In this document: positions 1 through 64,000 of the stretch, piece by piece | Position numbering within the stretch: position 1 is the stretch's first letter | Layout of the letters: the number at the start of each line of letters is the position of its first letter | Origin: Lytechinus variegatus | Lineage: Eukaryota > Echinodermata > Echinoidea > Temnopleuroida > Toxopneustidae | NCBI RefSeq assembly: GCF_018143015.1 | Contig: NC_054746.1 | Coordinates: 22,582,464-22,646,463, forward strand | Direction: 5' to 3' | DNA: 64,000 nt | Notes under the pieces: generated by a model | Told to the model about the DNA's origin: nothing | The model's input: only the letters and a program-made list of their open reading frames with translations | Databases searched by the model: none | Position numbers and translations under genes: made by a program

Positions 1-1884
1 ATGTTGCTTAAAAAGTAAATGTGCTTTTTGCATTAAAAAAAAAATAAATCACAAAAATGCACAGTTTTTGTCTGTGTATGTGACCAATATTTATCCCTGT
101 ACAAACTTGAAAAGCACAAGAGTTCATGGATTTTTTTAGACAAGTTTTGTTATGCATTTCATTCATCTTTATAATGAAAAGAGAGATCGTTGGGTTCTCA
201 TATTTTGTGAAATGAAAGACCATGGCTCAAGAGTTAAGAATGATAAAACTGAACATGGCTCTAATATGACTTTGGTCACAATTTTGGGATCTGTGTTACT
301 TTGTGAATCCCTTTTAAAATTTAAGCTACCAGGGGAAAACTTCCCAGGTCATAACACAGTTGCTGTATCCAGGAATACCAGGGTTTCAATTATATTTTGT
401 CTGCTGTGGTATCAAACCATATTGCTATCTAAAAATATATTGCCCCGCAAGCATTAAATTAAGATTATTTTCCAGACAATGTGTGCTCTTCTGCTGATAA
501 ATTAGATCACCTATTGCTGGAGGAGCTTTCAAGCAACCTACATTTTGATTCCTTTATATAATTAGAATTTTAAAATGCAAATGCGTAAAATGTGTAAAAT
601 ATGCCATCGTTACCATCATTTCTTTCCAAGATGGAATTCATTATGTGTACTTTGATTGTGACATCATCGCGTTTCCTGTCGGTGTGAATATTCTGACATT
701 TTCTTTTTCTTTTTAGTAGAAAGCCTTCACAAACGGATAAGCATTTCTCATTGTAATTATAGGTAATCAATATTGCTGGAAATGTTAAGTTAACTGATAT
801 TTTTTCACAATAGTTCTCATGTAATCAAAATTTTATAAAATTGATGTGTAACTAAATGGAAAAAATCATTGCATGAAAAGGAATTATTCAGAAATTTGAA
901 AAAATTAAATATCTGTGCTGTTGACCACTGATACTTCCTGTCTTTCATGTCTTTAATGGCTTTCATGCTCCCAAACTTGTAAAGCTGATTGGACATTTTG
1001 AATTTCAAGGTATAATTATTAAAGTACTTGCTTTCAGTTTTTACTTCATATCTTTGAGCATATGAGTACTTTGTGATGGACCTTTTTCCATAAAATTTAA
1101 GTTCGAAAAACACAGATATACATTTAATATCATGTTATAGAACTAAAATATGAAGTGAAACTTAACCATGCAACCTTCTAGATTTTATCATTTTCTGCCA
1201 TCATTTACATTTTTGTATGTGTCTGAAATTCAAAGGACAGCCAAAAATATAACCACCGGTTATAACATGATCAGAAATTCCCCAGGAATATTAGGGTTAA
1301 AACATTGGAGACAGCTGAAATCTGATGATGAATGTGCTGAAACTAATTCCAATATGGAGGATAAATGTTAAGCTTAACCCACATATCTCTTGACGTAAAT
1401 GTTGTCCTGGTAAATTGAGACTCACAGTCCATGATGATAAATGCGATAAATGTGTTTTCACATTCCAATAATGAAAATAAATTGTGGTCATGCAGGTAAT
1501 AAATGCCATCAGTGTTTTTTATTTCTATTTCCTCTACACTCTCTTAGTATAAAAATTTTGTCAAGAATATCAGCCCATCACAAATAAGCTTCTTTAATCA
1601 GTGAATTGTTAAGAGCATTTTATTTTTGCCCCTCCCCTTTTTTGCTTGTTGGCAATAAATTAACACTCATTTCTATGGCTCTTGTTCTTTCAAAATGTCA
1701 TCTGCTGAGCTTTGGGACAACTTACCTGATATTGTGAAACAAGCAGCTAACACTGAAGAATCATTTTAAGTCCCTTTTGAAGACATTCTTTTTTGTAGGA
1801 TATGATAATACATGTACATGTATATAATTGATTATATGCTCTTCTATGTAAACAGGTTTATTCCTTCTCTTATTTTCTTATTCT

Positions 1885-1975
1885 AAAGCGCATAAGTGCT
1901 AAAGAGACATGATGTTATCTCTGTGATGTGCGCTATATAAGCAATGTTTATAAGTATTGTTATTAATCAGCCTGA
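1885..1975 (+). mobile_element. SINE/LINE 3' tail (CGCTATATAAG)
   Basis: AAAGCGCATAAGTGCTAAAG ... TGTGATGTGCGCTATATAAG followed by TTTATAAGTATTGTTATT is a common retroposon 3' end. The same tail occurs at 35385-35437. Confidence 0.5.
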
Positions 1976-2427
1976 GTTGTGGCAAATTCAAGCAAATTTT
2001 CCCTTCTGCATTTATGGTCAACAGTAGAGGACTATAGTTTGTACTCGCTGGATCGGCCAGTTTTGTACGATAAGTAATTTCATTTTACACTGCTTTAAAA
2101 TATCTGTAGAATAAGAAAGTAAAGTTCTGTCAAAATTGTTTCAAATCATCAATGTGTGCATGGGCTGACCAGCATATTGCATGTGAAATAGTTGGACCTG
2201 TGCTATCGAAGCTCATCTTTGTGGTAAGAAGAATTGTGACTCCTTTCCTATCTGAGAGGCCTAGTGATGCCCCCTATTCAAGGATGTGCATTCCTTCATG
2301 TTCTTCTGCCTGACTGAGTATTCGTCCTCCAATCCTCCTACAATCCATTCATACACAAACTCATACAGACAGATATATAATGAAACACCTTTCTGTACAG
2401 CGATGTCACCAGGGACTTTTTAGACAC

Positions 2428-2874
2428 CGTTCTCACTACGTTCCTAAAACTAGTTTACTGGAAAGTAGTTTAGTGGAAATAAGTTTAAAGCATAGTGAGA
2501 ATGGTCGAAGCGGTCTTGGAAGCAATCTTCCTAGCCAGTTCGGAAAACCACCTCGCGATGAAGTTTTCAGGATCGCTTAGCCTCGTTAAATTGGTTTTAG
2601 CGTGAGGACAAAACCGTTCTTCAGGAAGCGATCTTCGCACATTTTAAAGTGCACTTCTCTACACGACAATTAATGCCTACGCTGCGGTTCAGAATTTCGC
2701 GGGAAACGTGTCACCCCACTGAGAGCGCTTCCACAGCAACAAGATCGCTTTACCTGAAGTGATTTTGAAAACCACTTTCGTGTGATCAAGTGAGAACGCT
2801 AGCAAAGTGATCTTCCAAACTGGTTTCCTAAATCGATTTCCAGTAAACTAGTTTTAGAAAGCGTAATGAGAACT
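2428..2874. mobile_element. Inverted-repeat element (MITE), family A copy 1
   Basis: Ends are inverted copies: left CGTTCTCACTACG...AAACTAGTTTACTGGAAA, right TTTCCAGTAAACTAGTTT...CGTAATGAGAAC. The body aligns along its whole length with the copy at 14331-14775 (shared blocks such as CAGTTCGGAAAACCACCTC and TGTCACCCCACTGAGA). No coding capacity; a non-autonomous DNA transposon. Confidence 0.85.
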
Positions 2875-2935
2875 GCCTCCGTGTGGTGGAAAAATTTATC
2901 TTCTGACCTCTTGTCATGGGGGTTCAGGGGGTGGG

Positions 2936-3163
2936 GTGGGGGTGGTGACACGATATTTTCTCTGGCAACAATTGCTCTGGGCTTATTTCATCTAAGATAT
3001 AGGGTTACGGTCGCAGTATGGTTTTATGTTAGGTTTATGGTTAGATTTAGGATAGGGTATAGTGCTAAATCCAGGGTTTAAGCTGGTCATTTGATTAATG
3101 TGTGGAATTTGCAGGCGAGCAATTATCGCTCGAGGAAATGTCATGGTACTGGGGTGGTAACTA
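2936..3163. mobile_element. Short inverted-repeat element
   Basis: The left arm (from GGTGGGGTGGGGG to ACAATTGCTC near 2973) is matched in inverse by GAGCAATTATCGCTCGAG to ACTGGGGTGG near 3115-3157, with moderate divergence. The middle is a degenerate GGGTTA/GGTTTA-rich stretch. Confidence 0.6.
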
Positions 3164-6100
3164 ATCAGTTATCACAGGGATTGAACATTCCAAATATCAT
3201 TTTCATATTATTTTTCTCAGTCGGTGGGGAAATAAGTGCTGGATGAGCAGGTGTGATATTGTATAAAGGGGTGGTAGAAAATTGTGAGTGTTGGAAGATG
3301 CTGGCCATTGACTGATTATTCGAGATATAGTACTTTTCTAAACAGAATTCAGAACAGCATTTGGTATGCCTTTAAGCAGTTCATGTTAGTCTAGGACTGT
3401 GAGACTAACTGTTTGATGTATTATTTTTTAATGAAATAATTTCATAATTTCTTCATTTTATTTCCTTGAAAGAGGATTATTTTGAAATTGTTGGAAATTA
3501 ATCTTTTTTCTTCACAGAGATAGTATATTTTAACTAATATTATTTTCAATTCTAACTAGAATCTCTTGATTCATTTATTAGAACTATTTTCCTTAGATCA
3601 TCTGAACCTCACTGCAGCAAATCAGAGACAGTGGTATTGTACTAGTTAACTGTGTATTTGCTAGTTTTTCCCATGATAGGTGGTATATTAGACAAATATA
3701 TTCTGAGTAAAAAACCATGTTTTTGTCACATCCACTATGATTGAGTAGATTGAGGGGTAATCATAATCCTGATGATTAAAAGTTATTTGTGTGCACTCAT
3801 TTGTTTTACCCTCAGACCTAAGACCCTCTCTTTATCCCTCAGTCGTTGGATGTTTATGCACACACTATCTCCCACATCTCATCGAGTATGCAAGGATTGT
3901 CCCCAATCTCTTACAATATTCAAACCAGCTATCAAACAGGGCTGTGCAAGTGTACTAGGCATGCACATTCACAGATAAGGATACTTGATTGTTTTCAGAC
4001 GTTTTTAAAGAGGTACATGGAAGTCAAGGTGAACAATTCCCTAGTAGAATGTCCGCTAAGATATATCATTACCCTGCCAGTCAGGTTTGCCTGCTCACAA
4101 TGTTAGCACTTTCTCTACTCCCTAGGGAGCCTTTTGGAGATTTCAAGCTTAAATGCTTGGCATACTCATGCCTCCTTTTAGAGATGTAAGACATGTATAA
4201 TAAATTCATTACTTGGGAAGAAAACAAAAATCTTATAAGTATGCAAAATTCATGATCATTGTTTCTTATATTCCAGTATGTTTCCGAAGTAAAGCTTGGC
4301 CAAACATAGCATACAAGCAAATCACCAAGTGCATGATCTCATCACTTGAAATAAAAGGATGATTATTTGCTTTATATTCAATATGTGAAATAATTCATCT
4401 ACTGAAGAAAGGGGAATTTACTTCTCTTGGGAAAATAAGTTAGTGCCCCAACCACCAGATGAGTTAAAAAGCCACATAGGTACAGGCCTGGAACTGTCGC
4501 CCTGAGAGAGATCTGCCGCTACCAGAAGAGCACCAAGCTTCTGATCCAAAAACTCCTATTCCAGCGGTTATAAATCTTTTATTGTTTTAATACTTTCAGC
4601 ATAGTTCACACTTTTGTTTCAGATCGGGACAGGGGGGGGGGGGGGGGGGGGTGCTTTCCTAAGGTTGAATCACTCCTACTCTTCTGATTATAGGTGAAAT
4701 CTACAATTACCAGTATAGTTTATATACATGTCCGTAAACATATGGCGTCACACTATTTGCAAGTCTTAAGTGGGGGAGGGGTGACACATTAGCCCCCCCC
4801 CTTCGGTACAATATAGGTTTGCAACCAATTGCTGCTCGAAACTATATGCATGTTGATATTACGTGCAGTGCACGAGGATGTCTAGGCTAGTAGACTATTC
4901 TGTCTGGACTGACTGCCTTGCACCTCAGGCATTGCTACTAACACATTAAAAACATACCCTAATGAGATTGGTCTCTGAGCTCTGCATGATGATATGTTTC
5001 TTCCCCAAATCAACCAATACATTACTTTACTCGGCCATAGAATGGATTAATTTGATATGAAAGAGGCTCATGAAAATATAGGGGACATGTTGAATATATA
5101 AGGAATGAGCATTTTAATATGTTATACAGATTATGATTAGATTAGATAGGTTCTGAAAATATTGAATGTTTTGTGTGGATATCCATGCCAATGACAAAGG
5201 CACAGAAATAATATGAATATGATATTAGTTTACAGAAATACATAGTTTCCTTAACTACATGTTAAAAAATGAAAATGCATAGTTGCGAACTTTGCAAGAC
5301 ATGCCAGACACAATAGTTGGTAAATTGCTCTCTTTTTCAATTGCATTTAATCAGTAATTATTTGGTACCTGGGGTACCCTAGAAGCAGAGGCAGAACATT
5401 TTCATGATAAAATTCAGGGATGAGACATATCATTAGTTGTATAACGTTGCTCATATGATGTATACTGACTTTTAATCACAATTAATATCTTATCTTAAAG
5501 GTGGTCTAGTCGATTTTATAACAAACCTTGTTGAACCACTGAGGAATGACGATATTACCTTTGTTAGACACTTTCACATCATGTCTAATGCCAATTATAC
5601 ACCATAATTTTCTAATTAGCAATTATTCATATTCAAACATCCATGCTCCGAATTTAGTACTCTACTTTCTTATCTAGACCTGTAATTCTGATTTTAACTA
5701 ATTACAATACCACATCAGGCATACTCCAGAGTGAAAAGATAAATAAGGAGAGTCATCATCCTCACTGTAGTGCCTCGATGCTTAATGTCATTATTACTGG
5801 AGAGAAATTATTGATGATACGGGGAGCGCTTGTGGCATAATGTCTAAAATTCCTTGAAAATTGATTTATAATTTAATGTCAGGGAATTATTCAATTACCA
5901 ACAAGGGCAACATAAGTTTTGCTTAAGGTCTCTTGCTTTTGTTCATAGTGTCATCGTGGTTTGTTATGATTTACCATTAGGCTATGTTTAGGGGATGTAA
6001 ACTAAAAAACAAAACAAATACTATTATAGTATTGGGAATGTTAACTCATCATTTAGATGGGCAGAGGATTGACCATATTTTCAAATCATCTCCAGTTTCA

Positions 6101-7257
6101 AGAATTATTCCAAGAGGGGACTTCAGAGGACAGAAATATATCTGGAGATTATCAGGTTAATGAGCTATTTGGGAGGATTGGAAGGATGTGATTCTGAAAT
6201 TATATAAGATTGATAAGTCAAGTTCAAACAATTTCAAAATAATTTTCATAGATTTTGGCCTCCTGGGACACATTGCGAAAATGGTTACAGAATGTTTGAT
6301 TAACATTTTGAACCTGCTGAATTTAATGATATAGTACTATTAAACACAATAAAGATTGATTTAACTATGTAAAAAGTGTCACCAGTTTAGCACTTTAAAA
6401 TGGATAAACAAATTTGGAATTTTGTTACCTTCTTATATTTTCATCTGATTTTAATCCCCTTTTGTATGAAAATTACAGTTGTGCTTGTCTGAATCTACTT
6501 CATTAAAAAAAAAATTGCTATAGGGGGACACATGTTTTTGAGGTTTACTCTGTTAAGAGGGGGAATGAATGTATCACAAGTTGAGTTAAGAATCACTATA
6601 CATACATGTACATAGATATGTAAATAATATTTCATTTTCCCAGGATGAACACTTTTGCTATTGGATGCTGTCTCACTAGGACAGGACCCATATATTAAAC
6701 ATAATGCTTATTCTCGATTCTGATAAGCCAAATGGTGACTAGAAGGCAAGGGGTCCTGTTGTGTAAAGCTTTAAAGTAATGTCAGATCCTGAACATCCTA
6801 CTTTCCTTCTACGAGATGAGTACTCTTTCCCACCTCATCCAAGATGACAGGTGTAGATTAAACCAAATATTGAATGAAATCATTTTGTCCAACGGACCAG
6901 AACATCTGGTTTTAAATCATATGCATGAAAAGCCTCCAGAAGGAGCTAAAAATGAAAGCATGCATCATTAATTTAGAAAATGTGCCCCCCTTTCACATCA
7001 AGATATTCTTCCATTTTGCTGTGTATAAATCCAAGTGGCTTTCAGCCATTTTCTACATTTCCTTCATACCTGGCTACATGAAACCATTACACTAATGCAA
7101 AGCATTGCATTCATGACTCATATGTTTTCACTCTGTCTGTGCAATTGTATGTCAGAATCATAAATCTCACTCCTCAATCACACTCCCCATTTCATCTTCC
7201 CTTATCTACAGTATTGTCTGCATCAACCTGAAAAAAAATCCTCGTTGAGGGTCATGG
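3164..7257. other. No gene seen
   Basis: AT-rich sequence with only short unconvincing frames. Contains a 20-base G run at 4632-4651 and C-run/G-run sequence around 4770-4800. 1-1884 and 1976-2427 are likewise without recognised content. Confidence 0.5.
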
Positions 7258-8076
7258 TGGAAATGGGGGAGGGGAGAGATGTTTCAATGGGGGAGAGGGG
7301 AGAGAAGTGTCAATGGGGGAGGGGAGAGAGGTATCAATGGGGGAGGGGAGAGACTTAACTTGTGCCAATGGGGGAGGGGAGAGGTGTCAATGTGGGAGGG
7401 GAGAGAGGTGTCAATGTGGGAGGGGAGAGAGATATCAATGGGGGAGGGGAGAGAGGTGTCATTGGGGGAGGGGAGAGAGGTGTCAATGGGGGAGGGGAGA
7501 GATGTGCCAATGGGGAGGGGAGAGAGGTGTCAATGTGGGAGGGGAGAGAGGTGTCAATGTGGGAGGGGAGAGAGATATCAATGGGGGAGGGGAGAGAGGT
7601 GTTATTGGGGGAGGGGAGAGAGGTGTCAATGGGGGAGGGGAGAGAGGTGTCAATGGGGGAGGGGAGAGAGGTGTCAATGGGGGAGGGGAGAGATGTGCCA
7701 ATGGGGAGGGGAGAGAGGTGTCAATGTGGGAGGGGAGAGAGGTGTCAATGTGGGAGGGGAGAGAGATATCAATGGGGGAGGGGAGAGAGGTGTTATTGGG
7801 GGAGGGGAGAGATGTGCCAATGGGGGAGGAGAGGTGTCAATGTGGGAGGGGAGAGAGGTGTCAATGTGGGAGGGGAGAGAGATATCAATGGGGGAGGGGA
7901 GAGAGGTGTCAATGTGGGAGGGGAGAGAGATATCAATGGGGGAGGGGAGAGAGGTGTCATTGGGGGAGGGGAGAGAGGTGTCAATGGGGGAGGGGAGAGA
8001 GGTGTCAATGGGGGAGGGGAGAGAGAGGTGTCAATGGGGGAGGGGAGTGAGGTGTCAGTGGGGGAGGGGAGAGGGT
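7258..8076. repeat. 24-bp G-rich minisatellite, about 34 copies, with higher-order structure
   Basis: The unit is roughly GTGTCAATGGGGGAGGGGAGAGAG. Variant units form a recurring module: a TGTGCC unit, two CAATGTGGG units, one ATATCAATG unit, then a variable number of standard units. The two-CAATGTGGG part begins near 7384, 7527, 7718 and 7834. Because 24 is divisible by three, long reading frames are open in several frames on both strands; these are artefacts of the repeat and not genes. Each unit carries G5 and G4 runs, giving strong G-quadruplex potential on the + strand. Confidence 0.97.
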
Positions 8077-10446
8077 TGCATTCCCATGTCAAATTGATCC
8101 TACTCTTTTGATTTGAGCTGAATTCTACTTTTTGAATTGGCAGACTGAATTATATGCAATCCCATTCTGGTTTTGATTTTAACGGTTCTTACTTTGTCTG
8201 TTTCATCTCTCGAAATAACCTCCCACTCAATCCTACAAAGCTTGGAGATTTAAAGTTGGCACGAAATCTCTTCATTTGATCTTCTCGTGCATCAAACACA
8301 TCTCCCTTATAGTACTTAGAGTCTCCATACTTTAGGGGAACATGATATGAAATCATAAAATTATTCTGGAATCGTAGACGTCATATGAGTATCTTCCCTT
8401 AATGGTAGACTATATTTAGTCTTGATGTTGTAAATGCTCAGATAAAAATAGCAACATAATGTTCAATCTTGTAACACTCTTCTCTAGATATTTGAGAGGA
8501 TTCTGCTTTTCTTATGCTAGCTATTGAGGAAATGCAATCAAGTGGTACGGAGAACACAGTTATCTTGTTCTTGTTTTGTAAACTGATGAAATGATTTTGA
8601 AAAAAACATATATTGTGCACTGATAATTATACCAAATTTTTTTAGAACAAAAGCATAAAGTAACCAGTAAAATACAAAAAACAGCTGATCAATTTTTTAT
8701 GGGATGAAAATAAAACTGTATTATTATTCTCTTGTTAATCATTCAGGAAAATATAAGTAACATTTTTAAGAAAGAAATTTTTGAGCTTTTAATTTCCTTT
8801 TATTTATATTTTCCAGTTATTTTAAAAATTATTGAAGTTCATTAAATGAAAATATTACTGAATATTGGGAATACTGTCATAAATGCAACTATCAAAATTC
8901 TAAGATGTTGATATGTTTTCATATATTTCCAATAATTATTTAGCAAAGGAATGTAAGCACATTAAAATGGGACCTGTTTAGATTATAAAACTTTTGTAAA
9001 ACTGTCTATTGTCCATGTTTATTTGTATTTTTTCAACATATTGCAAACAACAGTACTATACCACTTGTAAAACTTGTGTATTAACAAAGCTTCAGAAATC
9101 AAACATAGTCATAAGTGCTTGGTTCTGATTGGCTGAAAACCAAGTTGTACATGATTGTCCTGAGTTTTAATAATGTTCAAAAACATTAAAAGTTGTTTCT
9201 GCATTGAAATTAACCCTGCTTTGCCTACTAGTGGAACCAGGAGGTCCATGTACAAAGCTTACAAGAACTCAAGAATGTGGTATTCAGTGGGTTAATAAAT
9301 GAAAAGTGTATCAGAGAAAACATCATCTATCTATAGTTACCGAATTGTGATTATGATGGAGGGCCATGCTCCATATTTTAATTCCATCAAATCACTTCAT
9401 ATCTAAATGAGATAGATGCCAGAGCAGAGACCCGAAACACTTGAAGGCAAGTTAATGTTCCCTATGAGGACTTCCTTCCCAGCCAGTGGGAGGGCCTCAT
9501 ACAATCTCATTTAAGGTTTTCTTATGAGCTAGTAATTTGAGCCAAGATCCAATTTTGTTTGTGTAGAGATGAGTGGTTAAGCCAACCCCATGTTATTATT
9601 TGAAGAGTACCAAACCAACACATGCGGTTGCACAGGCCTAAAACATTTCCATAGACTCGTGTGTTAAAGTGGCACTTTAAAAAATTGATTAAAAATAAGT
9701 ATGGAATTCAAGGGTCAAATGTTTACCACCGGTGGATAGGAAATAATCTGACATTCCATATCTGACCAGAAAAGGGTACATCGACTTGCTCATTAAAAAA
9801 TAAATAAATCAGCAATTATGAAAACTACGCTTGACAGGATCAAATTCAGAGCTCGAGACAGTAAAATGGCGGCCCTTATTCTTTCGCCAGTCAAATTAAG
9901 TTCCAAACTTGGTGATATACAGATATCTTCCCAATTTGGGAAAAGGAAGTTCAGTACTTACAAAAAATAGAATCAGTGTTACATGGACAATCACACTCAT
10001 TCACTTTTGTCAATCAGCAATATCAAATTTAAAATTGAGAATGGGTTGGCTCGAATGAATATCTTTTTGCCTGCCAGTTGTAATTAGGCCCTTGTAACCA
10101 TGCAGAGGGTATGAGAATCTATCATCTGACATGTATTGAATAAGTCCCTGAGTTGTATATATTAATCATTGATAGAGAGAGTACATATTTGTCTCATTTT
10201 TATCATATTGGGAAGGATTGGTAGAAGAAATATATTCCTTTTATGTGCATCATGATTTCCTATTTATTTTTTTCTTTTGACACCAACATGACTTGGGCTT
10301 GCCTATCCTACTACCAGTGGACATGCACATTACTTACGTTGATTCTTAATTTCAATTCTCCTTTGGAATATTAACTACCCGTAGTTATGATATTCTTGTG
10401 AAGTCGTATTGGCCAGTGTTCAGGTTAAAAAAAAGAGATTAGTAAT
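8077..10446. other. No gene seen
   Basis: AT-rich sequence without recognised coding, RNA or terminal-repeat signals. Confidence 0.5.
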
Positions 10447-10837
10447 ATACCCCTTTCATAAACCCCATTAAAATGAATTAGGCGGCTAATAGCAGCATAA
10501 TTTGGTCGTAAAATTGGAGGAGGACAAGAGTTATCCGCATTACTCTGATGCTGCTATTATCCGCATAATAGCAGCATCGGGACAAGATTTTGAGTTTATG
10601 AACGCATTTCCAAATTATGCGGATAATTGCCATGGTGCGGTCACAAGGTCACCCTTTTCCAACACAACCGCATCGGAGGGGGCGTGTCCAGTTGTCATGG
10701 CGATTATCCCCTTTTTCAGGACGGGCGCTCGTAAAAATAATGCGGCTTATTTTCGGAGTTTATGAACGCAATTTTTATTGAATTATCCGCATTACTCTTA
10801 GGCGGCTAATTGGAGGATAGGTTTATGAAAAGGGTAT
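10447..10837. mobile_element. MITE with ATACCC(C/T)TTTCATAAACC ends
   Basis: Terminal inverted repeats of 18 bp (ATACCCCTTTCATAAACC against GGTTTATGAAAAGGGTAT), followed inside by inverted GGCGGCTAAT copies. At 10547-10578 it holds a perfect 14-bp-arm hairpin (GATGCTGCTATTAT, loop CCGC). Confidence 0.8.
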
Positions 10838-11917
10838 TAGACACCCCATTATTTTATAGTATGCCCCTTTTCGCATGGACAGTCAAATGAAATAATGTGC
10901 ATTCTGTGATGTTCATAGTCTAGTTGCAATCTGAGGTACATAACAATTAGTTGAAAATAGACAGACGTATAGATCCTTAACAGCATTAATTCTGCCCTTT
11001 GAAGATTGGGAAGGTGGACATGATGATGCCGGTCATGACTGCTTCTGAGAAAAAAAACGATATGAGATGAGATGGAATACACCTGTGTGAGGCCTCAGGA
11101 ATGTGTGAATCATTGTAAAGATGTATGATAATGAGATGCTCCATGTCATCCCCAATGGGAGATCTCTTCCCTGTGTCTTAGCTTGAGATTAGTGTACCAC
11201 AGCATTGGTCAACTTCTCATGGTTCGAGTTCATTAGAGATTTTATAAAGTAAATGTTCAAAAATATGAATATTGGAGTTGACGATTTCCCTCCATATCTT
11301 CTTTCACTTATTTTAAGTTTTCAAGTTTCTCATATCTCTTTTTTTCTCTCTCTCTTTTCTCATCTCTCGCTTTACCCCTTATTCTTAAATACTTCATCCT
11401 GTCTCCCACTTCCTCGCTTCCATTTACTAACCCACCCTCTTTTATACCTCTTCCCCTTGGCCAGTTTGGTAATTTCTGACAGTGTGTCTTCTTTCTTTGA
11501 GTAATCCTCCAGACCTTTACAGAATGTCTCCAGTAAATCTCCCTTGCTGTATGTATGAATATAAATGTGCATTTTAAATGACTCACCTTCCCTCTCGATA
11601 CCTGCATACTTCTTTAAAAACATATCCACCTGTCTCCATAATACTCCTGCTATTATTCAGCAGTGATTATTGTCAACTATATAAGGAAAGTTCATTTTCA
11701 TACGAAAAAAAAGTTTCTTTAAAAGACGGTTCTAAAAATATCAAGGCACTGTATTGATGCTTGTCTAGTGCAGTGGGTATATCATGTTGTGTTACTCAAG
11801 ACTTTGATGAAGAATATTTACAAGAATATTAGACAAACCGGATACTACTTTGAGTCTCTGAAAATCTTGGTTGGTGAAATGGCCTTGTAGAAACTGCATG
11901 ATCAAGTTGTTTCTCTG

Positions 11918-12475
11918 ATACCCTTTTTACACAGGATTTTCTTAGCCCTAGACTATCACTAACCCCGTACTATCCTTAACCCCGTACTATTTTTTTTTCC
12001 TTTTCACACATGCCAAATTTTTAGTGCTAACCCCGGATAACTAATGCTTGCTTTTCACACACGAAACTCGCTAACCCCGGACTAGTGGTTTTTGTCGATC
12101 ATTCGTATAGTACAAGTACTTCACTCGTACACTTTTTACACACGCTAAAATTTCCTTAACCCCGTACTATAGGTGGGGCTAAATTGCCATTTAGCCCCAC
12201 CTATAGTACGGGGTTAAGCTTAGCCCACTTTCGTTTTACACTTGCGATCTTAACCCTGTACTATCGCTCTTAGCACCGCAATTGTTGGGATAACCCTGCT
12301 TTTTTGCAGGGCCAAATAATCCCGTACTATAGGTGGGGTTAGCCCACTTTGCAAAAATGCTGTGTAAAAAGAAAGTGGGCTAAGCTTAACCCCGTACTAT
12401 AGGTGGGGCTAAATTGCCATTTAGCCCCACCTATAGTACGGGGTTAAGGAAATTTTAGCCTGTGTAAAAAGGTAT
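11918..12475. mobile_element. Foldback element with two identical 64-base hairpins
   Basis: Both ends read ATACC(C)TTTTTACACAGG as inverted repeats. Inside, a perfect 30-bp-arm hairpin with a 4-base TGCC loop occurs twice, identically, at 12155-12218 and 12385-12448. The two hairpins are flanked by mirrored segments (CGCTAAAATTTCC/GGAAATTTTAGCC outside; AGCCCACTTTC/GAAAGTGGGCT inside), so 12121-12475 is a palindrome of palindromes. CCCCGTACTA recurs throughout. No coding capacity. Confidence 0.88.
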
Positions 12476-13450
12476 GAGTGAGGTTTTATCATTCAATTAG
12501 GTTTGTGCAGAAGAATTCAGGAATTTAACGCAGAGGCCTTGAAACAGGTATCTTGAAAGAAACAGGTATAATGGTTGCTTAATGTGTCTGTATCTTCAGG
12601 AGAAGGATATCCTTTCTCATGACTTTGGATTTATCCAGTTTCAGCTGGTGATGAGGTTCAGAGAATCTGCATTATGATGATTGTGAAGAAAATGGTTAAA
12701 CCTCTACCTACAACTATGTTCCCCTTATTTACTTGATATGCAGTTATTGATTTGATCCACATTCCGTCCTCCCTCCCACCCCCATCTCTGTCTCGTTCTC
12801 TCAAGTAAAGTAATGAAATGGGTTCTTTGTGAGTTAGTCATGATACCTGCCTGATGCATTTAGAATGAAAAAAAAACAGTCTTAAAACAACCTTGTAAAA
12901 GAGGGCATTTATTTTTTCTGGATTTAAAAGTTTAAAAACACACAAACATTGTGTAATGATTTTTATTAATCTTCGTTATTTTTTTCCATTATTGGAATGG
13001 TATAGATTTTAATGCAACCTGTGCAGCAAATACAGTTGAGTACCTCCCCTCCCCCTCCACTTGTTATACAGAAATAAGAGCTCTATGTTTCGTTTCCAGT
13101 CAAGGAAGCAATTATTCATCCAACCCATCCCATACAGATTCTCAGGATTGTCTCGATTGAATTCAAGACATTCATGATGCTTTCACACTAGCTCTATCAT
13201 AAAATACCTTACATTTTCTAATTGGGATTACTACTTCAATCAATAGTCACCTGGTGTTTTGCCAGGTAGTTTGAAAGCAGAGCACTTGTCATCATATCCT
13301 TGAAAGAAAATACCCACAAAGTTCTCCAAGTTCGCAGAAATTTTTGCAATGTGAATGCAAATAAGAAGAACTTTTGATTTGAGGCCAAAAGAATGCACAA
13401 CCTGGAATGTGATAGTCTTGTTCCTAGCTCATGATGATGGGAACTTTATC

Positions 13451-13583
13451 TGGGGCCCGTAACACAAATCTTAGCAATGATGTAGAACAATTTACTATGA
13501 TCGATTACATTGACTACAATGTACAATCGATTGTGAAAATCAAGCGTAAGATTAATCGCTAAATTTTATGTTACAGGACCAGG
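13451..13583. mobile_element. Short MITE, family B copy 1
   Basis: Ends TGGGGCCCGTAACACAAA and TTATGTTACAGGACCAGG form an inverted repeat, with inverted CTTAGC/GATTAATCGC blocks inside. Other copies with the same ends lie at 18867-19001 and 24371-24520, and a diverged one at 63174-63321. Confidence 0.75.
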
Positions 13584-14330
13584 CTCAGGCATGTGTAAAT
13601 GTTTAACAGTGGGAGCTAGAACAAATTCTGGTAATTTACAGGTATTTTCATGATGAGGCAGATGTGAATATGCCCAATACTGTAGAACATGAGATCTATT
13701 CCATGTCTCTCTCTCTCCCATCCAGCTTCTAACCACAATCGATGGTGTTTCCTTTTAATTTGGGGGTTCAGGGTCGAAATCAGGGTTTAGGGTAGTCAAT
13801 CCTTTTCTTCAATTAAACTCAACATTGAAGGTCTAGCCCCAAATGTCATGGCGGTAGAGAGAATGTAAAGACCTTCACTTGTTATGTCCGCCAACTGGTG
13901 GCTTTGTAATTGGAATTTATCGACACACTTGTCAGTTTGATGCTAGTCAAAGCACTTTGGGTATGACATCCCTGGGATAAACTTGTTATTCAACTTGAAA
14001 TAATACATTTGTGTATGTAACACATGACAGGTATAGAAGAATGGATGGCATAGAAACATTTGGATATTCAGACAGTTGTATGAAAATTATATACCAAATG
14101 GTGAGTCCTTTAAAGAAGTAATTAACGAAAATGAAATTCAAATTTTTACAAAATTTGGGTATAGAAAAAAATGCAAAGGTGAATCTAAACTTGTTTTTCT
14201 TTTTTTGAAAGGGGAAAAAAAGAATGATGAGAGTTTGAAAGAAATCAAACAAGGAATAGTAAAGATGTTAAAAAGGTGAGGCTATTGATGGACTCTAAGT
14301 AAATTCTGACAAGTTGTAAGGACAACTTTG

Positions 14331-14775
14331 ACCCGTTCTCATTACCACCCTAAACTTTATAGCTTATTGGAAAGTAGTTTAACGTGTAATGAGAACGATC
14401 AAAGTGTTCTTGAAAGGGATCTTCCAAACCAGTTCAGAAAACCACCTCACAATGTAGTGTCAACATCGCTTTGCCTGGTTGAACTGGTTTTAGCATAAGT
14501 TAGGACACAACCGTTCTTTGGGAAGTGATCTTCACACATTTTCAGTGCGCTACTCCACACACTGAGTAGAGTGTCTACGCTGCAGTTTTCAAATTTTGCA
14601 CGAAACATGTCACCCCACTGAGAATTTTCCCATAGCAACAAGGACACTTCACGTAAAGTGGTTTTTAAAACCACTTTCGGCTGATTAAATGGGAACGCTA
14701 GCAAAGCGATCTTCCAAACTGGTTTCCTGAACCGATTTCCAGTAAACTAGTTTTAGAAAGTATAATGAGAATGGT
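14331..14775. mobile_element. Inverted-repeat element (MITE), family A copy 2
   Basis: Same family as 2428-2874: right end TTTCCAGTAAACTAGTTTTA then TAATGAGAATGG, left end CCGTTCTCATTACC. The left arm is more degraded than in copy 1. No coding capacity. Confidence 0.85.
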
Positions 14776-15782
14776 GTTTCAGACATTATTTTAACTTAAT
14801 TACCAGGTATTTGCAGTTTTCTTATTAACTCTGCAGTGATTAAAATATGACACTGATAACATATTATCTTGATTTCAATTCTGAGATTTACCTCCACTCT
14901 ATATAATAACATCAACCAATTTGATACTGAGTAATTTGTTTCTTGGTTATTATTATTTTTTTTTTTGGGGGGGTATAACTGTCATATTGTTTTCCAATCT
15001 GCATCTCTGGTATTTCCTTTCCCTTTAAAAACAACTTTTCATTTGGCTTTGATTCACTTTTAATATCCAAATTGATCGATCTCACCAATGAGCTGCTTTG
15101 ATTTAATATGTAACATTTCTTGATTAAATTTTCATTGCTTTTTTTTAATCAGGCTCACACCTGGATTTACGTTCTTGTTTTTAATGTACTTTTACTTCTG
15201 CTTTTGAAAAATTAAGTCTTTCATTACCTTGCCATCACGAACAAGTTATTAATCATTCATTAATTAGGATTAAATTAATCTTTGTCTGTACTCTTGGGTC
15301 AGAGTACTTGTGGTAATACCAAGTCTTTAGACTTTTCTGTGTTAGCTGACGCACATCAAGAGACGTCACTGAAGTATAGCATTGAGAAAGCTAGCTTTCA
15401 CCAAATAATAATCAAAGAGAGAGACTGAATGGTGAATGCACAGTGTAACAGATCTCTCTCTCATCCCAGTGGCTAGGATATTAAAGTGTTGAAAAGGGTG
15501 TATTACAGAACATGTTCCATTAGCTGCATTCCGGCCCTGGGATGGAGGTATGGATCGTCATGAATCCGAAGTTTATTTAGCTGATGTATCAGTTTGTTTT
15601 CATTTCCTGAATATACAAATTATATGCTGAGAAAGAGGGTAGGGGGAGAGAATAAATGGAATGTATTTTGAGAGCAAGAAAGAATGGCACCGACACTATG
15701 TCTAAGTGCTTTCACATAACAAAATTATTCTAAATACCAAATTTAATTCATATTGAATTACAAGGTTCACACATAAGAGCTG

Positions 15783-15945
15783 GGGTCCATTTCATTACCA
15801 CAAGAGTCGCAACACTGGTGATAACTTCGCCATTATGGCAACTACCATGGTAACAGGGCTCAGCAGCAAATCATAATCAAGGTTTCCATGGTAGTTTATA
15901 ATGCAAAGTTGCCATAGTTTTAACTCTTAAAACCGGCCCCCAAAC
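15783..15945. mobile_element. Short inverted-repeat element, GGGGTCC ends
   Basis: GGGGTCCATTTCATTACCAC ... CAACTACCATGG on the left is mirrored by CCATGGTAGTTTATAATGC ... CTTAAAACCGGCCCC on the right. It resembles family B in layout. Confidence 0.6.
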
Positions 15946-16968
15946 CAGTATAGAAATCATTGTAATAATGAATTTTCTCTTGGTATAAGGATATAAAGCA
16001 TGCCTTTTGTCTTGGGTACTGTTTCACCTTATCTTCCCAGAACTTGCAAGGACAGGTACAAACTAATGAAACGTTTGCAGTGAAAGTCGTTATATTCACA
16101 TTGGAGTATTTTTAACTGAATGACAAATAGTTCACACAACATTTTTGAATGTTTATTTGAGAATAGAGAAACTTCAGAGCATCCTGTTGCCAACTAATTT
16201 GAATTATACAATTCAGATTGCCCTCATCCTACTCATGACTCCAATTTGCTTTGATGTGTAAAAATACCATCATTTATATGTTCTCATTCAAAACATGCCA
16301 TCAGAATGAGGATAAAATGATTCTAAATGTGTACAGGTTTACCCTATAATAGGTGTCAGCACATAATTATCAGGGATAAAGTAAGGGTGTGAACCTGAAT
16401 AAGACCAGGGAAACATCAGCAGGTGTATAAATTCTTCATTTATTCTGATCTCTTTTGATTATTAATGAACATGTATGTTGCCGCATATGCACCACCGTTT
16501 GTTACCAGTACATCATTGATCGTTAAGCATTCGGAAGATCTATCACATTATGTGCCCAAGCAAAAATATAATTTTGTTATTGGGCTTATTAACTTGTGAA
16601 AGGCTGGCTGGTGGTTAGACTTGTTTATGGGCTTTCGCAAACTAATGACGCCAATCTGTTGGTGAAAGCCCTTTTCAGGATTAACCTACTGCATACTCTG
16701 TTGAAAGAATATGTGATAACCACAAACCTTGCTCAAATCTATTATTAATTATTGTTAATATGTTTTTTAAAGGTACTTACCCTTGCCTTTGTTTCTTGTA
16801 CATTTTACAGTACTTTTTTAAGAAGCCATTTATTATTTACAATTGTTAGCATATATATGTTCAGTATCAGTGAGTAATGCTGTCGGTCGGGACAACTCTA
16901 CATCAAATGAAAGATATAAGGTGCAAAAGATATGTGAGTTTGTGTGGGTGTGAGGGAGAGAGAGAGAC

Positions 16969-17086
16969 AGTGGCGTACCTGGGATTTTCCACAGGGGGCT
17001 CGTCAGGGGGGGGCAGGGATATGTCTTTTGTATGGGTTGTGACTCGTCAGGGGGGGCAGACTGCCCCCTCTGCCCCCCCCCAGTGG
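16969..17086 (+). mobile_element. Fragment with hAT-like CAGTGGCG end
   Basis: Starts CAGTGGCGTACCTGGG and ends in a C-run followed by CAGTGG, inside a GA-rich microsatellite. CAGTGGCG termini are common on hAT-type elements of marine invertebrates. It contains two copies of CTCGTCAGGGGGGG. Very short, so family placement is tentative. Confidence 0.4.
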
Positions 17087-17514
17087 AGAGAGAGATTAAA
17101 GATAAAATAATAAAGTATTGGAAAAGAGAGACCAGAGGAAAGTAAATCAAGAGTTACAGTACAAAGGAAGATGGAAGTGGAAGTAATATAGATTAAAAGA
17201 AACAGATTAAAAGGAAGACAGCACAAACCAAAATAAAAATAATAAAAAAGAACCAAAAAATAAACAATAGAAGTAAGAGTCGTGTAAGAACGAGATGAAA
17301 GAAAGAAGAGACGGTACTGTGCTTACCTATGTATTGATTGATGGAAGCTGGTATGACATATGCATGTATTTAGTGGGTTAGGTGAGAAGATGGCATTTGT
17401 TTGAGATGAAGATGGATGTGATGATGGGTGCCCCATTGATTATGGTTTCATTACACTAAGTGCAATGACTGTAGGATGACTGCACCGTATTCACAGGTAA
17501 CTTACCAAGACTGG

Positions 17515-17745
17515 AGGGGAGAGAGAAGAGAGAGAGAGAGAGAGACAAAAAAAGAGATAGGTAGAGATGAGCAGACAATAGATAATCAGAGAGAGATAGA
17601 GAAAGACAGATGACAATAGAGAGAGGGGGAGAGACAGAAGATCTAGACAGCGACAGAGACTAACAAAGGGAGGGAGAGAGAGAGGGACAGGCAAACAGAA
17701 AAAAAGACAAAGACAGAGATAGAAAGACAAGTAAAAGACAAGAGG
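17515..17745. repeat. GA/GACA-rich microsatellite
   Basis: About 230 bases of imperfect (GA)n with interspersed GACA units on the + strand. Long frames on the minus strand here are low-complexity Ser/Leu runs, not genes. Confidence 0.9.
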
Positions 17746-18281
17746 TGGACAGCCAAATGTATCTTATCTCTCTGTATAAAGAGATTATAGTTATTAACTG
17801 GAGCATAGATTGTATTGAGTGATTATAGGTACATATTCACCTATTCACCGGTGATCAACATAAACTACCACACTGGGAAAGAGCCACAACTACATCTTTG
17901 TTTTCCACTAATTATTCAGGTTTAACCGTGAAATGTACTTAATTATCCAATCTTTCATTCCAAGCCCTATACATGAACCATATTGTGAAATGCACATGAA
18001 CCTTTGCGATTTTTTAGGGTAATGATTATTGTAATAACAGTCTCTTCTTCATGTGATTTATTATTATTGGATTATCTATGACTCCTTATTTTTACAGTTT
18101 TTTTTTACAAATATTTAATTACTTTTACAGATTTTCTTAGAGTGAATTAAACACCATATTATTAGATTGATTCAAAATTTGATGAACAGAAGCCATAATT
18201 TTATATTTTGGAGGCTCTGTTAAAAATGTGTTCTTGGTTTAATTCAGATGTTTAATCTGTTTTATCTTTTATCTTGAACAG

Positions 18282-21200
18282 AACTGAAGAACATGTCACT
18301 GGTACAACTCAACGAAGTCCTAGAAGAGTTGGACCAAACCGTCAAAGAATACTCCGAGGTTCTGGTCCAGCAACTGGCCCTGAGAGAGGACCTAGACTAC
18401 GAGAAGGAGACCAAGAACTCTTTCATCTCAGCTCTACTCAGCGTTCAGAATAAGATCAAGGGTCGAAGTGGAACAGGAAACAATGGAACACCGAAGCAGA
18501 AAGCAAAGCAGCAACCCCTTTCCCTACTCAGCAATAAACTGAAACTCAAGAATGGCATCGAACCAGGAATGGTAAGTGGTACAGCCCCAAGAGATACCAG
18601 AATTCAAACAAGATGCTTTTTCCAGCTGCACAATGATACACAGCCCTGAGAGGTTTGCATTTACATGGAGAATATGTATCCAGAACAGTTGATTTTATTT
18701 TTGTCTCAAATATCGAAAGATTTGTAGAAAGTCACGTCAGGATCAGAGTAATGCAGTGATTCATTTTTCTACTTGAAAGAAACTTGTGAGTGCTCTTTTA
18801 ACTTCTTAGAAGTTCACAAATCTTTTTTTTTGCATTTTTTTGCAACCTTACTCAATGAACTCCATCAGGGTTCAGTAACACAAAGGTTAGCGGTTGATCG
18901 TACGCTTAACTTTCACTATTGATTGTACAGTGTAGTCCATTGAATCAGTTGTAGAAAAATGCTCTACAATCATTGCTAAGTTTTGTGTGAAGGGCCCCAG
19001 GTCACAAGATTTCTTCAAAAAAATTAAACAATTAAAAACAAATCTGAGATCCATTTCTCCTTAGGGATGATCAGTATTAACAAGTGAGACAAAACTGAAT
19101 GAATATCTAAGTTTGATTTCCTTATTTTTTTTAGATTATCTATTAATTGGCATATTTACTTTTTCAATATAGGTCTTCACATTACAAAGAACCTAATACA
19201 GCACTTTAAAAATCATCTCAGATCTCTTTCTCCCAGTAGGTAGTCAACATCAAATAGTACGATGGAAGTGAAGGAATATCTTCTGGCAAAATATCTTCCT
19301 TAATTTATTTATTCATTTTTTCACGAGTTCATATCAAGCATTAGCCACACTGAGAGTAGGGCTGGGTTTGGTTGCAGACATCCTTAGGGGAGACATTTTA
19401 TCCTTATGACCCTAATCGTAAGGTTGCACTTAAATGTCAAGCCATCAAAACATGAATATTCTCCCCATACAATATTCAATTTCTGCAGGCATGCATATGG
19501 GACATGGGTACTTTCATGTTATAGGTGATAAACAAAGCAATTCCCAAACCTTGGCAATCTGTCTGTGATGCAAACCTGCTCAAGGGCTGGAACCGAGAAG
19601 AAACAAAAATTAGCTAAGAGTGACTTAGCTGAGGAAATTCTTGGGGAAAAAAGTTTGAGTTTACAATTCCACATCAAACAACAAAAGAATGCATGGAAAA
19701 CTTATGTTGAAAACAATAGTGAAATGTTTTTATACTAATCTTTTTATGAAAATCACCGTGGCTACATTCATTTTCTCCCTTACATATAGTTTCTCCTTTT
19801 GATCACATGATCAAATTAATGAATACACCATATACTCTATTTGAATCTTTCAATTGTGTCCTGTCAGCATCTTCCCATTGAGTTAATAAGGTATATTCTT
19901 CATAGGATATTCTTCTTGGGATTCTTGTCTTTTTTAAATTGTGGTGCATCATTTTATGTATTTTGGGAATACTAGTGTCAAATCTGTGATTAAATATAAT
20001 AACTTGAAAAAGATGATATGCCATAATTCAGTATCTTAATATATTCTTGGCAAATGTTTAATATATCCTAATAATGGGTATTGGGTAGTCTGTATTTTTC
20101 TGAACCATCAGAATATTCTTGGCTGTGGAGATCTAGTATCTCATGAACAAATATCTTCCCCAATCTTTGCTTGCGAAGTTTAGCTGTAGTAGATTATGAT
20201 GAGGAACATCTAAAGATAAAACTTGATTTGATTTGAAGGATCGCATGTGGTGTTAATTGAATTGATTTTCTCCCCCTTCCTGAAACAGTATCTGACAACG
20301 AGAATACCATACCACAAAGATGCCCCACCAGATCTGGAAACTCTGAGGATAATTACAAAAAGTGAGTATAAACTGCAATATGGATTTCACACCCACTCAG
20401 TCATGAAGTTACAGGAAGTCGGCTCATCCACTGAGGAGTTGTGGGCAAAATGTAGATCAAGTCATCACAATTCCGTGAACCGTCCAAATAGGATATCAGT
20501 AGACAGAAACATAGTTGAGATAAACATGATTCAAGGCAATTTTGGAGGGGTGAAAATATTTGAATTACACATCATTATTTCAAGCTGTAAATGTATTTTA
20601 GGGATGGAAACGCCATCATCATGACATTGGTTTGGTAAGCATATGCAGTATAAAGTAATATGGCTTCCATAAAACTCAATTTACAAGGAATTTTGTCTGT
20701 TGATAAGGTAATAGAGATGCCTGCATTAAGGCTTATGTTTACACATTCTTCATAAGGAATATATTGCTAAAATGAAGCAAGCTCATTTGAACCAGGTGAT
20801 ATTCAGGACAACGTTTAGGTTCACATGAAAACATCAAAAAGTATTCTAAAATCTGGTTTAAGTTCAACAATGATTTAAACCCTGGTTTATGTCATATCAT
20901 TTGGTTTTAAAGATACAATTTTAAAGACAATGTAAACTGTCTTTGAAAATAAAGTGTAATCTTCTTCCTGATTAGATATAAAGTACAAATAAAAAAGGTG
21001 AGCAGAACAAAGTTTAAGAGTTTCAGTTACCCAGTTAACCAGAGATTTAAACCAAGGTAACCTGGGGGGTTTAGAGTCACACTTAAATGCTGATGCATAT
21101 ATGATATAGGTTTGATATGATAGGCAATGCACAATCTTATTTCTTGAAACACAGTATTGCGCGTCCTTTTGTCATGATCTGTCCAATGCAGTCATGCCTT

Positions 21201-24200
21201 ATTTACCGCACGTAACTAGGCATTTGAGTGCAACTCTTAGTCATACTTAAATCTTTGTGAAACACCCCCCTGGAGTTTGTAATACAGACCATTGATTTTA
21301 GCTGGTGGTTTAAAGCATTAAGTTTCCATATCGCTTTAGAACTGGGACAGAGGACTTTGGGAAATAATTTTTATCAGCCACTACCAAACCCTCTGGAATA
21401 TCAGCTGATCATTCTATTTGCTACCCACAATTACAGTGTGGTAGTTTCTAATTTGTGTTATTATTTGAGGTTGATACCTCTATCCCAAACCTCATGGTAA
21501 ATAAAATGTTGATTTTTTAGACAATGGTTAACAAGAGAGAAAGATTAATTTGTAAATTGTACAACTAAGGGTAGTTGTAACTAAAGGAAGAAAGAGTATA
21601 TTGGGTTATACATAAAATATCTGTGCCCCCACCTCCTTTCCATATTTGGATTGTCATCTATACCAAAATGGATAACTTTACTTATTGTTCACCTAAAATC
21701 TTCACTGTAAAACAAGTTGATCAATGATAAGAAAACAACAACTCGACGTTTCGGACAGGTTGACTGTCCGTCTTCAGGTCGAGTCTCTCTACTACTCATC
21801 ATCTCTACTCGCCGACTCAAGCCAGCATCTCCTCATCAGCTCTACTACTCAAGCTGTTCTCACTCAACATTCCTTCTGGTTTACAGTCCTTTTCAGGACT
21901 ATTTTCAAGAAAGAATACTCTATTCTCAAATCTCCACTTTCTCGCCTATCCACTTCTTCTCTTCTTCTATCCACTGTTTCTATAACACTCCACATGGTGT
22001 ACCGTAAACCACATCAGCAATTGTACATGCCACCATGCAAACCTTCAAACAACATCCAATTCTGAGAATGCATTTCAATTAGACGGTAAGGACATTAAAG
22101 ATATACCGAGGTAGATGAATTCACCTTTTCTTGGTCCAATTATTACTGTAGAAGGTGGCGGAGAAGATGACATGAAGAGCAGAAAAAATAAAGCCAAAAA
22201 TGTTTTTGTAAAACTGAATAAGGTGTGGAGGTCTAAGAAGTATGGAAGGAAAACCAAAGTCAACTTGTTCAAATCATTAGTCAGACCTGTACTTCTCTAT
22301 GGTTTTGAAACATGGGAGATCAACAAAAGTGATGAAGAGAAGCTAGTTTCATTTCAGTATTAATGCTTAAAAGAGCACTTCAAATATTCTGGACAAACAT
22401 TATTGGCATGGATGAGCTGAATAATCTAACTGAACTAAACAAAACGAGTCAGGAAGTAAAAAAAGACGTTGGAATTGGATAGGTCATGTCGTCAGAATGC
22501 AAGATAACCATCATTGTCACACTGCTCTAACATGGAATCCAGGAGGAAAACGAAAAAGGGGTAGACTGAAAACAACATGGAGGAGAACTGTAGAGAAGGA
22601 GAGAAATACCTACAGATGGAAGAGTTGGAATGAGGCCAGGGGTTGTGCTAGAGACCACCAAAAATGAAAAGAAAGCGTGGAGGCCTTATGTGCCACAGGG
22701 CACACATGAATGAGGATAGTGGCCATAGTAAAATAAAGTTGAGATGTACCTAGTTTTATTGTACTCTTATTGTTGTTAGTAACTGAAATATGAAAATCTC
22801 AGAACCTTCAAATTTGTAAATTCCTGAGAAATTTGGGGATTAGATTCGTGGTTGATACAAATGTTATTTTGGTAGTATTGACAACAGATGATTGATCCTA
22901 TCCACCTGAATATAATGACCAGTTTTCACAAGAGCAATCAAGGCATTACCTAAATAACATAATCCCAGTCAAATGACATATGACCGGGTATTGATTTACA
23001 TTACGGGTAATTTTTCTTATACTAGTGATGGGTGGTCATTATTATGACTGGTCATAGTTTTGTGGTGAGGAAGGTTTAATCAAATATCAAGGTTCTGTTT
23101 ATCATATAAAACAAATAATGCTCATTCTTTGGCACTAGTATAATGTTCCCACACTCTGTAGTAGATACATGATTACAGGCACTTGATCTTTAAAATATAT
23201 GCAGCCAATTCCTATGATGTTCGTAATTTCAGTCATTTTGTTGGTAAAAATATTTTCCTTCAGGGAATATCTACCCTGTAGGTAATCTTTGAAACAAAAC
23301 AAAAATGGCACATCAACAAAATTTCATCTTTGCTTTGTCCCAGTTTTGTACTGTCTGAGCCTCAGCCCACAGCGTTATAAATCAATCATCAAATTTGAAG
23401 GAATGAAATTTGAGGAGTGCTGGCAGACATTATTGATTTGTGTTGTCTCCTGCTATGGTATGCTGCAATTAGCAAACAGAAAATGTCACTTTGCATTCTC
23501 CACAGCTCTTGTTATCTAATATCATCGTAAATATTTAAGAGAAAAAAAATCAGAAGTGTCTGGATGCCTGCGTGATGATCTGTTTCGCCCCCTCAAGACA
23601 AATTTTGATATTGATTGGTTCAAAGCTAGCCGGTGATTGGTGCTTATTATTTTCTTTCTCCTCTTTTATTTTTCCTCTTGATCTTTTCTCCTATTTACTG
23701 TTTGATAAGAAATTTTCAGCTTTAAATCCAGTACTTTTAATGTTTTAATGTTAATATTTTATTTTGTTAAGTCTAAAAAAAATCAAACCTTTAAGAAGCA
23801 GGACTGTGTTGGTATTGAGTGTTCCATAAGAATCTCTTCAAGATGTTTGAAAAATATTTTAGTGTTTCGACGATTTGTAAGCAAATTTAATTATTTGAAT
23901 TCTAATGTAGAATCCTCACAATTACTAATTACGCAGTTATGTAATTTCATTGCAGGTCAAGTTGATTTGTAATTGTAGTTTTTCCCAACATAAAAAAAGC
24001 ATGATCTCATGACAAAAATGTTCAGAAAAGGCAATTAAAATCAGGAATTACCTTTTTTGATTTTTCATTGTTGTTTTTATATTTTTAGGGGGATGGGGAA
24101 TCAGGGCATTCTGATATTAATGCTACGTATGTGTAATTTGAATTTTGTTGAACGTATTCTTTGAAATTTTATTATTCTATTATGTATCTTTTTAATCTTT

Positions 24201-24971
24201 TCCTCTTTTCAGTATTGAAAGCAATTGATGAGGACAGCAAAGAAGTGCCTGACTTGCTGACAAACTACATCTTAAAAGGTAGGAATGATCTCATTATTTT
24301 ATTATTTTATTATCAATCCCTTTGTCAAGGATAGAATCTAAAATGTATCTGAGCGATTGCTAGTTATCTAGGCGCTGTAACACAAAGATTAGCAATTAAT
24401 CGCCAAATGAAATGACCAATCAAGGTCCTTGTTGCATGTGCATATTGCTAAGTAGACTGACTATGAACCAATCAGAATTGTTAGCGATCAGTCGCTAACC
24501 TTGGTGTTACGGGACCCTGGTCATGCACAGACAACATGATTATTCTACAAATGTAGACTGTAAAATTCTATATTTTATTTTCATTTATTCATTTTTTTAT
24601 ATATTCACAGTTGGTCACTGAGTTTGAAACGTTGAGAACCTGTTTCAAAGAAGTTGACTATTCCTATACCATCGTGCCGTGCTTTAGCAGATGAATATTT
24701 GATAGGAGTTATGTTTAATTCTGTAGAAGTGTCATGCAGCTTTTGAAGGTTATGCCATATGTTCTATCACTGATAGCTTGTAAAAAAAATCTATATGTTG
24801 ATTTCATTAACCTGTTACAGAACAAACTTTTTTGTTGATGAGTAAACCGTACCAACCTTAGCTTTGTTCATAATTTCCTATCTTGAATCATCTCTTGTTT
24901 CTTATGCAGTACTGTTTCCAGCTGGAGCAGACCCAAGCCAGGCATCGTCACTCTATGTTGCTCAAAGATAA
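18282..24971 (+). CDS. FEZ: FEZ/UNC-76 family protein, C-terminal part (four exons)
   Basis: Coding exons 18282-18571, 20289-20361, 24213-24278 and 24910-24971 are joined by GT-AG introns with consistent phase and end in TAA at 24969-24971. The first exon reads LKNMSLVQLNEVLEELDQ, then LVQQLALREDLDYEKE and KNSFISALLSVQNK. This is the conserved coiled-coil region of fasciculation and elongation protein zeta. Exon 2 gives YLTTRIPYHKDAPPDLETL, exon 3 AIDEDSKEVPDLLTNYILK, and exon 4 VLFPAGADPSQASSLYVAQR. The family (FEZ1, FEZ2, worm UNC-76) comprises cytosolic adaptors linking kinesin-1 to cargo in axonal transport and outgrowth; that role is family knowledge. The last exon runs past the VLCPT ending of the vertebrate proteins by about 15 residues. 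The acidic N-terminal exons were not recognised in the 18 kb upstream, so the gene is partial here. An AATAAA at 25939-25944 is one possible 3' end. Confidence 0.92.
18867..19001. mobile_element. Short MITE, family B copy 2 (FEZ intron)
   Basis: Begins CAGGGTTCAGTAACACAAAG and ends TTTTGTGTGAAGGGCCCCAG. Lies in the first FEZ intron of the window, about 0.3 kb after the exon ending at 18571. Confidence 0.75.
21061..21272. mobile_element. Short MITE ending AAACACCCCCCTGG
   Basis: The right end reads CATACTTAAATCTTTGTGAA then ACACCCCCCTGG. The left end CCTGGGGGGTTTAGAGTCAC ACTTAAATGC is its inverted, shortened counterpart. Confidence 0.6.
21741..21784 (-). ncRNA. Hammerhead-like nested hairpin, Penelope-like element remnant
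   Basis: On the minus strand a 7-bp outer stem (ACTCGAC/GTCGAGT) encloses CTGAAGA, a 6-bp stem (GGACAG/CTGTCC) and GAAAC. CTGANGA and GAAA are the two conserved boxes of hammerhead ribozymes, and such sequences occur at the ends of Penelope-like retroelements. One extra C after CTGAAGA and the lack of an obvious third stem mean activity is doubtful. Flanking 21700-22060 is otherwise unassigned. Confidence 0.4.
22060..22745 (+). mobile_element. Decayed LINE 3' end (RTE/Jockey-like C-terminus)
   Basis: Three reading frames in succession give pieces of one LINE C-terminus. First comes GGGEDDMKSRKNKAKNVFVK with VRPVLLYGFETWEI (22115-22363). Next is RRWNWIGHVVRMQ, then LTWNPGGKRKRGRLKTTWRR and a final ALCATGHT near 22690-22710. 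These blocks are the standard tail of many invertebrate LINE ORFs. At least one stop and one frameshift separate them, so it is a dead 5'-truncated copy. Confidence 0.85.
24371..24520. mobile_element. Short MITE, family B copy 3 (FEZ intron)
   Basis: Begins GGCGCTGTAACACAAAGATT and ends TTGGTGTTACGGGACCCTGG with an inverted TTAGC core. Lies 93 bases after the FEZ exon ending at 24278. Confidence 0.75.
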
Positions 24972-27900
24972 AGAGACAGGTAACAACAATGAGACAACAA
25001 CAGTGAAACTAATACTTGCTGCAACCCTTTAAGAGTATGTCATCGACATCTACATTCTATGAAGCTCCAACAAATGAGAGAGAGAGAGTGAAAAAAAAGG
25101 AAGTTGAATGTTTTCAAAATTTTTGTATATAATAACTTCCACCCATCATGGGCCAAAAGTTTAATGTAGGTGCATTTTTTTTCTATTGTTCAAAGAGTGA
25201 TGCTACTTGAAGCATGTTTCTAATGAATGCAGGAGATTTATTTGATGGATGTCCTTGTTTTTGTTGAATATGTGTAAATCACTAGAATGCTAATTCCTAG
25301 GGGAGATAATCACAAGAAATGTACGTAGTACTAAGGAAACAGGTATTAGGTCTTGTTTAAGAATAATGAAAATTTGATATAGTCTATAAAATTGCGGATT
25401 TGCTCAGTACAATCGACCATGAAATATATATATTTCATATACTTTATCTATTAGTGGGGAGAGGATGGGGTCGATTGGATGTGTCTCTACTTAACCAAAT
25501 GTGATGAAGCATTGATTGTTTTGAATAATTCAGAAAAAATACAAGTAGTTAGTCATCTCAAATGTACTTACATTCATACATTAATTGACATTGAAATGAA
25601 ATATGACAATCTTTATAAAGTATAACAGGTTTGGAGTTGCTGTTTAGTGAGATTGAGCATTCTAGTGATATAGACATATTTATCCTGTGGTTGGACTGCA
25701 AACTCCACATTTTTCTAGAATGGATGGAGTTGAATTCGATATGCTTTCATTCCAATTTCCTTTGTTGAAAACGTCTCCTCCCACCACCCTGTTTTTATGG
25801 CTCAATGCAGATTCCTGTACATAGACAATCATTCAGACATTAGCTAGTAGACAATAGCTAGACACAGAGGGAGAGAGAGATTAGATGTTGAAGTATACTA
25901 GCTTGTATATGGTTGGAAGTGGGTGTATGGTATTGGAAAATAAATGGAATCATGAAAATAAAAAATATGAATAAAAATAAGATATTCAGCATTTTCTGCC
26001 TCCTGCTGGTTGTTACATACATTTGTCATCATTATCATTAGAGAATTATGAGATCAGAAAACTAGACTTGAATTTTAAGCAACCACTTATATTCAATTGA
26101 CTTTTCTTTGACATCTTGTTTAACTTAAGGTGTAAACTTAGGTGTAAACTAAGGTGTAAACCTGTGTGTGAATTATGGGTAGCCATTTGTGGTTCAAACA
26201 AAGTGTTTGACTTATCAACATATCTTGCACCCAAACTGAAAAATTCTTGCAGAATGAAAAGTCAGATATCTATGTATTCATCATTATATGATAAGAAAAG
26301 TGTGTAGTAAACATAGGCCTACAGCAAATAAACAAATTATTGACATTTTGGCTACCCATAATTTAATCAGACACACATTATAATTTAGCATTAAACCAAA
26401 ACTCAGAACACATACCACTGGCTCTAACAGTTCTCCCGTTCTTTCTTTGATAGTTAAAATGGAGAAATCGTTATTCATATTTCTTGTAACGAATGTCACG
26501 TTGGAAATGAAAAGGATATTGAATATTTGATGTGGTGATTAGTTATGGCAGTGATGATTGCTTCATATACAAGCATATGTAGATTAAAATGGATTTAAAC
26601 TCAAAAGTTAGATTCTAAAGTGCAGAGTGTAGATTACAAAGTGTATCTAAGTATAGGAAGTGGTAACTATAGTATAGAAGTATCCTTTTTATTATCATCA
26701 AACTAATTGAATATGTAGCTGTATATAAAACTTTGAAATGTATCTATATCTAAAGAGCTTTTTCAAGTCTGAAGAATTCTTTAAAAGTATTTATTGTTAG
26801 ATATTAAGAGCCATACTATTTTGTGCTGGTTGTGTGTACCCAGAATTATATTCTGCATTGTTTGTTGTGATGGAAAACCAAAGCCAGCAGCAAAAGAAAA
26901 ATGCAAAGAGGCTGGAGATAATTAAGCCCCCTATATCAAATTCAGCCCTAAATTAGTTGAAAAAATCACATGAATTACCATTGTGTTCAGTATAATAACA
27001 AAAGACAATTTTTTGGAGGAAAGAAGCAAAAAAAATAGCCTCTGTAGAGGAATTTAAGTTTTTCCCTGAAATTCAGTATGTGACTGATTATCCTTATTGG
27101 GAAATACTCAAGGCTTGAAATAGAGGTTTTCTTGAGCGAAGAAGGAAAGTTGTGTTCATCTCACAAACAACTGAGAAAAGATAACAACACATTAAAAAAA
27201 AGAATTCATTCTGGCATATCTCAGATATTGATGTAAGATTGGAATTAAGTAAGAATGTTACTAGAATGTTTGCTGAATGCTTATAGATTTACTTTAATTG
27301 CTTTTGTGTATTATTATTATTTCATTTGCTATGCATTAGGCCATCTGTTTTGCTGATGTGTTTAGTTCCACCTTTTTATGAAATATTTTGTACGATTGTG
27401 TGTGCTTATTTTTGTCAATATTATTTTTCTACCAGTGTCCACACTTCTGTGGATAACGTTCTAAATAACTCACCTGTATGATTCATCTTGCAATTCCTTT
27501 GGTGCCAATATGATTTTTCATTATAATAATTATTTTTCATTTTTAATTGTGTGAAGGTTTGTGTACTGGAATAAGAAGCATTGCATCTCATTGAATTGAA
27601 GATATCTTTGAATTATGAAAAGCTGTAGAATGCACAGCTTGGCAAGAGAATATATGAAGGAAAGTACATGGGGAAGTACATATTGTCCGCTGCTTTCTTA
27701 CAAGGAAAATCAAGTCATGTAATCTCCATATTGAGAAAGACATTGAAGTGATTTCAGGGTTGGTGTAAGAATCACAATTCAGATGACCTCACCATGCTGT
27801 CAAGTGTCAAACCTAGTGAGTAATGTGAACCTGCAAAAGTCCATTTTACATTGTGGATATCTCAACACTTAGTGAGATTCATCATGGTTTCAGGCTCATT

Positions 27901-30900
27901 TAAAGGTTCATGCCTACCTGATGTTAAAATTGGCCCAACACCAAAATATCTACAACAAACTTGAAATCATTCAAAGCCTTTCTAAATTGTAGATAGTGAA
28001 AACAGTGGAGAATTTGGGAAAGCTGCCATGACTTCCTCAAAGCCTTGGACAATCTTTGTCAGGTACCTTACTGTAATTCATTAAGATTGTATTTATTCTC
28101 TTTGTACCAATTTTGTTTATATGCTGCCCGAAAATTCTAATGATAAACTTTCAGTTTGAATATATTCTTAAACAATGTGTTTACGGTAATTCCTTGTGGT
28201 ATTGTTCCTTAATAGACTTGCCTTACATAGATAGGCATTGCCAGAGAAAAGGGTCAACAGCATTAAACCGATGGTAGACGTGTATTATTGAAAAGATAGC
28301 TATGGTTTTCCTACGAAAAAAATATGTGCAATTTTCTATGTAAATAAGATTTCTAAAAATTGATTGATTTCTATGTTTTTCTTTTTTGCCAATTATTGTA
28401 CAAATATCATAAATTCAATCAGTGTTGTTACATTTCAACTCTATTTATGTACATTGTCATGTGTTTTCCAACAATAATTTGTCCCTCTTCTAAAGTTTTT
28501 CAATAAGTGATCATATTTGTGAAAGAGAACAAATATAGGAAGTGATGGTACATGGTTAATATGGCTTTGGGTGAATGAGAAGATTCTTGAAAAGGACTTA
28601 AGCGAATAGATGTTAATTCATGTACATGCTTCCCTCTTGCATATACGTGTGTGTGTGTTTATACTGCTTCTGTAATACAGTGAGCATCAATCTCTTTTAC
28701 CCACTTGAAACCAAGTTGTCCCTGTACAATGCTATTTGGAATGACAACATTCAGCAGCCAACAGTAGAAATATTCAGACACTCAAAATTTCAATTCATTG
28801 TGTGTCTAGTGTTTAAATTGTGTTTATCTGGACTTAATTAACATTCAATAACAGTAAAAATAAAAGGGGTATATATATTCTGTTGATACAGTAAGAAAAG
28901 ATCTATTCCTGATGTTAGAAAATCTCAATCATTGGACTGGTGAGAATAATTTAACTGACTGACACTGCCACATAGCTCATGTAATAAAATAATTAGAGGA
29001 ATAAATGGAAAAAAGTAAGATTACGCAGAAGTATTCCAGTGGGAAATAAGTATAAAACTACCTGACAACTTTAGTGAGTACCCTCGTCAATGCCATTTGC
29101 GTGATATGGTAATATGAAGCATTTATTGTTGCTTTATGAATTATGTACTTTAAATTGTGCCAATACTTTCAATTTTCTAAGTGTCCGTATTTAATGTCTT
29201 CATTACTAGTACTTATTCTACATTTTAAGATAGTTAAGAATGTGATGTGTGTGGCAAATCTGCTTTGCTCCAATTAAGAGATAATGTCTGTACTTAACTT
29301 ATGAATTAACATATGAATTAATATAATATGAATGACCTGCATATCTTTAAACTACTAGTAACCCAATCAATTAAAAACATTTTCCTTGACATCAATTGGT
29401 TACAATCATAGCCATGATATTATTTACTTTTCTAAGTTTATTAATAATGACAACAAAGTGAGCAGTAATAACATTTGTTTTCTCAGTAAATACAAATCAA
29501 TAAATAAAACACAAACCTTGCAGAATTTTAGTGCCAAGAAAAAGTCTTGATCGATTTTAATTCAAGCTAGAATCATTTTCACTTCCTGTATGTTTAGTAG
29601 CAATCCCAACATTATGGAGGAATATGGATATTTTTTATCCAAGGCAGCTTGAAGAGTCACTCTATGATTGCAGAATTATATCACTCCCAATATAGCTGGT
29701 GGAAAAAATACTTTTGAACAACAACAGCAACAAAAAAGCAATCCCTGCATTTTCTGATTGAAGCTATTGCAAAAACTATGTGGTAAAAGCATGAAATATA
29801 ACATTGTTGCAAAACATATTCATCACTAACAACTCAAAGTACAACTCAAAGACTAATGAGATTAGAAGATAAGTGAATACTCAATATGGATAGATTTTTA
29901 TTATTGAAGGGCATTATTCATTTGCACAACTAGTAGCTATGATTAAAACAGGCTGCAACACCCTATTTATTTCAGTCGCTGTATGTATCAATGGCTTTCT
30001 GGTGCTGCCGTGTTGAAGATTATCTTGCAATGGTGTTCATGAACTGCTTCACTAAACAGATCACCACCTTCCGATGTACAATACAACTGGTTTGTGAAAT
30101 GTCCCTGGGTGTACTGCAATTGGGTGAGAAATATACTGCTTTTACCATGAATGAGGGTTGCAGACTAGTCAAAGATGAGCAAGATTGGACACATCGAATT
30201 TTAACAACTGGGTTATGGAAGATGTTGAGCTTAATCTAAATTTAGCCAATCACACAGCTGTATTGGCATGATGTCATAGCTGCACAAGTTGTAGACAGTA
30301 GTCTCAAGTTTTGATAGTCTCGAGGCATGTGACTGCTCCAAAATCTCACTCATTTGCAGAAAAGCTTGATCTTTAGGAGCAGGGAAATCATAAACACAAC
30401 TTGACAAGACAAAGGTTTAAAATCAATCTTTCTGTGAAATGTCCAATCAAGTTCATTTCTTCATTGGCATTTTTGTTCATTTAATAGCTTGGAACAAATC
30501 AGATTTGTCGTTTCATATTGCTATACACCATAAACCTTTGTATAGGGTCCTAGATATAACCATTCATAATAAACACAACAGTAAGTACTGAATGAATTAT
30601 CGCTAAGCCATTGGTGTCAACTCAGTGTGCTAAATTGTTTTTCTATTTAAACCATCTCAGTAGTTAAATGATTTTTTTTATACATTATTGATCGTCTTTT
30701 GTAATTTCATGTCATGTCCAGTACGTAACCAGGGTTTGTTTGATTCTACGTAAATCAAAGTTTAAACTCCTTAGGTATCTTAATTGAATAGAACTGTACA
30801 GAGTATGATACTATTAAGTATTTGTGAACTATACAACAACCAATATATAAGAATGAAATTGTGAATTTTGTACATCTTGCCATTGATCTGTTCTCAGTTA

Positions 30901-31560
30901 TCGCTTTTGGATTGAAACTGCATATAAATAGCTGTCATTTATGAAGAAATGCACATTTGCAATGACGATGACAGGCATTTGTACTGTACTGACATGCATT
31001 TTACTCATGAAATTAAAAAAAAGGGAATATGTTGTGTGTACGTTTCATAGACGGTGTAGCTAGCTATCCAAGTGTATTGAAACAGTAAGAAAACATGAGC
31101 AGAAATAACACGATAAATCAACAGAATTTGCAAGTTTCAGTCTGATTGTGTAGTCAGTTTAGTGAAGTGAGTTATGAATAACATTATGGCTAAACATCTG
31201 TATCGTTGAAACAAGTTTAAATCATTAAAAGTCCTATCCAGAAAATTTAAAGTTTATCACCGTCTTTTCTTGTTCCTCTTCGTCAGTATGCATTATGTGA
31301 TTGTGACTTAAGAGAATGTGAAGAAGGCTCCGGGAATCTTGTTTTGATAGGGAAAAGGAGTAGGGATGCAGAATGATACTTTTATGTGAACAATCTGGAG
31401 ACATTTTAGAAGAGAGGGGAATGAAAGGTTTGGGAATAATGATCATAGACCAGACAGGAGCCGAGCATTGTTAAACAACATGAAGACCAAGAATGGTGTT
31501 AATACTTGCAGTCTAGATCGCAGTGTTCATTTCATACAATCAAGACATACATGTAATGCC
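24972..31560. other. FEZ 3' flank and intergenic DNA, no other gene seen
   Basis: The FEZ 3' UTR must begin here; AATAAA occurs at 25939-25944 and again near 26323. Short tandem AGGTGTAAACT units (three) lie at 26128-26162. Frames up to about 80 residues (for example 29991-30239) have no recognisable motifs. Confidence 0.5.
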
Positions 31561-32137
31561 CCCGGGGGGCCACTTCCATTGACGAGTGGATACTATGCAT
31601 GACCATGAGATCTCAAAAAGCACCCTGAACACGTATTTTCCATATTCTGAAAATGCATCCCTGAACAAGTATTGGCGTGTGAAACCCTACCTTTAACAAG
31701 TATTGGAAACAAAACGACACTATTGGCAAGTATTCCCTGAATTGAACCCCTAAACAACTTAAGTACAGTGATATTTCAATTGTTATGTCACGGACGTTGG
31801 TTTTACCTTTACCTACATTACTTAGGTTTAGTACAGCCCCACTCGCACAAATCGTACTCTAAACACGTACCTGTAGTGTTGACTCTTGGGGCAAAAAGAA
31901 CATCCTTTATGAAACATTTTAGTCTTGATTTTTTTTTCTCTTGCATTGACCCTAATTGACCCTAAACACGTAGCTTTCCTATAAAAAATAGATACCCTTT
32001 TTTCATTATTTTAGTGTTTTTGACACTACGTTTCTACGTACGTATCGAGCCCTACCTTGAAAAAGACATCCTTTTTACATGTTTTTTTGGTCACGCATAG
32101 TATCCACTCATCAATGTAACTGCCCCCCCCCCCCCCC
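31561..32137. mobile_element. Foldback element with about 45-bp ends
   Basis: Left CCATTGACGAGTGGATACTA TGCATGACC is mirrored by GGTCACGCATAGTATCCACT CATCAATG on the right, next to a C-run at 32121-32137. Degenerate internal repeats of AACA(C/A)GTA and CCCTAAAC run through the middle. No coding capacity. Confidence 0.8.
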
Positions 32138-32988
32138 GTAACGCCCATACTGCATGGTGCTTAATCCTCTCATGACCATAGGCATGTAGATGTGTAATAA
32201 GTTAATGGAGTTTCCAAGGTCTAGTATTGAAAGGGTTTAAACAAGGGAAATTTGGTTCTGGATATAGAACAAATAATATTCAAGAAGGCAGTTCAAGTTC
32301 AAACATCTGTTATGTTATGACAAACCAGGATTTGACATTGTTGTTTATATTTTAAATGATGTGTTAGAAATTGTGAACTTTAAATTAATATGTGCAATTA
32401 GAAGTCTCCCATAACTTCTTTTGAAACAGCACCCAGGCCCTAAATCTGTCATTCACCATATTATAGTATTGTGTTAATGTAGTATTACTGTACTTCACCC
32501 AGCATCATAAGATCACTGCTCTGGTAAAATTGGTGTAGTTATGGACCGTCTTAATACTAAACTTCATGAATTTCCACCGCATTTCTTGTCTTGATCTTAA
32601 CTACCACTCCTGTAATACTTCTCATGAATCTGGTACAAATTAATAAAGACATTCAAAATAATATCTAGAGGTAACATAAAAAGTAGTATTTAATACTGGT
32701 ACAAATACTGCAATGAAATGCATGCAGCAAAGTGACAAAAAACATGCATAGAAATTGTGAAAATTATTGGCCTAATCACACAAAGGTAGTTTTTAATCTG
32801 TGATTTCAAACTGTGCATTAGGAAGGGTATGATAAAGAATGCAAATTTTTGCCAGAGCACACAAATCATACTGGTTGCTGTATGAATGAAACAGTGTAAT
32901 CATTCATTGAAAACTGCAGGCTTGTTGATTCTTAAAACTATAGCAAGACTTGTGAGCAAATGTGGCAAATGTGTGTCTTCACCATTAA

Positions 32989-33573
32989 AGGTCAAGTCCA
33001 CCCCAGAAAAATGTTGCTTTGAATCAAGAGAAAAATCAAACAAGCACAATGCTGAAAATTTCATCAAAATCGGATGTAAAAATAAGAGAGTTATGACATT
33101 TCAAAGTTTCGCTTATTTTCAACAAAATAGTTATATGAACGAGCCAGTTACATCCAAATGAGAGAGTCAATGATGTCACTCACTATTTCTTTTGTTTCTT
33201 ATTGTTTGAATTATACAATATTTCAATTTTTACGAATTTGACGATTAGGACCTCCTTGCCTGAAGCACAAAATATTAAAATGATGGAATTCCATGTGTTC
33301 AGGGAGGAATGAAACTTCGTTTCACATGACAATTACTAGAAAATAAAAATATTTCATATAATAAAATACAAAAAAATAGTGAGTGATGTCATCAACTCTC
33401 TCATTTGGATGAAACTGGCTCGTTCATATAATTATTTGTTGAAAATAAGTGAAACTTTAAAATGCCATAACTTTCTTATTTTACATCCGATTTTGATGAC
33501 ATTTTCAGTGTTATGCTTGTTGAATTTTTCTCTTTTTCTTCAAATCAAGTTTTTGTTGGGGTGGACCTGTCCC
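32989..33573. mobile_element. TTAA-flanked MITE with about 195-bp inverted arms
   Basis: Flanked by TTAA at 32985-32988 and 33574-33577. Ends AGGTCAAGTCCACCCC and GGGGTGGACCTGTCCC. The arms stay complementary far inward (TTTCATCAAAATCGGATG / CATCCGATTTTGATGAC; GAACGAGCCAGTT / AACTGGCTCGTTC...). TTAA target duplication is typical of piggyBac- and Kolobok-type transposases; no transposase is present. Confidence 0.85.
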
Positions 33574-35384
33574 TTAAGTTACCCCCTTTCTATATATATG
33601 TGCTTATTTAAACATGAATTCTTAAACCATGGCTTTAACAAACAAAAAAAATGAACTTATGGATTCAGGCTAAAAGGTTTATTTGATTCAGTGGCTGCTC
33701 ATGTGAATACTGCACAAAATTTACATACACCTGTAGCACTAACAGCCAGCATTTACATGGTATGGATATGCTCACATTAGTGGTCATATCTAGACTAAGT
33801 TATGCAATGGTTAAAAGTGACAAGGATTTTCTTTTTAAAGTCATTATCATTGCTTATAAAATGCTAATACATTTGTGAGTGGCCTAATCGTAATTATTGC
33901 ATTAGATTCATTATTACAAATTTGAAGAACACATTGTTGTATACTGCACACATTGTAACATATTCATGATTATCTTCTGTGTTAATGCAATCATATATAC
34001 TCCTAATGATTATGGTATGGCACACAAAACACAACCAAGTCAATAAAAAACAGTGGTGTAACTTGGCAAGACAAAACAATGAGACAAGAAAAAACCTCTC
34101 ACAAAAATTAATTGCTGTACAGTGTGCAAAAGTGCATAAGTTACTTTTAAAGAAAACTAAGAATTAATGATAGAATGGACTGTTAAAGCAATTTATTTGC
34201 ATTATTAATCTATACGTTGAAAAAATAAATAAAAAGTTGTTCATAAAAGCTGAAGTATCTACTAAAGTAAATTCAATGGAGGAAATATCATGGCACAGAA
34301 TAAAAACTAGTATTTATTAATTTAATAAATGTAGCGATGCGGACCATCAGTCATATAGCAATATTTTTTAATATAAATCCCAGAAGAATATTGCTTTAGA
34401 TAAAATTTACTCTTTCCAACTACAACATACATGTATTTTTCTCAAAGCATAAGTCAAATTTCATGACACATGCAAACAAAAACGAATGTGGTACAGAGAG
34501 ATAAGAAAAAATAATTCTTGTTCAATTATTTGAGGGTTTTTTTTTAAACTGATTAATATTTTGATCATAATTGAGTCAAGAAACTATTTTTTGTTCTTAT
34601 ATGTACATGTTTTATATAAAGGTTAAAATATTTGTTAATTGCATACAAAAATAATATACATGTAATTCGAAAGAAAGATACTTTTAAAATTGCATAGATC
34701 ATGAAACATAAATAATCCATAATACTGTTTTAACTCGCGCAACACACAATATCAGCAATGTCAAATTGGACGGAATGAACATTTTTTTACAGCAAAGCAG
34801 GTATTACAAAGAACTATATTGCTAAGTAAGCAAAATGTATACATTTTTAGACCTAATGCAATAAATGCATTCAATATCACTGCCAGCAATGAATTCATAA
34901 ATTGATTTGTAAGTCCCTAAAAAACCAAATTACACATTCGTATAATTTTTTTTATTATATAATCTACAGAGAATTACCAGGCAGTCATTTTAAAACATTT
35001 CTATATACCATTAGTTCATATTTAAATGGCAAATTAGTTATAAACCAATGACAGAAGGATTCCTGTTTTAATGTTATTTAGCTAACCAATCAAATCAAAT
35101 CACCAGTTGTTTTTCTAGTTTTATTCTTCACTTTTCTGAGTGCATCATTCCAAATTAAAATCACCCTATTATTTCTGATTTAACAATTAATAATTGAAAC
35201 ACACCTTTCTTTTTTATCATAGACATATATATTTCTCTATTTTGCAATTTTTTTGATAATTTACTTTTATAATCAAAACATCACCTTCAAGATTATAAAA
35301 ATTCATATCCTTTTCATATATCTCCATTCTGGTTCAATAGACCAGTAGTCATGAAGGATCAATAAAATTGACTAATATACATGC
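33574..35384. other. No gene seen
   Basis: Very AT-rich intergenic sequence; no element ends recognised. Confidence 0.5.
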
Positions 35385-35437
35385 TATGCTATGTGTGATG
35401 CGCTATACAAGAATTGAGCATTATTATTATTATTATT
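35385..35437 (+). mobile_element. SINE/LINE 3' tail ending in (ATT)n
   Basis: CTATGTGTGATGCGCTATAC AAG followed by (ATT)6. It lies just downstream of the last exon of the small gene at 35571, on the opposite strand. Confidence 0.55.
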
Positions 35438-35570
35438 AAAGAAATTCTCTTTTGTCAGTTTGTTTCCTTATTGCAGAGAATATTACACTGGCCACAGTTT
35501 GGAAAGACTTCACAACGAGCATGGAAACATCTTGGGATACAGGCCTTTTAGTTTGGGCACCCTGCCAGAG

Positions 35571-36537
35571 TTAATGAAGCTTGAAAAGTTTGTGCGTTGT
35601 ATGCATGTCATCCACATATCTAATAAGACAAAAAACAGGGGAAAGTGGTTTTGATATCAACTCACTATTACCACCAGCAAAATAATGAATCATGGTATAA
35701 GTTGTTATTGTTTGGGTGAAAATCACAAACTAAAACACTCTGAAACTCAAATAGATCCCAATGGAATTTTGAAATTTCACTTGACTCATATTTCACTTGA
35801 TTCATATTGACTCATGAAATACTTGAAATACTCTCACCTTACTATTTTATGAAATAGAATTAGATTTTTGTTGCAATGTTTTATAACTTGCAGGGTATCT
35901 TGAAGCAGTGCTTCTTCCTATACATGTAGTATACCAAAAATTTATTCAGAATATTCATTGATTAGTCAGTTATCAAACTATGAAGTAAGAATGATTAAGT
36001 CATAAAATATAAAGAATCAGTTAATCATATTTCATACCTTGTCATTGGACTGTTTATATGAGGAAACCGCCTTTGTCTTGCTCCGATCATTGGTGGGGCA
36101 TAGGCACTGCCTGTACCCCAGTTCGGTGGGCTATGTCTTAATGGTAGTCCTTTTGATGGCAATATTTGTCTCAGGGTAGACCAATCTTCAGACCTTGTAC
36201 TCGGTTGAGAAACGTAGAGTTCTCTCTCTTCCATAGCCCTTGAGAACTGTCGAAGAGAGGCCTCTCCCAGCGGCACCCAGTGTCTCTCGGCCTGAGGCAG
36301 ACGACGTGGAGCCAGCAGCTTGTGGCGAGGTACCGGGGCGGTGCTGCGGAGATCGGTCGGGATGTACCGCTTGTTGACCCACACGGTCTGATCGCTTACC
36401 CCCTGGATCGCAACATCATCTTGTTTGGGTTGATTTTCTGGCTCAGGAGATCTATTTGAACGGCCATATCGCTCAGCAACAAACTCTGGATAACGCCATT
36501 TGTGGGCTCCAAAGTTCCCCATACATTGTGCCGTCAT
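35571..36537 (-). CDS. Small two-exon gene, 182-residue basic Pro/Arg-rich protein, function unassigned
   Basis: Exon 1 (36537-36038) starts MTAQCMGNFGAHKWRYPEFV and ends PHINSPMTR at a GTATGA donor. Exon 2 (35619-35571) follows a TTATTAG acceptor and adds YVDDMHTTHKLFKLH plus TAA. The 500 and 49 coding bases join in frame (549 = 183 codons), and the AG|A junction makes one Arg codon. The protein is rich in Arg, Pro, Trp and Tyr, with no signal peptide, membrane segment or enzyme motif. Its size and short aromatic/basic blocks (RRFPHINSPMTRYVDDMH) recall ciliary or sperm microtubule inner proteins of vertebrates; this is a tentative impression, not an identification. The exon-1 frame stays open upstream to 36711 but lacks an ATG there, so the first ATG was chosen. 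The upstream 36.55-36.72 kb is CpG-richer than its surroundings, as a promoter would be. Confidence 0.72.
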
Positions 36538-37062
36538 TTTGAAGAGTTTTTTAAAGATTTTCCTGGCCCAAACAGACTGGTATAAAATACACCTGTTGCT
36601 CGCGCGGTACCCCCTTCTCTGCACTATCTGTGTAGAGCGTATCCATAGTGACGTGACGCTTTGTACATGTGCGTTGCGTTGATCGGCCTTCGAAACTTTT
36701 TCTACGTACACATCTCGTTTATAATTCGTTCCGGGAATTCGTTAGACTCGACTCGTTTATTAAATTTATCATAAATGCTACGTCCTATGCATTTGATATC
36801 GGTTCTCGGAAGATCATGATATTGCTGAGGATTAGAAAGGGTGAAAGGCCGATTGGAAACAAAAGAATCGAAAGAAAATTGTTTCTAACCAATACCCAGG
36901 GGAAAGATGACCTTTTTTACGTTTACATGTTACGGAACTTGCGGAAAAAACTTCAAATTCGTTTACCCATTGGATTTTGCATATTTCATCACATATTTTA
37001 TTACCATTTTGATGAATTAAAAATCAAATAAAATTAAACGGGAACTCCGTGCTGAGTATGAT

Positions 37063-37574
37063 GGGGGGACCTAAAGCTACGCACTTTGTTTACAAACGAT
37101 AGAAACTATGCCAATTTTAATATTTGAACAAATTATCTGTCGCTAACTTGTGGCAAATATTCTAAAGATCATTAAGCAAGAACAAAATATCACAAAACTC
37201 ACTAATACGAGAATCCCGCCGTGTTTTCCGAACACCTCTTGAATTCGCCGCCCGATGTAAGAAGGGGTCCTAAAGCTACGCACTCGATTTATCATGCAGA
37301 AAAATAGAATTTCCTGTGCCTCAATTTCTAAAATATGTTCATACTATAATAGGATAATATGAAATTAAAGAGAATATAGCTCAAAAATTCAAAAACAGTT
37401 GTGGGTGTTCTCTGCATTTAGAGATTTACTGCAGCCTCTGTAGAAAAAATTGAATAGGAATCGTTCGTCACTCTGCAGTCACAATTCCACACAAAGTGCG
37501 CATTTGCCATTAAAAACTGCATGCGCGATGAGTGGTGCGTAGCTTTAGGACCCGCGCAGCTTTAGGACCCCCTA
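37063..37574. mobile_element. MITE with repeated CCTAAAGCTACGCAC motif
   Basis: Left end GGGGGACCTAAAGCTACGCA; right end GTGCGTAGCTTTAGGACCC followed by a second GCAGCTTTAGGACCCCC. An internal direct copy, GGGGTCCTAAAGCTACGCAC, lies near 37266-37285. It ends 25 bases before the 2.59-kb transposon at 37600. Confidence 0.75.
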
Positions 37575-37599
37575 CCATATAGATGAAGTAAAATCGGAC

Positions 37600-40189
37600 C
37601 AACGAACGTAGAGGGCAGCAACACACAAGCGTGTTGCTCTAAGGAAGGTCAACTCGATACGCGCATGCAACTGAGCTGCGCGCATATTTTATTGTTCATG
37701 ACAACGAAATCAAATGCCGATCAAATACAACAACAAATTAGTAGTGATCAAGAAACGAATATGAAAGAATATGACTACAACGATATCAAAGATAACATTA
37801 AAAAATATGTTGAAGGATATACATAAATATGAAAACATACTTTGATATTTAAAACTTTACAAATGCAAGTTTCAGGAAACTAAAATCATTACCAAATCGG
37901 TGATTGTTGTTATCAGCGATTTCACCAGACGGCTGAATTAGGTGATTTGCGCCGAGACGATTTTGTGACCACTCGCAAAGCATTTCGGGATTGAATATGT
38001 CCCCCTTATTTTCTCTGGGCTCTTCGCTGAACCCATCATCATTCTATGCATAAGCTACATTATGCTCCGTCGTCTGCTTAGATTTCAACCCCCTAGTCTA
38101 GCACTGGTACTTGTTCTGCTAGGCGTCGATCAGCATTTATCTGCAGTCCATATAGGCCGTGACTCATTTATTTATTTATTAGAGCAGCCGGGCAGCAATG
38201 CCAATGGGTATTAAAAAAATAATTCACGTACCTATCAGTAGTATGTTATCATTCCTTTTCACAATTTTCCCCAAAACTTATAAATTTAGAAATACATTCC
38301 AATCAGTAATAAGTGAAGTCTACATCTAACCTAGATCTTGATCATGTTGATCGATAAACCAAAAGCTTCAGTCTCTGTATTTTGGTTGCTCTGCTGAACT
38401 GCGCTGCATGGCTCACTCACCGATGGAGATTATAGTAAAATGTCAGAAATTGTTGAATAAATCCCCAGAAACGACGGTTATTCCTGTCTAGTTGATCGAT
38501 AGACCCAAGATCTAACTTTATTTGTCTAACTAGACAAATGCTCTGACCAGTCTCGATCTGTTTGTTGAAGACGTTGTTCCACACTGGATATCTAAGTAGA
38601 TCTAGAATATATATAGATCTAGCACGACTTGTTGGTATGAGATAGTCTATGCAACAATAAAAAATACTAAAATAATAATAAACTCAAAACAGATGAATTC
38701 CACATTGTCTTTATAGTATAGGACGCCTGAATCTAGACCATTTGAGGGTTGGTCCATGCAAGCTAAGTTTGGTTCAATTAAGGCCAGCCTGCATGGGCTA
38801 GCCGCTAGTTATGATTTTTTTTAGTCCGTTAAATGCCTACATGGTAAAGTCTAGATCTAGAACTAGAAGATTTAATGGTTAAAAAGTTACCGTTAGGCCT
38901 TACCGTTAGGCGTGAAATCTTTAAAATTCGGTTAGAAAATGCATAAAAATAAAATCACGACGAGCTAAGTCACTTTGCTCTTTCACTTTCGAAATTTCTC
39001 CAAAAAAGTATGTGTTCTGCCAGCCAAGCCCAGGCCATGCAGGCCCAGGAAAATTTACCAATTCTTGCAATATGGCAAACAAATTATGTAAATGTCTTTG
39101 ATTGCACAGAATCAATGGTCAAATTAAGATATGGATGCTGTCAATCAAATCTCCTTTCTGCCCAAAATCATAAATTAAGATGGTGTAAAATCTATCTAGC
39201 TCCCATTTCTTCTAGTCTAGGCCTAGATCTAAGTATAACTAAGGTCTAACGCAAAACGATGATGGCACTCTGCAAACGATGTAACATTGCAATCAATTTC
39301 CCAGAATTGGCTGATTTTTCTTAGAAATTATTGAAGAAAACCAGGGAAAATGTGAATAGGTGGCCGTTTATTCAAGCTTTAATTTGGCTTTGGAAGTTTG
39401 GTTGCTCAATGATTATCGACCTTCGACGCGACGCCAGCGCCTGGCTGTGCAGCTCAGCTGCAGCGCAGCGCGCAGCCAATGCAATGCATCCGATGCATGA
39501 GTTTTTTTTTCGCCGTCCATAGTCTCGGACTCGAAGTTGAAATTTAGACCCGGATTTCGGGGATTCGGCGCCTTGTATGAAGATTTATAGACTTAAAAGT
39601 AAAATGCAATTTAAAATTTGAAATCTGACCTTGAACAATCATCGTTGTTAAACATCAGCCCTGAAGCAATTGCACTTCAAATCAGACCAGGCAAATTAGA
39701 CGTCATTGTGTATGTTGCTAGAAGATCTAAGACGAGTCGACTGAAGCCCCAGCGCATCATCAACGTTACTAGTAGCTACGCGACCGGCCCAGACTCGGCG
39801 CACCCAGGCCAGAAAATTGACCTCGATTATTACGGTAGTTGTCTATGCATTTATTAGTGGTGCAGCGAAATTCAGCAGAGGAAAATAAGAGATAAGAGGT
39901 ATCCTCGTCATAGACTTAATATTCCAAAATGAGAAAAAATGTCAAAATCATGATTATTTAAGCTAAATTATTTCTTTAAAAATAAAAGTAATATTTGTAA
40001 TATTTCTACCTAGAATAACCGACCTAATAATTGTTCATTAAAAATATTAAAAATTAACAAATGAAAAAAAATCAACTCGACAAATTTCCGAAAAGTCCCC
40101 CTTATTTTTTAGAGTGGTCACAAAATTTAAGCGGAGTTGACCTTCCTTAGAGCAACACGCTTGTGTGTTGCTGCCCTCTACGTTCGTTG
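37600..40189. mobile_element. 2.59-kb DNA transposon, perfect 56-bp TIRs, 8-bp target duplication
   Basis: The first 56 bases (from CAACGAACGTAGAGGGCAGC to AAGGTCAACTC) recur exactly, inverted, at 40134-40189. AATCGGAC stands directly outside both ends (37592-37599 and 40190-40197), giving a perfect 8-bp duplication. The interior has only short frames (about 80 residues or less) and no transposase motif was recognised, so it looks non-autonomous. It contains many TAGATCT/CTAGATC motifs (38330-39230) and a GC-rich patch at 39420-39540. An 8-bp duplication suits hAT- or P-type transposases, but the CAACG terminus matches no family I know. Zero divergence between the arms points to a recent insertion. 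Confidence 0.93.
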
Positions 40190-41315
40190 AATCGGACAAA
40201 CAAAACACTGAACATTTCATCAAATCGGACAAGGAATAACAAAGTTTTGACATTTTAAAATGTCGCATTATTTCGGTGAAACACTGAACCTACAGGGGCA
40301 AGAGTAGTAGGCCCATGCTTTTATGCATGTTTTCATGAATATGCAAAGAGCAAGCTTCTGTCATATCCCAAATCATTACTTTGTATTTTATTACATGACA
40401 TTATATTTATTAAAATTCGTCCACTGAAACAGAAAAAAAATGTGTAAGATAATCATTGCTGCCATTTTAATTTTTGCAAGGGGGAGATATCACACACAAT
40501 CATTTATGAAAATATGAAATGATTTTATGTGAGGCCTATAACATAAGAAAAATGAAAGTGTGCACAAAACACCAACTGCATATTCATGAAGGCGTACAAC
40601 AGTTTTCATATAATACATTGCTCCGCTTTGGAATTCAGTAGTTTGTTGTCAGATCTGCATAATCACCACCACCGCCATCATCACAAACAACAATCACCAT
40701 GACCATTATTACCATAATGATAATCATCATTATCTTTCTTTATCACCTCAACTCAAATTTCCATTCAGATTTTCTTCTACTAGCCACTAATTATGATATA
40801 AACGACAAACAACACAATCTTCATTGTCAATCCGAACTGCCATCACCAGCTCCATTATATTTACTAATATGAAAGTAAAGGTGATGTTTACCCTGACAAT
40901 AAGTTGGTTTAATAAAAAAATAGGTTTGATGGAAATCCGACAATCCTGCCGACAAAGAATAGTGGAGTAACATTTATTGTTTAAACATTTAGTTTTGATG
41001 ATGTCACCTTTGAGCAGCTTCTCCATAGGTCGCACAATATTGATTAATAAGTTTCCTCAAAATATTAAAAGATCATCAGACAAACTATTTCAACACCCTT
41101 TCTATATGAAAAAAATAATTAATGTTCCATTAGAATTTATGAAAATTATATGATAGGCCTACATGGGGAGATGCTCGCATATGACGTCACAAATTAAAAA
41201 CCTTCAAAGATTCATTAATCTATAATTTTCATAAAATCTTCACCATTTGTCTATTTTTCGGCTTTTATAAAACTAAATTACTGTCAGGACAAACTTTCCC
41301 TTCCACAAACCTGTT
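40190..41315. other. Remnant of TTAA-class repeat around the 2.59-kb insertion, plus CAT/ACC microsatellite
   Basis: Sequence after the insertion (AACATTTCATCAAATCGGAC) resembles the arms of the TTAA-flanked MITEs. 41170-41310 (GCTCGCATATGACGTCACAA, ending GTCAGGACAAACTTTCCCT) resembles their right ends. 40660-40740 is an imperfect CAT/ACC microsatellite. No gene seen. Confidence 0.45.
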
Positions 41316-41382
41316 TACCCCCTCCATTCTTGGACATCATCAGCATTTTTATAATCCTTGTAACCTTAAAATTCGATCGGTA

Positions 41383-41723
41383 AATTTCCAATTCATCCAC
41401 TGCAAACTTGTCCACTCACCACATGGTCTACTTTAGTCTTGTGTCATTCTGAACCATTTGGTCCAATCATCACTTCGTCTAATTACCATTTCGTCTAATA
41501 ACCAGTTGGTCCAATATCGATTTCATTTTCATTCATTTTGCACAATACACTTTGTCCAATCATACAAAATGGTATATGGACAAAATGGCTATTGGACCAA
41601 CTGGTTATTATAAGGAATTGCATTAGACTAAATGAAAGTAGACGATGTGGTGAGTGGACGAACTGATGGTAGACCAAATAATAGTAGACAAGTTGGCAAT
41701 TGGCATTAGACAAATTGGAAATA
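41383..41723. repeat. Foldback of degenerate short GTCTAAT/GGTCCAAT repeats
   Basis: Many diverged copies of a 14-16-base unit (ACCATTTCGTCTAAT, ACCAGTTGGTCCAAT) run in one orientation up to about 41550. The complementary units (ATTGGACCAACTGGTTA, AGTAGACGATGTGGTGAGTG) fill the other half, so the whole stretch can fold on itself. Confidence 0.75.
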
Positions 41724-42271
41724 AACTTCAAAATCGGCAGAAAGAGGGACGGTGACAAGATATACTGAATGGGGGAGGGGGGTCAGGAAAAACTTTTTCT
41801 CTCAATTGAACTGAGATATTATAGAGTTGCACAACCTTTACCTCTTTTTTCTGCTCTCATTTTCTCCTCCTTTTCCCTATTTTCACTCCTTGAATAATCA
41901 CAAGGGGTAGATGCCCCTTGCACCCCTCCCCCTGTAGGGCCACCCCAAGTAGAATTTTGTTTTGAAGGGTAATTTTGTCGTTGATAAGTATTGACAGTCA
42001 CCCTCTGGCTGCTTAATCAGCCCACAACACAACATACCTGTTTGCGCTGACAATCATTAGACCAAAAAATGAGTACTCACTAATCATGAAAGTTTGAACA
42101 GGGAAAAATCCTATAATGCAAGGTTCCAAATTAATAAAGATTGTTTTCCTTTTTAATTCTGTATATCAGTACTAGTATGGTCCAGAATGCCTATCCTTTC
42201 GGGCTTTCAATAGCAATGAGTTTAAACCTTAGAAGTGATATTCAGAAATTTATAAAGTTTGGTTTTCCATG

Positions 42272-42802
42272 ATTAAAGCTTGTGTATAGTTTTGGTAAAT
42301 CCACCAGAATGCACCTATCACTATTCCAATTCATTGCTAGCTAATATGAATGGATATGCCCTATAACAGTTATGATGTGGAGGATATGAAATGAAAATGT
42401 GTTTTACAGGATAAATTTTGCGATTTTACATGGAAATTTAACTTGATCGGGTCACCCGATCAAATTAAAATATCTGTGTGTTTTTGTCTTTCAATTAAAT
42501 CCTATTCCAAATCATGGAATGGGCTGAAACTTTCAAAATATGTTCTTTGTCTGTAACTTTTGGATATCTAATCACTAAATTTATAAGATAAGTGCTTGAA
42601 TGCCCATTTTTTAATTTAAAACAAGCATCGCCGAGAGAGGGCGCTATATATCCAAGATTTGAATATTTGAAATTTTCTCAGAGAAGTGCAGTTGGAAAAA
42701 TATCTAACGGTCTCTACGCTTCAGTAAGACTGTCATATTAGATGATATTCGATTATCAATCACATAATTGACCCTTTACCAAAGCTATACACAGGCTTTA
42801 AG
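42272..42802. mobile_element. MITE with central 21-base palindrome
   Basis: Ends TTAAAGCTTGTGTATAGTTT TGGTAAA and TTTACCAAAGCTATACACAG GCTTTAA are inverted repeats. At 42443-42463 is TTGATCGGGT-C-ACCCGATCAA, a perfect palindrome with one central base. Confidence 0.75.
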
Positions 42803-43848
42803 TACTATTTACTTCTTTTACAAAGCTGGAACGCTAACAACTCATGTAGTGTGCAGTGGGCTTTATAGCAGTGGAAAATGTGAACAAATATATATATTTA
42901 TGGGCTATTCAAAGTCCATCCCACTCTAAACTTACATTCATGGATAAGGTTTCTGATTTGAGGTATATCCCCTCCAGAAATATAACATTAGAGGGCAACA
43001 AATAATCATAATAACATGCAGCATTTGTACAACACTTAATACAACTTTTCTAAGCACAAAATAGGGATGGTTTCACACAACAGAACACAAACACAAAGAA
43101 GAAACTACTACGGTATATCATAGATTCGTACCATTTTTTACTTATTGCTTCTGACATCATGCTTTTTATATGATACACAAAATCAATAACATAGCATACA
43201 TTAATAGGATATGATTATATGAAACAAACATTCCAAGCATGTTACTGGCAATATGGATCAAGATAGAATAGGCCTACATCTTAAAGATGTTGTGATGTTA
43301 AACTCTTGCAGACTTAAAAGGATGTTATTCTTATAAGGTTAAGAAATGTATTCATGCCCTACTTTCAATTTATTTCAATCTGTGAAGTAATTTTGTCCTT
43401 AACACATTTTCAGAGTAATTCATTTCCCTCCAAAACTGTCCAAACTTTTGATAAAAGTGACTTAAAATGCATATGTTGGTCATCTTTTAATATGATAAAC
43501 ATGATCATACACAATTATAAAGATACCACTTGTAACTACTAGTATAAGGGAACCACATGTTATAGAAATAAAAATAACATACAAACATAATAGTTTTACT
43601 CTTCAACGATTTGATTTATACTCCAATAAAGAGGTTACAAACATGTGTATATGTATATGTTTTGCATCAAGCACTAGTACATTATAAAAGAGTACATGTA
43701 ACAAAAATGTGAGGAATTATCCTGTATAAAACAATGTTAGTCATGTAGGCACCAAAGTAGAACTGTTTCTGAATATATTGTGTTCATTACTTTAAACAAG
43801 AACACCAAATCATTGTTTGAATTTAAAAAAAATCACAACTGCAGAAAA

Positions 43849-43920
43849 GGGGGGGGGGGGCAACTGGGATGATGATGAGCAAGACAGAAATAGAGCGAGA
43901 GAGAGCGAGGGGGGGGGGCA
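43849..43920. repeat. Two poly-G tracts
   Basis: G runs of 12 and 9-10 bases separated by a GAGA-rich stretch. A 20-base G run of the same kind lies at 4632-4651. Confidence 0.85.
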
Positions 43921-44191
43921 GACAGGCAAGTAGGGGTAGGGTAAGACTGAACAGAGTATCTAGAGATAACAGAAGTAGAAAAAAAAGAGCTATAAATAAT
44001 TTTCAAAATGTTATGTAAGTTAATTTGTAAATATTTTATCACCAAATTATAAGTTAATCAAAATAAATGTTGTAAAATTTAACCCCCCAAAAAAAGAGAT
44101 AACTAGAGGTAATACCTGAATAATAAAAGAATTGAAATCTAAGTGATAAATGATGAAGAAATAAATGAAATTGAAATAGAAAGTGGTGATA

Positions 44192-47100
44192 TCATAGTTC
44201 ATCTGTTTCTTTCCTATTAATCTTCAGTAGTTCTACTTCGAAGATCAAAGTGGCTCCACCTAATCATAAAAAAAAGAAATGAGAAAACAAGGTCATGACA
44301 TAGAGGGGCATTTCCAAACTAGCGATGTAATTACATTCAACCAATTTTTATAAAGGAATTTTTGTGTCTGTTGTGACTTGCCTTGATTTGTTTTACCATG
44401 ATTCACTAGCACAACAGAAAGAATGTCCTAGTGATATGTTGGTACTCAGGGTGATACAGCCCTGACATGTTTAAAAATAAGTTGCAAAGTAACTTCAATA
44501 AAATAACAATGGGGTCAAATACAAATAGTAAATTGGAATGAATACATGTAAATGCAGGGGTCAAAATAGCCCAAATCTAGAAAATATCTCTTCCTTGGCT
44601 GGTTCCATCACCTTCATTCAAGCCCACGGCTTAACAGAATCCCCTTGTCAATTTCTCCATTGATAAGTATGCAATCAAGATCAAACAATATCATAAAATA
44701 ATATAAATTTTAATCGTGGTATACAAATACACCTTTAACCTTCTACAATTTCTATTGTTTATAATGGTAATGGAATGACCACAACATGGTGTCTTTTTCA
44801 CAACGACAACAAAAATTGCATAGAGTGAGACATGCATGTTAATATTCCTCATGCACAGGAATTTGTGGAACATCTTGCAAGGCAATAGTAGCCTTAAAAT
44901 GTTTTCTGCTCTATAAGAAGACTAAGCTTGTTCAATGTACCCATATTCTGTGAAAATAAAGCTTGAATTATGAAAGAAAAAAATAGCATAATTATAAAAG
45001 AGGGGGATTTCCAGAATGTTGATGCTTCAATAAACTTTAACATTTTAATTTTATCTTATGGGACATATGGATTTTTTTTTACATAATTATCATAAAAAAG
45101 GTTTTCTTTGTTACTTATTCTGATCAAATAAAAAAACATGAACAAAATATATGTCAAACTGAAGAAAACAAATGTTTATTTGAACTGAACATAAGGCAGT
45201 GTGTCTATCTTGCTTATTGTCACACAAGGTGACACAATAAGAGAGAAACTACATCATGAACACTATTCTATTCAACCAAATCAAGTTATTCACAAATATA
45301 TTATTGAACCAAGAATGTGGCATTCCGGCCAACAGAAAACCAAATGCCTCCAATATAACACAATTATTGCATGCTTTCAATTGTTGCTGTTCTCAAAGAG
45401 CATTGCTTGTAAATTTCTTCACGAGTATTCCATCAGCAGAAGAAAATAATTGTATTTAACCTGTTGCATACTGGAATGTTATGCTGTATATAATGTAACG
45501 TGCATTTCCAACAGAACCCAGTCCATAGACACATGGGCCCATGTTCTGAAGTCAGGATTAATTTAGACCATGGTCTAACTCTGTGCTAAAATTATGGGAA
45601 GTCAAAAGTGTCAACATTCTTATTGCATTGTATGTTTCTTATGGTTACTCTGCTCTTTCCTGGTTCTTTGATTGTAAAGACAATTATCTATTCATAATTC
45701 TTAGACAATTAAGAATGATTTGAGGGCAAATGAGCTGAAGTATTATATCTCTACTGTTAGTGATTTATGTCACAATTGGCTTTCCATACTTTAAACCTGA
45801 GTTTAAATCAAACCCGACTTCAGAATATAGGCCATGGGCTCAGCCTCCAAGTGGTCAATTGAATCTGAATTTAATTAAATTGAATATCAATGTCAATGCT
45901 TACCTGGGATCTTAGGGGGTGCTCCCCTATCACCATAACCAAGATCTGATGGGATAACAAGCTTCCTCTTCTCTCCTTCACACATACTGTCAAAAACATA
46001 AATATACAGTTTTAAACAACGAACAGACACATCATTATAAGATGATTTGAAAATTCATCAAAAGGGCTTGTATTTTGAACAGAATACACATGCCATACAG
46101 TCTCATATTACATAGTTAAAATCAGCACTGGGTATGCGCATAACAATGAAAACAACATTAAAACAACAACAGCTAAACACCAAACCGGTGATACAGTCTC
46201 ACATTACATAAAGGGTTTGTCTCACACACAACTTGACCAATCAGATTACAGAACCCATGAGAAAAAAAGCCCACGAAGAGATAAAACATGACACCTGGGA
46301 GAGCTGCTTGCAAGTGACATCACTACTTCCAGAAATATGTTATTCTTTGATGTATTTTCATCAAACCTCCAATGTTTCTCGTATTTTTCTGCATAGATTC
46401 TCAAACCAATTCATCGTCAGGGAAAACTTCCTCTTTAAGTTACCATGAGAATGAAAGCAGGAAACAAACAATGGAAAAACAACAAAAGATTTATCACAGG
46501 CCATGGCAAAAAGCAACAGCGACGCTAGTGTTTTGCAACTACTTAATATTTCAACTTACTTCAGCAGACCTTGATCCCAGCCTTTAATAACTTGCCCAGC
46601 TCCAAGTGTAAAGTCAAAGGGTTGATTCCTTGGAATGCTGCTATCAAATTCTGTTCCATCTTCTAATTTACCCTACAGTAATAAATTGTGAAAGATAATG
46701 AAATGGTGATTCAAGATCAAAATGCCAGTATCCAGCATGACGATGGACTATCACTGTACTGGAAGGTTTTTTTTTTCATTGTATTTGTAATAACTGTAAT
46801 TTTTATTACCATCATTAATCATCATCACCACCATCATGTACATTTTTATGATGATTTTAATCATCATCATATTACGATTTCCATTAACATTATACTATCA
46901 GTATCAAGTTTTCATTTAGCATTAATACCATAATTTTCAGCATCATCATCATTTTATCATAATCAAATATATAACTGATATCATTATCATGATATAAATA
47001 AATCGCTAATATTAATGTTGGTGATTATGATTATCTTTAACAGTGGAAAATGAGAATCATTGGTTTGGCATTAAGAGTGTATGGCGGGCAATCAGTCACA

Positions 47101-47486
47101 GTGATACATCAACTATGTTAAAACTCATATCTATCCATCCTATAGATTTGATTTTTGATGTGTGCAGATGGTGACTACATCAATGCCCCCCCCCCCCCAT
47201 AAAAAACAAAACATAATATAGGTATTTGGTTCCTCTGTCGAATATTCCTGAAAAAAATCATTTTGATACATCTTAAATTTAAAAAAGGTTATAACTCTAT
47301 GAATATTGTGCCTTATCTTACAGTGTAATGCATGGAAAGGCGGTCTCCATTGCGTGATCTTGAAGAACAGTTTTCCACCTTCTTCTTCACACCGATCTGT
47401 AGTTTCTTGCTTTTCTCTCCAGTAACATATCCAAAACAGCACAGTGATACCAGACAGAGGACAAACAATGACTTAAGAGAGATCAT
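44192..47486 (-). CDS. FKBP2: FKBP2-like ER peptidyl-prolyl cis-trans isomerase
   Basis: Coding exons are 47486-47322, 46672-46560, 45986-45904 and 44259-44192 (165+113+83+68 bases = 142 residues plus TGA). All introns are GT-AG and in phase, and the length equals human FKBP2. Residues 1-22 ([20 protein letters not shown]...) form a signal peptide. The FKBP fold follows: [58 protein letters not shown]. Residues matching the FK506/proline pocket are visible (Tyr of HYT, Phe-Asp of EFD, Arg of IPRNQP, Val-Ile-Lys-Gly-Trp, Tyr of GYG, the final Phe of IFEVELL). The protein ends KETDEL, an ER-retrieval tetrapeptide of the KDEL type. By family it assists proline isomerisation in the ER lumen. Introns 1 and 3 hold microsatellites and a MITE (45535-45840 lies in intron 3). 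Confidence 0.97.
45535..45840. mobile_element. MITE in intron 3 of the FKBP2-like gene
   Basis: Left GGGCCCATGTTCTGAAGTC and right GACTTCAGAATATAGGCCAT GGGCT are inverted repeats with further pairing inside (TTAATTTAGACC / GGTTTAAA-type blocks). It lies between coding exons 3 and 4. Confidence 0.7.
46790..46990. repeat. Imperfect CAT/ATC microsatellite in FKBP2 intron 1
   Basis: Interspersed (ATC)n and (CATCAC)n runs between coding exons 1 and 2. Confidence 0.8.
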
Positions 47487-47500
47487 CTTGAAAGGCTAAA

Positions 47501-48451
47501 TCTGTTGAGAAAAACATGCAAGTAGACTACATCAAGGTTCTCAAGAGTTACTTGTTGATAATAAGTCTTTATCATTGCGTTAATAAAACAGCCCTTAGTG
47601 GCTAGAATGAAATAAGGGGACAGTCAGATCCTATTTGCCACCTTGGGCTAGATAGGTGCAGGCAATCATGGCAATGATATGATACTACTACCACCACTTC
47701 ACCAGCCACATATATGCCAATCCCATTATCCCAAGGCATAGCCACAATAACAACATGTCAGTATCGAAAACATTGAATTTGAAGAGGAAATAAATACATT
47801 GCATCATTGATTCCTTATCCTTCTGAAAAGTCACCTCTTATAGAAAGAAAGCAAGAAGACAAGGGAAAGACGAAAGCAAAAACAACAAAAAATTGAAAGA
47901 AATAAAGAACGATAGATCATGGACTCAATTTATAATTATGAGGAAAGCAATGGAAAGCTCTCCTAAAACTTATAGGGGAGTGGTAGGGCAGCAGCAATTT
48001 ATTTAAGGCTACGGCTCGTCAGCTCTTTTTACCGATAGTATCAATATCAAGGTATTCTAGTCAGGAAATCTTTCGTGGAACGGGTTTAGTAAGATTGGAA
48101 CTCCGTGGTTGGTGGACATGGATATGACTAACTTATCCAGGTGTTTACAAACGCCCAGATCCCGTGTGCCCGGCGCGGCGCCCAAGCCAATGCGAAGCAC
48201 GCTACTGGCGCCCGGACTGGCACGGCGTAGTACTAGTACCGTAGTACTAGCACGCTGACCCAACTAAGCCTAAGGAGCTCCAGCCCGGCCCGCGAAGCGG
48301 GCCGGGGATCCCTGCCCTAGATAGCTATACACCGGAAAAGGTTTGTTTAAAGCATGAAATGCTATCATAAGAAAGGTGACATACACATGTATTTGAAATG
48401 TTGGCAATTAAAGACAAAGGAAAGAAAACAAAGCATTTTAGTGTACTTACA
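47501..48451 (-). other. Probable 5' UTR intron of the FKBP2-like gene
   Basis: On the minus strand a strong donor (GTAAGTACAC) begins at 48450. A pyrimidine-rich acceptor ending CTCAACAG lies at 47509-47502, so a leader exon ending at 48451 would join 47501, just 15 bases before the ATG at 47486. This is inferred from splice-site sequence only. The intron includes the GC-rich stretch at 48150-48310. Confidence 0.5.
48150..48310. other. GC-rich patch with perfect 10-bp hairpin
   Basis: An unusually GC-rich stretch in an AT-rich region. It has repeated GTAGTACTAG units near 48225-48250 and a perfect hairpin CCCGGCCCGC-GAA-GCGGGCCGGG at 48283-48305. It lies within the inferred leader intron of the FKBP2-like gene; it could be promoter DNA or the end of an unrecognised repeat. 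Confidence 0.45.
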
Positions 48452-48644
48452 ATTCCCAGTTAATTTTAGGACACGCGTACTAATCTACGGTATGGTATCG
48501 CGTAGCAAGGAAAAAAAAATGTTATTATTGTGACTCTTTATGAATCGTATATATAGTCCCATGTATCCTACATCAAATTTTGATCCCAAAAAATGAATTT
48601 AATAACCCCCCGAAATCCATCTGCATTTGGGTAATACAACTTAA

Positions 48645-49692
48645 AGGAAAAATGAAACATTTGGAACAAGATAGCTTGTATGAAAACAGAACAATCAAAG
48701 GAACAGATCAACGAAAGTTTTAGAAAAATTGAATGAATAATAAGAAAGATATGAGCACTTGAAGGTTGAATGATAAGAAAGATATGAGTACTTGAAGGTT
48801 AGAACATTATGCCTATATTGTAATGTAGATAATCTTATATTGGCATTGCGACAAAGATGTGTGATGTGAACAACTTTCCCATTGCTTTTGTATATATTTC
48901 ACTTAAAATTCCTCTTTTCTCACATCTATCAGAAGATGATGAATTATTTCTATAGAAGGGTTTTTAATACAGATTTTCAAATAATTATGGATAAAGAGTA
49001 AAGAGCAAAATGTGTGTGTATTTGAGTTTTGTCAGACGTGTATCAATCAGATATGATTACGTCTGGACCGACCTTTAACATCATCATCCGAAAGACGTGC
49101 AGGGCTCGAACCTCGAAACTCTGCATCAATTTGTAACTTCCCCACAGCTTGGATTACAGGCGCACGCCACAAGGCTTCTTCTTCTTCTTAGATTGGTTTG
49201 AGTGGCGATTAGTCATATTTGACTATTGTCGCCATTTACTCTATTAATAAAAAATCTCACTTCTCACATGATAAAATTATTACCAATACATATGTGAAAT
49301 ATTTTTCATGTGCATCCTTCTAATATGAAAAAGGGATAATTATGGTATAGTTTGCCGTAACTGGCGTAACTGTATTCAAAATGGCATATAAACAAATCTT
49401 CACCAAAAACAAACCGCTAGCTTCGCTCAGTTCCAACTAGTTGCGTCCAGTTGAAAGAGCAAAAAGAGACATTTGGTGGTGTTTTATAGTCCATCAAAGG
49501 GAAAGTTGTTCACATTTGACATCACACACATTTGTCGCATATTGCCAATAGGAGGATCTCCATAGTCCTATAGTGATCGCAATATGCAAATGCTCATAAC
49601 TTTCTCGTCTGATTTTTCTCAAACTTTTTTCGATCTTATTTTTTTTTTCTCTTTCCACAAAAGCCCCCTTGTTCCAAGGGATTCATTCCCCT
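48645..49692. mobile_element. TTAA-flanked MITE, family C copy 1, interrupted by other repeats
   Basis: TTAA stands at 48641-48644 and 49693-49696. The ends (AGGAAAAATGAAACATTTGG AACAAGATAGC and CTTGTTCCAAGGGATTCATT CCCCT) and long arms match the copy at 59490-60073. The middle is about 460 bases longer than that copy and contains a SINE (about 49062-49173), a CTT run and a short hairpin (49204-49233). That indicates later insertions into it. Confidence 0.85.
49062..49173 (-). mobile_element. SINE with pol III box A/B head, possibly 7SL-like
   Basis: Read on the minus strand: TGTGGCGTGCGCCTGTAATC CAAGCTGTGG, then GAGGTTCGAGCCCTGCACG (box B), then TTTCGGATGATGATGTTAAA, a tail type shared by invertebrate SINEs. 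The GGCG..GCCTGTAATCC stretch resembles the 5' domain of SRP (7SL) RNA more than a tRNA, from memory only. It sits inside the family C element. Confidence 0.6.
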
Positions 49693-49708
49693 TTAAGCTC
49701 TGATAACA

Positions 49709-49830
49709 CCCATGATCCTAAATGCATGAAACCTTCTTTTTTCACCACTTGAATTTAACTTACCTATATCATAATAGGTAAGTTAAATTCAAGTGGTGAA
49801 AAAAAGGTTTCATGCATGCGGGATCATGGG
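49709..49830. repeat. Near-perfect 122-base palindrome
   Basis: Arms of about 58 bases around a 6-base ATCATA centre (49768-49773). The inner 27 bases of each arm (ending TTAACTTACCTAT) are exact, the outer parts differ by a few bases. It begins 13 bases after the right TTAA of the family C element. Confidence 0.85.
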
Positions 49831-50075
49831 CATAGGCGGCGGAAGAGGGGGGACGTGCCCCCTCCTAAATTTGAGGAGGGGGGGGGACGGTCCCCCCCAA
49901 AATTTGTTGTTGATGACCTTTTTTTTTTTTTTTTTTTTGCTTGTCAATTTATTTTCCTACGTCCCCCCTAAAGTTTTTGGGTTGAGAACCTTTTTTTTTT
50001 TTTGCTTGTCAAAAAATTTTTGGTTGTCCCCTCCTAAAAATTTTTGGCTTCCGCCGCCTGATCATGGGTGTCGAT
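49831..50075. mobile_element. GGCGGCGGAAG-ended repeat with poly-T runs
   Basis: AGGCGGCGGAAGAGGGGGGA on the left and TTTTGGCTTCCGCCGCCTGA on the right are inverted. Between them are two similar direct blocks (TCCCCCC..AAA.TTTTTG, then ACCTTTTTT...GCTTGTCAA). No gene. Confidence 0.55.
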
Positions 50076-50207
50076 CCAGGGGGGGATATCCCCCCAAAAT
50101 AAATAAAACTTTGGATGGGGTGGCCAGTAGGCCTACAATCACTCCCAATATTTCGAGGGCATGAAAAAACAGTGTATCTCAAAAAGAGTCGATACATTTG
50201 TTAACGT

Positions 50208-50209
50208 AC

Positions 50210-50243
<34 letters not shown>

Positions 50244-50248
50244 ATATA
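50208..50248. repeat. (TA)n microsatellite
   Basis: About 40 bases of alternating TA with one extra T in the middle. Confidence 0.9.
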
Positions 50249-50739
50249 ATCGATAAAAATTGACAACACAGAAGTACAAAAAGGAAAAAAGAAAAACAAA
50301 ATTCATTCCCAAAACCGGTTAATTCTATTCATTTTTTATGAGGTTGACAAGTCTATTTTGAAAACAGTTAACGCAATGTGATAAGTGAACTTGCCGATAG
50401 CATGAGCTATAAATAAATGCATATATAATTATGTTTAGGCCGTCTCTCATTTCGATGGTGCATAAAACATTTGAGCAAAATTTTTGAACAACAAATGCTT
50501 TTTATAATGATCTTATTAATTTAGCCTGAAGTTTGGGATTATATAGCTTCAACATTTTTTAATAATATAATTTTTCCCTTTGCTCACTCTCTTATATAGT
50601 GAGATCAATCAAGTATAACAAGGTTTGCAATGACATCATCAATGGCCAATGCAATTTATATCACTTTTCAATTAACTTGCATTTTGACCTTACAGAGAAC
50701 TGTATTGTCATGTTTTTACCTTATGATTATGTTCTTATT

Positions 50740-50910
50740 GGCAGGGGCCGCGGAAGCGGGGGCTGGGGGGCTTCAGCACCCACTTTTTTCCAAAACCGTG
50801 TACAAAAACGTAAAAATGACCATTGTGCTTTTTGCATGGTCGGCCCCCCCCCTCCCCACTTTTGGCATAGTCCCCACTTTGAAAACCGTTCCTCGGCCCC
50901 TGATTGGTTG
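50740..50910. mobile_element. GGGGCCG-ended short repeat
   Basis: Starts AGGGGCCGCGGAAGCGGGGG and ends AAACCGTTCCTCGGCCCCTG, an imperfect inverted repeat, with a C-run at 50844-50856. Non-coding. Confidence 0.45.
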
Positions 50911-52161
50911 TTTTAAGCGTTACTTATATGCTATTCCGTATACACATACGCCTATATACTTTCATTATCTGTCAATGTTTTGAGTTGTTATTTGTCTTAA
51001 AATAAAATACTTGTAAACTTAACGTGTTACAATGTTTGGTAATTCAGTAGTGAAAATGGACTGCAGTATTATGGCCTATATATAGAAAGTGATTTTAGCA
51101 TGCTCTAAAATGCAATTTTCGCGGCATGTCAATTTCTTAAAATGTCCCTCTCCCACACCCTCCCCCACTTGTCGCTTCGCTCGCTCGCCGGGACTCAGAC
51201 ACCAATCACCCCCGGCCCCCAATCATCAAAAGAAGTAGACACCAATGTGCTGGGTGCATAAGTTCAGGGTTTATGTCCTGAAGGACCCTATTTTAGGCAT
51301 GTGATATCACTGATTATTTTAAAATCGGTTTCTTGCAGGAGTATAATCTCGGTTGAAAATTATGTTGTTTAAACAGATAGGATGAAATCATACAAACAAT
51401 TAAAATAATGCAAATTTCATCATAATTAGACAAGAAATTACAAAGTTATGACAAAGTTTCGCACTGTTTAGTGGTTGAAACAGAATTTGCTCCAAAAATA
51501 GCGCAGGTGATGCCACATCCCCTTTGTGTGTTTTGTCGATTTTTTATAACATGAAATTATGTAAATTCAAAATTTTCCGGCTCCTCCTTTAAGAATGTAA
51601 AAATAGGACTCTATAGTGTTTTACTGTGTGAGATGATTATTACTAAGCTTATTTGTGTCGGTATACCGTCGATTCAATTCCAAAATGTGGTAGTAAATTC
51701 TCAATCAAATGTGCAGGAGTACTTGGAAACTCATATCATGATATAACTTCTATGAAAATTTCATTAGTCTCGCTTCAGCGGTTTAGCATTTTAGCACATT
51801 CTAAGTTTGCATCATTGTTGTATTTCTGCATTGTCTATGGCATGTTAATCCCCATTTTTTACATCCAGAATCTGAGCATGGACACTTCCCTAATGAATCC
51901 TATCCAGACTTCTCAAATTATAAACTTGGGCATGTTCAGAAGGACAAGATACTTAAAAATGAAGCCTTGTTTGATAATTAACATGATTAAGGCGAATCAG
52001 TGCACCAACAAAAGAAATTGTGAATGATGGATGAGTAAAATAAGGTGAACCATGAAGGGGTATCCACAAGTTACACTTTGCGTAAGGGAACTTTACCAGT
52101 GAAAAATGACTTTTTTTCATTTAAAAGGGTACATTAAATAAACTATAGCTTATTAGGTTAA

Positions 52162-52661
52162 AGGGGAAGTTCACCCTGAAGAAAACTTTGTTGTAAAAAT
52201 TGCAGAAAAAATAGTAAAAAATATTGGTGAAGGTTTGAGGAAAATCCGTTAAAGAGTAAGAAAGTTATTAGAGTTCAAAGTTTTGGATTTGTGACGTCAT
52301 AAACGAGCAGCTGCCCCATGTGTTCTGTAACATAAAAGGCATGAATTTTAAATTTTGCGTGGTTCCTGATGACTTAATTTTGTTTTCTATTCATTATCGG
52401 GTGTGAAATGATTTGTCTATTGATATACAAAAGGTACAGTGAAAACCATTTTCAATTTTCTGAGAAAATTACATTTCATTGATTTTTTACCATTCGCTAT
52501 GTAGGAATGCTGCTCGCATATGACGTCACAAATCAAATAGCTGAAATTCTAATAACTTTTTGATTATTTGATGATTTTTTCTCAAACCTTCGACAATATT
52601 TTTTATTATTTTTTCCGTCTGCTATTTTACAATAAACTTTTTGTCAGGGTGAACTTCCCCT
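52162..52661. mobile_element. TTAA-flanked MITE, family D
   Basis: TTAA at 52158-52161 and 52662-52665. Ends AGGGGAAGTTCACCCTGA and GTCAGGGTGAACTTCCCCT are inverted, and pairing extends inward (GTTGTAAAAATTGCAGAAAA / TTTTCCGTCTGCTATTTTAC; TTTGTGACGTCATAAACGAG / TGCTCGCATATGACGTCACA). It is immediately followed by the tail of the LINE at 52686. Confidence 0.85.
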
Positions 52662-52685
52662 TTAAAAAAAAGTAATGATAGTCCT

Positions 52686-54419
52686 TTCCATTGATTGATT
52701 GATTGATTTTATTTGGCAAGTCACCATAACATATATACAGTAGCATTAAAACAACAGGCTTGCACAGGATGACCCACGAAAGCTCGAAAGCTTATTTCCA
52801 GTCGGGTGCTGAATTAAGATGATAAAATGGTTCAATTATACTATTTACATATTAAAAATGAAGGAAAAAAATCAGAATTTAGTATTACCAATAAATAATA
52901 TATATAGACAATAAATTAGATATTTACAAGAATATAACGAAGAAGAAGAAGAAAAGAAGGAGAAGGAGAAGGAAGAGGAGCAACAGAAGAAAAATGGGGA
53001 CGAGGAGTAGAAGGAGACGGAAGAAACTGATAACGAAGGAAAATAAATAAGGAGAAGAACAACAGCAAAAACGTTGACGACAATAACAACACGAAGAGGA
53101 GAATAGGAAGAGATAAAAGAAATAGAAATAGAAGAAAGAACATATCGAAGCTTCAATCACACTATGTAAAATACATAATAATACCTGGTAGAGAAGAGAA
53201 AAGACCTAGGTCAGTATTCAGGCTTAATCAACCGTATAACATATCATTTGCATCTTCTTTTTGACTCTCAAGTGAAAGATATTCTTTCAATTTCCTCTTA
53301 AAATGCAAAAAGTTTCCTATTTCCTTTATATAATTGGGAAGGGAATTCCAATGTTTTATAGCATTGTAATAAAAGGAGTTACCAATACTCCCTATCCTTT
53401 CTGGTAAGCAAAAGTTGAAATGGCTGTTTCTTGTATTATAGTTATGTATTTCGGTAACGAGATTAAAGTTTGATCCAATGTAATGGTTCGATCTATTGTG
53501 ATAGATTTTATGCACGTGGTGCAAAATAAGCTGCTTTGATCTTTTGTTGACTTCAAGAAAACCTGCTCCAGTGAGTTCGGTATAGCCAACATGGGTTCTG
53601 GGACCAGAACAGTTAATGAATCTAACAATTTTATTCTGTATAATTTCCAACTTCTTTTTATCGAGTTCGCTTATGCCACTATACCAAGCAGGGTTAGCAT
53701 AGTCAAATAAACTCTGAATAAGTGCAAAACAGAGAATACGCCTTGCTTTTTGATCCATACAACTTTGATACCTGTACAAAAATTTCAAACGGGCATTCGC
53801 CTTTTTTACGATTGATTCTACTAAAGATGAAAATGAAAGGGAGCTAGTCAACTCAATGCCTAAATACTTTACAGATTCTTTCCTCTGAATTATCTTATTA
53901 TTGTATGATACTTCAAATTCAAATGAAGTTTTATGATTACTTTTAGAACAAAACAGAATGCTTTCGGTTTTGCCTAAGTGTAACGATAATCTATTATCAG
54001 TCATCCAATCGACACATGTAGACAGCTGTTCGCTAAGTTTTTCCTCAACAAATTTTGGGTTGGAATTTGAACAAAGTAGTACGCTATCATCTGCATACAA
54101 TAATAATTTACAGCCAGCTTTTATACAAATAGACATGTCATTGATATAAGTTGAAAATAGGATTGGGCCTAAAATACTTCCCTGTGGAACTCCACACGTT
54201 ATAGGCATAATTTTGGAACGAATATCGCGAATAGCCACTACTTGATGTCGATTCGACAAGTAGGATTTGAACCATGCTACAGTAGCCTGGTTAAAACCCA
54301 ATATTTGTAATTTTTTTAATAAGATGCCGTGATTAACTGTATCAAATGCTTTTTGAAGATCTAGAAGTACCATACCAACGAATTGTCCCTTAGAAATATT
54401 TCCATTCAAATCATCCTAA
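52686..54419 (-). mobile_element. 5'-truncated non-LTR retrotransposon (CR1/Jockey-like) with open RT frame
   Basis: An open frame at 54409-53228 (393 residues; its first codon is TTG, so it is simply the surviving end of a longer ORF) encodes the C-terminal two-thirds of a LINE reverse transcriptase. Visible motifs are DLQKAFDTVNH (Asp 17 and 23), GVPQGSILGP (73-82) and YADDSVLL (105-112), then the thumb and a C-terminal tail ending in NSLPNYIKEIG. The element continues through a pyrimidine-rich 3' UTR (53227-52700) and ends in the (AATC)n tail typical of many CR1/L2-group LINEs at 52690-52715. The 5' break is near 54416, directly after DDLNGNIS. The frame carries no visible stop or frameshift, so the insertion may be fairly young. 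It lies about 0.5 kb upstream of SNRPD2, in opposite orientation. Confidence 0.9.
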
Positions 54420-54839
54420 ATTCAATGAAATAAAATTGAATCGTTATTCGTTACCAGTTCATTTGTTTCATTTCATGAAAGAAATTAAAGCATTTTACTT
54501 TATTTTTCATGTTATCAAAAGAAATATGGTAATGGTACGATGAGAATGATACATGTATTTTTGGTGCATAATCATACGAAAATCTCGAAAAATTTCACCA
54601 GTCTATAAGCACAGACTAAAATTTGACAACTTGAAGACTCCAATTTTTATGTCTGTTTTAAGTCAGATTTGGTAGAATAGACCACCGCTAATTCAATTGA
54701 GTGAATCTAGTCTCACTACTTCAGACTCTGTGTGAAAACCGAAGGTCTGTGCCTGCAGACTAATCTCGAAGAGGCACATACTATTTTGCTGCTTCCTTCA
54801 ATTCTGCTAGCTCTGCACTCAGATCAGAGACTATACAGC

Positions 54840-54960
54840 AGTGCAGCGTTATTGCAGTCCTCGGGATCAGCGAGATGTCTGTCAGCTAGCTGAACTCGAT
54901 TGTTCAACGTCGAAGCGGTACTTTTAGTTGATGATTTTATCCCCTTTGTGATTGAACATC
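54840..54960 (+). promoter_or_regulatory. Probable SNRPD2 leader with two short upstream ORFs
   Basis: The 120 bases before the SNRPD2 ATG contain two ATGs with immediate in-frame stops, one reading M-S-V-S and one M-I-L-S-P-L. No TATA box is evident. The transcription start was not determined, so whether both lie in the mRNA is unknown. Confidence 0.35.
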
Positions 54961-57900
54961 ATGTCGTAAGTTGTATTTTATTTGTCATTTTTGAGAAAAT
55001 GTTCTAGAGAACTCTTCATCATCCGGAGCATATTTACACTCATCTTAGATATATAGTGTTTTTATCGAGTTGAAAATGTGTGTGTTGTGGAAATGAGTAC
55101 TTATGTCCCATCTGTTCAATTTTATGTAATGTTATTGGTAATGACTGGTTCCAGGCATTCTGGCGGGCCAGCTGATGATTGATTCATTTGACAACCGAGT
55201 TTTAGCTCGATCAGAACATTGCAGAATGAAGACCAATTAATTTTTAGTGTTTAGTATGATCCTGTGTGGCTCACTGAGGTCAGAAGATGGCATTTTTGTG
55301 TTCATTCTAATTTCTATTTCTAATGTTGTAGCCTAACCGATTTTTATTCCAATAGTCAATACCCGATCCGATTTTCCCCTTTTTTCTACATTTTTCCGAA
55401 CTCCGATTTTTGACCAGTGGGGAGAAAATCGGATCAGAAAAACCAAAACATAACAAGACAAAAAAAAAAAGGGGCGACATGTTTGCCGTCAAAATGCGCT
55501 GGTGATTTGTTTTGATCTCGGACAAAAGCGGTGGAAGTAAAAGAAGATAAAGGAGAAGAAAATTATGATTTGTTTTTATCTCCGATATTAGTGGAAAGGG
55601 AGGTGGCAGAGAAGATGATGATTTGTTTTGATCTCCGACATAATCGGGGAAGAACAAAAAGATGATGATGATTATTGGTGTCAATTTGTTTTGATCTACG
55701 ACAAAAATTGAGGAAGAAGAAAAACAAGACGATGATATGTTTTGATCTTAAGCGAGGCAAATAAGATTTAGTTGAACACGCTGACATGTGCGGTAATATT
55801 TACGACTATTTGATTATGCGTCCTCTAAGAGTTTACGATTACCTCCGCCATCACTACGATGTTGTAGAGAAGGTGAATAATCTGAATATCATGGTAAACA
55901 ACTCTGGATAATAGTGCGTCTTTTTCGGGGGGTCATGCGACCTTTAAGAGTTTACAATTACCCCCGCCATCACTACGATGTTGTAGAGAAGGTGAATATC
56001 ATGGTAAACAACTCTGGATAATAATGTGTCTTTTTCGGGAGGTCATGCGACCTTTAAGAGTTTACGATTACCTCCGCCATCACTACGATGTTGTAGAGAA
56101 GGTGAATATCATCGTAAACAACTTTGGATAATAGTGTGTCTTTTTCTAGAGGTCATGCGACCTTTAAGAGTTTACGATTACCTTCACCATCACTACGATG
56201 TTGTAGAGAAGGTGAATATCATCAGAAACGACTTCGGATAGTAGTGCTTCCTTTTCGGTAAGTAATGCGACCTCTAAAAGTTCACGACAGACTCCGCCAT
56301 CACCACGATGTTGTAGAGAAGAGGCCTATCGTTGATCGGCGGTAGTGTCGCGCGCTGGAACGTCATCTTTTCCTTCCTCCGATTATGTCGGAGATCAAAA
56401 CAAATCATCTTCTTCCTCCGCTTTCGTCGGAGATCAAAACAAATTCTGCCATCAGTGTAGCTTGTAGCATTTGTCCACGTGCCGCCACATACAAATTTTA
56501 ATGTATTCTTTTGTTTTTGAATATCTTCCGATCCGATTTCGATTTTAGGAGCAAAACTTCCGAACGGAACTCCGATCCCGTAATTGCTCTAACTTACAAC
56601 ATTTGTTCATTCATTGATTGTTGATGACAACATGAATCACCAAGCAAAACAGAGATACAATCATTGTCATTGAGTCAATTGAAAATCATGTTTATTTCTG
56701 TAGGGCCTAGTGGACATCTACAAATGATGAATATTGATGTCATAAAAAATAGAATTAAAAAATTATGGTAAAGAGAAATTACTTGGCAGAAGCTTGTTTT
56801 TGCCTAACCCAGGGAACTCCCGCCCGCATAGCCGGCGGGAGCCCAGGACCTTACCGTGTAATTGACCATACTCACGGGACTAGCGTGAAGTATGGTCAAA
56901 ATCTCCGAATAAATAGTTAAAACAGAAATCCAGCACTTACCACGATTATATGGATGAAGGTCTAACGAGTGGCAGTTTCCTGACATCTGGGCACAAACTG
57001 GAACCTCAAAAAAAACGAAAAGTTTTCTCCTTCTACCCCCGTCTCGATTGGCCATTTTTGTTATGAATCGTAACAAAATGGCCGATCAAACGCGATCAAA
57101 TAGGATTGATTCACTTGCATCAGATTTTACCATTGGTCAGGCAATCATTGTGTGAGTGTTCAATGTTGTACGACTTGATGTGATAGGTGGCACAACTAAG
57201 TACGGTAGTTGCATTCAGTCGACAGGAGGTTGTACAACAGTACTAATGGGGTAACTCTCCACATGGCCTGCTAGGCACCTGCGTCGAAAAGGGTTGCGTT
57301 TTAGCACCATTCACAGGTAAATCACCTATTAGGGTAACCTTTTCTCTCTCAATTCACGCCATTAAGGGTTGCTAATTTGGTTATGAAGATTGCGCCATTA
57401 AGGGGTGCAAATTTGAAGGTAGAAAATTTGGGCAAATTTGAGGAAACCCGGGAGCAGAGCAGCCATACATGAACACACCATGGATGGAGTGATTTAAAGG
57501 GATACAAAATAATTGCACATGCCAGGTGCCAGCCAGCGCAGCACTTATGAGAGTTACCCCCCATACAGTCCTCGTTAGTGGACTAGTACACCCGGCTCTA
57601 TACTAGGCAGCACGTGTTACCTATACCACATGTCCACAGGTCGCAGAGGATGATATGCTATTATGTTCCGGGCCTGTTAGAAGCGACTATGCTTGGCTTG
57701 CAAGGATGCAAACAAATTAATATGATTATAATGTATGTATTTTTCAATACATAACTGGTATGGATTCCATTTTTTCAAGTTTTTATAAAAATCAGTTAAA
57801 CAAATGGCAAGTAATGCATGTCAAGGCAAGCAACATTTTTCACTTGCATTCATTAATTTAGGCTAAAAGATGGCTGTATTCAAAGTGGCTATCATAAAAA

Positions 57901-60900
57901 AGAAAAAATAGAGGTGTCCTTGAGAGTAGTCATGTTGGCCTTACTTTCACTAACTTCAAAAATTGAATTTATACCTGTTGTATTAATTCAACATCAGTGA
58001 GTATGGTATCAAATTGATCAATTTCGATGTTTACAACCACTTACTGTATCAAATTAGGGGACTTCCTTGTTCGGGCCTCTTAGGGTGGCTTTCTCATGGG
58101 TTACGCCATTTAGGGTTGCAAATTTAGTTAATATATTATAGTGCATTTCTGAGGTTGTTGGTAACGGGTGGGTAGCAGTCCATGTGGAGAGTGACCCCCC
58201 CTCGTGTATATTCATTGTTAATGTTTAGGTATTTGAATTCAACCAATTAGTTGCAATAAAGACCCCCTGATGATGTCTACAATGTTTTATCCATGTATTT
58301 TTTAAAATTCATTTTTTCTTTCTCTCTTCAGGCTGTTAACAAAGCCCAAGACAGAAATGAGCCAAGAGGAACTGGCTAAGAGAGAGGAAGAAGAATTCAA
58401 AACTGGTCCCCTCTCTGTCCTCACTCAGTCTGTCAAAAACAACACACAAGTTCTTATCAACTGCAGAAACAACAAGAAGCTACTAGGACGTGTCAAGGCG
58501 TTTGACAGGTACATGAAAAGATTCAGACTAATGGGGTGTTGCAAGTAACTTGCAATCAATTTCAAGTCTATTTTTGGTCCCTAAATATCAGTTGTAAATT
58601 TGCAACAGAATATTTGCAATTGATCGCAGATATTTTCTTGCAACACCCCCTAAGAATAATCTTGGCAAATGTTGTCGAACTTTCAACTGTGGTATAATGA
58701 GACAAGTTTATGCAAAAAGTTGAATTTTCATCCTTTGTGAAATAGATTTTTTTTTCTGGGGGTGGGGGGCATTTAAGTCTTTTTAAAGGCCCCCCACTTG
58801 AGATCTCGGCCGTCGATTGCGTTGAAATTGGCATGCAGGTTGTCTTGGACATAATCTACAAAATTGTATAGTTGAATTGCATGCAAATTGCTATGAAGTG
58901 ATTATGCAAATTTATGCGTGATTAGTATTCAAAATAATAATTTTTTTCTCTAACTCTGTAAATAAATCTCCAAATGTTCCTATTTTAGGTATACATATGT
59001 AGAAGCACTTTGTGGTGTTCTTGGCAATGTATGTGGAAAAGACTTGAAAGTAAAAAGTCAGCGAGCAGGTGGTAAAAAAAATTGTGCTGCGAAAATATTG
59101 CACGAATCATCGAGGGGAGGCCTCCGAGGCCCCGGGTCTAAATAGGGTTTGTGTGTCATAATTCCTGTTCGTAATTTTATTATATGACTGCATATGTCCT
59201 TAAAACTGATATGATATGGATCATATATAATCAGACATGATTTTGTAGTGGAGTTCGGTAGTTTCAACTCATCACCGCGATGATTAAAACCCAAAATGGC
59301 TTGCTTGATAATAACTTAAGAAATGTTAGTTTTATCATCAACTTGAAGACCTCACAGTCGAAGGTATGAATTTTGGCTTCATGCAATAGAATCCTTCTAC
59401 ATCAATCCTTGATTTCCTTTCTCTCCTAGTTTGAAGTTTTCATGCATTGTGCTGATCTTGAAAAGGAAAACTCAATGAATTTATGTTAAAGGAGAATGAA
59501 ACCATTGGAACAAGATAGCTTGTGTGAAAACACAAAAATCAAAGAAACAGATCAACAAAAGTTTGAGAAAAATCGGACAAATAATGAGTAAGTTATGAGC
59601 ATTTGAATATTGCGATCACTAATGCTATGGAGATAGCAAATCGGCAATGCGACAAAGATGTGTGATGTCACTTGTGAACAACTCTCCCTATTACTTTAGT
59701 ATATATTTCACTTGAATTGCCTCTTTTATCACATCTATCCATAGATCATGTGTTCTTTCTACATGAGGGCATGTAATACATATTTTTTAAGAATACATCT
59801 TGGATAAAGAGTTTGTATCATCATAAGAAAAAGTAAAAAGAGACATTTTGAGGGTATTTTATAGTCCACCAAAGGGAAAGTTGTTCATCAGTGACATCAC
59901 ACATCCTTGTCGCATTGCCAATGGGAGGATCACCATAGCATTAGTGATTGCAATATTCAAATGCTCATAACTTTCTCATTATTTGTCCGATTTTTCTCAA
60001 ACTCTCTTTATTCTTATTCTTTGATTTTTCTGTTTCTACACAAGGCTCTTTGTTCCAAAGGTTTCATTCCCCTTTAACGTTATAACCTTTAAATTCACTT
60101 GGAACGTTGTTTTGCCTCATCTTGATGAGGTGATCTGCCAATACTCTTTGCAAATATTTGGTATAATATTATGAATATAATGATAAAATGTCCATTTATA
60201 TAGTAGCACAGTTGCTGTACATACATACAGTACATATACTCTAATGCACGTGATGCTTGGTATCATAGTATTACCCCGGTTGTAGCTGAGCTTCCATATA
60301 AATGCTGTAAAAGCATTCAAAAGGAGTAAATTCTGCCAGGTACAAATTCATCCAATCTGGTTTGAGTTCAGCGCAATGTAGACCAGTTCTTGCTAAGAAA
60401 AATGTATAATGGCTGGGATTCAAACCCATGACCCTGTTTCAAAGTTCCCACTGGGTATCAGGTAGTCCTACCTTATATCATGAGGCCAAAGAAAATTATT
60501 AGCAGACTGTCATGACATGGTTTTAATTTTCTTTTATTAGAATTTGACCACCACGTACCCCTACCCCCCCATTATTAAAACCCTGTGAAAGGTGTGGTCC
60601 ATGTCATGAGCAGAAGACCCATACCTTCAGTCTTAGAGTGTATGGCTCTATGATATGCCAGGGGTCCTCACCGTACACAAGAAAAAGTGAAGATTTATGA
60701 ACTTTCATACCTGAAAAAAAAACAATGAAAAATACAGAACGACCTACTCTATTTATTCCTCTATGTTATGACAAACGAACACTTCTCTTTATTTGGCTTA
60801 ATGTAATGTGGTTTTTTGTTTCAACCTTTTCTACAGACATTGCAACATGGTCCTTGAAAATGTAAAAGAGATGTGGACGGAGACACCCAAAGCAGGAAAG

Positions 60901-61011
60901 GGCAAGAAGAGATCAAAACCAGTCAACAAAGATCGATATATCACCAAGATGTTTCTACGCGGTGACAGTGTGATCCTTGTTCTCAAGAACCCCCTGGCTA
61001 CTGCCAAGTAG
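54961..61011 (+). CDS. SNRPD2: Small nuclear ribonucleoprotein Sm D2
   Basis: Coding exons are 54961-54965 (ATGTC only), 58332-58508 and 60837-61011 (5+177+175 = 357 bases, 118 residues plus TAG), with GTAAGT/CAG, AG|GTACAT and CTACAG boundaries. The protein starts [20 protein letters not shown]. It contains the Sm1 strand region [39 protein letters not shown] and [10 protein letters not shown] Lys-rich loop [17 protein letters not shown] follows, then the Sm2 motif [15 protein letters not shown]. Sm D2 is a core member of the heptameric Sm ring on U1, U2, U4 and U5 snRNAs, assembled in the cytoplasm and acting in nuclear splicing. Length equals human Sm D2. Intron 1 (3.37 kb) is loaded with repeats and intron 2 (2.33 kb) carries a TTAA-flanked element and a SINE. 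Identity is near certain; only the first five coding bases rest on splice logic. Confidence 0.97.
55322..56603. mobile_element. 1.28-kb composite element with AATGTTGTA ends and tandem core
   Basis: Both ends read AATGTTGTA inward, followed by mirrored CCGATCCGATTTT / CCGAACGGAACTCCGATC blocks. Inside the left end are three or four copies of GATTTGTTTTGATCTCCGAC spaced 60-80 bases. Two inverted copies (GTCGGAGATCAAAACAAAT) sit inside the right end at 56389-56447. The core is the 110-bp tandem array. Only low-complexity frames are present. It lies in SNRPD2 intron 1. Confidence 0.75.
55817..56325. repeat. 110-bp tandem repeat, about 4.6 copies
   Basis: Copies begin at TGCG(T/A)CCT(C/T)TAAGAG near 55817, 55936, 56046, 56156 and 56266. 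The first copy carries about 9 extra bases; the rest are 110 bases apart. Shared block: CGCCATCACTACGATGTTGT AGAGAAGGTGAAT. It forms the core of the 55322-56603 element. Confidence 0.93.
56817..57083. other. Cluster of three hairpins with an antisense splice-donor-like site
   Basis: Hairpins: CTCCCGCC/GGCGGGAG at 56817-56841; GACCATACTCACG/CGTGAAGTATGGTC at 56864-56897; GGCCATTTTTGTTA/TAACAAAATGGCC at 57050-57083. On the minus strand ATCGTG|GTAAGTGC at 56941/56940 is a strong donor, so 57050-56941 could be a leader exon of an antisense transcript. Nothing downstream was identified. Confidence 0.35.
57248..57562. mobile_element. MITE with GGGGTAACTCTCCACATGG end
   Basis: Left GGGGTAACTCTCCACATGGC and right GCACTTATGAGAGTTACCCC are inverted ends, with GCTAGGCACC / GCCAGGTGCC pairing further in. 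A partial second copy lies at 58060-58202. Confidence 0.65.
58060..58202. mobile_element. Partial copy of the 57248-57562 element
   Basis: Shares GGTTACGCCATTTAGGGTTG CAAATTT with the first copy (57357 region) and ends TCCATGTGGAGAGTGACCCC. It stops about 130 bases before SNRPD2 exon 2. Confidence 0.6.
59490..60073. mobile_element. TTAA-flanked MITE, family C copy 2 (SNRPD2 intron 2)
   Basis: TTAA at 59486-59489 and 60074-60077. Ends AGGAGAATGAAACCATTGGA ACAAGATAGC and TTTGTTCCAAAGGTTTCATT CCCCT. Arms of about 200 bases remain complementary (GCAATGCGACAAAGATGTGTGATG / CATCACACATCCTTGTCGCATTGC). No coding capacity. Confidence 0.88.
60305..60490 (-). mobile_element. tRNA-derived SINE
   Basis: On the minus strand GGTCATGGGTTTGAATCCCA GCC matches a pol III box B. 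It is followed by a tail with CAAGAACTGGTCTACATTGC, then GTACCTGGCAGAATTTACTC, the conserved 3' tail of many invertebrate SINEs. The head upstream of box B is degraded. Lies in SNRPD2 intron 2. Confidence 0.65.
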
Positions 61012-61717
61012 AAAACTAGTTATCGCACCTTGTAAATATTGGCACTGGTAGATCATTTCACTACTACTGCTATGATACATTTGGACTTTGTGATCAAGAA
61101 ATGCTATCTACTATTCCAAAGCCAACAAAATGTTCCTTCTTGGATTTTTGTACTGCTTTTGTAATGCTTTCGTAAATTGCACACGTCATCTATTTTTCTG
61201 GAATATTCCTCAAGTATCTGGTCTGATCTTGTGGCATTCTGTATAATTGTTTCACAAATTAATGTTTATCCATTTGTATACATTCTTTTGATTCGGAAAC
61301 ACAGCAATACATGTTTGCCGCATCCGATGGCTTTCATCGAGTCGAACTTGATGCTATTCCAGTGCATGAATGTTCTGTTTAGCTCTGCGGAACAAATTAT
61401 AAACAAGACCCAAACTAAATTTGAGTGGACATCATATCGGTAACTGTAAAGGTACATGTAGTTGATTCAACCATGCTCAAGTGAGAGCAATGTATTCTCA
61501 AGATGCTTATGCTTTATATCATGTGTACCTTTATGAGCGGTATATTTTCTGTTTTCATCTACAATGCAGCAGGTGTACTTCACACTCTACAAAACAACAT
61601 TAGATTCATGTCCATCACTCTTCTTTTCTTAGTATTATAGTTGGCACCACAAGCCAAAGCTGAATGATACATGCCATGTCGAGTAGTGGAAAATAATGCA
61701 AGTCAGGTTATATATAT

Positions 61718-61830
61718 GATAGCTCAGTTGGCTGAGCGGTGTTCTTGTATTCTTGACTATCAAGATTGGAAACTTAGTTGATGGACTGGTGCCCCTTGAT
61801 AAGAATTCAACTCTCTCAGTAAAGATATGG
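61718..61830 (+). mobile_element. Degenerate tRNA-like SINE in the SNRPD2 3' UTR
   Basis: GATAGCTCAGTTGGCTGAGC GG is a good tRNA box A, but no box B follows at the proper distance (GATTGGAAAC is the nearest). A TGCCCCTTGATAAG stretch recalls SINE bodies. Best read as an old SINE, not a working tRNA gene. Confidence 0.45.
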
Positions 61831-62138
61831 GGAAACAAGCAGTCGAGTAATATGACTAAAACTTTCAGAAGTCAAAACTTTCCCATTATTTCCTAGTGGA
61901 TTAGTAAAAAAAAATCATGATATTGTCTACATGTTCTGAGACTTGATTCTCATATTTTCAATCAGTTCTAATGATTTTAGACAACCTAGTGTGACCCACT
62001 ATTCATTTATTTTCCTTTTTTTTCTTTATTTTTTAATTTTGTGTACAGGTTCTTTTACTTAAAATATTTTAATTTTGTCTGTAATCTGTAGACCATGTTC
62101 ATGTTAAAGAGTTGTGATTGACTCATTGATATTCTGTT

Positions 62139-62144
62139 AATAAA
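62139..62144 (+). terminator. SNRPD2: Candidate SNRPD2 polyadenylation signal AATAAA
   Basis: Canonical AATAAA about 1.1 kb after the SNRPD2 stop, followed within about 60 bases by a T-rich stretch and a T/G run at 62202-62225. The 3' UTR between 61012 and here has no other recognised content except a SINE-like stretch at 61718-61830. Confidence 0.4.
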
Positions 62145-64000
62145 TGGCATTGCCAATTTGTACATTCTGTAAATGAAAATATGCTCAACTCCAACATTCA
62201 ACTTTTTTTTTTTTTTGGGGGGGGGCTGTTGAATCACATTTAGGAGTCAATATTTTTGTAATGTAGTAACTCAAAAGTTTGAATTTATTTCAAAGGAAGT
62301 GAATCCAGTTTTCAAACTTTGTCATGAAATTTGGATGTCATTGTGTTTAAAAGTGAAACGAAACAATATTTAAATTAGCCTCTTTGGTAAGAAGCAAGTA
62401 GAAGAAATAAAAATGTAGAATAACTTCCCATAGATTATATCTCAAAATCCAAGACCAATCTGGAGACAATTCAAATTGCAGATATGTTCTCTTTTTTTTC
62501 TTTCAAATTCCTTTCCTGTCTCATCAATGCCATATTGTCATCACGTGTATCGAACATGTGTGCAAATTATTTTTTTTTATTTTAAAATAAATTGTTAACT
62601 CTTTGGGGTAACAAAAATTAGCAGTTCAAACAAGGAATTGCATCCTTTTCCTACTGAAGATATCTCAAGGTAAAAATTTAAATGCTTGACCATATACTTC
62701 AATAATTCGTGAAGCGAAATATTGATCAAAATTAGGAAACAAGTCACTGGCCCTTGGGATTCATTTCTGGATTGATCTTTACTACTAAATGTGTGCCTTT
62801 CATAGAAGTATTCAGAGATGGAAATTACAATTATTTTTTTTTATACAAAATTAGATATTATTGACCAAAAGTGACGGATGAGGCATGATTATGTTAGAAC
62901 TTAGCTTTCAAAGTTGTTACGGATCTGTTTCATCCAGCTTTATTTGGTTGGTTTGCAAATTTTGGTAGCTGACTTAGGCCAATTAAGACATTTATCAACA
63001 AATATCTTGGCTAAGTTTTTTGTACAAATTCATTTGAATATAAGAGGATGAAAATGTAAGAGGCAAGAGAGGTTTAAATTATTTTTGGAAAAAGCTCACA
63101 GGGATAATTTTTTAAAATTCCTAATAAAAAGAAATTGAGGAATTTAATGCCCATCTAGTAATAGGGATGACCACCTGGGGCCTGTTGCAGAAAGAGTTGC
63201 GATCAACAGCAACTCCAAAAAAAATCTTACGCAACTTGATTTTCAGCCAATGAAGCACCTGTATTCTGGATTTGTGCTTGATATTTGCATTGAAACAACT
63301 CTTTCTGCAACATGTCCCTGGATGTCAAGCCAGTTTCAATACAAGCAGAACAAATTGAGAAACGTATCAATAATGGTTTGAGAAAATCCTGGAATTTCTG
63401 TACTGGTCATGAGCTGCTGTGTTAGCAAGCAAGGTACTGAGTTTCAATTTAGTTCATGGAAACATGGGAAAAGTGAGTGTACACATTTAGGATGGTGTCT
63501 GCATGTGTGATTGGAGAGAGGAAAAGGAAAATAAAGATTATTAGAGCGGAGCACAAGCAAGAAGGGAATGAAGGATCATTAGAGAAAAGGATCGTGTTAT
63601 TATTGATCTGCAATTGGTTTTCTTCAAAACTTTCAATTCATGTATGTGTCGATGTTTCAAAGAAATGACATGGGAATAGTTCACAAGGTATGCTGCACAC
63701 AGTCACAAATTTGATAGCAACCTCAAAAAACTTAAACCCGTCTTCACTAGAATCACCATGCACTCTGTGTTCCCTGTGCCTTGTCGCTGTATGCATCTAA
63801 AATGTAGAGATCAGCTTACTACAGTTATACCATAGTTTATATTTACTTGGTTTAAAGGCTCTTGGTATACTTTTTCAGATAGTTACATACATGTGCTAAA
63901 GACATTTGGTCTTACTGCTGTACGTTTGCTCTACACCACGCTTAGTTTTACATCCTCTAATTCTCATTTAGTCAAGTGAAAATTTGTTTCATAACAGTTT
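62145..64000. other. SNRPD2 3' flank, no gene seen
   Basis: Contains a T/G run at 62202-62225 and the family B-like MITE at 63174-63321; otherwise nothing recognised. Confidence 0.5.
63174..63321. mobile_element. Short MITE, family B-like copy
   Basis: Begins CCTGGGGCCTGTTGCAGAAA and ends CTTTCTGCAACATGTCCCTG as an inverted repeat, with AGAGTTGC/CAACTCTT pairing inside. The terminal layout matches family B but the sequence differs, so it is a related subfamily. Confidence 0.7.

Follow-up and report, generated by a model that had tools for sequence, protein, structure and literature searches.

The window, a 64,000-nucleotide stretch of Lytechinus variegatus DNA, contains a segment of about 2.6 kb with long perfect inverted ends and a short flanking duplication. 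This raises the question whether the segment is a transposon and, if so, whether it moved recently and which transposase mobilises it.

Boundaries and parts of the window copy

The element comprises 2,590 bp (window 37600-40189) and is bounded by perfect 56-bp terminal inverted repeats (TIRs): the left arm at 37600-37655 (forward strand) is the exact reverse complement of the right arm at 40134-40189 (reverse strand), with a mismatch at the next base inward. An 8-bp target site duplication (TSD), AATCGGAC, flanks the copy at 37592-37599 and 40190-40197; the same word is also present elsewhere in the window, at 40223 and 59571. The 2.59-kb element with perfect 56-bp TIRs and an 8-bp TSD, as described in an earlier note on this DNA, was exact on re-measurement. 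In a scan for perfect inverted repeats of at least 25 bp with arms within 10 kb, the 56-bp pair was the longest of the window; next came repeats of at most 44 bp in repetitive DNA at 12.1-12.5 kb, and three pairs measured 29-31 bp.

Within each arm lies a palindrome formed by AGCAACAC, a 6-nt loop and GTGTTGCT (37617-37638 on the left, 40151-40172 on the right). Its fold z-score is -1.96 and 8 of 200 shuffles folded equally well, which is weak evidence alone. Further inward, a 13-bp subterminal inverted repeat, ATTTTGTGACCAC, was found at 37960-37972 (forward strand), 360 bp from the left end, and at 40114-40126 (reverse strand), 63 bp from the right end. The body between the arms (37656-40133) is non-coding as judged from its frames and a Pfam scan of ten of them. 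Its longest stop-to-stop frame has 98 aa, and the ten scanned frames, out of 48 listed, gave neither a Pfam match above cut-off (best E-value 0.06) nor a THAP remnant. In agreement with the earlier observation of no long ORF and no known transposase, these results revealed no transposase gene in the window copy.

A dispersed family with common ends

The host genome (870 Mb, 33 contigs) was searched with the first 26 bp of the arm, allowing up to 3 mismatches, which yielded 764 forward and 767 reverse matches and 0 for the reversed control; the first 100 places were listed. A whole-genome search with the element, in which the best 40 of 1,940 candidates were scored, listed at least 138 matches. 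The first 37 listed rows, the window copy included, showed near-full-length coverage at 93-100% identity and lay at dispersed sites. The genome search that had been proposed earlier, for longer copies with the same ends and a transposase ORF, returned many further copies with these ends; those that were read showed no transposase gene.

Three subfamilies with common ends were distinguished, of 2.6 kb, 1.6 kb (L017, L018) and 1.7 kb (L022). The two smaller ones have the arm and 110-165 bp per end in common with the 2.6-kb subfamily, at 75-85% identity. L017 and L022 are 72% alike across about 1.4 kb, whereas the likeness of either to the 2.6-kb body is confined to short matches of no more than 67 bp. 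For the 1.6/1.7-kb type, 44 exact matches to the left end and 71 places with the right end were obtained; the nearest right end was 1.49-1.65 kb away for 31 of the 44 left ends and further away, up to megabases, for the other 13. Two of these distant pairs were read, and their insides were of the same subfamily with insertions.

The 13-bp subterminal inverted repeat is present in all three subfamilies, the bodies of which otherwise differ. Counted from the right end, its right copy is at 63 bp in seven of eight elements (67 bp in L025); counted from the left end, its left copy is at 347-360 bp, again in seven of eight (939 bp in L016, which carries extra sequence). In the smaller subfamilies the left copy has 1-2 mismatches. 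While in the window copy alone a 12-mer shared between the subterminal stretches arose in 9 of 300 shuffles, the repeat is convincing because it recurs at similar places in three subfamilies.

Twenty ends without a nearby exact partner were sampled. Ten belonged to the known subfamilies and two were TIR-only elements (L073, L076), whereas in L078 the likeness to the arm stopped after 49 bp. The remaining seven (L067, L070, L072, L079, L080, L081, L083) had an unfamiliar inside after 26-33 bp, L070 with a piece of the 2.6-kb body close behind the end. As these ends had been chosen by an exact 26-bp match, the 26-bp lower limit was set by the search, and a short end core was dropped as an argument for a P-type transposase. 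Part of the arm also occurs elsewhere: AACGTAGAGGGCAGCAACACAC with another inside, for example at C1:22109878 and C1:14352630, gave 116 matches, and 32 of the 41 with printed letters continue with AATACC. The places are mostly single, and those on C1 and C2 are absent from the list of exact ends, so that their outer bases differ. A stretch of 22 bp of the arm is apparently also part of another repeat.

Copies were also found in clusters at C13:26460086-26467645, C2:50312081-50319939 and C9:25516994-25522626, where they lie 0-3 bp apart or their matches slightly overlap. In the C13 cluster they are arranged head to tail and about 95 bp are missing at the joint. Such abutting copies may have arisen by insertion at ends or by tandem duplication. 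Text searches of the literature with the end and subterminal sequences gave no match, and the titles and abstract openings on sea-urchin P elements and MITEs and on Lytechinus transposons do not describe the family, for which an entry in a curated library is possible.

The age of the window copy was estimated from its body. When the window copy was grouped with its seven best matches, its divergence from the majority sequence of these eight close copies was 0.66% substitutions, within a range of 0.23-0.85%. Body divergence from the window copy in 16 relatives, namely the seven best matches and nine copies from C1 and C2, is 0.8-4.1% substitutions (mean 2.0%). Of their 32 arms, 29 carry no substitution, gaps in the arms not being reliably counted; the remaining three have 1, 5 and 9 substitutions, and the latter two look like partly replaced arms. 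With 29 of 32 arms unsubstituted while the bodies diverge, the family keeps its arms constant, so that perfection of the arms is not enough to date a single insertion. The window copy moved recently, as its low body divergence points out; the earlier note had drawn this conclusion from the perfect arms, and the recent movement stands while the arms as dating evidence do not.

Perfect and mutually different 8-bp TSDs were obtained for 17 elements among the loci that were read. The remaining listed flanks were unpaired, with the partner end in a separate piece or outside the sample, or with unequal flanks (L009, L010 at 19, L015, L018, L021 and L076). The 51 distinct flank words, in which a few insertions with unequal flanks count as two, define a palindromic, RTTnnAAC-like target: position 1 is a purine in 44 words, position 2 is T in 29, position 7 is A in 40 and position 8 is C in 33. 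In L010, a 2.6-kb copy is nested in a 1.6-kb element at AGGTAAAC. With the insert removed and one TSD copy retained, L010 gave a gap-free match of 110 bp with 3 differences to L017 and 2 to L018; against L017 the score was 104 with one TSD copy and 94 with both copies kept. L017 and L018 thus represent a paralogous empty site for the L010 insertion, and movement is by cut and paste or by a process with the same outcome. The hundreds of dispersed ends, the different TSDs on 17 elements and the paralogous empty site uphold the earlier call of a transposon, and the element is almost certainly a non-autonomous DNA transposon. The same three observations, the empty site being counted as a refutation, speak against a non-transposon origin, be it a duplication that produced the inverted repeat or an artefact of assembly; nothing was found in favour of this explanation, which is hardly credible. 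At L010:19 and in L072, ACAAGCGT is doubled with 3 bases between, which resembles an excision footprint.

Candidate transposases

Matches to transposases of four groups were found in the genome: 63 hAT, 42 P, 31 MULE and 2 KDZ. None of these 138 matches lay within 10 kb of the listed ends (overlapping sets of 255 and 188, a minority of about 1,531), and the nearest of them were a hAT match at 10.7 kb, a MULE match whose distance to a left end of the 2.6-kb type was 14.7 kb, and a P match at 108 kb. A partner may have been missed among the remaining ends of the about 1,531. Several of the 42 P matches lie in long open frames. Three of equal score, at C2:17118073, C2:17526661 and C4:27127505, have open frames of 660 codons and are perhaps a recent P element family. 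The family end was absent from 8 stretches of about 2.2 kb upstream of P matches. Boundaries of P and hAT copies determined by pairwise alignment showed no resemblance to the family end, a result that is not decisive. When hAT and P stretches were scanned for the subterminal repeat, the arm core and other end motifs, six scattered matches with 2 mismatches each were obtained and none was near-exact.

Several long copies were considered as autonomous members and rejected. L009 and L023 together with L024 hold a nested non-coding element with the TIR CAGAGTTATCAATAGACAGAGTGGCGA in a family repeat. This element is inserted in the arm palindrome at two loci (L009:3547-9527 and L024:8313), and in L009 it has the 8-bp TSD AAGCTTGT. 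L011, L020 and L021 contain extra inserted sequence, with long retroelement-like frames in L011 and L021. In two long pairs of the 1.6-kb type, L088 and L089, the inside corresponds to the 1.6-kb family plus insertions, and no transposase-like frame was apparent by eye. Among the ends with an unfamiliar inside, L067 was traced inward for 5.4 kb, L080 for 4.4 kb and L083 for 3.4 kb; neither a partner end (up to 4 mismatches in 17 allowed) nor a convincing gene was found. Except for a 60-bp repeat, the sequence inside L067 is single copy, and a frame there that had been considered a host gene was dropped as such because Pfam gave no match.

The ends themselves were then compared with the described superfamilies. 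The CAACG end matches the motif YARNG, which is non-specific and is also used by hAT elements. The 8-bp TSD found as 17 perfect pairs agrees with the P superfamily, as does a GT..AC palindromic target, which hAT fits too; the subterminal inverted repeat behind the TIR is a further P feature, likewise non-specific. The end, the TSD and the target all fit both superfamilies and hence cannot tell P and hAT apart. YARNG is given as the end consensus of the P superfamily (PMC2820524), which overturns the earlier statement that CAACG fits neither hAT nor P. Given this fit and a similar non-autonomous P element of medaka (PMC2820524), the suggestion of a new group is not needed, and the family is probably of a known kind. 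For the P element the natural target is reported as GTCCGGAC, and for 1360 as the 7-bp GTTNAAC (PMC3276498).

Our tentative reading, towards which the subterminal repeat and the likeness to the medaka element lean, is that the mobiliser may well be P-type. A P/THAP9-like transposase encoded elsewhere in the genome would bind the end repeat and the subterminal repeat, excise the element and reinsert it with an 8-bp stagger, the element body being carried as cargo. Drosophila P has a 31-bp TIR and an 11-bp subterminal repeat (PMC7776569), and Anopheles P elements have TIRs of 27-31 bp and 8-bp TSDs, with P-MITEs of unrelated centres (PMC1562414). In zebrafish, P has a 13-bp TIR and a 12-bp subterminal repeat (PMC10983969). 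The TIRs of described P elements thus measure 13-31 bp in these reports (PMC2820524, PMC1562414, PMC7776569, PMC10983969) in contrast to 56 bp here.

Among these systems, the medaka element Izanagi, whose TIR of 27 bp opens with CAATGA and whose TSD is 8 bp long, resembles the window family in its TIRs, TSD, CAAYGA start, multiple copies and lack of a transposase gene (PMC2820524). It is, however, 1,316 bp long and retains THAP domain traces, whereas the window element has 2,590 bp, a 56-bp TIR and no THAP trace in the scanned frames. The P-MITEs of Anopheles gambiae share the 8-bp TSD, the fixed ends and a centre unrelated to P (PMC1562414), but their parent P elements are known, while the parent of the window family was not found. 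Zebrafish Pdre/THAP9 likewise combines a TIR, a remote subterminal inverted repeat, an 8-bp TSD and internally deleted copies (PMC10983969); its TIR CATACCTGTCAAC (13 bp) and subterminal repeat TGTTTAAACCAA are unlike those of the window family in sequence.

The main rival reading, that the same non-autonomous element is moved by a hAT transposase, is possible but less likely than a P-type mobiliser. The 8-bp TSD and the CAACG end, through YARNG, agree with hAT, the nTnnnnAn target pattern is present, and the genome holds 63 matches to the hAT dimerisation domain. On the other hand, a lone subterminal repeat of 13 bp, placed at unequal but fixed distances, is less typical of hAT elements. The family end was absent from all 30 hAT loci checked (the stronger ones of the 63 matches, with 1.5 kb on each side), and the hAT match closest to a listed end, at 10.7 kb, was measured from a AACGTAGAGGGCAGCAACACAC-type place. 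The target also fits that of hobo, reported as NTNNNNAN and GTNCGNAC (PMC3276498), and hAT transposases may need 100-200 bp per end with subterminal repeats (PMC10368747). Against this, hAT TIRs are described as usually, though not strictly, 10-25 bp long (PMC3942097) compared to 56 bp here. The BuT2-derivative hAT elements resemble the window family in their 8-bp TSD, non-coding nature and multiple copies but have 12-bp TIRs (PMC3942097), and no hAT transposase with the ends of the window family was seen.

It is unlikely that the family is an orphan served by a transposase outside hAT and P, be it KDZ/Zisupton, Mutator-like, Merlin or undescribed. Mutator-like elements can have long TIRs, and the failure to find a partner among the listed ends would fit such an origin; none of the 31 Mutator-like matches, however, was within 10 kb of these ends. 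An 8-bp TSD is reported for Zisupton (PMC12730594), but only two KDZ matches above cut-off were obtained, which lie 3.6 kb apart, one with two stops and neither with a listed end within 10 kb.

If the P-type reading is correct, non-autonomous P-like elements underwent a large, recent expansion here, outside flies and mosquitoes, in a genome that retains P transposase genes with long open frames. The family would then provide a natural system for studying the end requirements of a P-type enzyme. Fixed ends and a fixed subterminal repeat around differing insides mark the sites that are likely required.

TIR-only elements and other inverted repeats

At 28 places two arms were found nearly tip to tip, identified as exact 14-bp arm stretches with 0-30 bp between them. 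Eleven of these have exactly the 6-nt spacing of the arm palindrome and none is closer; the centres are of several kinds. When exact 13-bp outer arms were searched with total lengths of 26-56 bp allowed, nine places were obtained, seven of 56 bp and one each of 51 and 48 bp, and arm-to-arm remnants of 26-47 bp were absent from this search. L073 is a TIR-only element of 60 bp with the 8-bp TSD GTTTGACC, and L076 one of 57 bp with unequal flanks.

Drosophila P cuts 17 nt inside the repeat (PMC7776569), so that scars with about 17 bp per arm might be expected from a P-type transposase. The missing 26-47-bp remnants give no support for such a cut, and the idea that the TIR-only elements are P-type excision scars is weakened, as nothing was found at these lengths. 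A fold-back of repair synthesis at the arm palindrome might generate the 56-bp form, as might a jump between the arms via the shared GTGTTGCT. That the family is the substrate of a transposase in no described superfamily, with the 56-bp palindromes as by-products of its cutting, is very improbable. The TIR-only 56-bp palindromes offer a readable trace of internal loss in such elements.

Three further inverted structures were noted in the window. At 55617-56409, perfect 31-bp inverted ends surround 793 bp, and a flanking duplication is not obvious. At 59560-60003, perfect 29-bp inverted ends, AGTTTGAGAAAAATCGGACAAATAATGAG, which contain AATCGGAC, surround 444 bp. A near-perfect palindrome of 68 bp at 49737-49804 is flanked by GAAACCTTC and AGGTTTC, giving a larger hairpin.
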